Shown here one piece after another: positions 1-48,685 of a stretch of DNA of 48,685 bases (position 1 is its first letter; each line of letters opens with the position of its first letter). The DNA is from Nitrosomonadaceae bacterium. GTDB lineage: Bacteria; Pseudomonadota; Gammaproteobacteria; Burkholderiales; Nitrosomonadaceae. A program made the position numbers and the translations under genes. The stretch is taken from contig BJGV01000010.1 of assembly GCA_014190895.1 (NCBI GenBank), forward strand, positions 1 to 48,685. The letters run 5' to 3'. The notes beneath the pieces were generated by a model. It worked only from the letters and a program-made list of their open reading frames with translations. It was not told the origin of the DNA and searched no databases.

Positions 1-122
1 ACAATGTTTCGGTAACAGTCAGCTTGATTGCACCAATTGCAATGGAAGAAGGTTTACGTTTCGCTATTCGTGAGGGTGGTAGGACTGTTGGAGCGGGCGT
101 GGTGGCTAAGGTTATTGAGTAA
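1..122 (+). CDS. tuf: Elongation factor Tu, C-terminal end (partial)
   Basis: Only the last 39 codons are inside the window, read in frame from base 3 to the TAA at 120-122. The translation contains [17 protein letters not shown] and ends [10 protein letters not shown], the typical C-terminus of EF-Tu, the GTPase that delivers aminoacyl-tRNA to the ribosome. The 5' part lies upstream of the window. Followed by tRNA-Trp and secE, this is the tufB-type copy that precedes secE-nusG in many proteobacteria; whether a second tuf exists cannot be seen. Confidence 0.95.
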
Positions 123-156
123 CGATAGGATTCTGGGGGGAGTGAGCGTAGTGAGA

Positions 157-210
157 AAGGGGTGAAGTTTCGTGTTTCTACACTTAACAACCCCCTTATA
201 TATTTTTTCG
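157..210 (+). terminator. Possible terminator after tuf
   Basis: AAGGGG (157-162) can pair with CCCCTT (192-197), enclosing an inner GTGT/ACAC hairpin (172-175 with 180-183). A run of six T residues follows at about 203-208. The stem is interrupted, so this is a modest candidate. It lies between tuf and tRNA-Trp. Confidence 0.35.
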
Positions 211-236
211 ACCCTGTTGGTTCTTGAAAGAGATAT

Positions 237-312
237 AGGCCAGTAGCTCAATTGGCAGAGCGTCGGTCTCCAAAACCGAAGGTTGGGGGTTCGATGCCCT
301 CCTGGCCTGCCA
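237..312 (+). tRNA. trpT: tRNA-Trp (anticodon CCA)
   Basis: A 76-base cloverleaf. Acceptor arms AGGCCAG (237-243) and CTGGCCT (302-308) pair perfectly, with discriminator G309 and an encoded CCA tail (310-312). The anticodon loop reads CTCCAAA with anticodon CCA, and the T loop has GGTTCGA. Its place just upstream of secE matches the tRNA-Trp-secE-nusG order common in proteobacteria. Confidence 0.97.
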
Positions 313-422
313 GAAAAACTCTAATGAGAGTTGGTGCAGGGGTACTACATTACTGATAGATGTAGACTTTCTAATATTGCAAATATGTGGATTGACGAAG
401 ATTAAGGGTGGAGTGGGGCAAA

Positions 423-767
423 GTGGATAAGATTAAATTTGGAATAGCCCTTCTTTTGATGACAACGGGTATTGCTGGCTTTTATTACCTGCGTGATAGC
501 GCTATGGTAATTCGGGTAATTTCTGTACTTTCAGGTTTCATTTTAGCGGTTACGGTAGCCTGGTTCACTGAGCACGGTAAACAGTTTTATGCATTTAGCA
601 GGGAATCCTCAGAAGAAACAAAGAAAGTAGTGTGGCCTAGTCAGAAGGAAACAATTCAGATGACCGGTATTGTATTTGCGTTTGTTGTAGTGATGGCCAT
701 ATTTTTATGGATGGTGGATGCCAGCCTATTGCTAGCAGTGAAGTATTTGATGGAGCAGAACGGGTAA
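423..767 (+). CDS. secE: Preprotein translocase subunit SecE
   Basis: SecE is an essential subunit of the SecYEG channel in the inner membrane and clamps the two halves of SecY. The 114-residue product has three hydrophobic segments (about residues 6-24, 28-49 and 80-105), as in the longer proteobacterial SecE. It also has the conserved cytoplasmic motif with [16 protein letters not shown] just before the last helix. The start is set by the ribosome site: GTG at 423 has GGAG (410-413) nine bases upstream and begins MDKIKF. An in-frame GTG at 408 would add five residues but has a weak site. The TAA stop overlaps the nusG ATG by one base, so the two genes are translationally coupled. Confidence 0.95.
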
Positions 768-1300
768 TGGATAAAAAATGGTTTGTAGTTCATGCTTATT
801 CTGGTTTTGAGAAAAATGTGTTACGCGCATTACAGGAAAGAATTCAACGTGCTGGCATGCAGGATAAATTTGGACAAATACTGGTGCCGGTAGAAGAAGT
901 AATTGAAATGAAGAATGGTCAAAAAAGTATCAGCGAAAGAAAACTTTTTCCAGGATACGTTTTGGTAGAAATGGAGATGACTAATGAAACATGGCACTTA
1001 GTCAGTAGTACTGCTAAAGTTACTGGATTTGTAGGTGGTTCGGCTATGAAACCAACTCCAATTAGCGCAAAAGAAGTAGAAAATATTCTTTTACAAATTC
1101 GAGAGGGCGTAGAGAAACCAAAACCTAAAATTCTTTTTGAGTCAGGTGAAGCAATACGGGTTAAAGAAGGCCCATTTACAGATTTTCATGGCAATGTAGA
1201 AAGTGTTAACTATGAAAAAAGCAAAATTAAGGTATCGGTTTCTATTTTTGGTCGACCAACTCCAGTCGAGTTAGATTTCAGTCAAGTTGAGAAATCCTAA
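767..1300 (+). CDS. nusG: Transcription termination/antitermination protein NusG
   Basis: NusG binds the clamp of elongating RNA polymerase, reduces pausing, supports Rho and links polymerase to the leading ribosome. The 177-residue product begins [16 protein letters not shown], the start of the NGN domain (about residues 1-115). It ends in a KOW domain with [19 protein letters not shown] (about 125-145). The ATG at 767 shares its A with the secE stop codon. A longer in-frame start at 707 would lie inside secE and is rejected because family members begin at this Met. secE-nusG forms a tight pair; rplK follows after a 117-base leader. Confidence 0.97.
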
Positions 1301-1380
1301 GATGAGAGATAGGGCAGTTTTTTATTTAATTAAATAATTTTTTCATATCGCAAAATTTTTTTAATAAAAAAGGGGAGAGC

Positions 1381-1400
1381 GTACTAACGTTCGTTTGTAC
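1381..1400 (+). promoter_or_regulatory. Leader hairpin upstream of rplK
   Basis: GTACTAACG (1381-1389) and CGTTTGTAC (1392-1400) form a 9-base stem with one T-T mismatch and a TT loop. It ends eight bases before the AGGGGA ribosome site of rplK. In E. coli, free L1 represses rplK-rplA by binding the leader mRNA. This hairpin is in the right place for such a control site, but I cannot show that it resembles the L1 site on 23S rRNA. Confidence 0.4.
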
Positions 1401-1417
1401 CCAACAGGGGAATTATC

Positions 1418-1849
1418 GTGGCAAAGAAAATAGTTGGCTATATAAAGCTACAGGTGCCGGCAGGCAAAGCAAATCCTAGTCCACCTATTGGCCCAGCGCT
1501 GGGCCAACGAGGTCTAAATATTATGGAGTTTTGTAAAGCATTTAATGCCGTTACTCAGAAAATGGAAACAGGTTTACCTGTGCCGGTAGTGATTACCGCT
1601 TACGCCGATAAAAGCTTTACTTTTATTATGAAAACGACGCCTGCAACGGCGTTAATTAAAAAAGCAGCAGGAATTACAAAAGGCAGTCCTAGACCTCACA
1701 GTGATAAAGTGGGGAGGCTAACCCGTAAACAAGCAGAAGAAATTGCTACAGCAAAAATGCCAGATTTAACTGCTGCAGATATGGATGCAGCAGTTCGTAC
1801 TATTGCTGGTAGTGCCCGTAGTATGGGCATAGAGGTTGAGGGTATATAA
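1418..1849 (+). CDS. rplK: 50S ribosomal protein L11
   Basis: L11 binds the GTPase-associated region of 23S rRNA and helps elongation and release factors and the stringent response (RelA). The 143-residue product is full length. It has the N-terminal motif [20 protein letters not shown] and the C-terminal rRNA-binding domain with AAGITKGSP. It begins at GTG with AGGGGA about five bases upstream. rplA starts one base after the stop codon. Confidence 0.98.
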
Positions 1850-1850
1850 C

Positions 1851-2546
1851 ATGACATACACATCTAAACGTTTCAAAGAGATAGCCGGAAAAATAGATCG
1901 AAGCAAGACATATGCAATGTCAGATGCGCTTAAAATTATCAAGGAAACGGCTACTGCAAAATTTGATGAGTCAGTTGACTTAGCTGTGAACCTAGGCATA
2001 GATGCAAAAAAATCAGATCAAACTGTGCGTGGTTCGGTGGTACTGCCTGCAGGTACGGGCAAAATTGTACGCGTAGCTGTTTTTGCTCAGGGTGATAAAG
2101 CTAAGGAAGCTACCGCTGCGGGTGCTGATATTGTTGGATTTGAAGATCTGGCTGAACAAGTTAAGTTGGGTAATATTAATTTTGATGTAGTTATTGCGAG
2201 CCCTGATGCCATGCGTATTGTTGGGCAATTAGGACAAATACTTGGTCCGCGTGGGCTGATGCCGAATCCTAAAGTGGGCACGGTAACTTCAGATGTTGTG
2301 GGTGCGGTCAAGAATGCTAAAGCTGGTCAAGTTCAATACCGTGCCGACAAAGCTGGCATAGTCCAATGTACTATCGGCCGAGCATCGTTTAGCACGGATG
2401 CCCTGAAACAAAATATGCTGGCATTGATAGATGCGCTTAATAAATCTAAGCCTGCCACATCTAAAGGGGTTTATCTGAAAAAAGTAGCCGTCTCTAGCAC
2501 GATGGGAATTGGCATTCGAGTAGACCAGTCTACTCTGACGCAATAG
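1851..2546 (+). CDS. rplA: 50S ribosomal protein L1
   Basis: L1 forms the mobile L1 stalk that helps release deacylated tRNA from the E site, and in many bacteria represses its own rplK-rplA mRNA. The 231-residue product carries the signature [14 protein letters not shown] and the flanking two-domain fold. The ATG at 1851 follows the rplK stop by one base; an upstream in-frame start at 1836 would run into rplK and is unlikely. The gene ends the rplKA unit, and a 398-base spacer separates it from rplJ. Confidence 0.98.
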
Positions 2547-2577
2547 AAATTTAAGATAATTTTTTAAGAACTTTGTT

Positions 2578-2610
2578 CTGCTAGATGTTCATATTTATTT
2601 AGTCTAGTAG
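2578..2610 (+). other. Hairpin downstream of rplA
   Basis: CTGCTAGA (2578-2585) pairs with TCTAGTAG (2603-2610), with one G-U pair, around a 17-base loop. No T run follows, so it is a weak candidate for an RNA end or processing site after rplKA. The rest of 2611-2777 shows no ORF or clear structure. Confidence 0.3.
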
Positions 2611-2777
2611 AGTTGTCAAAGACCGTTGGAGATTTTAGGTGTACGAAGGGTAAAGGCGTGTAGAAGCTGTATTAAAAAACGTTCTCTATCATGTTGTTTA
2701 TAGTCACTTAGAAACTTAATTGCAAAATTGTAAAAGAAGGAAATTTTTTAAGTTAGGAGTTTATGCATTACATACCC

Positions 2778-2799
2778 TTGACTTTTAATTTGTTACAAT
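2778..2799 (+). promoter_or_regulatory. Candidate rplJL promoter
   Basis: An extended -10 motif, TG-T-TACAAT (2791-2799), lies in AT-rich DNA about 145 bases before rplJ. A TTGACT at 2778-2783 is present but only 10 bases from the -10, too close to act as its -35. The extended -10 alone could suffice. A separate rplJL promoter with a long leader is the rule in E. coli. Confidence 0.4.
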
Positions 2800-2805
2800 T
2801 TTTAG

Positions 2806-2944
2806 CGTCCAACGCAGATGGCGTATCTAAAAAAGGTGAGTTAGTTTCCTAATTTTTAGATCGCGTGTTCGCGATGTTAGGATGAAGTGCAGAAACTGTT
2901 CGACACTGTAAACTTAACTCGCATATAACCAACGGGAGTTTATT
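2806..2944 (+). promoter_or_regulatory. rplJ leader, probable L10 autoregulation region
   Basis: The probable transcribed leader contains an ACGC/GCGT hairpin near 2813-2825. It also has a two-part stem: CCTAA (2848-2852) with TTAGG (2877-2881), an asymmetric internal loop, and then a perfect ATCGCG/CGCGAT stem (2860-2865 with 2870-2875) with loop TGTT. An asymmetric internal loop in a leader stem is what the known L10-(L7/L12) mRNA target, a kink-turn element, looks like. Function is inferred from position and shape. Confidence 0.5.
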
Positions 2945-3469
2945 TTGAGTCTTAATCTTGAAGAGAAGAAAGCAGTAGTTGCTGAAGTTAGTGCTCAAAT
3001 AGCGGAAGCACAAGCAATTATTATTGCAGAGTACCGGGGTCTTGAAGTGGAAAAAATGACTCAGTTACGGGCTAAAGCACGTCAGTCCGGGATTTATTTT
3101 AAGGTACTGAAGAACTCGCTTGCGCGAAGAGCGGTTGCGGATACGTCATTTTCTGTACTTTCTGCACACATGGTTGGTGTTCTTGCTTATGGTATTGGAA
3201 CTGATCCAGTGGCGGTAGCCAAGATCCTGCATGAGTTTGCTAAGAGTAATGACAAATTTGTAATTAAAGCAGGTGCAATGGCTAATTTCTTGATGTCTCA
3301 TCAAGAAATTACAAAGCTCGCTACTTTACCGAGTCGCGAAGAGTTGTTGTCAGAACTTTTAGGCACAATGCAAGCGCCAATTGTCGGTTTTGTGCGAACA
3401 CTTAACGAAGTCCCGGCAAGATTTGTACGTAGTCTTGCCGCTGTACTCGATCAAAAACAGAGTATTTAA
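2945..3469 (+). CDS. rplJ: 50S ribosomal protein L10
   Basis: L10 anchors the L7/L12 dimers to the ribosome and, as the L10-L7/L12 complex, represses its own mRNA in E. coli. The 174-residue product has the N-terminal domain starting [14 protein letters not shown], the motif QARQ-like [20 protein letters not shown], and a C-terminal helix that binds L7/L12. It begins with the uncommon start codon TTG; GGGAG seven bases upstream supports it. rplL follows after 70 bases. Confidence 0.97.
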
Positions 3470-3539
3470 TTTGTTATAAGAATAGAAATTTAACGACCCA
3501 GAATTGGTGTAATAAATTTAAACTTATTAGGAGAGAATT

Positions 3540-3911
3540 ATGGCCGTAGCTAAATCAGAAATTTTAGATTCAATTGCCAGCATGACAGTATTAGAACTTT
3601 CTCAGTTGATCAAAGAAATGGAAGAGAAATTCGGTGTTTCTGCCGCTGCTGCAACCGTTTCGGTGGCCGCCCCTGCTGCTGCTGCTGCTGCTGAAGAACA
3701 AACTGAATTTTCTGTGCTCTTGACTGCTGCAGGCGCAAGCAAAGTTAACGTGATAAAAGTTGTGCGTTCAGTCACTGGCCTTGGTTTGAAAGAGGCAAAG
3801 GATTTGGTAGATGGTGCGCCCAAGATAGTTAAAGAAGGAATTAGTAAAGCCGATTCAGAAGTCATTCAAAAACAACTTATTGAAGCTGGTGCAACTTGCG
3901 AGATTAAGTAA
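3540..3911 (+). CDS. rplL: 50S ribosomal protein L7/L12
   Basis: L7/L12 is the multi-copy flexible stalk protein that recruits and activates translational GTPases. The 123-residue product has an N-terminal dimerisation domain and an Ala-rich hinge (about residues 37-53). The conserved C-terminal domain has [20 protein letters not shown] and [12 protein letters not shown]. The ATG at 3540 follows AGGAGAG. A hairpin between it and rpoB probably lowers rpoBC transcription relative to rplJL. Confidence 0.98.
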
Positions 3912-3929
3912 ATAGTGATGTAAGTAGAT

Positions 3930-3964
3930 AAACTAGCGGTATGAAGCATGCCGCTAGTTTTAAT
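3930..3964 (+). terminator. rplL-rpoB intergenic terminator/attenuator
   Basis: AAACTAGCGG (3930-3939) pairs perfectly with CCGCTAGTTT (3951-3960), and the stem can extend inward. A short T-rich tail follows. A partial terminator at this place is well known in E. coli, where it sets the ratio of stalk proteins to polymerase subunits. The short T run suggests partial rather than full termination. Confidence 0.65.
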
Positions 3965-4057
3965 TATTGAATATTTTAATTCTCGTTTACCTGTGATATT
4001 GGATGTGAAACATATTAGTTAGAAACAGAAATTTTGTTTTCTGCCCTCGGAGATTTT

Positions 4058-7000
4058 ATGAGCTATTCGTTTACAGAGAAAAAACGCATTCGTAAGAGCT
4101 TTGCTAAGCGTGCCAGCGTTTTACCAATTCCTTTTCTTCTTGCTACCCAGCTTGAATCGTACGCGGCTTTTTTACAAGCACAGGTTCCAGCTTCTCAAAG
4201 GGTTGATCAGGGATTGCAATTGGCATTTAAGTCCATCTTTCCAATTGAGAGCCATTCCAAAAACGCCCACCTTGATTTTATTAGCTATGTGCTTGGAGTT
4301 CCTCCATTCGATGTAAAAGAATGTCAGCAACGCGGACTCACCTATGCTTCTCCGCTACGCGCCAGAGTGCGATTAACAATTATGGATAAAGAGGCGTCCA
4401 AACCGACAACAAAAGAAATCAGGGAGCAGGAAGTATACATGGGAGAAATTCCTTTAATGACAAATACCGGTTCATTTGTTATTAATGGCACTGAGCGTGT
4501 GATTGTGTCGCAGTTGCATCGTTCACCTGGTGTATTTTTTGAACATGATCGAGGTAAAACTCATTCTTCTGGAAAGTTACTTTTTTCTTCGCGCATTATT
4601 CCGTATCGTGGTTCTTGGCTTGATTTTGAGTTTGATCCTAAGGATTGTATTTATTTCCGAGTAGATCGCCGCCGTAAAATGCCAATTACCATACTGCTAA
4701 AAGCTATAGGTTATACATCGGAACAGATTCTTGCGGGTTTTTTCTCATTTGATGTTTTTCATTTATCTAAGAAAGGTATTCAGTTTGAATTGATCCCAGA
4801 ACGTCTACGTGGAGATATCGCGCGCTTTGATATCGTTAACAAAAGTGGCAAAATTATTATTCAAAAAGACAAACGGATTACTATCAAACATATTCGTGAA
4901 TTGGAGCAAGGAGGTATTGAGAAAATTTCTGCACCAGAAGATTTTTTGTTGGGACGAGTTCTAGGTCACAATATAGTAGACAAAGAAACAGGCGAGTTCA
5001 TAGCTTTAGCTAATGACGAAATAACAGAGATTTTGTTTACCAGATTGCGTGAAGCTAACATTGAAAAATTTTATACTATTTACACTAATGATCTTGATCA
5101 AGGCGCATACATATCCCAAACATTACGGATAGATGAGACCGTTGATCAACTTACCGCTCAAACAGCAATTTACCGTATGATGCGCCCCGGCGAACCTCCG
5201 ACTGAGGAATCTGTGAAGTCACTATTCGGCGGATTATTTTATACCCCAGAACGTTATGACCTATCAGAAGTGGGACGGATGAAATTTAATCGTCGCGTGG
5301 GGAAAGTTGAGTTGACTGGCGCCACTATTTTATCGAATGAAGACATTATTGCTGTTATTAAAATTTTAGTGGATCTGCGCAATGGACGTGGTGAGATAGA
5401 TGATATTGATCATCTCGGTAATCGTCGTGTGCGTTATGTTGGCGAACTGGCAGAGAATCAATTTCGTTCTGGTTTAATTAGAGTTGAGAGGGCGGTAAAG
5501 GAGCGTTTAAATCAAGCAGAATCAGAGAATCTTATGCCACATGATTTAATTAACGCTAAACCAGTATCTGCAGCAGTGCGTGAGTTTTTTGGTTCAAGTC
5601 AACTGTCTCAATTTATGGATCAAACTAACCCGCTATCTGAAATTACCCATAAACGTCGTATTTCTGCTCTTGGGCCAGGTGGTCTGACACGTGAACGCGC
5701 AGGTTTTGAGGTGCGTGATGTACATCCAACTCACTATGGCCGATTGTGTCCGATTGAGACTCCAGAAGGCCCTAATATTGGCCTTATTAATTCACTTGCT
5801 ATTTACGCCCGAACCAATAGATACGGTTTTATGGAGACCCCTTACCGCAAGGTAAGAAACAGAAAAGTGACTGACGAGATTGATTATCTCTCAGCTATTG
5901 AGGAAGGACAATATATTATTGCGCAAGCGAACGCAGATTTGGATCGTTACAGTAAATTTGTCGATGATATTGTTTCTTGTCGTCATAAGAATGAGTTTGC
6001 TTTGATAACATCAGATCGTATCGAGTATATGGATGTAGCACCAGCACAAATTGTGTCGGTAGCGGCCTCGTTGATCCCATTTCTGGAGCATGATGACGCT
6101 AATCGTGCATTAATGGGTTCAAATATGCAACGTCAAGCCGTACCTTGTTTACGTGCCGAGAAGTCATTAGTGGGTACGGGTATTGAGCGTGTAGTAGCTG
6201 TAGATTCTGGTACCGCAGTACAGGCAATACGGGCTGGTGTTGTTGATTATGTAGACGCAGGGCGTATTGTAGTGAGAGTCCATGACGTAGAGACGCGTGT
6301 TGGCGAGATTGGTGTAGACATTTATAATCTAACTAAGTATACCCGCTCTAATCAGAATACTAATATAAACCAACGTCCGTTAGTAAAAATAGGAGATATT
6401 ATTGCCTGTGGTGACGTGGTTGCAGATGGCGCTTCCACCGATATGGGCGAACTAGCATTAGGGCAAAATATGCTGGTTGCATTTATGCCGTGGAATGGCT
6501 ACAACTTTGAGGATTCCATTCTTATTTCAGAACGTATTGTCTCGGAAGATCGGTTTACCTCTATTCATATTGAAGAGTTATCGGTAGTCAGTCGTGATAC
6601 CAAATTAGGGACTGAGGAGATCACCGGCGATATACCTAATTTGTCAGAGGGGCAACTTGGACGATTAGATGGTTCTGGTATTATTTATGTCGGCGCAGAG
6701 GTTGAGGCAGGTGATGTTTTAGTCGGTAAAGTGACGCCAAAAGGCGAAGTTCAGTTGACTCCAGAAGAAAAGCTTCTGCGTGCTATCTTTGGTGAAAAAG
6801 CTTCTGATGTAAAAGATACATCATTGCGCGTGCCATCAGGTATTTCCGGAACGGTCATTGATGTACAGGTATTCACTCGCGAAGGTATTGAGCGTGATAA
6901 ACGTGCTCAGCAGATCATTGATGATGAATTAAAGCGGTATAGAAAAGATTTGACAGATCAGATGCGAATTGTAGAGGCCGATGCATTCCAGCGCATTGAA

Positions 7001-8131
7001 CGACTACTAAAAGGTAAGGTAGCGACTGGTGGACCAAACAAACTTGTCAAGAATACACGTATCACCAAAGAGTATTTAGATGGCCTTGATCCACATCACT
7101 GGTTTGATATTAGATTGTCTAAAGAGGATACAAGCCTGCAATTAGAGGGAATAAAGGAAGTATTGACGCAGAAACGCAAAGCATTTGATGGTGCTTTTGA
7201 GGAGAAGAAAAAGAAACTCACCCAAGGAGATGCGCTGCTCCCTGGCGTACAAAAAATGGTTAAAGTTTATGTAGCAGTGAAGCGACGTTTGCAACCTGGA
7301 GATAAAATGGCAGGGCGTCATGGTAATAAAGGCGTGATTTCCAGAATTGTACCAGTTGAAGATATGCCATACATGGCCGATGGTACCCCAGTTGACGTTG
7401 TGTTGAATCCTTTAGGCGTGCCTTCGCGTATGAATGTTGGGCAGATACTTGAGATTCATTTAGGATGGGCGTCAAAGGGATTGGGAAAGAAGATTGCTGA
7501 TATGATTCATGCTCATAATAAAATAACTGAAATCAGAAAATTTTTAAATAAGATCTATAACAGTAGCGGCAAAAAAGAAGATATTGACTCGCTTGCCGAT
7601 GCAGAAATCTTAGACTTAGCTGAGAATTTAAAAGACGGCGTGCCTTTTGCTACGCCAGTTTTTGATGGCGCTACCGAGCATGAGATTAAAGACATGTTGG
7701 AACTTGCCGGTTTACCGCGATCCGGACAAATTAAGTTATTTGATGGAAGAACTGGGGAAGCTTTTGACCGCCCTGTTACGGTAGGTTACATGCATGTATT
7801 AAAATTGCATCATCTAGTGGATGACAAGATGCATGCGCGCTCTACTGGCCCATATAGTTTAGTAACTCAACAACCTTTGGGTGGTAAGGCTCAATTTGGG
7901 GGTCAACGATTTGGTGAGATGGAAGTGTGGGCTTTGGAAGCTTATGGTGCCGCATATACGCTGCAGGAAATGTTAACCGTGAAATCTGATGATGTGAATG
8001 GACGTACTAAGATATACGAAAGTATTGTCAAGGGCGATCATAAAATAGATGCTGGTATGCCAGAGTCATTCAACGTTTTGGTGAAAGAAATTCGTTCTCT
8101 GGGCATGGACATAGATTTGGATCGGCGTTAA
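4058..8131 (+). CDS. rpoB: DNA-directed RNA polymerase subunit beta
   Basis: The beta subunit forms one pincer of RNA polymerase and part of the active site. The 1357-residue product is full length for a proteobacterial RpoB. The rifampicin pocket starts near residue 512, with Asp521, His531 and Ser536 in the drug-sensitive wild-type pattern. [13 protein letters not shown] near residue 1083 is a conserved region close to the active centre. The C-terminal region with [20 protein letters not shown] is intact. The ATG at 4058 is chosen because GGAG lies seven bases upstream and the protein then begins [13 protein letters not shown] as in relatives; an ATG at 4034 would add eight residues. A 105-base gap with its own signals separates it from rpoC. 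Confidence 0.98.
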
Positions 8132-8144
8132 TGATTTACGTTTT

Positions 8145-8183
8145 AAAAATGTAGAGAGCAGAAATCAGCTCTCTACATTTTTT
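8145..8183 (+). terminator. Strong intrinsic terminator between rpoB and rpoC
   Basis: The stem arms at 8145-8159 (AAAAATGTAGAGAGC) and 8168-8182 pair perfectly over 15 bases around an 8-base loop. The 3' arm ends in six T residues (8178-8183), giving the A-tract/T-tract form of a classic intrinsic terminator. It begins 14 bases after the rpoB stop. Such a strong terminator inside rpoBC is unusual and is followed by a promoter-like sequence. Confidence 0.75.
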
Positions 8184-8211
8184 GACCACTTGACTGAATT
8201 ATTTTTATATT
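8182..8211 (+). promoter_or_regulatory. Candidate rpoC promoter
   Basis: TTGACC (8182-8187), an 18-base spacer and TATATT (8206-8211) match the sigma-70 pattern well. It starts at the end of the rpoB terminator and ends 25 bases before the rpoC ATG. A start site near 8218 would leave a short leader with the AGGAG ribosome site. It could restore rpoC transcription after termination. Confidence 0.5.
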
Positions 8212-8236
8212 GATCCCTGATTAACAGGAGCAGAAA

Positions 8237-11200
8237 ATGAAAGCGTTGCTTGATTTATTTAAACAAGTTACCCAGAAAGAAGACTTTGATTCAATTAAGA
8301 TTGGTCTTGCTTCCCCAGAGAAGATACGTTCTTGGTCTTACGGCGAAGTAAAGAAACCCGAGACTATCAACTATCGTACTTTTAAACCAGAGCGTGATGG
8401 GTTGTTCTGCGCTAAAATTTTTGGCCCAGTTAAAGATTACGAATGTCTGTGCGGTAAATACAAACGTCTTAAACATCGTGGTGTTATTTGTGAGAAATGT
8501 AGTGTTGAAGTTACTTTGTCTAAAGTGCGACGAGAGCGCATGGGACATATTGAGTTAGCTTCTCCAGTGGCGCACATCTGGTTTCTTAAATCATTACCGT
8601 CTCGTCTTGGCATGGTGCTAGACATGACCCTGCGTGATATTGAACGAGTGCTCTATTTCGAAGCTTACGTTGTAACTGACCCCGGCATGACCCCACTGAA
8701 TCGACGTCAGTTATTAACAGAAGATGATTATCTCGCTAAGACTGAAGAGTACGGGGATGATTTTCGTGCCATTATGGGTGCAGAGGGTATTCGTGACTTA
8801 TTAAGCAATATAGATATTCAAATGGAAATTGGTAATTTGCGACAAGAAATGGGGGCAACTAGTTCGGAAACCAAAATCAAGAAAATTTCTAAACGTCTAA
8901 AAATATTAGATGCGTTTAGTAAATCTGGAATTAAACCAGAGTGGATGGTGTTAACAGTTTTACCGGTATTACCGCCTGAATTGCGTCCCTTGGTGCCGTT
9001 AGATGGTGGTCGTTTTGCGACTTCCGATCTTAACGATTTATATCGTCGAGTTATTAATCGTAACAATCGTCTCAAGCGTCTGCTTGAACTTAAATCGCCT
9101 GAAATCATTGTGCGCAATGAAAAACGTATGCTACAAGAGGCGGTAGACTCTCTTTTAGACAATGGACGTCGTGGTAAAGCTATGACAGGTGCCAATAAAC
9201 GTCCACTTAAATCCCTTGCGGATATGATTAAAGGAAAGGGCGGGCGTTTCCGTCAAAATTTACTTGGTAAACGTGTTGATTACTCTGGGCGATCAGTAAT
9301 TGTAGTTGGCCCGCAACTTAAATTACATCAGTGTGGTCTACCGAAAAAAATGGCTTTGGAGTTGTTTAAACCATTTATTTTTAGCAGATTAGAAGCAATG
9401 AACATTGCCACCACTATTAAAGCAGCTAAACGAGAGGTGGAGAACGAAACTCCAATAGTATGGGATATCTTAGAGGATGTAATTCGTGAGCACCCAGTAA
9501 TGCTGAATAGAGCTCCAACGTTGCACCGTCTGGGTATTCAGGCATTTGAGCCTGTGTTGATTGAAGGCAAAGCTATTCAGTTACACCCCCTGGTATGCGC
9601 TGCATTTAATGCCGACTTTGATGGCGATCAAATGGCTGTGCATATTCCGTTGTCATTAGAAGCGCAAATGGAGTGCCGCACTCTGATGATGTCGACTAAT
9701 AATATTTTGTCGCCAGCTAATGGCGAACCAATTATTGTTCCGTCACAAGATATTGTTTTAGGCTTGTATTATGGTACTCGTGAGAGAATTGGTTCACGTG
9801 GCGAAGGCATGATTTTTTCTAATGTTAGTGAAGTGTCCCGTGCATACGAGAACCGTGTAGTTGAAATTAATGCCAGGGTCTTAGTTCGGATAAAAGAATA
9901 CGAAATAGATATCAGTGGCGAGTGCCATGAAAAAACTACGCGTTACGATACTACTGTTGGACGCGCGTTGTTGTCTGAAATATTACCTATCGGGTTACCT
10001 TTCTCGCTCATGAATAGAGCGCTAAAAAAGAAAGAGATTTCAAAACTTATTAATGCCAGTTTTCGTCGTTGTGGATTACGAAAAACTGTGATATTTGCAG
10101 ATAAATTGATGTATGCCGGTTTTACTTATGCTACCCGTGCTGGAATTTCAATCTGTCTAGATGACATGGTGACACCAATACAGAAGGGTGACATTATCTC
10201 TGCATCTGAGAAAGAAGTGCAAGAGATTGAATCTCAATATACTTCAGGTCTAGTGACGCAAGGCGAACGTTACAATAAGGTAGTAGATATCTGGAGTCGC
10301 GCTGGAGATCAGGTAGCTAAAGCTATGATGGATCAGCTTGGTGTTGAGCCCGTATTCGATTCTGCCGGCCAAATAAAGACAGACAAGAAAGGGAATCCGA
10401 TAACGCAGGAATCATTTAACTCCATTTACATGATGGCAGATTCCGGAGCCCGTGGTTCCGCAGCTCAGATTCGCCAGTTATCCGGTATGCGTGGTTTGAT
10501 GGCTAAGCCAGACGGGTCAATCATAGAGACGCCTATCACTGCAAATTTCCGTGAAGGATTGAATGTATTGCAGTATTTTATTTCTACTCATGGTGCCCGT
10601 AAAGGATTAGCTGACACTGCGCTAAAGACTGCAAACTCGGGTTATCTTACCCGTCGCCTAGTTGATGTGACTCAAGACCTAGTAGTGACTGAAGATGACT
10701 GCGGCACCAACAAAGGCGTAGTGATGAGGGCGTTAGTTGAGGGCGGTGAAATTATTGAGGCATTACATGAACGCATACTTGGACGAGTAACGACAGATGC
10801 AATCATTGATCCAAGAAATCAGGCGGAGATCTATCCTGCTGGCACTTTATTGGATGAGAATATCGTTGATCATATTGAATCTATGGGTATAGATGAGGTG
10901 AGGGTTCTTACACCGCTTACTTGTGAAACACGGTATGGGTTGTGTGCTAAATGTTATGGGCGCGATCTAGGACGTGGTACGCTAGTTAATGTAGGTGAAG
11001 CCGTGGGTGTTATTGCGGCGCAGTCTATTGGTGAACCGGGAACCCAACTCACGATGCGTACTTTTCATATTGGCGGCGCAGCTTCTAGAACTGCTGTAGC
11101 TAGTCAGGTGGAGAGTAAATCTAATGGCATGGCACGTTACTCATCTACAATGCGTTATGTGACTAATTCCCGTGGAGAATTAATAACAATTTCTCGTAGC

Positions 11201-12466
11201 GGTGAAGTAATTATAAACGATGACAACGGACGTGAGCGAGAACGTCATAAATCACCTTACGGCGCAACACTCATGATTCATGACGGGCAAACAGTAAAAG
11301 CAGGGCAGGTTCTCGCAACTTGGGATCCGCATACCCGTCCAATTGTAACGGAATATGCGGGTAATGTACGTTTTGAGAATGTCGAAGAGGGCGTCACTGT
11401 AGCTAAACAGATTGATGAAGTAACGGGTTTGTCTACACTGGTAGTTATAGATCCAAAACGACGAGGAGTATCTCAAGCAAAAGGTTTGCGTCCATTAGTA
11501 AAATTTTTAGACGAAAATGGGCAGGAAGTAAAAGTTGTTGGCGGCAAACTTCCGGTTAATATAACCTTTCAAACTAGTTCCATCATCACTGTACGTGACG
11601 GACAACAGGTAAGCGTAGGTGAGATACTGGCGAGAATTCCTCAAGAAACTTCGAAGACTCGTGATATTACCGGTGGTTTACCGCGTGTAGCAGAATTATT
11701 TGAAGCTCGCCCCCCTAAGGATGCTGGTGTGTTAGCGGAAGTTACTGGCTCCGTGTCATTTGGTAAAGATACGAAGGGTAAGCAACGTTTAATCATAACG
11801 GATTTAGACGGCGTCGCTCATGAGTACCTTATCCCTAAAGATAAGCATGTGACAGCACATGATGGTCAAGTAGTAAACAAGGGAGAGAGTATTGTCGATG
11901 GCCCCGCCGACCCACATGATATCTTACGTTTATTAGGAGTGGAGGCGTTAGCGCGCTACATAACAGATGAGGTGCAAGACGTTTATCGTTTACAGGGCGT
12001 AAGAATAAATGACAAACATATTGAGGTAATTGTACGTCAGATGTTACGTCGGGTACAGATTGTTAATGCTGGTGAGACTCATTTTATTTTAGGCGAACAG
12101 GTTGAACGCGCTGATTTATTATCAGAAAACGAGCGAATGATAGCTGAGGGCAAAGAAATTGCATTGTACGAATTTATGTTGCTTGGCATCACCAAGGCAT
12201 CACTTTCTACAGATTCATTCATTTCAGCTGCTTCATTCCAAGAGACCACACGCGTATTAACCGAAGCGGCTATTATGGGTAAGAGAGATAATCTACGGGG
12301 TCTTAAAGAGAATGTTATTGTTGGGCGCCTTATTCCAGCAGGCACCGGCCTAACTTCCCATAATCGTATTAGAAAACAAAGACTTGGTTTGGATGCTCGT
12401 GACAGTTATAGTTTGGGTGCGGCGAGTATAAAGGAGGCGGAGAATAGTGAGTCCATTACACAGTGA
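8237..12466 (+). CDS. rpoC: DNA-directed RNA polymerase subunit beta'
   Basis: The beta' subunit carries the catalytic centre of RNA polymerase and the clamp. The 1409-residue product has the N-terminal zinc site Cys70, Cys72, Cys85 and Cys88. The Mg-binding motif [12 protein letters not shown] has Asp460, Asp462 and Asp464, the same numbers as in E. coli. A second zinc site is near residue 895 ([14 protein letters not shown]). The ATG at 8237 follows AGGAG. In most betaproteobacteria rpsL-rpsG-fusA-tuf comes next; here a terminator and the pst genes follow. Confidence 0.98.
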
Positions 12467-12495
12467 GATAGATTCTATTTCTTCAGAACTGCTAT

Positions 12496-12522
12496 ACGGT
12501 TATTATCCTGAGTAATAACCGT
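12496..12522 (+). terminator. First hairpin after rpoC
   Basis: ACGGTTATTA (12496-12505) pairs perfectly with TAATAACCGT (12513-12522) around a 7-base loop, 30 bases after the rpoC stop. No T run follows, so it may stabilise the mRNA 3' end rather than terminate. Confidence 0.45.
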
Positions 12523-12568
12523 GATTACTTAGTAATTTTAGATACGGCACCCTTATTAAATTATACTA

Positions 12569-12644
12569 TTAATGAGCTGTTATTAGTCCGGTATTCCTCG
12601 TAAAATAGAGATAACATTGGATTAATAGCGGCTCATTTATTTTT
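12569..12644 (+). terminator. Long hairpin terminator of the rpo block
   Basis: Two 21-base arms (12569-12589 and 12619-12639) pair along almost their whole length with three G-U pairs and one mismatch, around a 29-base loop. The T run TTTTT (12640-12644) follows directly. This is the likely end of the rpoC transcript. The long arms and loop are larger than usual for a simple terminator. Confidence 0.6.
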
Positions 12645-12663
12645 AATAAGTTGTTATGCCATC

Positions 12664-12704
12664 TTGTCATAATAATGTAATATTTCTGTTATAACATATA
12701 CGAT
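12664..12704 (+). promoter_or_regulatory. Pho box (three repeats) upstream of pstC
   Basis: Three 7-base repeats sit at an exact 11-base period: TTGTCAT (12664-12670), ATGTAAT (12675-12681) and CTGTTAT (12686-12692). They match the E. coli Pho-box half site CTGTCAT at 6, 5 and 6 of 7 positions. PhoB dimers bind such tandem half sites in place of a -35. An AT-rich -10-like TATACGAT lies at 12697-12704. The location, 56 bases before pstC, strongly supports phosphate-starvation control. Confidence 0.75.
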
Positions 12705-12747
12705 ATTTAGTGTTTTTAAAGAACTTTTTCAAAGAAAATATCTGTCT

Positions 12748-13680
12748 GTGATCAAAAAATCTCTTAGTAAAACAGAAGAATCAGGAAGGCTAGGATATAG
12801 TCACCGTCGACATTTACACGAGCGTCTTATTGAAATAACCCTGTTTTTAACAGCATTTTTCTCAGTTGCGGTTACGCTGGCTATTGTAGTTATGTTAGCA
12901 AAGGAATCGTTTGTATTTTTTCAGCATGTTTCCATTCTTGATTTTCTTACTGATACTCAATGGACGCCGTTATTTGATGATGCGCATTATGGCATACGCC
13001 CACTTATCTCCGGTACTTTGGTAAGCTCTCTAATAGCATCTGTGATCGCAATTCCTCTTGGCACTGTAATCGCCATATATTTATCAGAATTTGCATCTTT
13101 TTCCGTACGTGAAATAGCCAAACCTTTTCTCGAGCTATTGGGTGGGGTACCTACTGTCGTATATGGTTATTTTGCGCTGCTATTTATTACACCTCTATTA
13201 CAAAAAATATTTCCGGAGTTACCTGGATTTAGTTTACTTTCTGCTGGATTGGTAATGGGGCTTATGATCATCCCTTATATTAGTTCAATGTCTGAGGATG
13301 CAATGCGTGCAGTTCCAATGAGTTTGCGCGAGGGTTCTTATGCGATGGGCGCAACAAGTTTTCAGACTGCGATACGAGTGGTAATGCCCTCAGCTTTCTC
13401 TGGCATTGCTGCGGCATATATTCTTGGTATTTCTCGTGCAGTTGGCGAGACTATGGTCGTGGCAATAGCAGCTGGTATGCAGCCAAATCTCACTTGGAAT
13501 CCGATGGAACCAGCGGCCACTATCACTGCTTACATTGTGCAAGTGAGTCTAGGCGATCTGCCCCATGGTAGTATCGGTTACCAGACAATCTTTGCCGCTG
13601 GGTTTACATTACTTTTGATAACCCTCGTGTTTAATATTATTGGTCATATTTTACGCGAGAGATACCGTCAAATTTATTGA
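12748..13680 (+). CDS. pstC: Phosphate ABC transporter permease PstC
   Basis: PstC is one of the two inner-membrane permeases of the high-affinity phosphate importer PstSCAB. The 310-residue product has about six transmembrane segments, the first near residues 30-55. It has the permease EAA-type loop near residue 200 (SLREGSYAMGATSFQTAIRV) that docks onto PstB. The start is GTG at 12748; no good ribosome site is visible, so the exact N-terminus is uncertain. A Pho-box array lies just upstream. pstS, usually the first gene, is absent here, and pstA follows after 72 bases. Confidence 0.93.
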   Translation: MIKKSLSKTEESGRLGYSHRRHLHERLIEITLFLTAFFSVAVTLAIVVMLAKESFVFFQHVSILDFLTDTQWTPLFDDAHYGIRPLISGTLVSSLIASVIAIPLGTVIAIYLSEFASFSVREIAKPFLELLGGVPTVVYGYFALLFITPLLQKIFPELPGFSLLSAGLVMGLMIIPYISSMSEDAMRAVPMSLREGSYAMGATSFQTAIRVVMPSAFSGIAAAYILGISRAVGETMVVAIAAGMQPNLTWNPMEPAATITAYIVQVSLGDLPHGSIGYQTIFAAGFTLLLITLVFNIIGHILRERYRQIY

Positions 13681-13752
13681 TGTTATCCCCGGTTATAAAT
13701 TTTAAACCTTGGATATTTTGATAGAAATGTTTAATTTTAAACTGCCAATTTA

Positions 13753-14679
13753 ATGAGAGCCACTGATAATCTCAATGAAATTCGTGCCATCATTGCACGC
13801 CATAAATTTTTTAACTCTGTATTTAGGGTTGTTGGCGCATTTGCATTAATGATCGGAGTGTTTACATTTATAGGGCTGTTTTCTTACATGTTAATTGATG
13901 GAGCGCCTCGTTTGTCGTGGGATTTTTTTACCTCATTTCCATCACGTCGTCCAGGTTCTGCAGGCATATTATCAGCCTGGGTTGGAACAATTCTAGTGAT
14001 GTTGGTGACAGCCGCTGCCGCTATACCTGTAGGCGTAGCGGCAGGTATTTATCTAGAAGAGTATTCTCCTAGAAATTTTTTCACTGAGATAATAGAAATT
14101 AACATAACCAATCTTTCCGGGGTCCCATCAATTATCTATGGTCTCTTGGCACTAAGCTTATTTGTATATCAATTTGGATTTGGTCAGAGCATTTTGTCAG
14201 CAGGATTAGCCTTAGCTCTCCTGATTCTACCAATAGGGATTGTTGCCACTCGTGAATCCATTCGGAGCATTCCTGTGGCTATTCGTGAAGGTGCCTATGC
14301 TCTTGGGGCAACCAAATGGCAGACTGTTTCTGATCATATACTCCCCTATTCTGCGGCAGGTATTTTAACTGGTATTATCATTGGTTTGGCCCGTGCAATT
14401 GGTGAAACTGCACCTATCATAACAATAGGCGCGTTAACCTTTATTGCCTTCTTGCCACCATCACTCATCAAGACCGACCCTCCTTTCTTATCTTTTGAAT
14501 GGCTAATGGCACCATTCACCGTTATGCCAATTCAGATGTTTAATTGGGTTTCGCGACCAGAGGAAGCGTTTCAGATTAATGCAGCAGCGGCGGGATTAAT
14601 TTTGGTGATAATGACTCTTACCATGAATGGATTGGCTATCTATCTTCGATATCGTATGCGTAAGAATATCAAATGGTAA
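13753..14679 (+). CDS. pstA: Phosphate ABC transporter permease PstA
   Basis: PstA is the second permease of the phosphate importer and pairs with PstC in the inner membrane. The 308-residue product has six hydrophobic segments, the first near residues 25-50. The coupling loop is [20 protein letters not shown] near residue 178, followed by [12 protein letters not shown]. The ATG at 13753 has no strong ribosome site. The stop codon TAA lies inside the first possible pstB start (ATGGTAA), so the two genes are coupled. Confidence 0.94.
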
Positions 14680-15485
14680 AAGATCTTATGACGTCGCCGA
14701 GTGCTAACACAGATAAAGATTTACAGCTGTGTAAGGCTGAAGTTAAGAATTTGAGTTTTCATTATGGTACATTCAATGCACTGAAGAATGTTAGCATGAT
14801 AGTGCATGAGAAAAAAGTGACCGCACTTATTGGCCCATCTGGCTGTGGTAAATCTACTCTTCTGCGTTGTTTCAATCGCATGCATGATCTGTACCCTGGC
14901 AACCGTTATACAGGTGACATTATCCTATACCCGGATAATGTTAATATTCTTTCTTCTGTTGTGGATCCAATAGAAGTACGCATGCGTATTAGCATGGTGT
15001 TTCAGAAACCCAATCCGTTCCCAAAATCTATTTACGAGAATGTTGCTTATGGTTTGAGAGTAAGGGGTATAAAAAAACGTTCTATACTTGATGAGAAAAT
15101 AGAGGAAGCCTTGCGTAATGCGGCATTATGGGATGAAGTAAAGGATCGTATGAATCAACTCGCTTTTAATCTTTCTGGCGGCCAACAGCAGCGTCTGTGT
15201 ATCGCGCGCGCACTTGCTACCGATCCAGAAATTCTGCTATTTGACGAGCCCACCTCAGCACTTGACCCTATTGCTACTGCCAGCATTGAAGAACTAATAT
15301 CCGATCTAAAAAATAAAGTTACCATTCTCATCGTGACTCATAACATGCAGCAAGCCGCACGAGTTTCTGATTATACGGCTTATATGTATATAGGTGAGTT
15401 GATTGAATTTGGCATTACCGACACTATCTTCATAAAACCAAAAAATCAAAAGACAGAGGACTACATTACCGGACGTTTTGGTTAA
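14673..15485 (+). CDS. pstB: Phosphate ABC transporter ATP-binding protein PstB
   Basis: PstB is the cytoplasmic ATPase that powers phosphate import through PstCA. The 270-residue product has Walker [10 protein letters not shown] (residues 54-62), the ABC signature LSGGQQQR (167-174), Walker B ILLFDEP (187-193) and the switch histidine in THNMQQA (His223). From the first ATG, which overlaps the pstA stop by seven bases, it is slightly longer than usual. A second ATG at 14688 would give 265 residues and is equally plausible. phoU, which often follows, is absent; 285 bases without a gene separate it from tpiA. Confidence 0.95.
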
Positions 15486-15688
15486 GTTCAAATACACTGT
15501 GACTGGTAAAATATTGATTCTGTAACTGTAATTACTGAAATAGAATTATCCTTATCTGCTGTCGCTATCATTTTGATTATGTTAGGCAGGGTTAACCATT
15601 AATCTTATTTGAATTGACCCTCATTAGTGTACAGGATGCCCTTTTGTCTTAGATTCTACATGCTGTATTTTGCATGAATTTTTCTATT

Positions 15689-15717
15689 TTGATAGTCTTT
15701 ACCAGGCTTTGCATAAT
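15689..15717 (+). promoter_or_regulatory. tpiA promoter
   Basis: TTGATA (15689-15694), a 17-base spacer and CATAAT (15712-15717) give a near-consensus sigma-70 promoter. A start site near 15724 would put the hairpin ACCC-A-GCG / CGC-GGGT (15720-15740) at the very 5' end of the mRNA. The rest of 15486-15688 shows no ORF or clear signal. Confidence 0.6.
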
Positions 15718-15770
15718 TGACCCAGCGACCATTCGCGGGTAATATCTTAGGCTTTTAGGAAGAGGTAATC

Positions 15771-16529
15771 ATGCGTTTGAAATTGGTTGTAGGTAATTGG
15801 AAAATGCATGGCGGAATTGAACAGAATCAATGTTTATTAGACCTAGTTGTTGAGGGCACTAGAGCGCTGAAAGGAGTATCTTGTGTAGTATGTACACCTT
15901 ACCCTTATCTATCACAGACGCAATCATTATTAGGAAACACTCACATTTTGTGGGGTGCCCAGAATGTCAGTCAATATGACAAAGAGGGTGCTTATACCGG
16001 TGAAGTATCGGCAAAAATGCTGATAGATTTTTTATGTCATTATGTGATCGTTGGTCATTCTGAACGGAGAATTATGTACGGAGAAGATAGTCTTACTGTC
16101 GCGCTCAAATTTAGAGCAGTTCAGCGTGTTGGATTAATTCCAATTCTATGTGTTGGAGAGACTTTGGAACAGCGTGAGGCGGGAATTACTGAACAGATTT
16201 TAGCTGAGCAATTAGATGCAGTTATTGAATTAATGGGCGTAGATGCTTTAGCCAAATCAGTATTGGCCTATGAACCGGTATGGGCAATTGGCACCGGTAA
16301 AACTGCTACGCCTCAACAGGCCCAAGGCGCACATATTTTTATACGCAATAGAGTTTTAGCACATAATGATAAGATTGCCGCGGAATTAAAAATTCTTTAT
16401 GGTGGTAGCGTCAAAGCAAATAATGCTACAGAGCTTTTTACCATGCCAGATATTGATGGTGGTTTAATTGGCGGCTCTTCATTAATCGCTAATGAATTTA
16501 TTGCCATCTGTCATGCAGCACAGAATTAA
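15771..16529 (+). CDS. tpiA: Triosephosphate isomerase
   Basis: TpiA interconverts dihydroxyacetone phosphate and glyceraldehyde 3-phosphate in glycolysis and gluconeogenesis. The 252-residue product is full length. Catalytic residues are Lys11 (GNWKMHG), His96 (VGHSERR) and Glu168 (AYEPVWAIGTGK), followed by the flexible loop. The phosphate-binding GGSV and GGLIGGSSL segments are at the C-terminus. The ATG at 15771 follows AGGAAGAGG. secG starts 14 bases after the stop, the tpiA-secG-tRNA-Leu-nuo order seen in many proteobacteria. Confidence 0.97.
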   Translation: MRLKLVVGNWKMHGGIEQNQCLLDLVVEGTRALKGVSCVVCTPYPYLSQTQSLLGNTHILWGAQNVSQYDKEGAYTGEVSAKMLIDFLCHYVIVGHSERRIMYGEDSLTVALKFRAVQRVGLIPILCVGETLEQREAGITEQILAEQLDAVIELMGVDALAKSVLAYEPVWAIGTGKTATPQQAQGAHIFIRNRVLAHNDKIAAELKILYGGSVKANNATELFTMPDIDGGLIGGSSLIANEFIAICHAAQN

Positions 16530-16543
16530 TTAATTTGGAGTAA

Positions 16544-16888
16544 ATGGTGGAAATATTTATTTTGGTAATGAATGTGTTATCAGCTCTTGGGGTAATTATT
16601 TTGGTTCTATTGCAACATGGCAAAGGAGCCGATATGGGCGCTGCATTTGGTAGCGGTTCGTCGGGAAGTTTGTTTGGAGCAAGTGGTTCTGCAAATTTCC
16701 TAAGTAGAGCTACTGGTGCGTTGGCTGCAGTATTTTTTGTAACCACTCTCGGTCTTACATATCTTTCTAGTCATAAAGTTGGGGGTGAAGGTGTTATGAA
16801 GAAAGTGATCCCAACTCAATTAGGGCCAACCCCATCTCTTCCCTCTGCAAATGATGATGTTTCTAAGGTTAAGGAGATCCCGAAATAA
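16544..16888 (+). CDS. secG: Preprotein translocase subunit SecG
   Basis: SecG is the non-essential third subunit of the SecYEG channel. The 114-residue product has two transmembrane helices (about residues 3-22 and 55-75). They are joined by the conserved Gly/Ser-rich loop with HGKGADMGAAFGSGSSGSLFG (split across residues 26-46), and a polar tail follows. The ATG at 16544 has GGAG seven bases upstream. It follows tpiA closely and is probably co-transcribed with it and the downstream tRNA. Confidence 0.95.
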   Translation: MVEIFILVMNVLSALGVIILVLLQHGKGADMGAAFGSGSSGSLFGASGSANFLSRATGALAAVFFVTTLGLTYLSSHKVGGEGVMKKVIPTQLGPTPSLPSANDDVSKVKEIPK

Positions 16889-16970
16889 CTTTGAATAGCT
16901 CACTGTGAGAAACTTTTCGGGCTATATTCTAAAAGAATGGATTCTGGGTTCAAATCTCGAGTGAATCTGC

Positions 16971-17055
16971 GCCGACGTGGTGGAATTGGTAGACACGCCG
17001 TCTTGAGGGGGCGGTGGCGAAAGCTGTGCGAGTTCGAGTCTCGCCGTCGGCACCA
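16971..17055 (+). tRNA. leuU: tRNA-Leu (anticodon GAG)
   Basis: An 85-base class II tRNA with a long variable arm. Acceptor arms GCCGACG (16971-16977) and CGTCGGC (17045-17051) pair perfectly, with discriminator A17052 and an encoded CCA (17053-17055). The anticodon loop reads CTTGAGG, giving GAG, which decodes CUC/CUU. Its place between secG and nuoA is typical. Confidence 0.96.
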
Positions 17056-17099
17056 ACTAAAAAAAATAATGTTCTGTAGGGAGTTACGAGCTAAGGATG

Positions 17100-17105
17100 T
17101 ATAAT
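17100..17105 (+). promoter_or_regulatory. Possible -10 of the nuo operon
   Basis: A perfect TATAAT lies 29 bases before the nuoA ATG, in the 79-base gap after tRNA-Leu. No convincing -35 is found at 16-18 bases, so this is a weak candidate; the operon might also be read from upstream. Confidence 0.3.
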
Positions 17106-17134
17106 TTTCCTATACTTAATTATCAACTATAAAG

Positions 17135-17491
17135 ATGCTTGAGAATTATCTCTCTATCCTATTGTTTATATGCGTAGGTTTTCTGGTAGGTGTGGTGCCG
17201 ATGACCCTTGGCTGGTTGCTCGCACCTAATCATCCTGATAGCGCAAAATTATCGCCTTATGAGTGTGGTTTTGAGGCTTTTGAAGATGCACGAATGAAGT
17301 TTGATGTACGTTATTATCTAGTCGCCATTCTTTTTATTCTTTTTGACCTAGAAATTGCATTTCTATTTCCATGGGCAGTTGTTCTTAATGAGATTGGTTT
17401 TTTTGGCTTTATTGCAATGATGATATTTCTAGGTATTTTGATTGTTGGCTTTATTTACGAATGGATGACGGGTGCCCTAGAATGGGACTGA
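17135..17491 (+). CDS. nuoA: NADH-quinone oxidoreductase subunit A
   Basis: NuoA is a small membrane-arm subunit of respiratory complex I, near the quinone site. The 118-residue product has three transmembrane helices (about residues 6-27, 62-84 and 88-112). The highly conserved loop with [21 protein letters not shown] lies between the first two. The ATG at 17135 opens the 14-gene operon; its ribosome site is weak. nuoB starts four bases after the stop. Confidence 0.97.
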
Positions 17492-17495
17492 TTAT

Positions 17496-17972
17496 ATGAG
17501 TATTAATGGCGTATTAGATCAAGGTTTTGTTACCACTCGCCTAGATAATATTATTAACTGGGGGCGTACTGGGTCTATGTGGCCAATGACCTTCGGTCTT
17601 GCTTGCTGTGCGGTAGAAATGATGCATGCTGGCGCATCACGATATGATCTCGATCGTTTTGGTGTTGTTTTTCGTCCCAGCCCACGTCAGTCAGATGTGA
17701 TGATAGTTGCTGGTACTTTGTGCAATAAAATGGCCCCTGCACTACGTAAAGTTTACGATCAAATGGCTGAACCACGCTGGGTTATCTCTATGGGATCATG
17801 TGCTAATGGGGGTGGTTATTATCATTATTCTTACTCAGTAGTGCGTGGTTGCGATCGCATCGTACCCGTAGATATTTATGTACCAGGTTGTCCACCGACA
17901 GCAGAGGCGCTGCTTTACGGGATTATTCAGTTACAGAACAAAATCAAACGTACCAACACTATCGCGCGTTGA
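17496..17972 (+). CDS. nuoB: NADH-quinone oxidoreductase subunit B
   Basis: NuoB carries iron-sulfur cluster N2, which passes electrons to the quinone. The 158-residue product has the four cluster ligands Cys37, Cys38 ([10 protein letters not shown]), Cys102 ([10 protein letters not shown]) and Cys132 ([11 protein letters not shown]). The tandem Cys pair is diagnostic for the family. It sits between nuoA and nuoC with short gaps. Confidence 0.98.
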
Positions 17973-17979
17973 AATACAT

Positions 17980-18624
17980 ATGCCCTCCTCTCGCTTGGAA
18001 AAACTTTCTCTTGGTTTACAGAATCTACTAATTAATAAACAACTAATTAGTATAAATCAACAATTAGGTGAATTAACTATTGAAGTGGATTCAGCCAGCG
18101 TGTTAGAGGTTATGGAGACACTTCGCGATGATCTTGAGTTTAGTTTTGAGATGCTTATTGATCTATGCGGGGTTGATTATTTAACTTATGGTGCCGAATC
18201 CATTTCTGAGACTAATCGCCCCAAGAGGCGTTTTGCAGTTGTATACCATTTACTCTCAATTAAACATAATCACAGATTACGAGTCAAGGTATTCTCTGAT
18301 GATGATGCGCTTCCTGTACTGAGTTCGATTATTAATATATGGCCGGCAGCCAATTGGTTTGAGCGAGAAGCTTTTGATCTTTATGGCATTATTTTTACCG
18401 ATCATCCAGATTTGCGTCGTATTCTCACTGATTATGGGTTCATTGGCAACCCATTCCGTAAAGATTTTCCATTATCTGGGAACGTAGAAATGCGTTATGA
18501 CTCAGATCAAAAAAGAGTAATTTATCAGCCAGTTAGTATTGAGCCGCGCGAAATTGTACCTCGTATAATTCGAGAAGATAGTTATGGAGATGGTAAATTA
18601 GACTCTAATAATAAAGGCTCTTAG
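17980..18624 (+). CDS. nuoC: NADH-quinone oxidoreductase subunit C
   Basis: NuoC is a peripheral-arm subunit of complex I, about 30 kDa in relatives. The 214-residue product has the signature [20 protein letters not shown] near residue 125 and [20 protein letters not shown] shortly after. The ATG at 17980, seven bases after the nuoB stop, is chosen; a longer in-frame start at 17878 would lie inside nuoB. nuoC and nuoD are separate genes here, unlike the fused nuoCD of E. coli. Confidence 0.96.
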
Positions 18625-18627
18625 ATC

Positions 18628-19881
18628 ATGGCTGAAATACGTAATTACACCATGAATTTCGGTCCCCAGCATCCAGCTGCGCATGGCGTTCTCCGTTTAG
18701 TGTTGGAATTAGATGGCGAGATAGTGCAACGTGCTGATCCGCATATTGGACTGCTACACCGCGCTACCGAGAAGTTAGTTGAACATAAAACATATATCCA
18801 ATCTCTTCCTTACATGGACCGGTTGGATTATGTTTCTATGATGGTCAATGAACATGCCTATGTTATGGCCATAGAAAAGTTACTTGGGCTTGAAGTGCCA
18901 TTACGCGCTCAATATATTCGGGTAATGTTTGATGAGATTACTCGCATTCTGAATCATCTCCTGTGGCTAGGTGCACATGCATTAGACGTGGGTGCAATGA
19001 CAGTATTTCTTTATGCTTTCCGTGAACGCGAGGATCTAATGGATTGTTACGAGGCGGTGTCAGGAGCAAGAATGCACGCAGCCTATTATAGACCAGGTGG
19101 GGTGTATCGAGATTTACCGAGCACGATGCCGCAATATCGAGCATCCAAGATTCATAATGAAAAAGATACTAAAGTTCTGAATAAGAATCGTCAAGGATCG
19201 TTGCTGGACTTCATAGAGGATTTTACTAGCCGTTTCCCCACTTATGTAGATGAATATGAAACCTTACTTACGGATAATCGCATTTGGAAACAACGTCTTG
19301 TTGGTATTGGAGTGGTTTCGCCAGAGCGTGCACAGGCCCTAGGATTTACGGGTCCAATGCTTCGTGGCTCTGGTGTAGAGTGGGACTTACGAAAAAAGCA
19401 ACCATATGAGATTTATGACCGTATTGATTTCGATATACCGGTAGGAGTTAATGGCGATTGTTATGACCGTTATTTAGTACGTATGGAAGAATTTCGGCAG
19501 TCAAATTACATTATTAAACAATGTGTTGAGTGGTTACGTAGAAATCCGGGCCCAGTAATAACTAACAATCACAAGATTGCGCCACCTTCAAGAACGGGGA
19601 TGAAACAGAATATGGAAGAGTTAATCCATCATTTTAAACTTTTCACCGAAGGTTTTCATGTACCAGTGGGCGAGGCTTATGCGGCTGTCGAACACCCTAA
19701 GGGAGAATTTGGTATTTATCTCATATCGGATGGCGCTAATATGCCATACCGCTTAAAGATCCGCGCACCTGGTTTTCCTCATTTGGCAGCGTTAGATGAA
19801 ATGTCGCGGGGTCATATGATTGCTGATGTAGTAGCAATCATCGGCACACAAGATATTGTATTTGGTGAGATAGATAGATAA
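18628..19881 (+). CDS. nuoD: NADH-quinone oxidoreductase subunit D
   Basis: NuoD is the 49-kDa-type subunit that forms the quinone-binding pocket with NuoB. The 417-residue product begins with the conserved [20 protein letters not shown]. It has [12 protein letters not shown] and ends DIVFGEIDR, matching the family end. It starts at ATG 18628, three bases after the nuoC stop. Confidence 0.98.
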
Positions 19882-19915
19882 CGGAGTATTCTGCAAAATA
19901 TATTTCCTTATTAAA

Positions 19916-20392
19916 ATGTTAAATTCTGAATCCATTAAGAAAATAGATGCTGAAGTCAAAAAATACCCTTCTAATCAAAGGCAATCTGCGGTGATGTCGG
20001 CGCTTGCTATTGCTCAAGATGAAAAGGGCTGGTTAACTAATGAAATTATGGATTTTGTTGCACATTATTTGGGCATGCCATCAATCGCAGTATATGAAGT
20101 GGCAACGTTCTACAATATGTATAATTTGAAACCAACGGGAAAATACAAAATCACCGTCTGTACTAATCTACCGTGTAGTTTATCTGGCGGTAATGATGCG
20201 GCTGATTATCTAAAACAAAAATTAGGAATTGATTTTAATCAGATCACAGATAACGCTCAATTTGCACTAAAAGAAGGAGAATGCATGGGTGCGTGCGGCG
20301 ATGCACCGGTGTTACTAATTAATAATAAACGCATGTGTAGTTTCATGTCTCAAGAAAAAATTGACCGACTATTGGAGGAGCTGAATAAATGA
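19916..20392 (+). CDS. nuoE: NADH-quinone oxidoreductase subunit E
   Basis: NuoE holds the [2Fe-2S] cluster N1a next to the FMN of NuoF. The 158-residue product has the ligands Cys82 and Cys87 ([10 protein letters not shown]) and Cys123 and Cys127 ([11 protein letters not shown]). The thioredoxin-like fold is typical for the 24-kDa subunit. Its stop overlaps the nuoF start (ATGA at 20389-20392), implying coupled translation. Confidence 0.97.
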
Positions 20393-21681
20393 TTCAGTCA
20401 ACTAATATACTTTCTCCAGGCGTATTACTCCCAGGAGTGAATCCATCGGATTTGAATAATTGGCGACTTAGCCATTATGAACAACGAGAAGGTTATGTCG
20501 CATTAAGAAAAATTTTGAATGAAAAAATTCCACCGGAGAAAATTATAGAAGAGGTAAAGAAATCTGCATTACGTGGTCGTGGGGGTGCAGGTTTTCCAAC
20601 GGGTCTAAAATGGAGCTTTATGCCCAAGAAGTACGAGGGAGATAAATATTTGATATGCAATTCTGATGAAGGGGAGCCTGGTACCTTTAAAGACCGTGAC
20701 ATTATGCACCATAACCCACATATTCTTATTGAAGGCATGGCTATTGCTGCGTATGCAATGGGTATTGGAACTGGCTATAACTATATTCATGGCGAAATCT
20801 GGAGTACTTATGAACGCATGGAAGAAGCGGTAGATGAAGCGCGCGTCGCAGGTCTATTGGGAGAGAACATATTAGACTCTGATTTTAGTTTTCAATTGCA
20901 TAATCATCATGGCTATGGAGCTTATATTTGCGGCGAAGAAACTGCTTTATTGGAATCGCTCGAAGGTAAGAAAGGTCAGCCGCGTTTTAAGCCACCATTC
21001 CCTGCAAGTTTTGGTCTTTATGGAAAACCAACAACTATCAATAATACCGAAACATTTGCCTCTGTACCCTGGATTATTCGTAACAGTGGCGAGCAGTTTT
21101 TAAAGATTGGGAAACCCAATAATGGAGGTACTAAGATTTTTTCAGTATCCGGTCACGTTAACAAACCAGGTAATTATGAAGTGCCCATGGGAACTCCTTT
21201 TGCGAAATTACTGGAAATGGCTGGCGGTATGCGTGGCGGCAGAAAATTAAAAGGATGCATTCCTGGTGGATCATCCATGCCAATATTACCCGGCGATGTA
21301 ATGATGCAGACGGATATGGATTACGATTCCATCGCTAGAGCTGGCTCTATGTTGGGATCTGGAGCAGTTATTATTATGGATGACACTACTTGTATGGTGA
21401 GAGCGTTAGAGCGATTATCATATTTCTATTTTGAAGAATCTTGTGGACAATGCACGCCATGTCGCGAAGGCACCGGCTGGCTCTATCGCGTAATACAACG
21501 TATTGAAGGCGGCAAGGGACGATTGGAAGATATTGATCTTCTTAACAATGTTGCTGACAATATTCAAGGAAGAACTATTTGTGCTCTTGGCGATGCTGCG
21601 GCAATGCCAGTACGCGCGATGATTCAGCATTTTCGTGATGAGTTTGAGTATCACATTGAACACAAAAAATGTATGGTTTGA
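20389..21681 (+). CDS. nuoF: NADH-quinone oxidoreductase subunit F
   Basis: NuoF binds NADH and FMN and is the entry point for electrons into complex I. The 430-residue product has the Gly-rich FMN/NADH region [13 protein letters not shown] near residue 64. The N3 [4Fe-4S] ligands are in [12 protein letters not shown] near residue 350, with a fourth Cys in TICALGDAA near 400. The four-base overlap with nuoE fixes the start. An 80-base gap precedes nuoG. Confidence 0.98.
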
Positions 21682-21761
21682 TATAAATGTGTATTAGCAG
21701 AATGAGAGATTTTTTTTTCATTGTTCACGCTTAGCGTATCTAATTAGAAGACTTTTGCCTA

Positions 21762-24164
21762 ATGATAAATATTGAAATAGACGGTAAACACGTATCGGTA
21801 TTAGATGGTAAAACCATCATGGATGCAGCTAGTCAGCTAGGCATCTATATTCCACATTTTTGTTATCACAAGAAATTATCCATTGCTGCTAATTGCCGCA
21901 TGTGTCTAGTACAAGTGGAGAAGGCACAAAAACCATTGCCAGCTTGCGCTACGCCCGTAATGGAGGGAATGAAGGTATCTACATATAGTGAACAGGTAAT
22001 CACGGCCCAGAAAGGAGTGATGGAATTTTTACTCATTAATCACCCCTTAGACTGTCCAATTTGCGATCAAGGGGGTGAGTGTCAATTACAAGATTTGGCG
22101 GTAGGTTATGGTGCAAGCGCATCGAGGTATATGGAATCAAAGCGTGTGGTGGAGAATAAAAATCTTGGCCCATTGATTTCTACTGATATGACCCGTTGCA
22201 TCCACTGTACTCGCTGCGTACGTTTTGGTCAGGAGATTGCCGGTATCATGGAGCTTGGAATGGCGGGTCGTGGCGAGCATGCTGAGATCTTGCCATTCTT
22301 AGGTAATACAGTAAACTCGGAGTTATCTGGTAATATGATCGATCTTTGTCCGGTAGGCGCTCTTGTTAGCAAGCCATTTCGTTATTCTGCGCGTACTTGG
22401 GAACTCGCGCGCAGAAGATCTATAAGTCCACATTGCGGTCTTGGGTCCAACTTGAGTGTGCAAGTGAAACAGAATCGTGTAATGCGTGTATTGCCACGCG
22501 ATAATGAAGCAATTAATGAGTGTTGGCTATCGGATAAAGATCGCTTCTCTTATGAGGGGCTGAATTCAGAAGAGCGTCTAACCACGCCAATGATAAAGTA
22601 CAATGGCGAATGGCAAGAATGTGATTGGCAAACTGCATTAGAATTTATCGCCAATGGACTGAAGGTAATAAAAGAGAAACATGGCGTACATAGTATTGGT
22701 GCATTAGCTTCCGCACACAGCACCGTAGAAGAGTTATATCTTTTGCAGAAGTTAGTGCGAGGGTTAGGTAGTAGAAATATAGACCATCGACTTCGTCAAT
22801 CTGACTTTCGTGCAGATAGTCATTTGCAGGGCGCGCCTTGGTTAGGGATAAACATTGCTAATATCTCACAATTAAAATCGGTGCTGATTGTTGGTAGCAC
22901 TTTACGTAAAGATCACCCTTTGATAGCACAGCGCCTACGTCAAGCAGTAAAACAAGGTGCACAATTAAATTTAATTAACCCAGTTGATGATGATCTTTTT
23001 ACAACAGTATCCAATCAAATTATTGTAGCCCCTTCGGCAATGGCGGTGGTATTGACGCAAGTCTTAAGGGCGGTAATAGAGTTAAAGGGAGCAGAGATTC
23101 CAACTGCTTTGAGGTATATAGTTGATACGGAAAATATTACTGATGCTGCACGTAGAATGGCAATCAGTCTCCTAGATAATAAGCCTGCTGCAATTCTTCT
23201 TGGCAACTTAACGCAACATCATCCACAGTACACGGATATACATGCAATATCGCAGCATATTTCAGAGATTGCAGGGATAGATTTCGGTGTATTGGGAGAG
23301 GCCGCCAATAGCGTTGGAGCTTACCTGGCCGGGGCACTTCCTGGGAAGAGTGTATTAGGTGGATCAGTTGACAACGGATTGAATGCCGCACAGATGCTAG
23401 GTGCAAATATAGCAGGGCACTTTATAGCACCCTGCCAGGCTTACCTACTAATGAATCTAGAGCCGGAACTTGATAGCTATAACCCCCAAGATGCAATGAA
23501 AACCCTAAATGCAGCAGAATTAGTTGTGGTAATGAGCCCTTATAAGGTCCACGCTACATCTCCTGTTGACTATGCCAATGTGTTGCTTCCAATCGCACCA
23601 TTTACCGAAACTTCTGGTACTTTTATCAATACTGAGGGTCGTGCACAGAATTTTAATGGGGTAGTAGCACCTTTAGGCAAGACACGCCCGGCATGGAAAG
23701 TGTTACGAGTATTAGGCAATTTACTAAATCTCCAAGGTTTTGATTATGAAACATCTGAACAAGTGTATAGAGAGATTCTTCCTAACGAGACCGACATTAA
23801 AATGCACTTGAATAACAAACTTCAAGGCTTCACTGTGAACGAAATCAAGCAAAGTAACATAAAAATTCAGCGTATTGGTGAGGTGTCAATTTATCAGACT
23901 GATTCTATTGTGCGTCGCGCCTTATCGCTGCAACTTACCGATGATGCTGCCTCGCCAGTGGCATGGATGTCGTCTGAATTATTAAGAGCAATCGGTGTAT
24001 GTGAAGGCGAGAAGGTAATCTTAAGACAAGGCGAAGGAGAGATTCAGTTACAGGCGGCCCGCGATGATAAGTTACCTAGTAATTGTACACGCGTAGCTTC
24101 CGGACATCGGTTAACAGCAGAATTAGGTGAAATGTTTGGTGAAATTTTAATAAAAAAAGCATAA
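21762..24164 (+). CDS. nuoG: NADH-quinone oxidoreductase subunit G
   Basis: NuoG is the largest peripheral subunit, relaying electrons through several clusters. The 800-residue product has an N-terminal [2Fe-2S] site (CRMCLVQVEK with further Cys at about 34 and 66). HPLDCPICDQGGECQLQ follows near residue 95, and CIHCTRCVRFGQEIAG near 147. A degenerate molybdopterin-oxidoreductase domain makes up the rest. The extra N7 cluster Cys motif of E. coli NuoG is not evident near residue 225; only one Cys is seen in SPHCGLGSN. Confidence 0.96.
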   Translation: MINIEIDGKHVSVLDGKTIMDAASQLGIYIPHFCYHKKLSIAANCRMCLVQVEKAQKPLPACATPVMEGMKVSTYSEQVITAQKGVMEFLLINHPLDCPICDQGGECQLQDLAVGYGASASRYMESKRVVENKNLGPLISTDMTRCIHCTRCVRFGQEIAGIMELGMAGRGEHAEILPFLGNTVNSELSGNMIDLCPVGALVSKPFRYSARTWELARRRSISPHCGLGSNLSVQVKQNRVMRVLPRDNEAINECWLSDKDRFSYEGLNSEERLTTPMIKYNGEWQECDWQTALEFIANGLKVIKEKHGVHSIGALASAHSTVEELYLLQKLVRGLGSRNIDHRLRQSDFRADSHLQGAPWLGINIANISQLKSVLIVGSTLRKDHPLIAQRLRQAVKQGAQLNLINPVDDDLFTTVSNQIIVAPSAMAVVLTQVLRAVIELKGAEIPTALRYIVDTENITDAARRMAISLLDNKPAAILLGNLTQHHPQYTDIHAISQHISEIAGIDFGVLGEAANSVGAYLAGALPGKSVLGGSVDNGLNAAQMLGANIAGHFIAPCQAYLLMNLEPELDSYNPQDAMKTLNAAELVVVMSPYKVHATSPVDYANVLLPIAPFTETSGTFINTEGRAQNFNGVVAPLGKTRPAWKVLRVLGNLLNLQGFDYETSEQVYREILPNETDIKMHLNNKLQGFTVNEIKQSNIKIQRIGEVSIYQTDSIVRRALSLQLTDDAASPVAWMSSELLRAIGVCEGEKVILRQGEGEIQLQAARDDKLPSNCTRVASGHRLTAELGEMFGEILIKKA

Positions 24165-24186
24165 AAAATAAAGTTAAAATTTTCCG

Positions 24187-25287
24187 ATGGAATACGTACA
24201 ACAATTATTTGAGCAATTTTTTGGGATCGAGTGGGGAGGAGCATTACTCATCTTGACGAGGAATTTAGCATTAATTCTTCTCATTGTATTACCCCTGTTG
24301 CTTGGAGTAGCCTATCTGACCTTAGCAGAGCGCAAGATTATTGCTTATATGCAGATTCGTGTTGGACCAAACCGGGTAACTTTTTTTGGCATCCCTTGGT
24401 TAGCTGGGTGGGGCCAGCCTATTGCTGATGCAGTAAAAGCAATAATGAAAGAAATTATTATCCCGAGTGGTGCCAATAAATTCTTGTTTGTATTGGCCCC
24501 GGTACTAACAATCGCACCTGCGCTAGCAGCTTGGGCAGTAGTACCATTTTCTCCGGAAATAGTGTTAGCAGATATTAATGCCGGCTTGCTTTATATTTTA
24601 GCGATGACCTCAATGGGTGTTTACGGCATCATTATTGCAGGCTGGGCGTCTAATTCCAAGTATGCTTTTTTAGGAACAATGCGTACTGCTGCGCAAGTAG
24701 TGTCGTACGAGTTAGCAATGGGGTTTGCTCTTGTATGCGTTTTAATGATGTCAGAGAGTTTAAATTTGAGTGATATTGTCAAAGGTCAACAAGGGGGAAG
24801 TTTTTTGAATTGGTATCTGATCCCGCTATTTCCTATGTTTTTAGTTTATTTTATTTCTGGTGTAGCGGAAACGAACCGCGCTCCATTTGATGTAGCTGAA
24901 GGCGAGTCAGAGATAGTTGCTGGATTTCACGTTGAATACTCTGGCATGGCTTTTACTGTATTTTTTCTTGCAGAGTACTCTAATATGATTCTGGTGGCAT
25001 CTCTTGCCAGTATTATGTTCCTAGGAGGCTGGTTACCGCCTATTGATATTATTCCATTTACCCTAATCCCCGGTTTTATCTGGCTATTATTGAAGATTGC
25101 ATTTTTGTTGTTTTGCTTTCTTTGGTTCAGAGCTACTTTTCCACGTTATCGCTATGATCAAATTATGCGTCTTGGTTGGAAGGTATTTATTCCTATTACA
25201 TTGGCATGGATTATTCTATTAGGAGGGATTATGCAACTTCCGCCCTCATTTTTAAATTTATGGCCGCTTAATCTTTGGTTTCATTAG
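24187..25287 (+). CDS. nuoH: NADH-quinone oxidoreductase subunit H
   Basis: NuoH links the peripheral arm to the membrane arm and forms part of the quinone chamber. The 366-residue product has about eight transmembrane helices. It has [14 protein letters not shown] near residue 58 and the signature [20 protein letters not shown] near residue 230. The ATG at 24187 follows nuoG by 22 bases. Confidence 0.97.
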
Positions 25288-25296
25288 AGTGAAAAA

Positions 25297-25788
25297 ATGA
25301 TAGACCGTATCAAATCTTTCTTTAGTACTTTTCTGTTGTTTGAGTTACTTAAAGGTATGATGCTTACTGGAAGATATCTGTTTGCCCGTAAAATTACGGT
25401 ACATTTTCCAGAAGAAAAAACACCTCAATCCCCTCGGTTTAGAGGACTACACGCGTTACGTCGTTACGCTAACGGGGAAGAGCGCTGTATAGCTTGTAAA
25501 CTATGCGAGGCAGTATGTCCGGCTTTGGCAATTACTATTGATTCAGAGCAGCGTGAAGATAACACTCGCCGCACGACACGCTATGATATTGATCTCACTA
25601 AATGCATATTTTGTGGTTTTTGTGAGGAATCTTGCCCAGTAGATGCTATTGTTGAAACCCATATTCTTGAATATCACGGTGAAAAACGCGGAGATCTAAT
25701 CTATACCAAAGATATGTTACTGGCAGTAGGGGATCGTTACGAAGAAAAAATAGCGCAAGATAGAGAAGCAGATGCAAATTACCGTTAA
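25297..25788 (+). CDS. nuoI: NADH-quinone oxidoreductase subunit I
   Basis: NuoI carries two [4Fe-4S] clusters (N6a and N6b) on the path to N2. The 163-residue product has two ferredoxin-type motifs, [12 protein letters not shown] near residue 63 and [12 protein letters not shown] near residue 104. It starts at ATG 25297, nine bases after nuoH, with GTGA just upstream. Confidence 0.97.
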
Positions 25789-25806
25789 ATTTTTTATTGA
25801 GTTTAA

Positions 25807-26418
25807 GTGTATATAAATTTCCAGAATGCAATTTTTTACTTTTTTGCAACTGTGCTTGTGTGCTCTGCAGTTGGCGTTATTACGGCCCGCAATCCAGTGC
25901 ATGCAGCGTTACTTTTGGTGTTAGCGTTTTTTACTTCTTCCGGATTATGGTTGTTGTTAAATGCGGAATTTTTGGCCATTACATTGGTATTGGTTTATGT
26001 GGGCGCGGTAATGGTGTTATTTCTATTTGTAGTAATGATGTTGGATGTTAACTTGGATCGTTTAAGAGAGGGTTTCTGGAAATGGTTTCCATTTGGCGCA
26101 TTATTAGCATTAATAATGGCCGCTGAGATATCCATGGTTATAATGAACGAGCAGTTTAGTTTGAATAAAATGCCCACGCCACCTTTGCGTCCGGTTGACT
26201 ATAGCAACACCAAAGAACTTGGACGTTTAATTTACACCGAATATTTCTATGCCTTTGAGTTAGCGGCAGTAATTTTGCTGGTGGCAATAATAGCTGCCAT
26301 TGCTTTGACTTTACGTCATCGTGTGGGCCGTAAGTTTCTTGATCCGGCACAACAAATTGCAGTGAAAAAGAAAGATCGTATACGAGTGGTATCGATGACT
26401 TCTGAGACAAAAGAATAA
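25807..26418 (+). CDS. nuoJ: NADH-quinone oxidoreductase subunit J
   Basis: NuoJ is a membrane-arm subunit with five transmembrane helices, one of which changes shape during turnover. The 203-residue product has [18 protein letters not shown] near residue 25 and [20 protein letters not shown] near residue 59. The start is taken as GTG at 25807, which gives a residue order like relatives, but the ribosome site is weak. The long polar C-terminal tail is usual in betaproteobacteria. Confidence 0.94.
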
Positions 26419-26455
26419 TAAATTTTATTTTTTTTTGAAAAAGGGGATTGCCTGT

Positions 26456-26761
26456 TTGGTTTCATTATCTCATTACCTCCTGCTTGCTTCAGTTCTGTTC
26501 TCCATTGGCATTATTGGTATTTTTCTTAACAGAAAAAATATAATCATTTTGTTAATGGCGATTGAGCTAATGTTATTGGCAGTGAATACAAATTTCATCG
26601 CTTTCTCGCATTATTTGCAGGACGCATCTGGGCAGATTTTTGTATTTTTTATACTTACTGTTGCGGCAGCAGAATCTGCCATTGGTCTGGCAATATTAGT
26701 AGTTTTGTTTCGTAACTTACGCACCATTAATGTAGACGATCTTGATAAATTGAAAGGATAA
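26456..26761 (+). CDS. nuoK: NADH-quinone oxidoreductase subunit K
   Basis: NuoK is a three-helix proton-channel subunit of the membrane arm. Starting at TTG 26456, with AAGGGGA eight bases upstream, it has 101 residues and begins [10 protein letters not shown], the usual NuoK length and start. A longer reading from TTG 26435 would put the ribosome site inside the gene and is rejected. Conserved features are FLNRKN and [11 protein letters not shown], with the key membrane Glu, and the C-terminal [15 protein letters not shown]. Confidence 0.93.
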
Positions 26762-26820
26762 TTCTTAGAGTGTGAGATCTAGAATTAGAAACGAAAAGTC
26801 TATTATTGAGAATAAATTTT

Positions 26821-28776
26821 ATGAGTGAGATGGAAAATATTTATTTGTTGGTCCCGTTGATGCCACTAGCTGGAGCCATTATTGCTGGGTTTCTGGGTTA
26901 TTTAATTGGACCGGCATGGACCCACCGCACCACTATTGCATTGATGTTTGTATGCGTTATCGCATCTAGCTTAGTTTTTATAGACGTATTGCAAGGAAAT
27001 CTTTACAACGGGGCTGTTTATACATGGATGACATCTGGAGATACTCTTTTTGAGATTGGGTTTATGATTGATCAGCTTTCGGCCACAATGATGGTCATAG
27101 TAAGCTTTGTATCTCTAATGGTACACATCTACACGATAGGTTACATGCAGAACGACCCGGGTTACCAGCGTTTTTTTAGTTACATTTCGCTTTTTACCTT
27201 TTCGATGTTAATGCTGGTAATGGCTAATAACTTTTTACAACTTTTCTTTGGCTGGGAAGCGGTAGGGCTAGTTTCATATTTATTAATTGGTTTCTGGTAT
27301 GTGCGTCCCACAGCCATCCATGCCAACATGAAAGCTTTTTTAGTCAACCGTATTGGTGATTTTGGTTTTCTCCTTGGAATTGGTGTGGTGCTAATTTATT
27401 TTGGAACTTTAGATTATGTAACAGTATTTGGTCAGGCACCGCAGATAGCCAATCAAGTGATTGAAATTTTCCCTGGATCACCTTGGATGCTGATGTCGGT
27501 GATATGTATCTTGTTATTTGTCGGCGCGATGGGTAAGTCTGCGCAGTTCCCTTTGCATGTATGGCTACCAGATTCAATGGAGGGACCGACACCAATTTCA
27601 GCATTGATTCATGCAGCTACTATGGTGACTGCAGGTATTTTTATGGTAACACGTATGTCACCATTGTTTGAGTTATCAGAAACCGCTCTTTCAGTGATAC
27701 TAGTAATCGGCGGCATTACCACTTTATCCATGGCGCTTGTGGCTCTTGTGCAGAATGATATCAAACGTGTAGTGGCTTACTCCACCCTGTCGCAATTGGG
27801 CTATATGACAGTAGCACTGGGAGCATCAGCTTACTCAGCGGCAATATTTCATCTCATGACCCATGCATTTTTTAAGGCGCTACTTTTTTTGGGCGCAGGT
27901 TCGGTAATTATGGCCATGCATCATGAGCAGGATATGCGGAGAATGGGTGGATTGAGAAAGTATATGCCTATTACTTATTGGACTATGCTTATTGCTGCCC
28001 TAGCAAGTTCTGGCGTACCTGGTTTTTCAGGATTCTTTTCTAAAGACGCTATTATTGAGGCCGCACATCTTACTACGCTTCCCGGCGGTAATTTTGCCTA
28101 TTTATGCGTATTGTTCACTGTGTTTATAACAGCTTTTTATACCTTTCGTTTAATGTTTATGACTTTTCATGGCAAATCACGCATGGATCAACATACTAAA
28201 GAACACTTACACGAGTCATCTTGGGTGGTTACATTGCCCTTGGCAATTCTGGCAATACCTACTATTAGTGGTGGATGGGTGATCGGATCAATGCTATTTG
28301 GCGATTATTTTGGTGGATCCATATTAATTACTTTACAACATAATGTAATCGGCAATATGGCAGCACAGTTCCATGGTATATGGGGAATGATGTCGCACTC
28401 ATTAATCACCGTGCCTTTTTGGTTTTCTATGAGTGGAATTTTTGCTGCCTGGTACTTTTACTTGGTCAAAACTGAGCTGCCAGAAAAAATAAAGAAAGCG
28501 TCCGGTCCTTTATATACTCTGCTTGATCGTAAGTATTTTATTGATGAATTTTACTCTTGGTTTTTTGCTGGCGGCGCTCGAATCCTTGGTGGTTGGTTAT
28601 GGAAATTTGGCGATGTAAAGATTATAGATGGATTTTTTGTTAATGGCGCGGCACGATTGGTAGTCTTGACTGCTACATTAGTGCGCAGATTTCAATCAGG
28701 TTATATTTATCATTACGCGTTCACTATGATTGTTGGTGTGTGTGTATTGATGAGCCTATGGTTATACCGAACATGA
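26821..28776 (+). CDS. nuoL: NADH-quinone oxidoreductase subunit L
   Basis: NuoL is the distal antiporter-like proton pump of complex I. The 651-residue product has more than 14 hydrophobic segments. It has FFGWEAVGLVSYLLIGFWY near residue 145, the conserved KSAQFPLHVWLPDSMEGPTP near residue 240, and a long lateral-helix region at the C-terminus. The ATG at 26821 is chosen over an upstream TTG (26806); an ATG at 26830 is also possible. Confidence 0.96.
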   Translation: MSEMENIYLLVPLMPLAGAIIAGFLGYLIGPAWTHRTTIALMFVCVIASSLVFIDVLQGNLYNGAVYTWMTSGDTLFEIGFMIDQLSATMMVIVSFVSLMVHIYTIGYMQNDPGYQRFFSYISLFTFSMLMLVMANNFLQLFFGWEAVGLVSYLLIGFWYVRPTAIHANMKAFLVNRIGDFGFLLGIGVVLIYFGTLDYVTVFGQAPQIANQVIEIFPGSPWMLMSVICILLFVGAMGKSAQFPLHVWLPDSMEGPTPISALIHAATMVTAGIFMVTRMSPLFELSETALSVILVIGGITTLSMALVALVQNDIKRVVAYSTLSQLGYMTVALGASAYSAAIFHLMTHAFFKALLFLGAGSVIMAMHHEQDMRRMGGLRKYMPITYWTMLIAALASSGVPGFSGFFSKDAIIEAAHLTTLPGGNFAYLCVLFTVFITAFYTFRLMFMTFHGKSRMDQHTKEHLHESSWVVTLPLAILAIPTISGGWVIGSMLFGDYFGGSILITLQHNVIGNMAAQFHGIWGMMSHSLITVPFWFSMSGIFAAWYFYLVKTELPEKIKKASGPLYTLLDRKYFIDEFYSWFFAGGARILGGWLWKFGDVKIIDGFFVNGAARLVVLTATLVRRFQSGYIYHYAFTMIVGVCVLMSLWLYRT

Positions 28777-28858
28777 GAGAGCAGATAAAAAAAATGAAAA
28801 AAATAACCCCCCTTTTTTTATAAGCTAGCTGCATACTGATAGATCAAATGGAATGTAA

Positions 28859-30343
28859 ATGTTGTTTGACTTCTCCTTATTAAGTCTTGTCATTTGGCTG
28901 CCAATTTTCGTTGGCATTGCAATACTGACTATTAATGATGATCGTAATGCTCAGCTGATAAAGTGGTTGGCGCTTATTGGTTCATTAGCGGGACTATTGG
29001 TAGCGATTCCACTTTACACTCGATTTGATCCTATAGTGAGCAGCATGCAATTTGTTGAGTATCGTGTTTGGATTGAACGTTTTAACGTTCACTATCATCT
29101 GGGTGTAGATGGCATCTCTATGCCATTAATTTTACTGAATTGCTTTACTACTCCATTGGTAATTATAGCTGGATGGCGGGTAATAAATAAACGAATATCT
29201 CAATATATGGGCGCATTTCTTATTATGTCGGGTATCGTGAATGGCGTGTTCTCATCGCTCGACGCAATTCTGTTTTATATTTTTTGGGAGGCATCGCTAA
29301 TACCCATGTTTCTTATTATTGGTATTTGGGGCGGCCCCAACCGTGTTTATGCAGCAATTAAATTCTTTCTCTACACATTACTTGGCTCATTACTAATGTT
29401 GATAGCATTTATTTACCTATATAGAATTTCTGGCGGTAGCTTTTCGATACTTGACTATCATAAGTTGCCATTACCTTTAGTTTCGCAGATTTTTATATTT
29501 ATTGCTTTTTTTCTAGCATTTGCCGTCAAAGTACCAATGTGGCCAGTGCATACTTGGCTTCCAGATGCTCACGTTGAGGCGCCTACGGGCGGATCAATCG
29601 TGTTAGCTGCAATTTTATTAAAGTTGGGTGGGTATGGTTTTATACGCTTCTCTCTGCCTATCGTACCAGATGCTAGTCACTATCTCTCTGACATGATGAT
29701 AGTGTTGTCATTAATTGCAGTTGTATACATCGGATTGATTGCATTAGTGCAGGCAGACATGAAAAAACTCATAGCTTATTCATCTGTATCGCATATGGGA
29801 TTCGTTACATTGGGTCTATTTTTATTTAATGTTTACGGAGTAGAAGGAGCGATGGTGCAGATGATCTCACATGGTTTTATTTCGGGTGCGATGTTTTTCT
29901 GTGTGGGAGTAATGTACGATCGACTCCATAGTCGGCAGATTGCCGACTATGGAGGGGTGGTTAGCAAGATGCCGGTCTTCGCCGCGTTTTTTATGTTATT
30001 TTCTATGGCTAATGCTGGATTGCCCGGCACCAGCGGTTTTGTTGGAGAATTTATGGTCATAATGGCAGCAATCAAGATAAATTTTTGGTATGCTTTTTTT
30101 GCTGCCAGCACGTTAATCTTTGGTGCAGCCTATACTCTATGGATGTACAAAAGAGTAGTATTTGGCACGGTAACTAACCCTAATGTAAATCAGTTAGAAG
30201 ATGTCACTGGAAGGGAAGTATTAATATTGACAATCTTGGCAGCAATGGTTCTATGGGTGGGACTCTATCCATTACCATTGACAGAAGTGATGCATGTCAC
30301 AGTAGATAATTTATTAGCACATATAGCACGTAGTAAACTGTGA
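28859..30343 (+). CDS. nuoM: NADH-quinone oxidoreductase subunit M
   Basis: NuoM is the second antiporter-like pump of complex I. The 494-residue product is full length and very hydrophobic. It has FYIFWEASLIPMFLIIGIWG near residue 138 and the ion-channel segment KVPMWPVHTWLPDAHVEAPT near residue 225. It starts at ATG 28859 after an 82-base gap that holds A-rich and T-rich runs but no stable stem. Confidence 0.97.
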   Translation: MLFDFSLLSLVIWLPIFVGIAILTINDDRNAQLIKWLALIGSLAGLLVAIPLYTRFDPIVSSMQFVEYRVWIERFNVHYHLGVDGISMPLILLNCFTTPLVIIAGWRVINKRISQYMGAFLIMSGIVNGVFSSLDAILFYIFWEASLIPMFLIIGIWGGPNRVYAAIKFFLYTLLGSLLMLIAFIYLYRISGGSFSILDYHKLPLPLVSQIFIFIAFFLAFAVKVPMWPVHTWLPDAHVEAPTGGSIVLAAILLKLGGYGFIRFSLPIVPDASHYLSDMMIVLSLIAVVYIGLIALVQADMKKLIAYSSVSHMGFVTLGLFLFNVYGVEGAMVQMISHGFISGAMFFCVGVMYDRLHSRQIADYGGVVSKMPVFAAFFMLFSMANAGLPGTSGFVGEFMVIMAAIKINFWYAFFAASTLIFGAAYTLWMYKRVVFGTVTNPNVNQLEDVTGREVLILTILAAMVLWVGLYPLPLTEVMHVTVDNLLAHIARSKL

Positions 30344-30383
30344 TTGCTAAAAAAATAGCACGCGTCATATTTAAGGATGCCAA

Positions 30384-31835
30384 ATGAACTTTCTGTTACC
30401 TAACCTATCCCCTGCCTATCCAGAGATATTTTTACTGGCAATGGGATGTTTGGTTCTATTAACCGGACTTGTGGCGCGTGAAAAGCTACCCAATTTAACA
30501 TATCTGTTAACGCAGATTGCTTTATTTGGCTGTGCGCTGATTACCTTTATTACTTTCACTCCTGATGCAATCTATACTTTCTCCGATATGTTTGTAGATG
30601 ATGTTATGGCCGATACGCTGAAAATGTTGGTGTATATCACGGTGTCTGTATGTCTAATTTACTCAAGGAGCTATATTTCGTTAAGAGGTATGCTTAGTGG
30701 TGAGTTTTTTAGTCTAGTGTTGTTTGCTACATTAGGAATGTTGGTCATGATTTCAGCCAGTCATTTTCTAACCCTCTATCTTGGATTGGAACTTCTGTCG
30801 CTATCACTTTATGCCATGGTTGCGCTGCGACGTGACTCATCAATCGCCACTGAGGCGGCAATGAAATTCTTTATATTGGGCGCATTGGCTTCTGGTTTCT
30901 TATTGTACGGTATGTCCATGATTTATGGAGTTACTGGTTCCCTTAATATTGCTCGTATTTCAGAAATAATTCAGGGTGGTGTCGTCAATCACGCGACATT
31001 AGTAGTAGGTCTTGTTTTTATCGTTGCTGGCATCGGCTTTAAGTTGAGTGTAGCACCATTTCATATGTGGGCACCCGATGTTTATCAAGGAGCACCCACA
31101 GCAGTCGTTTTGTTTATTAGTTCAGCGCCAAAACTGGCCGCGTTTGGTTTTGTTATGCGTCTGTTAATAGAGGGCGTTGGGGGAATGGCAAATGATTGGC
31201 AGGGGATGCTTATTATTTTGGCACTGATGTCAATGGCTATTGGTAATTTGGGTGCAATTATGCAAACTAACATTAAACGCATGCTAGCTTACTCAACTAT
31301 TTCACATATGGGTTTTATGCTGCTTGGCATCGTTAGTGCAAATGTTGATGGATATGGTTCTTCAATGTTTTACGTTGTAATTTATGTGATTATGACTTTA
31401 GGTACATTCGGTATAATTATGCTTTTATCACACGGGGTGTACGAAGCTGAGAAACTTGATGATTTTAAGGGACTTAATCGCCGTAATCCACGTTATGCAT
31501 TTATTACCCTACTATTAATGTTCTCTTTGGCTGGCATTCCACCCACGGTGGGTTTTTACGCTAAACTTTCGGTATTGCAGGCAGTTATGAACGCTGGCTA
31601 TATCTGGTTAGCAGTGATGGCTGTATTATTCTCAGTAATCGGTGCATTTTACTATTTGCGTATTATTAAATTGATGTATTTTGATGAGCCAGAGAATGAT
31701 ATTTTTATTTCACCACAGAGGGATGTCGAACTACTAATTAGTACAAATGGCCTAGTTATTCTTTTACTTGGCATTTTCCCTCAAACGTTAATGGCATTAT
31801 GTATTTATGCCATCCAGAGTTCAGTGCAGTCTTAA
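30384..31835 (+). CDS. nuoN: NADH-quinone oxidoreductase subunit N
   Basis: NuoN is the third antiporter-like pump and the last gene of the operon. The 483-residue product has [20 protein letters not shown] near residue 130, the helix with [20 protein letters not shown] near residue 215, and [14 protein letters not shown] near residue 302. A short hairpin CAGTC/GACTG (31827-31831 with 31841-31845) spans the stop codon and is followed by a T run near 31851, perhaps a weak operon end. Confidence 0.96.
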
Positions 31836-31884
31836 ATTGCGACTGGTTATATTTTTTTAAAGCGACTATTTTTAGAGGAAGTTT

Positions 31885-33795
31885 ATGGAAACTATAGTTA
31901 CAAAAGAACATCTAAATTTTCAGGCTGAGGTAAAACAACTTTTGAAGTTAATGATTCACTCTTTGTATAGCAATAAAGAGATATTTTTACGTGAGTTGAT
32001 TTCTAATGCGTCTGATGCCGTCGACAAACTTCGTTTTGAAGGTTTGTCAGACGGCTCTTTATATGAATCTAATTCGGATTTAAGAATTCGTATAAGCTAC
32101 GATACCCTAGCCCGTACTATTACTATTAGTGATAATGGTATTGGTATGTCACGACAAGAAGTGATTGATCATATCGGTACTATTGCTAAATCGGGTACCC
32201 GCGAATTCTTTAATTCACTGACAGGTGATCAGGCCAAAGATGCAAATTTAATAGGTCAATTTGGCGTTGGTTTTTATTCTGCTTTTATTGTTTCAGACAA
32301 AGTGACACTCTTTACTCGTCGCGGTGGGCTATCTCCAGAGCATGGTGTTCGTTGGGAGTCTATTGGCGAGGGCGACTATACATTGGAAACAGCAGAGAAA
32401 ATAGATCGCGGTACAGATGTTATTTTACATCTGCGTGAAGGTGAAGATGACTTGCTCGATGGCCGGAAATTACGTTCTATTATTCGTAAGTACTCTGATC
32501 ACATTATGCTACCTATTTTAATGAAAAAAGAGGAGTGGTCTAAAGAGAAGAGTGAAAATGTAATTTCTGATGAAGATGAAACCATCAATCAAGCAAACGC
32601 ATTGTGGGCGCGTGCCAAGACTGATATTACTCCTGATCAATATGAGGAGTTTTATAAACATATGGCGCATGATCAAGAGTCTCCATTGGCTTATGTCCAT
32701 ACTAAAGTAGAGGGAAAGCAAGAATATACCCAATTACTTTATATTCCATCGCGTGCACCATTTGATACATTTGATCACGAGCATCGTCACGGCATTAAAC
32801 TTTACATACGACGAGTATTTGTTATGGATGATGCGGAGCAACTATTGCCAAATTATCTACGCTTTGTAAAGGGAGTAATTGATTCCAATAATTTACCATT
32901 AAATGTTTCGCGTGAGATATTACAAGAGTCAAAGGATGTCGAAGCAATTCGTTCCGGATCAGTTAAAAAAGTGCTGGGACTTCTTGAGGATATAGCTCAA
33001 AGCACAGAAGATAAAGATAGAGAGAAATATAAAATTTTTTGGAAAGAATTCGGTCAAGTTATAAAAGAAGGGGTAGGAGAAGATTATGCTAATCGTGAGC
33101 GCATTGCTAGGCTATTACGATTTGTTTCCACACATATTAATTCTGATGATCAGATTGTTTCGCTAGCCGATTATATCAATCGCATGAAAGAAGGGCAGGA
33201 GAAAATTTATTACATTACCGCTGATAGCATTAAGGCAGCAAGAAGTAGTCCGCATTTAGAAATTTTTAGAAAAAAAAATATCGAAGTAATACTGTTATTC
33301 GAGCGTGTAGATGAGTGGTTAGCGGCCAATCTAAATGAGTTTGATGGAAAATCATTGCAGTCAATAGCAAAAGGTGACCTTAATTTAGGAAAATTGGGCG
33401 ATGAGAGTGAAAAGGTAGAGCAAGAGAAAGAAGCAAGCGACTACAAAGAGCTCACTGAGCGTATAAAAAGTATTCTGGGCGAAAAAGTGAAAGATGTGCG
33501 CATCACGTTACGTCTGACAGAATCTCCTGCCTGTCTAGTTGCAGATAGTCACGAAATGGGCGGAAATTTAGAGCGTTTGCTCAAATCTGCAGGACAGAAA
33601 GTGATTCATGCAAAACCTATTCTTGAGATAAATCCGCATCACCCAATAGTTCAGAAATTAAAGTATGAAGAGACACATTTTTCCGATTGGAGTTACATCT
33701 TATTTGATCAGGCATTATTAGTAGAGGGCGGGCAGCTTGAGGATCCGTCTGGATTTGTTAAGAGACTTAACGAGTTATTGCTATTGACAACTTAG
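31885..33795 (+). CDS. htpG: Molecular chaperone HtpG (Hsp90)
   Basis: HtpG is the bacterial Hsp90, an ATP-driven cytoplasmic dimer that assists protein folding under stress. The 636-residue product has the GHKL-type ATP site: [14 protein letters not shown] (near residue 35), DNGIGM (near 86) and [17 protein letters not shown] (near 126). The middle and C-terminal dimerisation domains are complete. The ATG at 31885 follows AGAGGAAG. No clear heat-shock sigma-32 promoter was seen in the 49-base gap after nuoN. Confidence 0.97.
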
Positions 33796-33852
33796 ACTTC
33801 TAAATAATTAATTCGTATTGGTTGACTTAAAAAATCTGATCTATCAGATAGA

Positions 33853-33882
33853 CGCTACATAGAATATTGGATAAATGTAGCG
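33853..33882 (+). other. Hairpin between htpG and argB
   Basis: CGCTACAT (33853-33860) pairs perfectly with ATGTAGCG (33875-33882) around a 14-base loop. No T run follows. It may mark the htpG mRNA end or act in the argB leader; nothing decides between these. A TAAAAT at 33929-33934 could be the argB -10, but no good -35 accompanies it. Confidence 0.35.
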
Positions 33883-33931
33883 AAATTTGATGATCAGTAT
33901 GAAAAATTCTGGACAGCAATTTTCGGTGTAA

Positions 33932-34846
<915 letters not shown>

Positions 34847-34907
34847 TACTAATTTATTTTGCAGATCTGAATATATAGAGATAAATTTTCACCGAGTTAA
34901 AAAGCGC

Positions 34908-35519
34908 ATGTTGGTTAAATCAGGAAGAAGAGAGCAGATTTTACAAACTTTAGCAGGAATGCTAGAGAGTCCCCATGCTGTAAAAATCACTACAGCAGCT
35001 TTGGCGGCTAAACTTGATGTTTCTGAGGCAGCACTTTACCGTCACTTTGCTAGTAAAGCGCAAATGTTTGAAGGCCTGATTGAATTTATTGAGCAAACTT
35101 TATTTAGTCTTATTAATAAACTGACCGCGAAAGAAAAAAGCGGTATTAAGCAAATAGAAGGGATCCTGTTCCTCTTGCTCGGTTTTTCAGAGAAAAATCC
35201 TGGCATGACACGAGTATTAGTTGGGGACGCGCTGGTAAATGAAGATGATCGTCTTCAAATCAGAATCAATCAACTGCACGATCGTCTTGAGGCAACGTTA
35301 AAACAAGCGCTGCGTTTTGCTGCTGATGAGCAAGAAATAGCGGCAGGATTGGATGTAGCTGCACGAGCAAATTTTCTTATTTGTTATGTTATAGGGCGCT
35401 GGCAACAATTTGTTAAAAGTAACTTTAAGCGCACTCCAATGGAGTATTGGGAGATACAACGAAGGGAGTTATTTTTAACTGATCTACTTTCTATTTCATT
35501 TTTAGAAAGAAATTTTTGA
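34908..35519 (+). CDS. slmA: Nucleoid occlusion factor SlmA (TetR family)
   Basis: SlmA is a TetR-type DNA-binding protein that, bound to chromosomal sites, blocks FtsZ rings over the nucleoid. The 203-residue product has the helix-turn-helix with LDVSEAALYRHFASKAQMFE (residues about 36-55). LLLGFSEKNPGMTRVLVGDAL (with its core near residues 90-108) closely matches known SlmA. Its last six codons and stop lie in the first copy of a 19-bp tandem duplication (35502-35520), next to the convergent gene. The role is inferred from similarity. Confidence 0.9.
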   Translation: MLVKSGRREQILQTLAGMLESPHAVKITTAALAAKLDVSEAALYRHFASKAQMFEGLIEFIEQTLFSLINKLTAKEKSGIKQIEGILFLLLGFSEKNPGMTRVLVGDALVNEDDRLQIRINQLHDRLEATLKQALRFAADEQEIAAGLDVAARANFLICYVIGRWQQFVKSNFKRTPMEYWEIQRRELFLTDLLSISFLERNF

Positions 35520-35539
35520 CTTAGAAAGAAATTTTTGAC
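35502..35539. repeat. Perfect 19-bp tandem duplication
   Basis: TTAGAAAGAAATTTTTGAC occurs twice with no gap, at 35502-35520 and 35521-35539. The first copy encodes the end of slmA on the + strand; the second encodes the end of the adenylyltransferase gene on the - strand. Confidence 0.97.
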
Positions 35540-36288
35540 CCAAGAATACTACACACTGGACACATGGGGTCTTTATTTAATTTTATCGAACGCCATTCCA
35601 TTGTTAATCCGTTTAGTAATATTAGACGACCACTTAACGTTTCTCCAATATTAAGTAGAATTTTTAGCGCCTCTGCTGCTTGTATACAACCAATAATTCC
35701 CACAAGAGGAGAGAAAACCCCAGTTGTGCAATGTACATTACCTTCTTCTGTATTATTTTCTTGGAATAAGCAATGATAGCAGGGGCTATTAATGTCACAT
35801 AAATTGAATGTAGTTACTTGCCCGCTAAAATGTGAGACTGCACCGGATACAAGTTGTTTTTTGTGGGTAACGCACGCCATGTTTACTGCATGACGGGTGA
35901 CAAAATTATCGCTTGCATCGATTACTACATCAGTTTTCGCAACTAGGCGAGATAGTTTTCTCTCATCTACACGTTCTTTTAATGCAATGACGTTTATTTC
36001 CGGATTGATAGCTAAGAGAGATTTCTTTGCAGAGTATGCTTTTGGTGTACCGATAGCCCTAGTATTGTGCACAATCTGTCGCTGAAGATTAGTTAAATCA
36101 ACTTCATCACTATCGCAAATTGTAATTTCTCCAACACCACTAGCAGCAAGGTACATGGCAACTGGTGATCCTAATCCCCCCGCGCCAATAATAAGCGCAT
36201 GTGATCGAATCAGAATTTCTTGTCCTTGTATATCAATCTGCGGCAGAAAAATATGGCGACTGTAGCGTAACAGTTGTTCATCGTTCAT
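35521..36288 (-). CDS. moeB: MoeB/ThiF-type adenylyltransferase (HesA/MoeB/ThiF family)
   Basis: These enzymes adenylate the C-terminus of a ubiquitin-like sulfur carrier (MoaD or ThiS) for molybdopterin or thiamin synthesis. The 255-residue product has the nucleotide site IIGAGGLGSP (residues 33-42) and the conserved DEVDLTNLQRQIVH (61-74). DASDNF is at 124-129. Zinc ligands are Cys170, Cys173, Cys243 and Cys246, with a possible catalytic Cys187 in HCTTGVFSPLVG. No moaD, thiS or other cofactor gene is adjacent, so MoeB and ThiF cannot be told apart. The run gpmA-envC-ctpA-this gene is common in betaproteobacteria. Confidence 0.9.
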   Translation of the reverse strand: MNDEQLLRYSRHIFLPQIDIQGQEILIRSHALIIGAGGLGSPVAMYLAASGVGEITICDSDEVDLTNLQRQIVHNTRAIGTPKAYSAKKSLLAINPEINVIALKERVDERKLSRLVAKTDVVIDASDNFVTRHAVNMACVTHKKQLVSGAVSHFSGQVTTFNLCDINSPCYHCLFQENNTEEGNVHCTTGVFSPLVGIIGCIQAAEALKILLNIGETLSGRLILLNGLTMEWRSIKLNKDPMCPVCSILGSKISF

Positions 36289-36333
36289 AATCAGAGACGA
36301 GAATTTTTCCTTAGCATAATTTATATTTATTCA

Positions 36334-37758
36334 CTAATTCTTTTTGGATTCTTTTATTGGTGTTGGGGCAAGTTCTTTTAAATAATTCATTGCTTGGAGC
36401 AGCAATAGATCTTGACTGGAACCGAATTCTATAGGTAGTTCATTCTTCTTTTCCCCTTCATTTTCATTTTTTAATTCAGGTGTTTTAGTTTCCGGTTTAG
36501 GCATTATCTTTACTATGCCATCAGATTTAGACCCTTCAATTTTTCCGTTAGACAAATGGTGATCTAGATCAGCTTCGCGCAAGCGGTCAGATTCATCTTT
36601 TGCTGATATATCGATAATGTCTGGTGTGATTCCTTTAGCCTGAATTGATCGTCCATTGGGCGTGTAATAGCGGGCAGTGGTGAGTTTAATACCAGTATTA
36701 TTACCTAGGGGTAATACTGTTTGCACTGATCCCTTACCAAAAGTTTGCGTGCCCATTACCAAAGAGCGTTTGTGATCCTGTAATGCCCCTGCAACAATTT
36801 CTGAAGCTGAAGCCGAGCCAGCATTAACTAATGTAATTATGGGCACGGTTTTAATTGCAGATGGCAACTTCTGAATAGGGTCGTCTTTAGTATTGTCACG
36901 TAGATAGAATTCAGGGCTTGCTTTGAGTCGCATTTTAGCATCATTGGTGCGTCCATCGGTGTAGACTACTAGTGAATTAGCTGGTAAAAAAATAGCAGAC
37001 ACGCCTACTGCTGCATTCAATAGTCCGCCCGGATTATTGCGGAAATCTAATACCAGCCCTTTCATTGGCACCGAACTTTCTTTAAATAATTTTTCTAGAG
37101 CCTTGGCTAGATTCTCACCTGTTTGTTCTTGAAATTGTGTGATACGTAAATATGCATATCCAGGTTCCAGTATTTTTGATCTCACACTTTGAATTTTTAT
37201 AATGGCACGCATCAAAGTAAAGTTGATTGGTTTCGATTCGCCTTTACGAAAAATACTTATAGTTATGGAGGTGTTGGGTTTACCACGCATGATTTTAATC
37301 GCATCACTGAGTGTCATACCTTTAACTGCAGTGCTATTTAATTTTATAATGAGATCTCCTGGCTTGATTCCGGCACGGTGTGCAGGCGAATCCTCGATTG
37401 GTGAAATAATTCTGATAAGGCCATCTTCCATTGTTACTTCAATACCTAAGCCACCAAATTCACCTTGGGTACCAATTTGTAATTCTTTGTAAGCATCCAC
37501 ATCTAAATAAGCTGAATGAGGATCGAGACCAGTCAACATACCTTTAATAGCTTCATCAATAAGTTTTTTATCTTCTACCACCTCTACGTAGTCACTTTTG
37601 ATACGACCAAATACCTCGGTAAATGCACGCAATTCTTCAATTGGAAGCGCGCGTGGATTTTCCTTATCAGCTGCGGCGGGAAAATTAAGACTAAGCATCA
37701 CGCCAGCAACGGCACCAATAAAAATTAAGCTAAATTGTTGAAATTTCTGGTGCATCAT
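36334..37758 (-). CDS. ctpA: Carboxy-terminal processing protease (S41 family)
   Basis: A periplasmic or membrane-anchored serine protease that trims C-termini of envelope proteins. The 474-residue product has an N-terminal hydrophobic segment (about residues 8-28), a PDZ domain (about 100-170) and the S41 core. The Ser-Lys dyad is Ser317 (in NAGSASASEIVAG) and Lys342 (in TQTFGKGSVQT). The C-terminal 90 residues are polar and Lys/Glu-rich. The start is the ATG at 37758 because AGGAGAG lies just upstream; an ATG at 37773 would contain that site, and one at 37755 is also possible. envC ends 34 bases upstream. Confidence 0.93.
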   Translation of the reverse strand: MMHQKFQQFSLIFIGAVAGVMLSLNFPAAADKENPRALPIEELRAFTEVFGRIKSDYVEVVEDKKLIDEAIKGMLTGLDPHSAYLDVDAYKELQIGTQGEFGGLGIEVTMEDGLIRIISPIEDSPAHRAGIKPGDLIIKLNSTAVKGMTLSDAIKIMRGKPNTSITISIFRKGESKPINFTLMRAIIKIQSVRSKILEPGYAYLRITQFQEQTGENLAKALEKLFKESSVPMKGLVLDFRNNPGGLLNAAVGVSAIFLPANSLVVYTDGRTNDAKMRLKASPEFYLRDNTKDDPIQKLPSAIKTVPIITLVNAGSASASEIVAGALQDHKRSLVMGTQTFGKGSVQTVLPLGNNTGIKLTTARYYTPNGRSIQAKGITPDIIDISAKDESDRLREADLDHHLSNGKIEGSKSDGIVKIMPKPETKTPELKNENEGEKKNELPIEFGSSQDLLLLQAMNYLKELAPTPIKESKKN

Positions 37759-37792
37759 AGACTCTCCTGACATGTAATTTTAATATCGCTAT

Positions 37793-39034
37793 TTATTCCG
37801 ATTGAATCCAGTCTAGAGGATTAAATGGCTTACCTTTATGGCGTAACTCAAAGTATAAACCAGGATCTGCATTGTCCCCGCTATTTCCAACGGTAGCAAT
37901 GGCATCTCGACTCTTTATCGTGTCGCCCACTCTTTTTAAGATATTTTCATTGCCTCCATAGAGACTCATATAACCTGCACCATGATCAATGATCACAAGA
38001 TTACCAAATCCACGCAACCAGTCGGCAAAGACTATTTGACCATTGGCGATTGCTTTGACATTTTCTCCGATGGAGGAACGAATAAACAGTCCTTTCCAAG
38101 TAACTTTCCCATTTAAACGTAGACCGCCAAATTGATTAGTTAGTTCCCCATTCACAGGTAAATTCAAGTAGCCTTTGAGCGAAAAAAATGAACTTTCACC
38201 GGTAGATGTGCTAGGTAATTTGTCATTATTTTGAGTCGTTATATTATTTTTCTGTAATAGCAACTTACCGAGTTTATTTACTAGATGAGAAAGTCTTTTT
38301 TCATTATGCCTTAACTTATTAAGTTCTTGTTTTTTTTCAGCAACCTGTTTAGAAATATCCATAAGAAATTTCTGATGTTTTATCTCCTCTATTTTTAGAA
38401 TTCTTTTTTGTTTTTTTTGTTTGAGTTGAGTGGATATAATTTTTGACGCTCTTTTATTAGTCTCTTGTTCGAGCGTTTCAAGTTGCTTTAAGTTAATTCG
38501 CAATGCACCAATACTTTCAGATCGTATGCGGGAAAAGTAATTGTAATAATGTAATTTGCGCGCAATTCCATTTAAATCTTGCTGGCTAAAAAGTAATTCT
38601 GAGTATGCTTGTTGTTCATTGATGTACTGTTGGTAGAGTATTTTATTTAGTCGCGTTTGTTGCATACTGATACTAATTTTAATTTGCTTGGAGTTATTTT
38701 TTAATTGATCTAATTTTTTATTCTCTAAATATCGATCGCGAGCAATTTTAACAAGTCTAAGAGTTGCTTCATTAATTGCTATTTTTGATTCATACAGAGA
38801 GTCTTTTATTTTTGATTTTTTACTCTCTTTTTTTACTAGATCTTTTTTTAGAATTTCAATGTGATTACGCATCTCCTCTAGGCTTTCTTCAGTAACTTCT
38901 TGAGCGGCATAAAGCAGGTGCGGCTGCATTGATATGCAGAGAAAAATAAATCCAAAGCGTATACTAGATAGAAAGTTGTAGGAAACTAATGTCGATACTT
39001 TCAATCGTATCTTTGTGTAATTTTTTTTTGACAT
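37793..39034 (-). CDS. envC: Murein hydrolase activator EnvC
   Basis: EnvC activates the cell-wall amidases at the division septum. The 413-residue product has a signal peptide (about residues 26-44, ending LLYAA) and a long Lys/Glu/Gln-rich coiled coil (about 47-265). A C-terminal LytM/M23 domain includes WKGLFIRSSIGENVKAIANG, FADWLRGFGN and DHGAGYMSLYGGNENI. The last zinc motif reads GLYFELRHKG rather than HLHFE, so it is a degenerate LytM domain as in E. coli EnvC, which activates rather than cuts. It lies upstream of ctpA, which in several bacteria belongs to the same cell-wall pathway. Confidence 0.93.
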   Translation of the reverse strand: MSKKNYTKIRLKVSTLVSYNFLSSIRFGFIFLCISMQPHLLYAAQEVTEESLEEMRNHIEILKKDLVKKESKKSKIKDSLYESKIAINEATLRLVKIARDRYLENKKLDQLKNNSKQIKISISMQQTRLNKILYQQYINEQQAYSELLFSQQDLNGIARKLHYYNYFSRIRSESIGALRINLKQLETLEQETNKRASKIISTQLKQKKQKRILKIEEIKHQKFLMDISKQVAEKKQELNKLRHNEKRLSHLVNKLGKLLLQKNNITTQNNDKLPSTSTGESSFFSLKGYLNLPVNGELTNQFGGLRLNGKVTWKGLFIRSSIGENVKAIANGQIVFADWLRGFGNLVIIDHGAGYMSLYGGNENILKRVGDTIKSRDAIATVGNSGDNADPGLYFELRHKGKPFNPLDWIQSE

Positions 39035-39139
39035 GACGACATAGATTTATTTTTAAAAGAGGGAAAAATTGCAGAAGTAATCTTGTTGCTCTATGCCTGT
39101 ATGTATTTGGTTGAGTTATAAGGGAGATAATAGCTTGCT

Positions 39140-39871
39140 CTAATTTTTTGCAATTTGACTAGCTTTTTTAATTTTCGCTTGATCTCCCAGATAATAATGT
39201 CGAATGGGCGTCATATCATTTTCGAATTCATACACCAGAGGAATTCCAGTAGGAATATTGAGACTCAAGATATCCAGATTAGAAATATTGTCAAGATGTT
39301 TAACTAGTGCCCGCAATGAGTTCCCATGGGCAACAATGATGACGCGTTGTCCAGATTTTACCATTGGTAGGATGGTATTGTTCCAGTAAGGAAGGAATCT
39401 TGTAGTCATATCCTCCAGAGACTCAGTTAAGGGGATGTCCTGCTTGTTTAAATCTCGGTATTGGGGTTCGTATCTTGGGTGACGGGGATCATTTAGATCT
39501 AGTGCAGGCGGCCGAATATCGTAGCTACGACGCCAAATTAAAATTTGTTTTTCACCATATTTCGCCGCTGTCTCAGTTTTATTCAAGCCCTGTAGCGCAC
39601 CATAGTGTCGTTCATTGAGTCGCCAAGAAGAATTTACAGGAAGCCACATCCGATCCATCTCATCCAGAGTAATCCACAATGTCCGAATGGCTCGCTTTAG
39701 TACCGAGGTATAAGCAATGTCAAATGTAAAATTACCTTCTCGTAGTAAGCGACCAGAATTTTTTGCTTCTTCAAAACCCCTAGAAGATAAGTCTACATCT
39801 GTCCAACCAGTGAAATAATTTTCTTTGTTCCAGATACTTTCCCCGTGTCTCAAGAGAACAAGTTTCTTCAT
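39140..39871 (-). CDS. gpmA: 2,3-bisphosphoglycerate-dependent phosphoglycerate mutase
   Basis: GpmA interconverts 3- and 2-phosphoglycerate in glycolysis. The 243-residue product has [20 protein letters not shown] at the N-terminus, with the phosphorylated His9. [20 protein letters not shown] lies near residue 82, and the second catalytic His is in [14 protein letters not shown] near residue 180. The start is taken as the ATG at 39871, with AAGGA just upstream; an ATG at 39883 would add four residues but contains that site. It leads the minus-strand run. Confidence 0.96.
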
Positions 39872-40268
39872 ATTTTCCTTCATAATAGAGATTAGGACAG
39901 AAATTATATTCTAGTCTATTTCAATCAACAGAATTGACTAAAGTAGACTGCAGCATAAAATTTATATGCTATTTGAGTTAGTGAGGATAATTTGTGACAA
40001 CTCCCTTGATATATTAATTACATAATCTAGACGATAGCATTTTTAGGCTTAAATTTTTATTGAGCTACATCCAATTGTTAGAAAAATTATTAAGTGATAA
40101 CGTCTAAATATTGACCCTAATAAACTTCATCATAAATTAAATAGAAAACAGTTAATCAAGATTTTGTAAATTTTAATTTACTTGTATTGAATATTAATCA
40201 GAATAAGAGATGCCAGATTGCTCTGGCCTCTGATAAAATTAACTATTAAAAAATACAGGAGTATAAAA
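39872..40268. other. Gene-free region between gpmA and the rhodanese gene
   Basis: About 400 bases of AT-rich divergent spacer with no supported ORF. On the gpmA side, TATAAT on the minus strand (39903-39908) could be its -10, without a convincing -35. Next to it is a nested inverted repeat: AGTCTA/TAGACT (39913-39918, 39944-39949) around TCAAT/ATTGA (39921-39925, 39933-39937). A hairpin AGCATA/TATGCT (39952-39970) follows. On the rhodanese side, GCCAGA/TCTGGC with outer AGAG/CTCT (40206-40231) forms a stem-loop 25 bases before the ribosome site. Nothing was recognised in 39971-40205. Confidence 0.5.
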
Positions 40269-40676
40269 TTGGCATTCGTACAGAATAATATTGCTTTAAT
40301 TATGATTGCCGTAGTAAGTGGTGGTATTTTATTATGGGAGTTGCTATTGCGTCGCTCCGGAAGTGAAGTGGGCACGTTAGTAGCGGTGCAACTTATTAAC
40401 TACAAAGATGCGCTGGTGCTTGATGTACGAGAGAGCAGTGAATATGATGCGGGCCACATACCTAATTCTAAACATATTCCTTCGGATAAGATTGAAGATC
40501 GTTTACAGGAGTTGGAAAAATTTAAAGATAAGCCAATTCTAGTAATATACCGTAGCGGTGTGAATTCTGGCGCTACAAATTCACTTTTACGTAAGCATGG
40601 ATTTGTTCATGTGCATAATCTTGCAGGCGGCATTGATACATGGAAGCAAGAAAATTTACCAATGGTAAAGAAATAG
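40269..40676 (+). CDS. Membrane-anchored rhodanese-like protein (YibN type)
   Basis: The 135-residue product has one N-terminal transmembrane segment (about residues 7-25) and a cytoplasmic rhodanese domain, with ALVLDVRESSEYDAGHIPNS near residue 46 and LAGGIDTWKQENLPMVKK at the end. The active-site loop reads ILVIYRSGVNSG: Tyr94 stands where sulfurtransferases have the catalytic Cys of CRSG, so the usual activity is doubtful. The start is TTG 40269 with a perfect AGGAG seven bases upstream. The rhodanese-grxC-secB order is widespread in beta- and gammaproteobacteria; the gene's exact role there is unknown to me. Confidence 0.88.
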   Translation: MAFVQNNIALIMIAVVSGGILLWELLLRRSGSEVGTLVAVQLINYKDALVLDVRESSEYDAGHIPNSKHIPSDKIEDRLQELEKFKDKPILVIYRSGVNSGATNSLLRKHGFVHVHNLAGGIDTWKQENLPMVKK

Positions 40677-40688
40677 TTTGTTACTGAA

Positions 40689-40946
40689 ATGGTTAGAATA
40701 ACTATGTATTCCTCTGGCTCTTGTCCATATTGTATTATGGCGGAAAGGTTTTTGCATTCTAAAGGAGTGCGGGAAATAGAAAAGATTCGCATTGACTCGG
40801 ATCCTATTCGACGCATTGAGATGATGAAGAAAACTGGACGACGCACCGTACCTCAAATTTATATTGGTGAAGTTTACGTTGGCGGTTACGATGACTTAGT
40901 CAAACTTGATAGTGATAAAAAATTAACCAAGTTATTAATAGATTAA
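40689..40946 (+). CDS. grxC: Glutaredoxin 3
   Basis: A small glutathione-dependent disulfide reductase. The 85-residue product is a single glutaredoxin domain with the dithiol active site Cys12-Pro-Tyr-Cys15. The cis-Pro segment is TVPQIYIGEVYVGGYDDL near residue 53, which binds glutathione. It starts at ATG 40689, 13 bases after the rhodanese stop; an ATG at 40704 would remove part of the first strand and is unlikely. secB follows, a conserved neighbour. Confidence 0.96.
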   Translation: MVRITMYSSGSCPYCIMAERFLHSKGVREIEKIRIDSDPIRRIEMMKKTGRRTVPQIYIGEVYVGGYDDLVKLDSDKKLTKLLID

Positions 40947-41096
40947 TTGTCAGAATCTTATCAAGAAAGTTATAAAGACTAGACATTAGAGTTAAGAGTT
41001 TTTTGAGATTTTTTATCTGACATATGGATCTTTCGCTATCTACTCATTATTCACGGTAGTGCATATTATGTCTCAATATAAAATATGGAGTTTAAT

Positions 41097-41567
41097 ATGA
41101 GCGAAAAGCCGGGACGTATCTTCAACATTGAGAAGATATATGTTAAGGATTTATCTTTAGAGATTCCGGGTGCGCCAATGGTTTTTCTTGAAGAAGAGGC
41201 GCCTGGAGTGGATATGCAATTGCGACTAGAAGATCATTGTATTAGCGAAGGAATGTATGAGGTTGTACTGATAATCACCATCACTGCCAGAATTAAAGAC
41301 AAAACAATGTTTCTAGTTGAGGCACGACAAGCTGGAATATTTCAGATACGTAATTTGGATGAATCTGAAATGGGACCGGTGCTTGGTATTGCTTGTCCGA
41401 ACGTCATATTTCCTTATATCCGTGAAACTATTTCAGATGTAGTAACGCGCGCTGGATTTCCTCCGGTAATTTTGAGTCAAGTTAATTTCGAGGCACTTTA
41501 CAATCAAAGTAAGCAACAAATAGATGCAAATGCTACAGTGACAGAAAATATCAAAAATAAACACTAG
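41097..41567 (+). CDS. secB: Protein-export chaperone SecB
   Basis: SecB is a cytoplasmic tetrameric chaperone that holds preproteins unfolded and hands them to SecA. The 156-residue product has FNIEKIYVKDLSLEIPGAP near residue 10 and the C-terminal core IACPNVIFPYIRETISDVVT with GFPPVILSQVNFEALY. The ATG at 41097 has GGAG six bases upstream; an upstream ATG at 41085 would include that site. It sits 150 bases after grxC. Confidence 0.97.
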   Translation: MSEKPGRIFNIEKIYVKDLSLEIPGAPMVFLEEEAPGVDMQLRLEDHCISEGMYEVVLIITITARIKDKTMFLVEARQAGIFQIRNLDESEMGPVLGIACPNVIFPYIRETISDVVTRAGFPPVILSQVNFEALYNQSKQQIDANATVTENIKNKH

Positions 41568-41582
41568 GTATTAGATAACAAA

Positions 41583-42065
41583 ATGAAAATTTATACGCTC
41601 AATTTGAATCTGTTTTGGCAATGCGGAATTCAGATGATGTGCTTGATCTCGTTATGCATACCCCATGGAAATGCTGTTGCAGCGTTAGAGTTTTTTTCTA
41701 TGGCTGAGAATGCTGTCATCATGTATAACGCACCCTCACTAAAAGCGGATAAATTATATGTAGCAAGTCGCTACTTGCCAGTAGAATCGGTGGTGAGAGT
41801 TGAGGGATGGACTAAAGTACGTGATAGTAGCGGGGCTCTTGCTTGGGTGGAGCAACGGGCATTAAGTGATAAACGTTTTTTGATTGTGACAGCGATAAAG
41901 GCTGATATTTATCAAGCATCAGATCTAAACTCAGTATTGGTATTTCAGGCCCAACAGAATGTTGTGTTGGAGTGGCTGGAGTCAACCGCTAACGGTTGGA
42001 TTAAAGTTCGTCATCAGGACGGACAGAGTGGTTATGTCAGAATTCTCCAAGTCTGGGGTTCATGA
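41583..42065 (+). CDS. Exported protein with two SH3-like domains
   Basis: The 160-residue product has a probable signal peptide (hydrophobic stretch about residues 13-33). Two bacterial SH3-type repeats follow: one with VIMYNAPSLKADKLYVASRY and GWTKVRDSSGALAWVEQRAL (about 45-95), the other with ADIYQASDLNSVLVFQAQQN and GWIKVRHQDGQSGYVRIL (about 105-157). Such domains often bind peptidoglycan. The stop overlaps the gpsA start (ATGA at 42062-42065), so the two are coupled. The specific function is unknown; a periplasmic or cell-wall role is inferred. Confidence 0.85.
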   Translation: MKIYTLNLNLFWQCGIQMMCLISLCIPHGNAVAALEFFSMAENAVIMYNAPSLKADKLYVASRYLPVESVVRVEGWTKVRDSSGALAWVEQRALSDKRFLIVTAIKADIYQASDLNSVLVFQAQQNVVLEWLESTANGWIKVRHQDGQSGYVRILQVWGS

Positions 42066-43063
42066 GAATAACTATTTTAGGTGCGGGTGCATGGGGTACT
42101 GCGCTAGCTATTAACCTCGCTATAGACCAAAATTCTCGCCATCAAATTACTTTATGGACCCAAGATCAAAACCACTTTAATGAACTTGTTTCACAACGAG
42201 TCAACCGACGTTTCCTTCCATCTTTTCCTCTTCCAGACTCTGTACAACTAACATCTGTTCTGAGTGCTGCCATCGGAACTGCTGAACTTGCTTTAATTGT
42301 TGTTCCTATTGCTGGATTACGTGAAACATTGCGTGCGATTGCTGTCTGCGGGAAACCTGTGCCAGTGGTTCTAGGGTGTAAAGGATTTGAGGCGCAATCA
42401 GCGAAATTACCTCATCAGATAGTACAGGAGGAGTATGCCATGGTGGCACCATACGGCGTATTATCGGGACCAAGTTTCGCTCAAGAAGTGGCGCAGAGAT
42501 TACCTACCGCTTTGACTTTAGCATCATTTGAAGAAGAATTCTGCAGGAATATTTCAACGCAATTACACACCGCATTCTTACGCATTTACTCAAGTAAAGA
42601 TGTTATCGGCGTAGAGACGGGAGGAGCAGTTAAAAATGTAATTGCTATTGCTGTCGGTATTTCAGATGGCATGGGCCTGGGTCAAAATGCCAGAGCGACT
42701 CTGATTACAAGGGGATTAGCAGAGATGTCTAGATTAGGTGTGAAACTAGGGGGCACTATGGAGACTTTCATGGGATTAACGGGAATGGGCGATTTAATGT
42801 TGACTTGCACAGGAAACCTTTCACGTAACCGACAGGTTGGATTGATGTTAGCTACAGGCAAATCATTGTCAGATATTTTGCAAGAACTTGGACATATCGC
42901 AGAAGGGGTGTATACCGCGGAGGAAGTCTTGCAATTAGGTTTAAAATTTAATATTGAGATGCCAATTACTCGCGCAGTATGCAGTGTGCTTCATGGGGGT
43001 GTGTCAACCAAGACAGCATTAGAAACGTTGCTTAATCGCGTATCAAAAATAGAGACTTGTTAA
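42062..43063 (+). CDS. gpsA: Glycerol-3-phosphate dehydrogenase [NAD(P)+]
   Basis: GpsA reduces dihydroxyacetone phosphate to sn-glycerol 3-phosphate, the backbone for phospholipids. The 333-residue product has the dinucleotide site ILGAGAWGTALAINLA (residues 4-19). LSGPSFAQEVAQRLPTALTL lies near residue 137, and the catalytic-domain motif is GGAVKNVIAIAVGISDGMGL near residue 187, with the active Lys. It overlaps the SH3 gene by four bases. A perfect hairpin spans the stop codon. Confidence 0.97.
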   Translation: MRITILGAGAWGTALAINLAIDQNSRHQITLWTQDQNHFNELVSQRVNRRFLPSFPLPDSVQLTSVLSAAIGTAELALIVVPIAGLRETLRAIAVCGKPVPVVLGCKGFEAQSAKLPHQIVQEEYAMVAPYGVLSGPSFAQEVAQRLPTALTLASFEEEFCRNISTQLHTAFLRIYSSKDVIGVETGGAVKNVIAIAVGISDGMGLGQNARATLITRGLAEMSRLGVKLGGTMETFMGLTGMGDLMLTCTGNLSRNRQVGLMLATGKSLSDILQELGHIAEGVYTAEEVLQLGLKFNIEMPITRAVCSVLHGGVSTKTALETLLNRVSKIETC

Positions 43064-43075
43064 CTTTTTAACAAG
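43056..43075. terminator. Hairpin between convergent gpsA and trmL
   Basis: CTTGTTAA (43056-43063) and TTAACAAG (43068-43075) pair perfectly around a CTTT loop, covering the gpsA stop codon. Neither strand has a T run directly after it, so it is a weak terminator candidate for the convergent pair. Confidence 0.35.
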
Positions 43076-43097
43076 AGATATCTCAATATTTAGAGTT

Positions 43098-43562
43098 TTA
43101 TAACGATGCTTTGAATTTTATTTGTCGCCAAGCTTCATAAATTATCACCGCAACTGCATTAGATAAATTAAGACTTCGACTTTTAGGTACCATGGGCAAG
43201 CGAATGCGTTGCTTTTCTGAAAATTCTGTCATTATTTCAGTGGGTAGACCGCGGGTTTCAGAGCCAAATAAAAAGGCATCCCCACAAGTATAATTTGCCA
43301 CATGATGATATTGCTTGCCCTTGGTGGATACAGCAAAGAAACGGTGACCTTTTAAACTTTCTCTGCACTCAGGCCAACTTTTATGTACAGCTATAGTAGC
43401 AAACTCGTGATAATCAAGACCAGCCCGCAATAACTGTTTATTCTGTAAAGTAAAGCCAAGTGGTTTAATTAGATGTAGTTGTGCACCAGTGTTAGCGCAC
43501 AAACGTATAACATTACCGGTATTGGGTGGAATTTCAGGCTGAAATAAAATTATATTGAACAT
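43098..43562 (-). CDS. trmL: tRNA (cytidine(34)-2'-O)-methyltransferase TrmL
   Basis: TrmL methylates the 2'-OH of the wobble base in certain tRNA-Leu species. The 154-residue product is a minimal SPOUT-class methyltransferase: NIILFQPEIPPNTGNVIRLC at the N-terminus, FLFGSETRGLP near residue 96, and RLPMVPKSRSLNLSNAVAVI near residue 118, forming the knotted SAM site. The gene sits opposite gpsA, a common arrangement in betaproteobacteria. Its ATG at 43562 faces bioB across about 209 bases. Confidence 0.95.
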   Translation of the reverse strand: MFNIILFQPEIPPNTGNVIRLCANTGAQLHLIKPLGFTLQNKQLLRAGLDYHEFATIAVHKSWPECRESLKGHRFFAVSTKGKQYHHVANYTCGDAFLFGSETRGLPTEIMTEFSEKQRIRLPMVPKSRSLNLSNAVAVIIYEAWRQIKFKASL

Positions 43563-43711
43563 GCTTCGTTGCCCTATAGGGTATTAATCCATTAGATTTA
43601 TCGTGCAAGAGACAGACTGACAAAATCTTTTCTTTACTCTCCTTTGTAGGGCGCAGGTTAGTTTTTACAGCCTAATATTTAATCTATCGTTTAGATATAA
43701 CAAGTAATAAA

Positions 43712-43740
43712 TTGACAATAACAACTGATTTTGTGATGAT
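43712..43740 (+). promoter_or_regulatory. Candidate bioB promoter
   Basis: A perfect -35 TTGACA (43712-43717), a 17-base spacer and GATGAT (43735-43740) preceded by TG at 43732-43733 (an extended -10). It lies 32 bases before the bioB ATG. No palindrome like the E. coli BirA operator was seen across it. Confidence 0.55.
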
Positions 43741-43771
43741 TCTGCCTATTAAGAATAACACAAGGTAGGGA

Positions 43772-44803
43772 ATGAACCAGCTAACGTCTAATAAAATAAA
43801 TTGTGATGCAACGCATCCGCTTGATTGTACAACTGTTTCTAGCAACTCTGTATCTTGGACTGTAGTTGAGATAGAAATGTTGTTGGACTTGCCATTTAAT
43901 GATCTGATCTATCGTGCACAGATGGTGCATCGCCAACACCACGATCCTAATGCAATACAACTGTCCACATTAATTTCAGTTAAGACCGGCGGTTGTCCAG
44001 AGGATTGTGGCTACTGTCCCCAGGCAGCGCGTTACCATACCGGTATCCAAAATTTGGATATGCTTTCACTCGAGGAAGTAGTGATGACAGCTAAAATTGC
44101 CAAAGAAAGAGGGGCCTCACGTTTCTGCATGGGTGCCGCCTGGCGAGGACCCAAACAGCGTGATATTGATAAAATGACAGAGATAATTAGCGCGGTTAAG
44201 GCGCTTGGATTGCAAACTTGTGCCACATTAGGCATGTTAAAATCAGGGCAAGCTGAGCAACTTAGAGAGGCTGGACTTGATTACTATAATCATAATCTTG
44301 ACACGGCATCAGAATTCTATGATGAGATTATCAAGACTCACGGATACCAGGACCGTCTAGATACACTGCAAAAAGTACGTGGTGCAGGTATGAATGTTTG
44401 TAGCGGTGGTATAGTTGGTATGGGAGAAACTCGCCAAGCCCGTGCTGGATTGATTGCGCAACTGGCAAATCTTGGACCCTACCCGGAATCTGTTCCTATT
44501 AACAATCTAGTTCAAATCGTTGGTACGCCATTGCATGGGGCAGAAACGCTTGATCCTTTAGAATTCGTGCGCACTATAGCGACAGCTCGCATTTCTATGC
44601 CCAAAGCGATGGTAAGACTATCTGCGGGCAGACAAGAGATGTCTGAAGTACTACAGGCACTATGTTTTCTTGCCGGCGCCAATTCAATTTTTTACGGGGA
44701 TACCTTGCTCACTACTGATAATCCTGGAGTAGAACAAGACAAGCTTCTGTTTAGGAAACTTGGACTCCATGCCTTGCAACTTGGCAGTGAGAATGTTCTC
44801 TGA
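43772..44803 (+). CDS. bioB: Biotin synthase
   Basis: BioB is a radical-SAM enzyme that inserts sulfur into dethiobiotin, the last step of biotin synthesis. The 343-residue product has the SAM-cluster motif [12 protein letters not shown] (Cys75, Cys79, Cys82). Ligands of the second [2Fe-2S] cluster lie in [10 protein letters not shown] and [12 protein letters not shown], with the Arg in [19 protein letters not shown]. The N-terminal 30 residues are poorly conserved. AGGTAGGGA precedes the ATG at 43772. The gene overlaps the bioF start by 11 bases. Confidence 0.97.
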
Positions 44804-45953
44804 TCTCGTAACACAGTTAGATAACCTAAAAAGCAAAGGATTGTATCGTTGTCGTTTAACTTCAGAGAGTCCTCAGGGAACTCATGTCTCAATAGCTGGG
44901 TGTCAATACCTTGCATTCTGCAGTAATGATTATCTGGGATTAGCTAATCATCCTGATTTAATTAATGAGGCTCGTAAAGGTGCAAGAAAATATGGCGTAG
45001 GAACAGGCTCTTCACATCTTATTAGTGGTCATTATGTCCCCCATCAAGATCTCGAAGATAGGTTGGCACACTTCACCGGATTCCCCAGAGCGCTTTTATT
45101 TTCTACTGGCTATATGGCTAACACTGGAATTATTTCCGCTCTAGTGAGCCACAGGGGTGAAATATTTGCCGATAAATTAAATCATGCCTCGCTTAATGAC
45201 GCTGCGTTACTCTCACGAGCAAAATTCATTCGATATCCACATCTTGATCTAGCTGAACTGGAAAGACGATTAGCCGCGTCACAAGCCAAGCAAAAATTAG
45301 TGGCGACTGATGCGGTATTTAGCATGGATGGAGATATTGCGCCTATTATTGAATTAGCCATGTTATGTGATAAATATGATGCTTGGCTTTTGATTGATGA
45401 TGCGCATGGTTTCGGTGTTTTAGGTAAACAGGGACGAGGATCTCTGTCTCATTCTAATGCTATTTCACCACGAATTATTTATATGGCGACTCTTGGCAAG
45501 GCAGCTGGTGTGTCCGGTGCTTTTGTAGCTGCGCAAACGGAAATTATTGAAACCCTAATTCAGCGTGCCCATAGCTACATCTATACTACTGCAATGCCAG
45601 CTTTGTTAGCCTGTACTTTATTGAAAAGCTTAACGCTGATTCAGCAGGAAGAATGGCGACGAGAAAGATTGGCGCAACTTATTACACAATTAAGAACGGA
45701 ATTAAAACCTCTGCGTTGGAAGCTTCTGCAATCCACAACTGCCATACAGCCACTAATTATTGGAGATAACAGTCAAGCCTTGCGAATAAGTAAAGCGTTG
45801 CAAGTACGAGGCATTTTGATACCAGCAATACGTCCGCCTACGGTTCCGCGGGGCACAGCGCGTCTAAGGATCTCCTTGTCTGCTTTGCATAAAGAAGATG
45901 ATATTACACAACTAGCAACGGTATTGTATGAATTAAGTATAGAAATTAAGTGA
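44793..45953 (+). CDS. bioF: 8-amino-7-oxononanoate synthase
   Basis: BioF is a PLP enzyme that joins pimeloyl-ACP and L-alanine to give 8-amino-7-oxononanoate (KAPA). The 386-residue product has [12 protein letters not shown] near residue 43, [12 protein letters not shown] near 173, [12 protein letters not shown] near 200 and the PLP lysine Lys236 in [12 protein letters not shown], the same number as in E. coli. The ATG at 44793 is preferred; a start at 44760 would lie deeper in bioB and add 11 residues without family support. A composite hairpin follows before bioH. Confidence 0.95.
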
Positions 45954-45958
45954 TAGAG

Positions 45959-46030
45959 AAATTTAATGGGAAAAACAAATAAAGAGTGGATTATTTTCAG
46001 AAAAAATACCCTCATCCCATTAATTTTTTT
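45959..46030 (+). terminator. Composite hairpin terminator between bioF and bioH
   Basis: TTAATGGG (45963-45970) pairs with CCCATTAA (46016-46023). Inside are GAG/CTC (45984-45986, 46011-46013), GG/CC, and TATTTT/AAAATA (45992-45997, 46003-46008). Seven T residues follow (46024-46030). The long outer loop makes it less certain than a simple stem, but the T run and position support termination or attenuation inside the bio cluster. Confidence 0.55.
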
Positions 46031-46128
46031 AGAAATAAAATCTTATAAATAATTTCTACTGGAGAGATATTGGTAACGTTTCTAATCTTTTCTGCCTCCT
46101 TTGAACAATATTTTTTTGCAGGGTATTG

Positions 46129-46905
46129 ATGAACAATATTCACGTAAGAATTTTTGGTAATGGCCCAAATCTTGTTCTGCTTCACGGCTGGGGGATGCAT
46201 AGCAGTATTTGGACGAGCGTACATGAGCGATTGGCACAGTATTTTTGTCTACATTTAATAGACCTTCCCGGACACGGGTTCAGCTCGTCTGTTCAAACAG
46301 ATACACTAGATAAATTAGAAGCCATAACTGAGGCGATTGCAAAAATTTTACCTGCGGATAGTATTGTATGTGGTTGGTCACTGGGTGGGCAGGTAGCAAT
46401 TGAGCTTGCATTACGTGAATCACAGCGTGTTAAGAAATTGATTCTTGTTTCTACAACGCCTCATTTTGTTCAATGTAAAGATTGGTTACTGGGCATGGAA
46501 TTTAGTGTACTAGAATTATTCACAAGAAATTTGAAATTAGATTATAAGAATACCCTGGATAAATTTTTGGTCTTGCAAGCCAAAGGAAGTGGCAATACTA
46601 GAAAAGTATTGAGACAATTGCGTGCAAGTGTTCTTCGGGAGACGGAGTCAAATATAGTTGGATTGCAGGCAGGACTACAAATTCTACTCTCGACTGATTT
46701 ACGTAAAAAGATTAAGTATATTCATCAGCCCGTAATATTAGTACACGGTGAGAATGATTTTATTGTTAATTTAGGTGCGGCGCAATGGATGCATGAACAG
46801 CTACAGGATTCGGTATTGATCTCATTATCTTGTTGCGGCCATGCTCCATTTTTATCGCACCCAAATGATTTTATAGCAAGCGTCATGAGGACAATACAGG
46901 TATGA
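46129..46905 (+). CDS. bioH: Pimeloyl-ACP methyl ester carboxylesterase
   Basis: BioH removes the methyl group from pimeloyl-ACP methyl ester, ending the first part of biotin synthesis. The 258-residue alpha/beta hydrolase has LVLLHGWGMHSSIW near residue 16 and the nucleophile elbow CGWSLGGQ with Ser84. It completes the triad with Asp210 (VHGENDF) and His238 (CGHAPF), near the E. coli BioH positions. The ATG at 46129 follows AGGG; a TTG at 46126 is too close to it. It overlaps bioC by four bases (ATGA), coupling partner enzymes. Confidence 0.94.
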   Translation: MNNIHVRIFGNGPNLVLLHGWGMHSSIWTSVHERLAQYFCLHLIDLPGHGFSSSVQTDTLDKLEAITEAIAKILPADSIVCGWSLGGQVAIELALRESQRVKKLILVSTTPHFVQCKDWLLGMEFSVLELFTRNLKLDYKNTLDKFLVLQAKGSGNTRKVLRQLRASVLRETESNIVGLQAGLQILLSTDLRKKIKYIHQPVILVHGENDFIVNLGAAQWMHEQLQDSVLISLSCCGHAPFLSHPNDFIASVMRTIQV

Positions 46906-47723
46906 ATTACGATCACTTCATAGATAAACGTCAATTAAGACGTTCCTTTGAAAGAGCGGCCGCAGGTTACGATCAAGCGGCAGTGTTACAACATGAAGTA
47001 TGTAACAGGATGTTGTCACGTCTGGATTATATCAAGTATATTCCTGACACACTTTTGGATGCCGGTAGCGGCACCGGGTATGGTAATCGCAAACTAGTAA
47101 TGCGCTATCCTTCTGTTAGAGTTATAGCAATTGATATTGCAATGGCGATGCATTCTCAAGCGCGCTCCCTTATTCCTTGGTGGAAGAGATTACCTCCATT
47201 CTACAAAAGTAATATAAATTATATATGTGGTGATATTGAGCAGCTGCCATTGAAAGATTCTGGTATTGGTATGGTATGGTCAAATCTTACGTTGCAATGG
47301 TGCGACAACATCAAGCAAACATTTTCTGAGGTACGACGAGTACTAAAGACAGATGGTTTATTTATGTTTAGCACTTTGGGACCAGATACCCTGAAAGAAT
47401 TTCGTCAAGTTTTTAGTGGTGTAGATAAATATAGACATACTAACCGTTTCACAGATATGCATGATATTGGAGATTTGTTGGCACATAACGGTTTTAGTAC
47501 GCCAGTTATGGATATGGAATACATTACATTAACTTACGATGACGTGGTGAGTGCAATGCGTGATTTAAAAGCTATTGGTGCGCATAATATAGCTGATGGC
47601 AGACAACGCGGATTAACCGGAAAGAATGGATGGCGAAGAGCTGTGGAGTCTTACGAAACATTTCGGATAGAAGGAAAGCTGCCAGTAACTTTTGAAGTAA
47701 TCTACGGTCATGCTTGGAAATAA
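46902..47723 (+). CDS. bioC: Malonyl-ACP O-methyltransferase
   Basis: BioC methylates malonyl-ACP so that the fatty-acid enzymes can build the pimeloyl chain. The 273-residue product is a class I SAM methyltransferase: DKRQLRRSFERAAAGYDQAA at the N-terminus, SAM motif I DAGSGTGYG near residue 53, and SNLTLQWCDNIKQTFSEVRR near residue 127. The N-terminal segment is typical of BioC rather than general methyltransferases. It is coupled to bioH upstream. Confidence 0.94.
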   Translation: MNYDHFIDKRQLRRSFERAAAGYDQAAVLQHEVCNRMLSRLDYIKYIPDTLLDAGSGTGYGNRKLVMRYPSVRVIAIDIAMAMHSQARSLIPWWKRLPPFYKSNINYICGDIEQLPLKDSGIGMVWSNLTLQWCDNIKQTFSEVRRVLKTDGLFMFSTLGPDTLKEFRQVFSGVDKYRHTNRFTDMHDIGDLLAHNGFSTPVMDMEYITLTYDDVVSAMRDLKAIGAHNIADGRQRGLTGKNGWRRAVESYETFRIEGKLPVTFEVIYGHAWK

Positions 47724-47764
47724 ATAGATCCAAGGTATTTAGTGCAGAAAAGATATTGAGTCTG

Positions 47765-47792
47765 GTTTTACATGCAAAACATCTTGTGTTTT
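47765..47792 (+). other. Two overlapping hairpins upstream of bioD
   Basis: GTTTT (47765-47769) can pair with AAAAC (47776-47780). The same AAAACA (47776-47781) can instead pair with TGTTTT (47787-47792). The two folds exclude each other. They lie in the 114-base gap between bioC and bioD, with a possible 8-codon ORF beginning at the ATG near 47806. The stems are short and AT-rich and may be chance. Confidence 0.25.
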
Positions 47793-47837
47793 AATTGAGA
47801 AGATTATGAATAACCGATATTCAATTAACTAATTTCT

Positions 47838-48509
47838 ATGTCACAAGGGTATTTTATTACCGGTACCGATACTGGAGTGGGAAAAACTTTAGTGAGTTGC
47901 GCTCTGCTTCATGCTTTTTCCGCATGCGGTAAGTCTGTTGTAGGCATGAAACCAGTTGCGGTTAGTTGCGAGAAAGGGGAGTGGTCGGATGTAGAGAGAA
48001 TTGTTATAGCAAGCACCATAATTGTTCCACGTGAGTGGATGAATCCCTATGCATTAAACTTACCAATAGCTCCTCACATCATATCAAAACAGATGAATGT
48101 CGAGATTGATATATCGGTTATTAAAATGGCCTATCTTGAACTGAGAAGTGTTGCAGAAGTAGTGATTATTGAGGGTGTAGGAGGTTTTCTGGTTCCACTC
48201 AATGATCTTCATGATGGTTCTGATATGGCGCAGGTTCTTGATCTCCCTGTAATAATGGTAGTGGGAATGCGGTTGGGGTGTTTGAATCATGCGTTACTGA
48301 CCGCGCAATCTATTCGAGCTAGTGGACTGCTACTTGTAGGTTGGGTGGCAAATCAGATTGACTCACAAATGATGTCATTCGAAGAGAATATAAATGCACT
48401 CAAACAACGATTAAATTGTCCGTTGTTAGGGGTTCTGCCATTTGAACAACACGTTAATGCTAAGAAATTTTCAACATTACTCGATGTGACACAATTGAGA
48501 GCAAGGTAA
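47838..48509 (+). CDS. bioD: Dethiobiotin synthetase
   Basis: BioD closes the ureido ring of dethiobiotin using ATP and CO2, just before BioB acts. The 223-residue product has the P-loop GTDTGVGKT (residues 9-17, Lys16), the substrate segment MKPVAVSCE near residue 38 and IIEGVGGFLVPLND near residue 111. The ATG at 47838 has no strong ribosome site. It is the last bio gene here; bioA, for the step before it, is not in the window. Confidence 0.95.
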   Translation: MSQGYFITGTDTGVGKTLVSCALLHAFSACGKSVVGMKPVAVSCEKGEWSDVERIVIASTIIVPREWMNPYALNLPIAPHIISKQMNVEIDISVIKMAYLELRSVAEVVIIEGVGGFLVPLNDLHDGSDMAQVLDLPVIMVVGMRLGCLNHALLTAQSIRASGLLLVGWVANQIDSQMMSFEENINALKQRLNCPLLGVLPFEQHVNAKKFSTLLDVTQLRAR

Positions 48510-48561
48510 GAATATAGGGGCAGATAATCTAGATTTTATGGCGACCATGAACTTGATTTCT

Positions 48562-48681
48562 CTACGAGCGACGGGTTTCTCGCCAACGTTGCACTCGTTT
48601 CGACTTCATAATCTTATATCCAACAAAAGAGAGCAGTAGTATGAATATCAATGGCCCTATCGTGGCACGGAAAATATTCAT
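48562..48681 (-). CDS. Small single-helix membrane protein (hypothetical; possibly partial)
   Basis: An open frame on the minus strand ends at TAG (48562-48564). From the ATG at 48681 it encodes 39 residues: a hydrophobic helix (about residues 9-24, with GPLIFILLLSFVGYK) and a strongly basic tail (KSKRVQRWRETRRS). The frame stays open to the window edge, so the true start may lie outside. It is convergent with bioD. The helix followed by Arg/Lys suggests an inner-membrane protein with its C-terminus in the cytoplasm. I do not recognise a family. Confidence 0.4.
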   Translation of the reverse strand: MNIFRATIGPLIFILLLSFVGYKIMKSKRVQRWRETRRS

Positions 48682-48685
48682 ATAA

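Follow-up and report, generated by a model that had tools for sequence, protein, structure and literature searches.

We found that the 105-nt spacer between rpoB and rpoC (8132-8236; last base of rpoB 8131, first base of rpoC 8237) carries a real and strong hairpin that is terminator-like, lineage-specific and unusually placed, and that the rpoC promoter proposed behind it is not clearly above chance. Our preferred reading, to which we give a probability of roughly 0.48, is that the hairpin may act as a lineage-specific partial intrinsic terminator (attenuator) after rpoB, with rpoC served by read-through. The window, by which we mean the whole 48,685-nt stretch of DNA that was analysed, is one whole contig of a 1.32-Mb genome in 25 contigs, rated 99.97% complete. 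The features on which the argument turns are collected in Table 1.

Table 1. Features of the rpoB-rpoC region, in coordinates of the window.
Feature	Position	Strand	Remarks
rplL-rpoB intercistronic hairpin	3930-3960 (scored 3933-3957)	+	d = 27.5; located where E. coli has its known attenuator; used as internal reference
rpoB (RNA polymerase beta)	4034-8131	+	1365 aa from the first TTG; NCBIfam TIGR02013, 1843.8 bits
rpoB-rpoC intercistronic hairpin	8145-8182	+	perfect 15-bp stem, 8145-8159 / 8168-8182; loop 8160-8167
Same hairpin read as an intrinsic terminator	8150-8183	+, also terminator-like on -	10-bp stem, 8150-8159 / 8168-8177, plus T6
Promoter-like match TTGACC-N18-TATATT	8182-8211	+	10/12 match; TTGACC 8182-8187, TATATT 8206-8211; unsupported as a promoter
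Mini-hairpin CCTG-ATTAA-CAGG	8216-8230	+	overlaps the rpoC Shine-Dalgarno AGGAG; family-conserved
rpoC (RNA polymerase beta')	8237-12466	+	1409 aa; NCBIfam TIGR02386, 1801.6 bits

An earlier note on this DNA had described a perfect 15-base stem followed by a T6 tail right after rpoB. Both the stem and the T6 are present. The stem begins 13 nt past the rpoB stop codon, consists of Watson-Crick pairs only and encloses a loop of 8 bases. However, the T6 (8178-8183) is not a separate tail, since the 3' arm of the stem ends in five of these T's, which pair with AAAAA. If the stem is instead taken as the 10-bp core, T occupies 6 of the first 8 positions directly after it, which gives the U-tract of an intrinsic terminator. 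The hairpin was absent from the output of an automated terminator scan, we think because the scan takes the T's into the stem. Predicted folding energies were -15.6 kcal/mol for the core (8150-8177), -20.4 kcal/mol for the 39-nt element (z = -6.8) and -27.9 kcal/mol for the whole spacer (z = -4.65), and for neither of the latter two did any of 200 shuffles fold as well. The window has 11 perfect stems of at least 9 bp (loops of 3-12); none is longer than that of this hairpin, which exceeds chance. The stem core has one exact copy in the genome, and a BLAST search of eight genus genomes gave no other strong match, so that a dispersed repeat or uptake sequence was rejected. None of the four best weak matches in the genus genomes carries a terminator-like hairpin; of the two for which ORFs were listed, one lies upstream of a 292-aa ORF and the other inside a 468-aa ORF.

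To place the hairpin on a common scale, we used a terminator score, d, computed by what we take to be the formula of d'Aubenton-Carafa. On this scale the rpoB-rpoC hairpin reaches 28.3 on the + strand and 22.3 on the - strand, level with the hairpin before rpoB, so that the operon contains two strong terminator-like sites 4.2 kb apart. After these two, the best value on the + strand of the window is 7.8; on the - strand, a further site that lies within a called gene in antisense orientation reaches 18.0. The genome background was taken from a sample made up of the window and twelve 20-kb stretches, 288.7 kb in all and scanned on both strands. Thresholds of d>20, d>10 and d>0 were exceeded there by 13, 32 and 70 site-strands, respectively, compared with 2, 9 and 39 (maximum 22.3) in a Markov control of 288 kb read on one strand. 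Doubling for two strands gives expectations of 4, 18 and 78, and thus only the strong sites are above chance; at d>0 the genome sample shows no excess over shuffles (70 from both strands, 39 from the single control strand). The rpoB-rpoC hairpin is among the strongest sites of the sample and not the strongest, six other places scoring at least 28.3, one of them inside a called ORF. Nine of the 81 codirectional spacers of 45-260 nt in the sample fold at p<=0.05, and by folding z the rpoB-rpoC spacer ranks second and the rplL-rpoB spacer third. A stronger fold than that of rpoB-rpoC (z = -8.5) was seen in the codirectional spacer L220:12016-12194, within which positions 12042-12057 are terminator-like on both strands (d = 17.9).

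Comparison with the rpoB-rpoC gap of related genomes had been proposed as a check on the terminator, and here the signal proved not to be conserved. The family compared is probably Nitrosomonadaceae, judging from the ammonia monooxygenase family PF02461, which 13 of 37 related genomes match, and from the best named hit, a Nitrosomonadales MAG. We matched rpoC in 113 of 125 family genomes and read 112 spacers, one genome being left out; after removal of two duplicates and one spacer of 15 nt, 109 distinct spacers remained. Only 23 of these fold at p<=0.05, while 86 do not. Scores above 0 were obtained in 8 spacers and above 10 in 4, and d>20 was found in the window only (1/109). In the five relatives of the same genus whose spacer could be read, d ranges from -31.5 to -39.1. 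Upstream of its last ~35 nt, the spacer varies freely in the family. We applied the same scorer to the rplL-rpoB spacers of 20 chosen relatives (of 111) and of the window, and observed d>0 in 17/21 and d>10 in 12/21; in this set two relatives are identical, and the scored hairpin of L239 lies farther downstream than the one after rplL. Since d>0 holds in 17/21 spacers at rplL-rpoB versus 8/109 at rpoB-rpoC, relatives retain a terminator-like hairpin before rpoB but not before rpoC. By this comparison, the terminator-like rpoB-rpoC hairpin is lineage-specific.

Outside the family, a hairpin at this junction is common. The 103 loci considered, whose non-family status is as given by the search that found them, were reduced to 59 (45-260 nt) by excluding 43 spacers below 45 nt and one of 471 nt. 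More than half of the 59 (32) fold better than their shuffles at p<=0.05, with a mean z of -2.13 over the set, but only 4 have d>0; d>20 was reached in 2, both with broken T tails. Between rpoB and rpoC, therefore, a hairpin is nothing out of the ordinary, whereas one with a T6 is. The strong stem of the window lies at the same place past the rpoB stop as these non-family hairpins and differs from them in its T-run; the E. coli K-12 junction, inspected by eye, has a 9-bp stem with one G-T pair and no T-run. The excess of folding spacers, 32/59 versus 9/81, is suggestive only, the 9/81 background coming from a different genome. That U-less hairpins occur in over half of the longer non-family spacers examined provides a comparative frame for the junction. 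The strongest fold of the 59 belongs to L001, a Nitrosomonadales MAG placed provisionally outside the family by the search. At four loci (L001, L052, L059 and L131), the rpoB-rpoC spacer is a string of short repeats that fold into hairpins of great length, with z from -5 to -9.

These comparisons bear on an explanation that we regard as possible, though rather unlikely, namely that the window carries a general intercistronic hairpin with a role in the mRNA. Such a hairpin would protect the rpoB 3' end or serve as a cleavage site for RNase III or RNase E, letting the rpoB and rpoC messages decay apart, and the T6 would be incidental and cause little termination. The frequency of U-less hairpins at non-family junctions, the E. 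coli stem and the 23 folding family spacers all speak for it, as does the presence of RNase III and RNase E/G family proteins among those encoded in the genome. Against it, the window hairpin does carry a T6 and equals the rplL-rpoB hairpin in score, the 86 family spacers without a fold mean that no such hairpin is kept family-wide, and the 43 spacers below 45 nt among the 103 non-family loci point the same way.

Partial termination that tunes the ratio of the two subunits, which the earlier note had offered as an option, is the best-supported reading on account of the score of the hairpin, which is like that of the rplL-rpoB hairpin, and of the rarity of such strong sites in the genome sample, and it is weakened by the absence of conservation. 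As we envisage the attenuator, RNA polymerase would transcribe through rpoB and the ribosome would release at the rpoB stop, upstream of the stem. The GAGAGC/GCTCTC hairpin would then form, and a share of the polymerases would come off within the T6, near 8183. The remaining polymerases would read into rpoC, which would be served by the upstream promoters and have none of its own, and the rpoC Shine-Dalgarno (AGGAG), lying in a small family-conserved hairpin, would then set beta' translation. The partial terminator would be built on a common intercistronic hairpin, one with a U-tract in this lineage. From the sequence we infer termination, its partial extent and compensation by translation alike; that termination would be partial is suggested by the named promoter not clearly exceeding chance, and since rpoC must be transcribed, read-through is the simpler source of its mRNA.

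Several points count against the partial terminator. Beta and beta' assemble one to one, equal amounts of the two should be useful, and an attenuator at this place would lower beta'. The family comparison, with d>20 in a single spacer, also weakens it, as does the T-A pair that closes the core stem beside a tract only six long. The six other places of the sample with equal or higher scores and the lack of excess among weak sites count against it too. If a real terminator does separate rpoB from rpoC, some bacteria would balance the two subunits otherwise, for example by translation or turnover.

We observed a second structure at the end of the spacer, where the last ~35 nt before rpoC are conserved in the family and end in CCTG-N5-CAGGAG. 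The full 4-bp helix (4/4 pairs) is possible in 84 of 99 distinct family leaders, versus 11% with shuffled upstream letters, and is missing in 15, and the GG(A/G) core has a mean predicted pairing of 0.75, compared with 0.62 in the control, with 82/99 leaders above their own control, all of these statistics being inflated by the relatedness of the leaders. The CCTGATNNACAGGAG pattern has one occurrence in the genome. The mini-hairpin may control the translation of rpoC. An extended form of the partial terminator, which we consider unlikely, would give beta:beta' two layers of control: the attenuator would lower rpoC mRNA, and the family-wide Shine-Dalgarno hairpin would tune or autoregulate beta' translation and so bring the two subunits back into balance. 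In that case, one streamlined lineage related to ammonia oxidisers would no longer set beta and beta' by one message.

The earlier note had further suggested that rpoC might have its own promoter, TTGACC-N18-TATATT. The letters are there, at a 10/12 match, but do not clearly exceed chance, and the hexamers are not conserved. A promoter scan of 20 kb returned 39 such sites versus 53.2 +/- 7.7 in shuffles, the match before rpoC being one of three 10/12 sites on the + strand. In the 105-nt spacer alone, the 1 promoter-like site compares with a shuffle mean of 0.2 (sd 0.5), which favours a promoter, and 10/12 was reached in 4 of 100 shuffles of this spacer. For the family, we used the 100 of 109 spacers that are at least 60 nt long; the observed and expected numbers of matches were 57 versus 49.7 at 8/12, 13 versus 15.8 at 9/12 and 2 versus 2.7 at 10/12. 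The TATATT column is a U-rich stretch, in which the family mostly reads TTTATTGC or TTGTATCGA, and neither window hexamer was found to be kept in the family relatives in which conservation was sought. Hexamers resembling a -10 element (at least 5/6) pile up 31-36 nt before rpoC, with 28 occurrences in the 100 family spacers, versus 2/100 (window included) at the position of the window TATATT, 25 nt before rpoC. Similarly, 9 of the 13 family matches that reach 9/12 have their end 30-34 nt upstream of rpoC. This pile-up, in a conserved AT-rich stretch, could reflect a promoter, a translation enhancer or plain homology, and relatedness may account for the clustering. Some spacer promoter, other than the hexamers of the window, may exist in relatives.

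A full terminator followed by an rpoC promoter, of which TTGACC-N18-TATATT would be one example, with a start near 8218 and beta' transcribed separately, is quite improbable in our view. What speaks for it is the quality of the match at 18-nt spacing, the single site in so short a spacer, the clustered -10-like hexamers of the family (which relatedness may explain) and the internal promoter of the E. coli operon, although in the available text of PMC3946193 that promoter is sited between rplL and rpoB. Besides the match totals, the arguments against it are that the window hexamers are not conserved and lie off the family's clustered position, that the -35 TTGACC shares the final two T's of the T6 with the terminator tail, and that transcription starting near 8218 would give a leader of 19 nt and truncate the mini-hairpin in its 5' arm (8216-8219). 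A neutral or chance palindrome without effect is the least probable reading: it would fit a lineage-specific hairpin in a freely varying part of the family spacer, but across 20 Markov-shuffled windows no perfect stem was longer than 13 bp, the upstream part of the spacer folds with z = -7.0, and one would expect the polymerase to respond to a strong hairpin with a T6 in this position.

The closest known counterpart of the proposed attenuator is that in the rplL-rpoB spacer of E. coli, which Barry et al. (1980, cited in PMC5371410) reportedly described. It belongs to the same operon, is an intercistronic hairpin with a T-tract soon past a stop codon, and has a counterpart of equal score in the window. 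It differs in that it precedes rpoB, separates the ribosomal proteins from the polymerase and is terminator-scoring in most of the family spacers compared, whereas the rpoB-rpoC hairpin separates beta from beta' and is lineage-specific. The available text of PMC4670729 likewise places an attenuator in rplL-rpoB of the rplKAJL-rpoBC operon. Internal operon terminators (ioTTS) set RNA polymerase subunit levels in the RP-RNAP operons of Methanococcus maripaludis (PMC10450193, in the part available). There, too, partial termination inside an operon sets the amounts of polymerase subunits, which for rpoB-rpoC is only proposed. These cases are archaeal and reduced in an aCPSF1 mutant, the element tested consists of T-rich tracts and not of a bacterial hairpin terminator, and the cases precede the small subunits rpoP, rpoF and rpoNK (PMC10450193).

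In E. coli, the three promoters assigned to the operon drive one gene pair each (rplKA, rplJL and rpoBC), and the presence of rpoB and rpoC in one operon serves as an example of subunit synthesis in like amounts (PMC12083536, available text). No promoter between rpoB and rpoC is named in the available parts of PMC12083536 or PMC3946193. Among the matches listed for the open-licence literature, by titles and abstract openings, there was no report of a bacterial rpoB-rpoC terminator or promoter; the phrase "between rpoB and rpoC" occurs in one listed paper, PMC5660063, on mycobacterial typing.

The genome also encodes Rho. At gathering scores, Rfam models matched only two tRNAs in the whole window. 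The usual cluster after rpoC is rpsL-rpsG-fusA; in the window, where gene order was read, rpoC is without this neighbour cluster and is followed on its 3' side by pstC-pstA-pstB (12748-15485). Ammonia monooxygenase subunits (PF02461, PF04744) were sought in the genome and none was found. Matches were present in 3 of 7 same-genus relatives for PF02461 and in 4 of 7 for PF04744 (one of them a fragment), and PF02461, the ammonia monooxygenase family, was seen in 13 of 37 related genomes. Their absence here reflects either gene loss or a collapsed multicopy locus that was dropped from the assembly. Finally, at 29924-29954 the window contains a perfect 14-bp hairpin with 8 G-C pairs, CTCCATAGTCGGCA...TGCCGACTATGGAG, which has no T-run.
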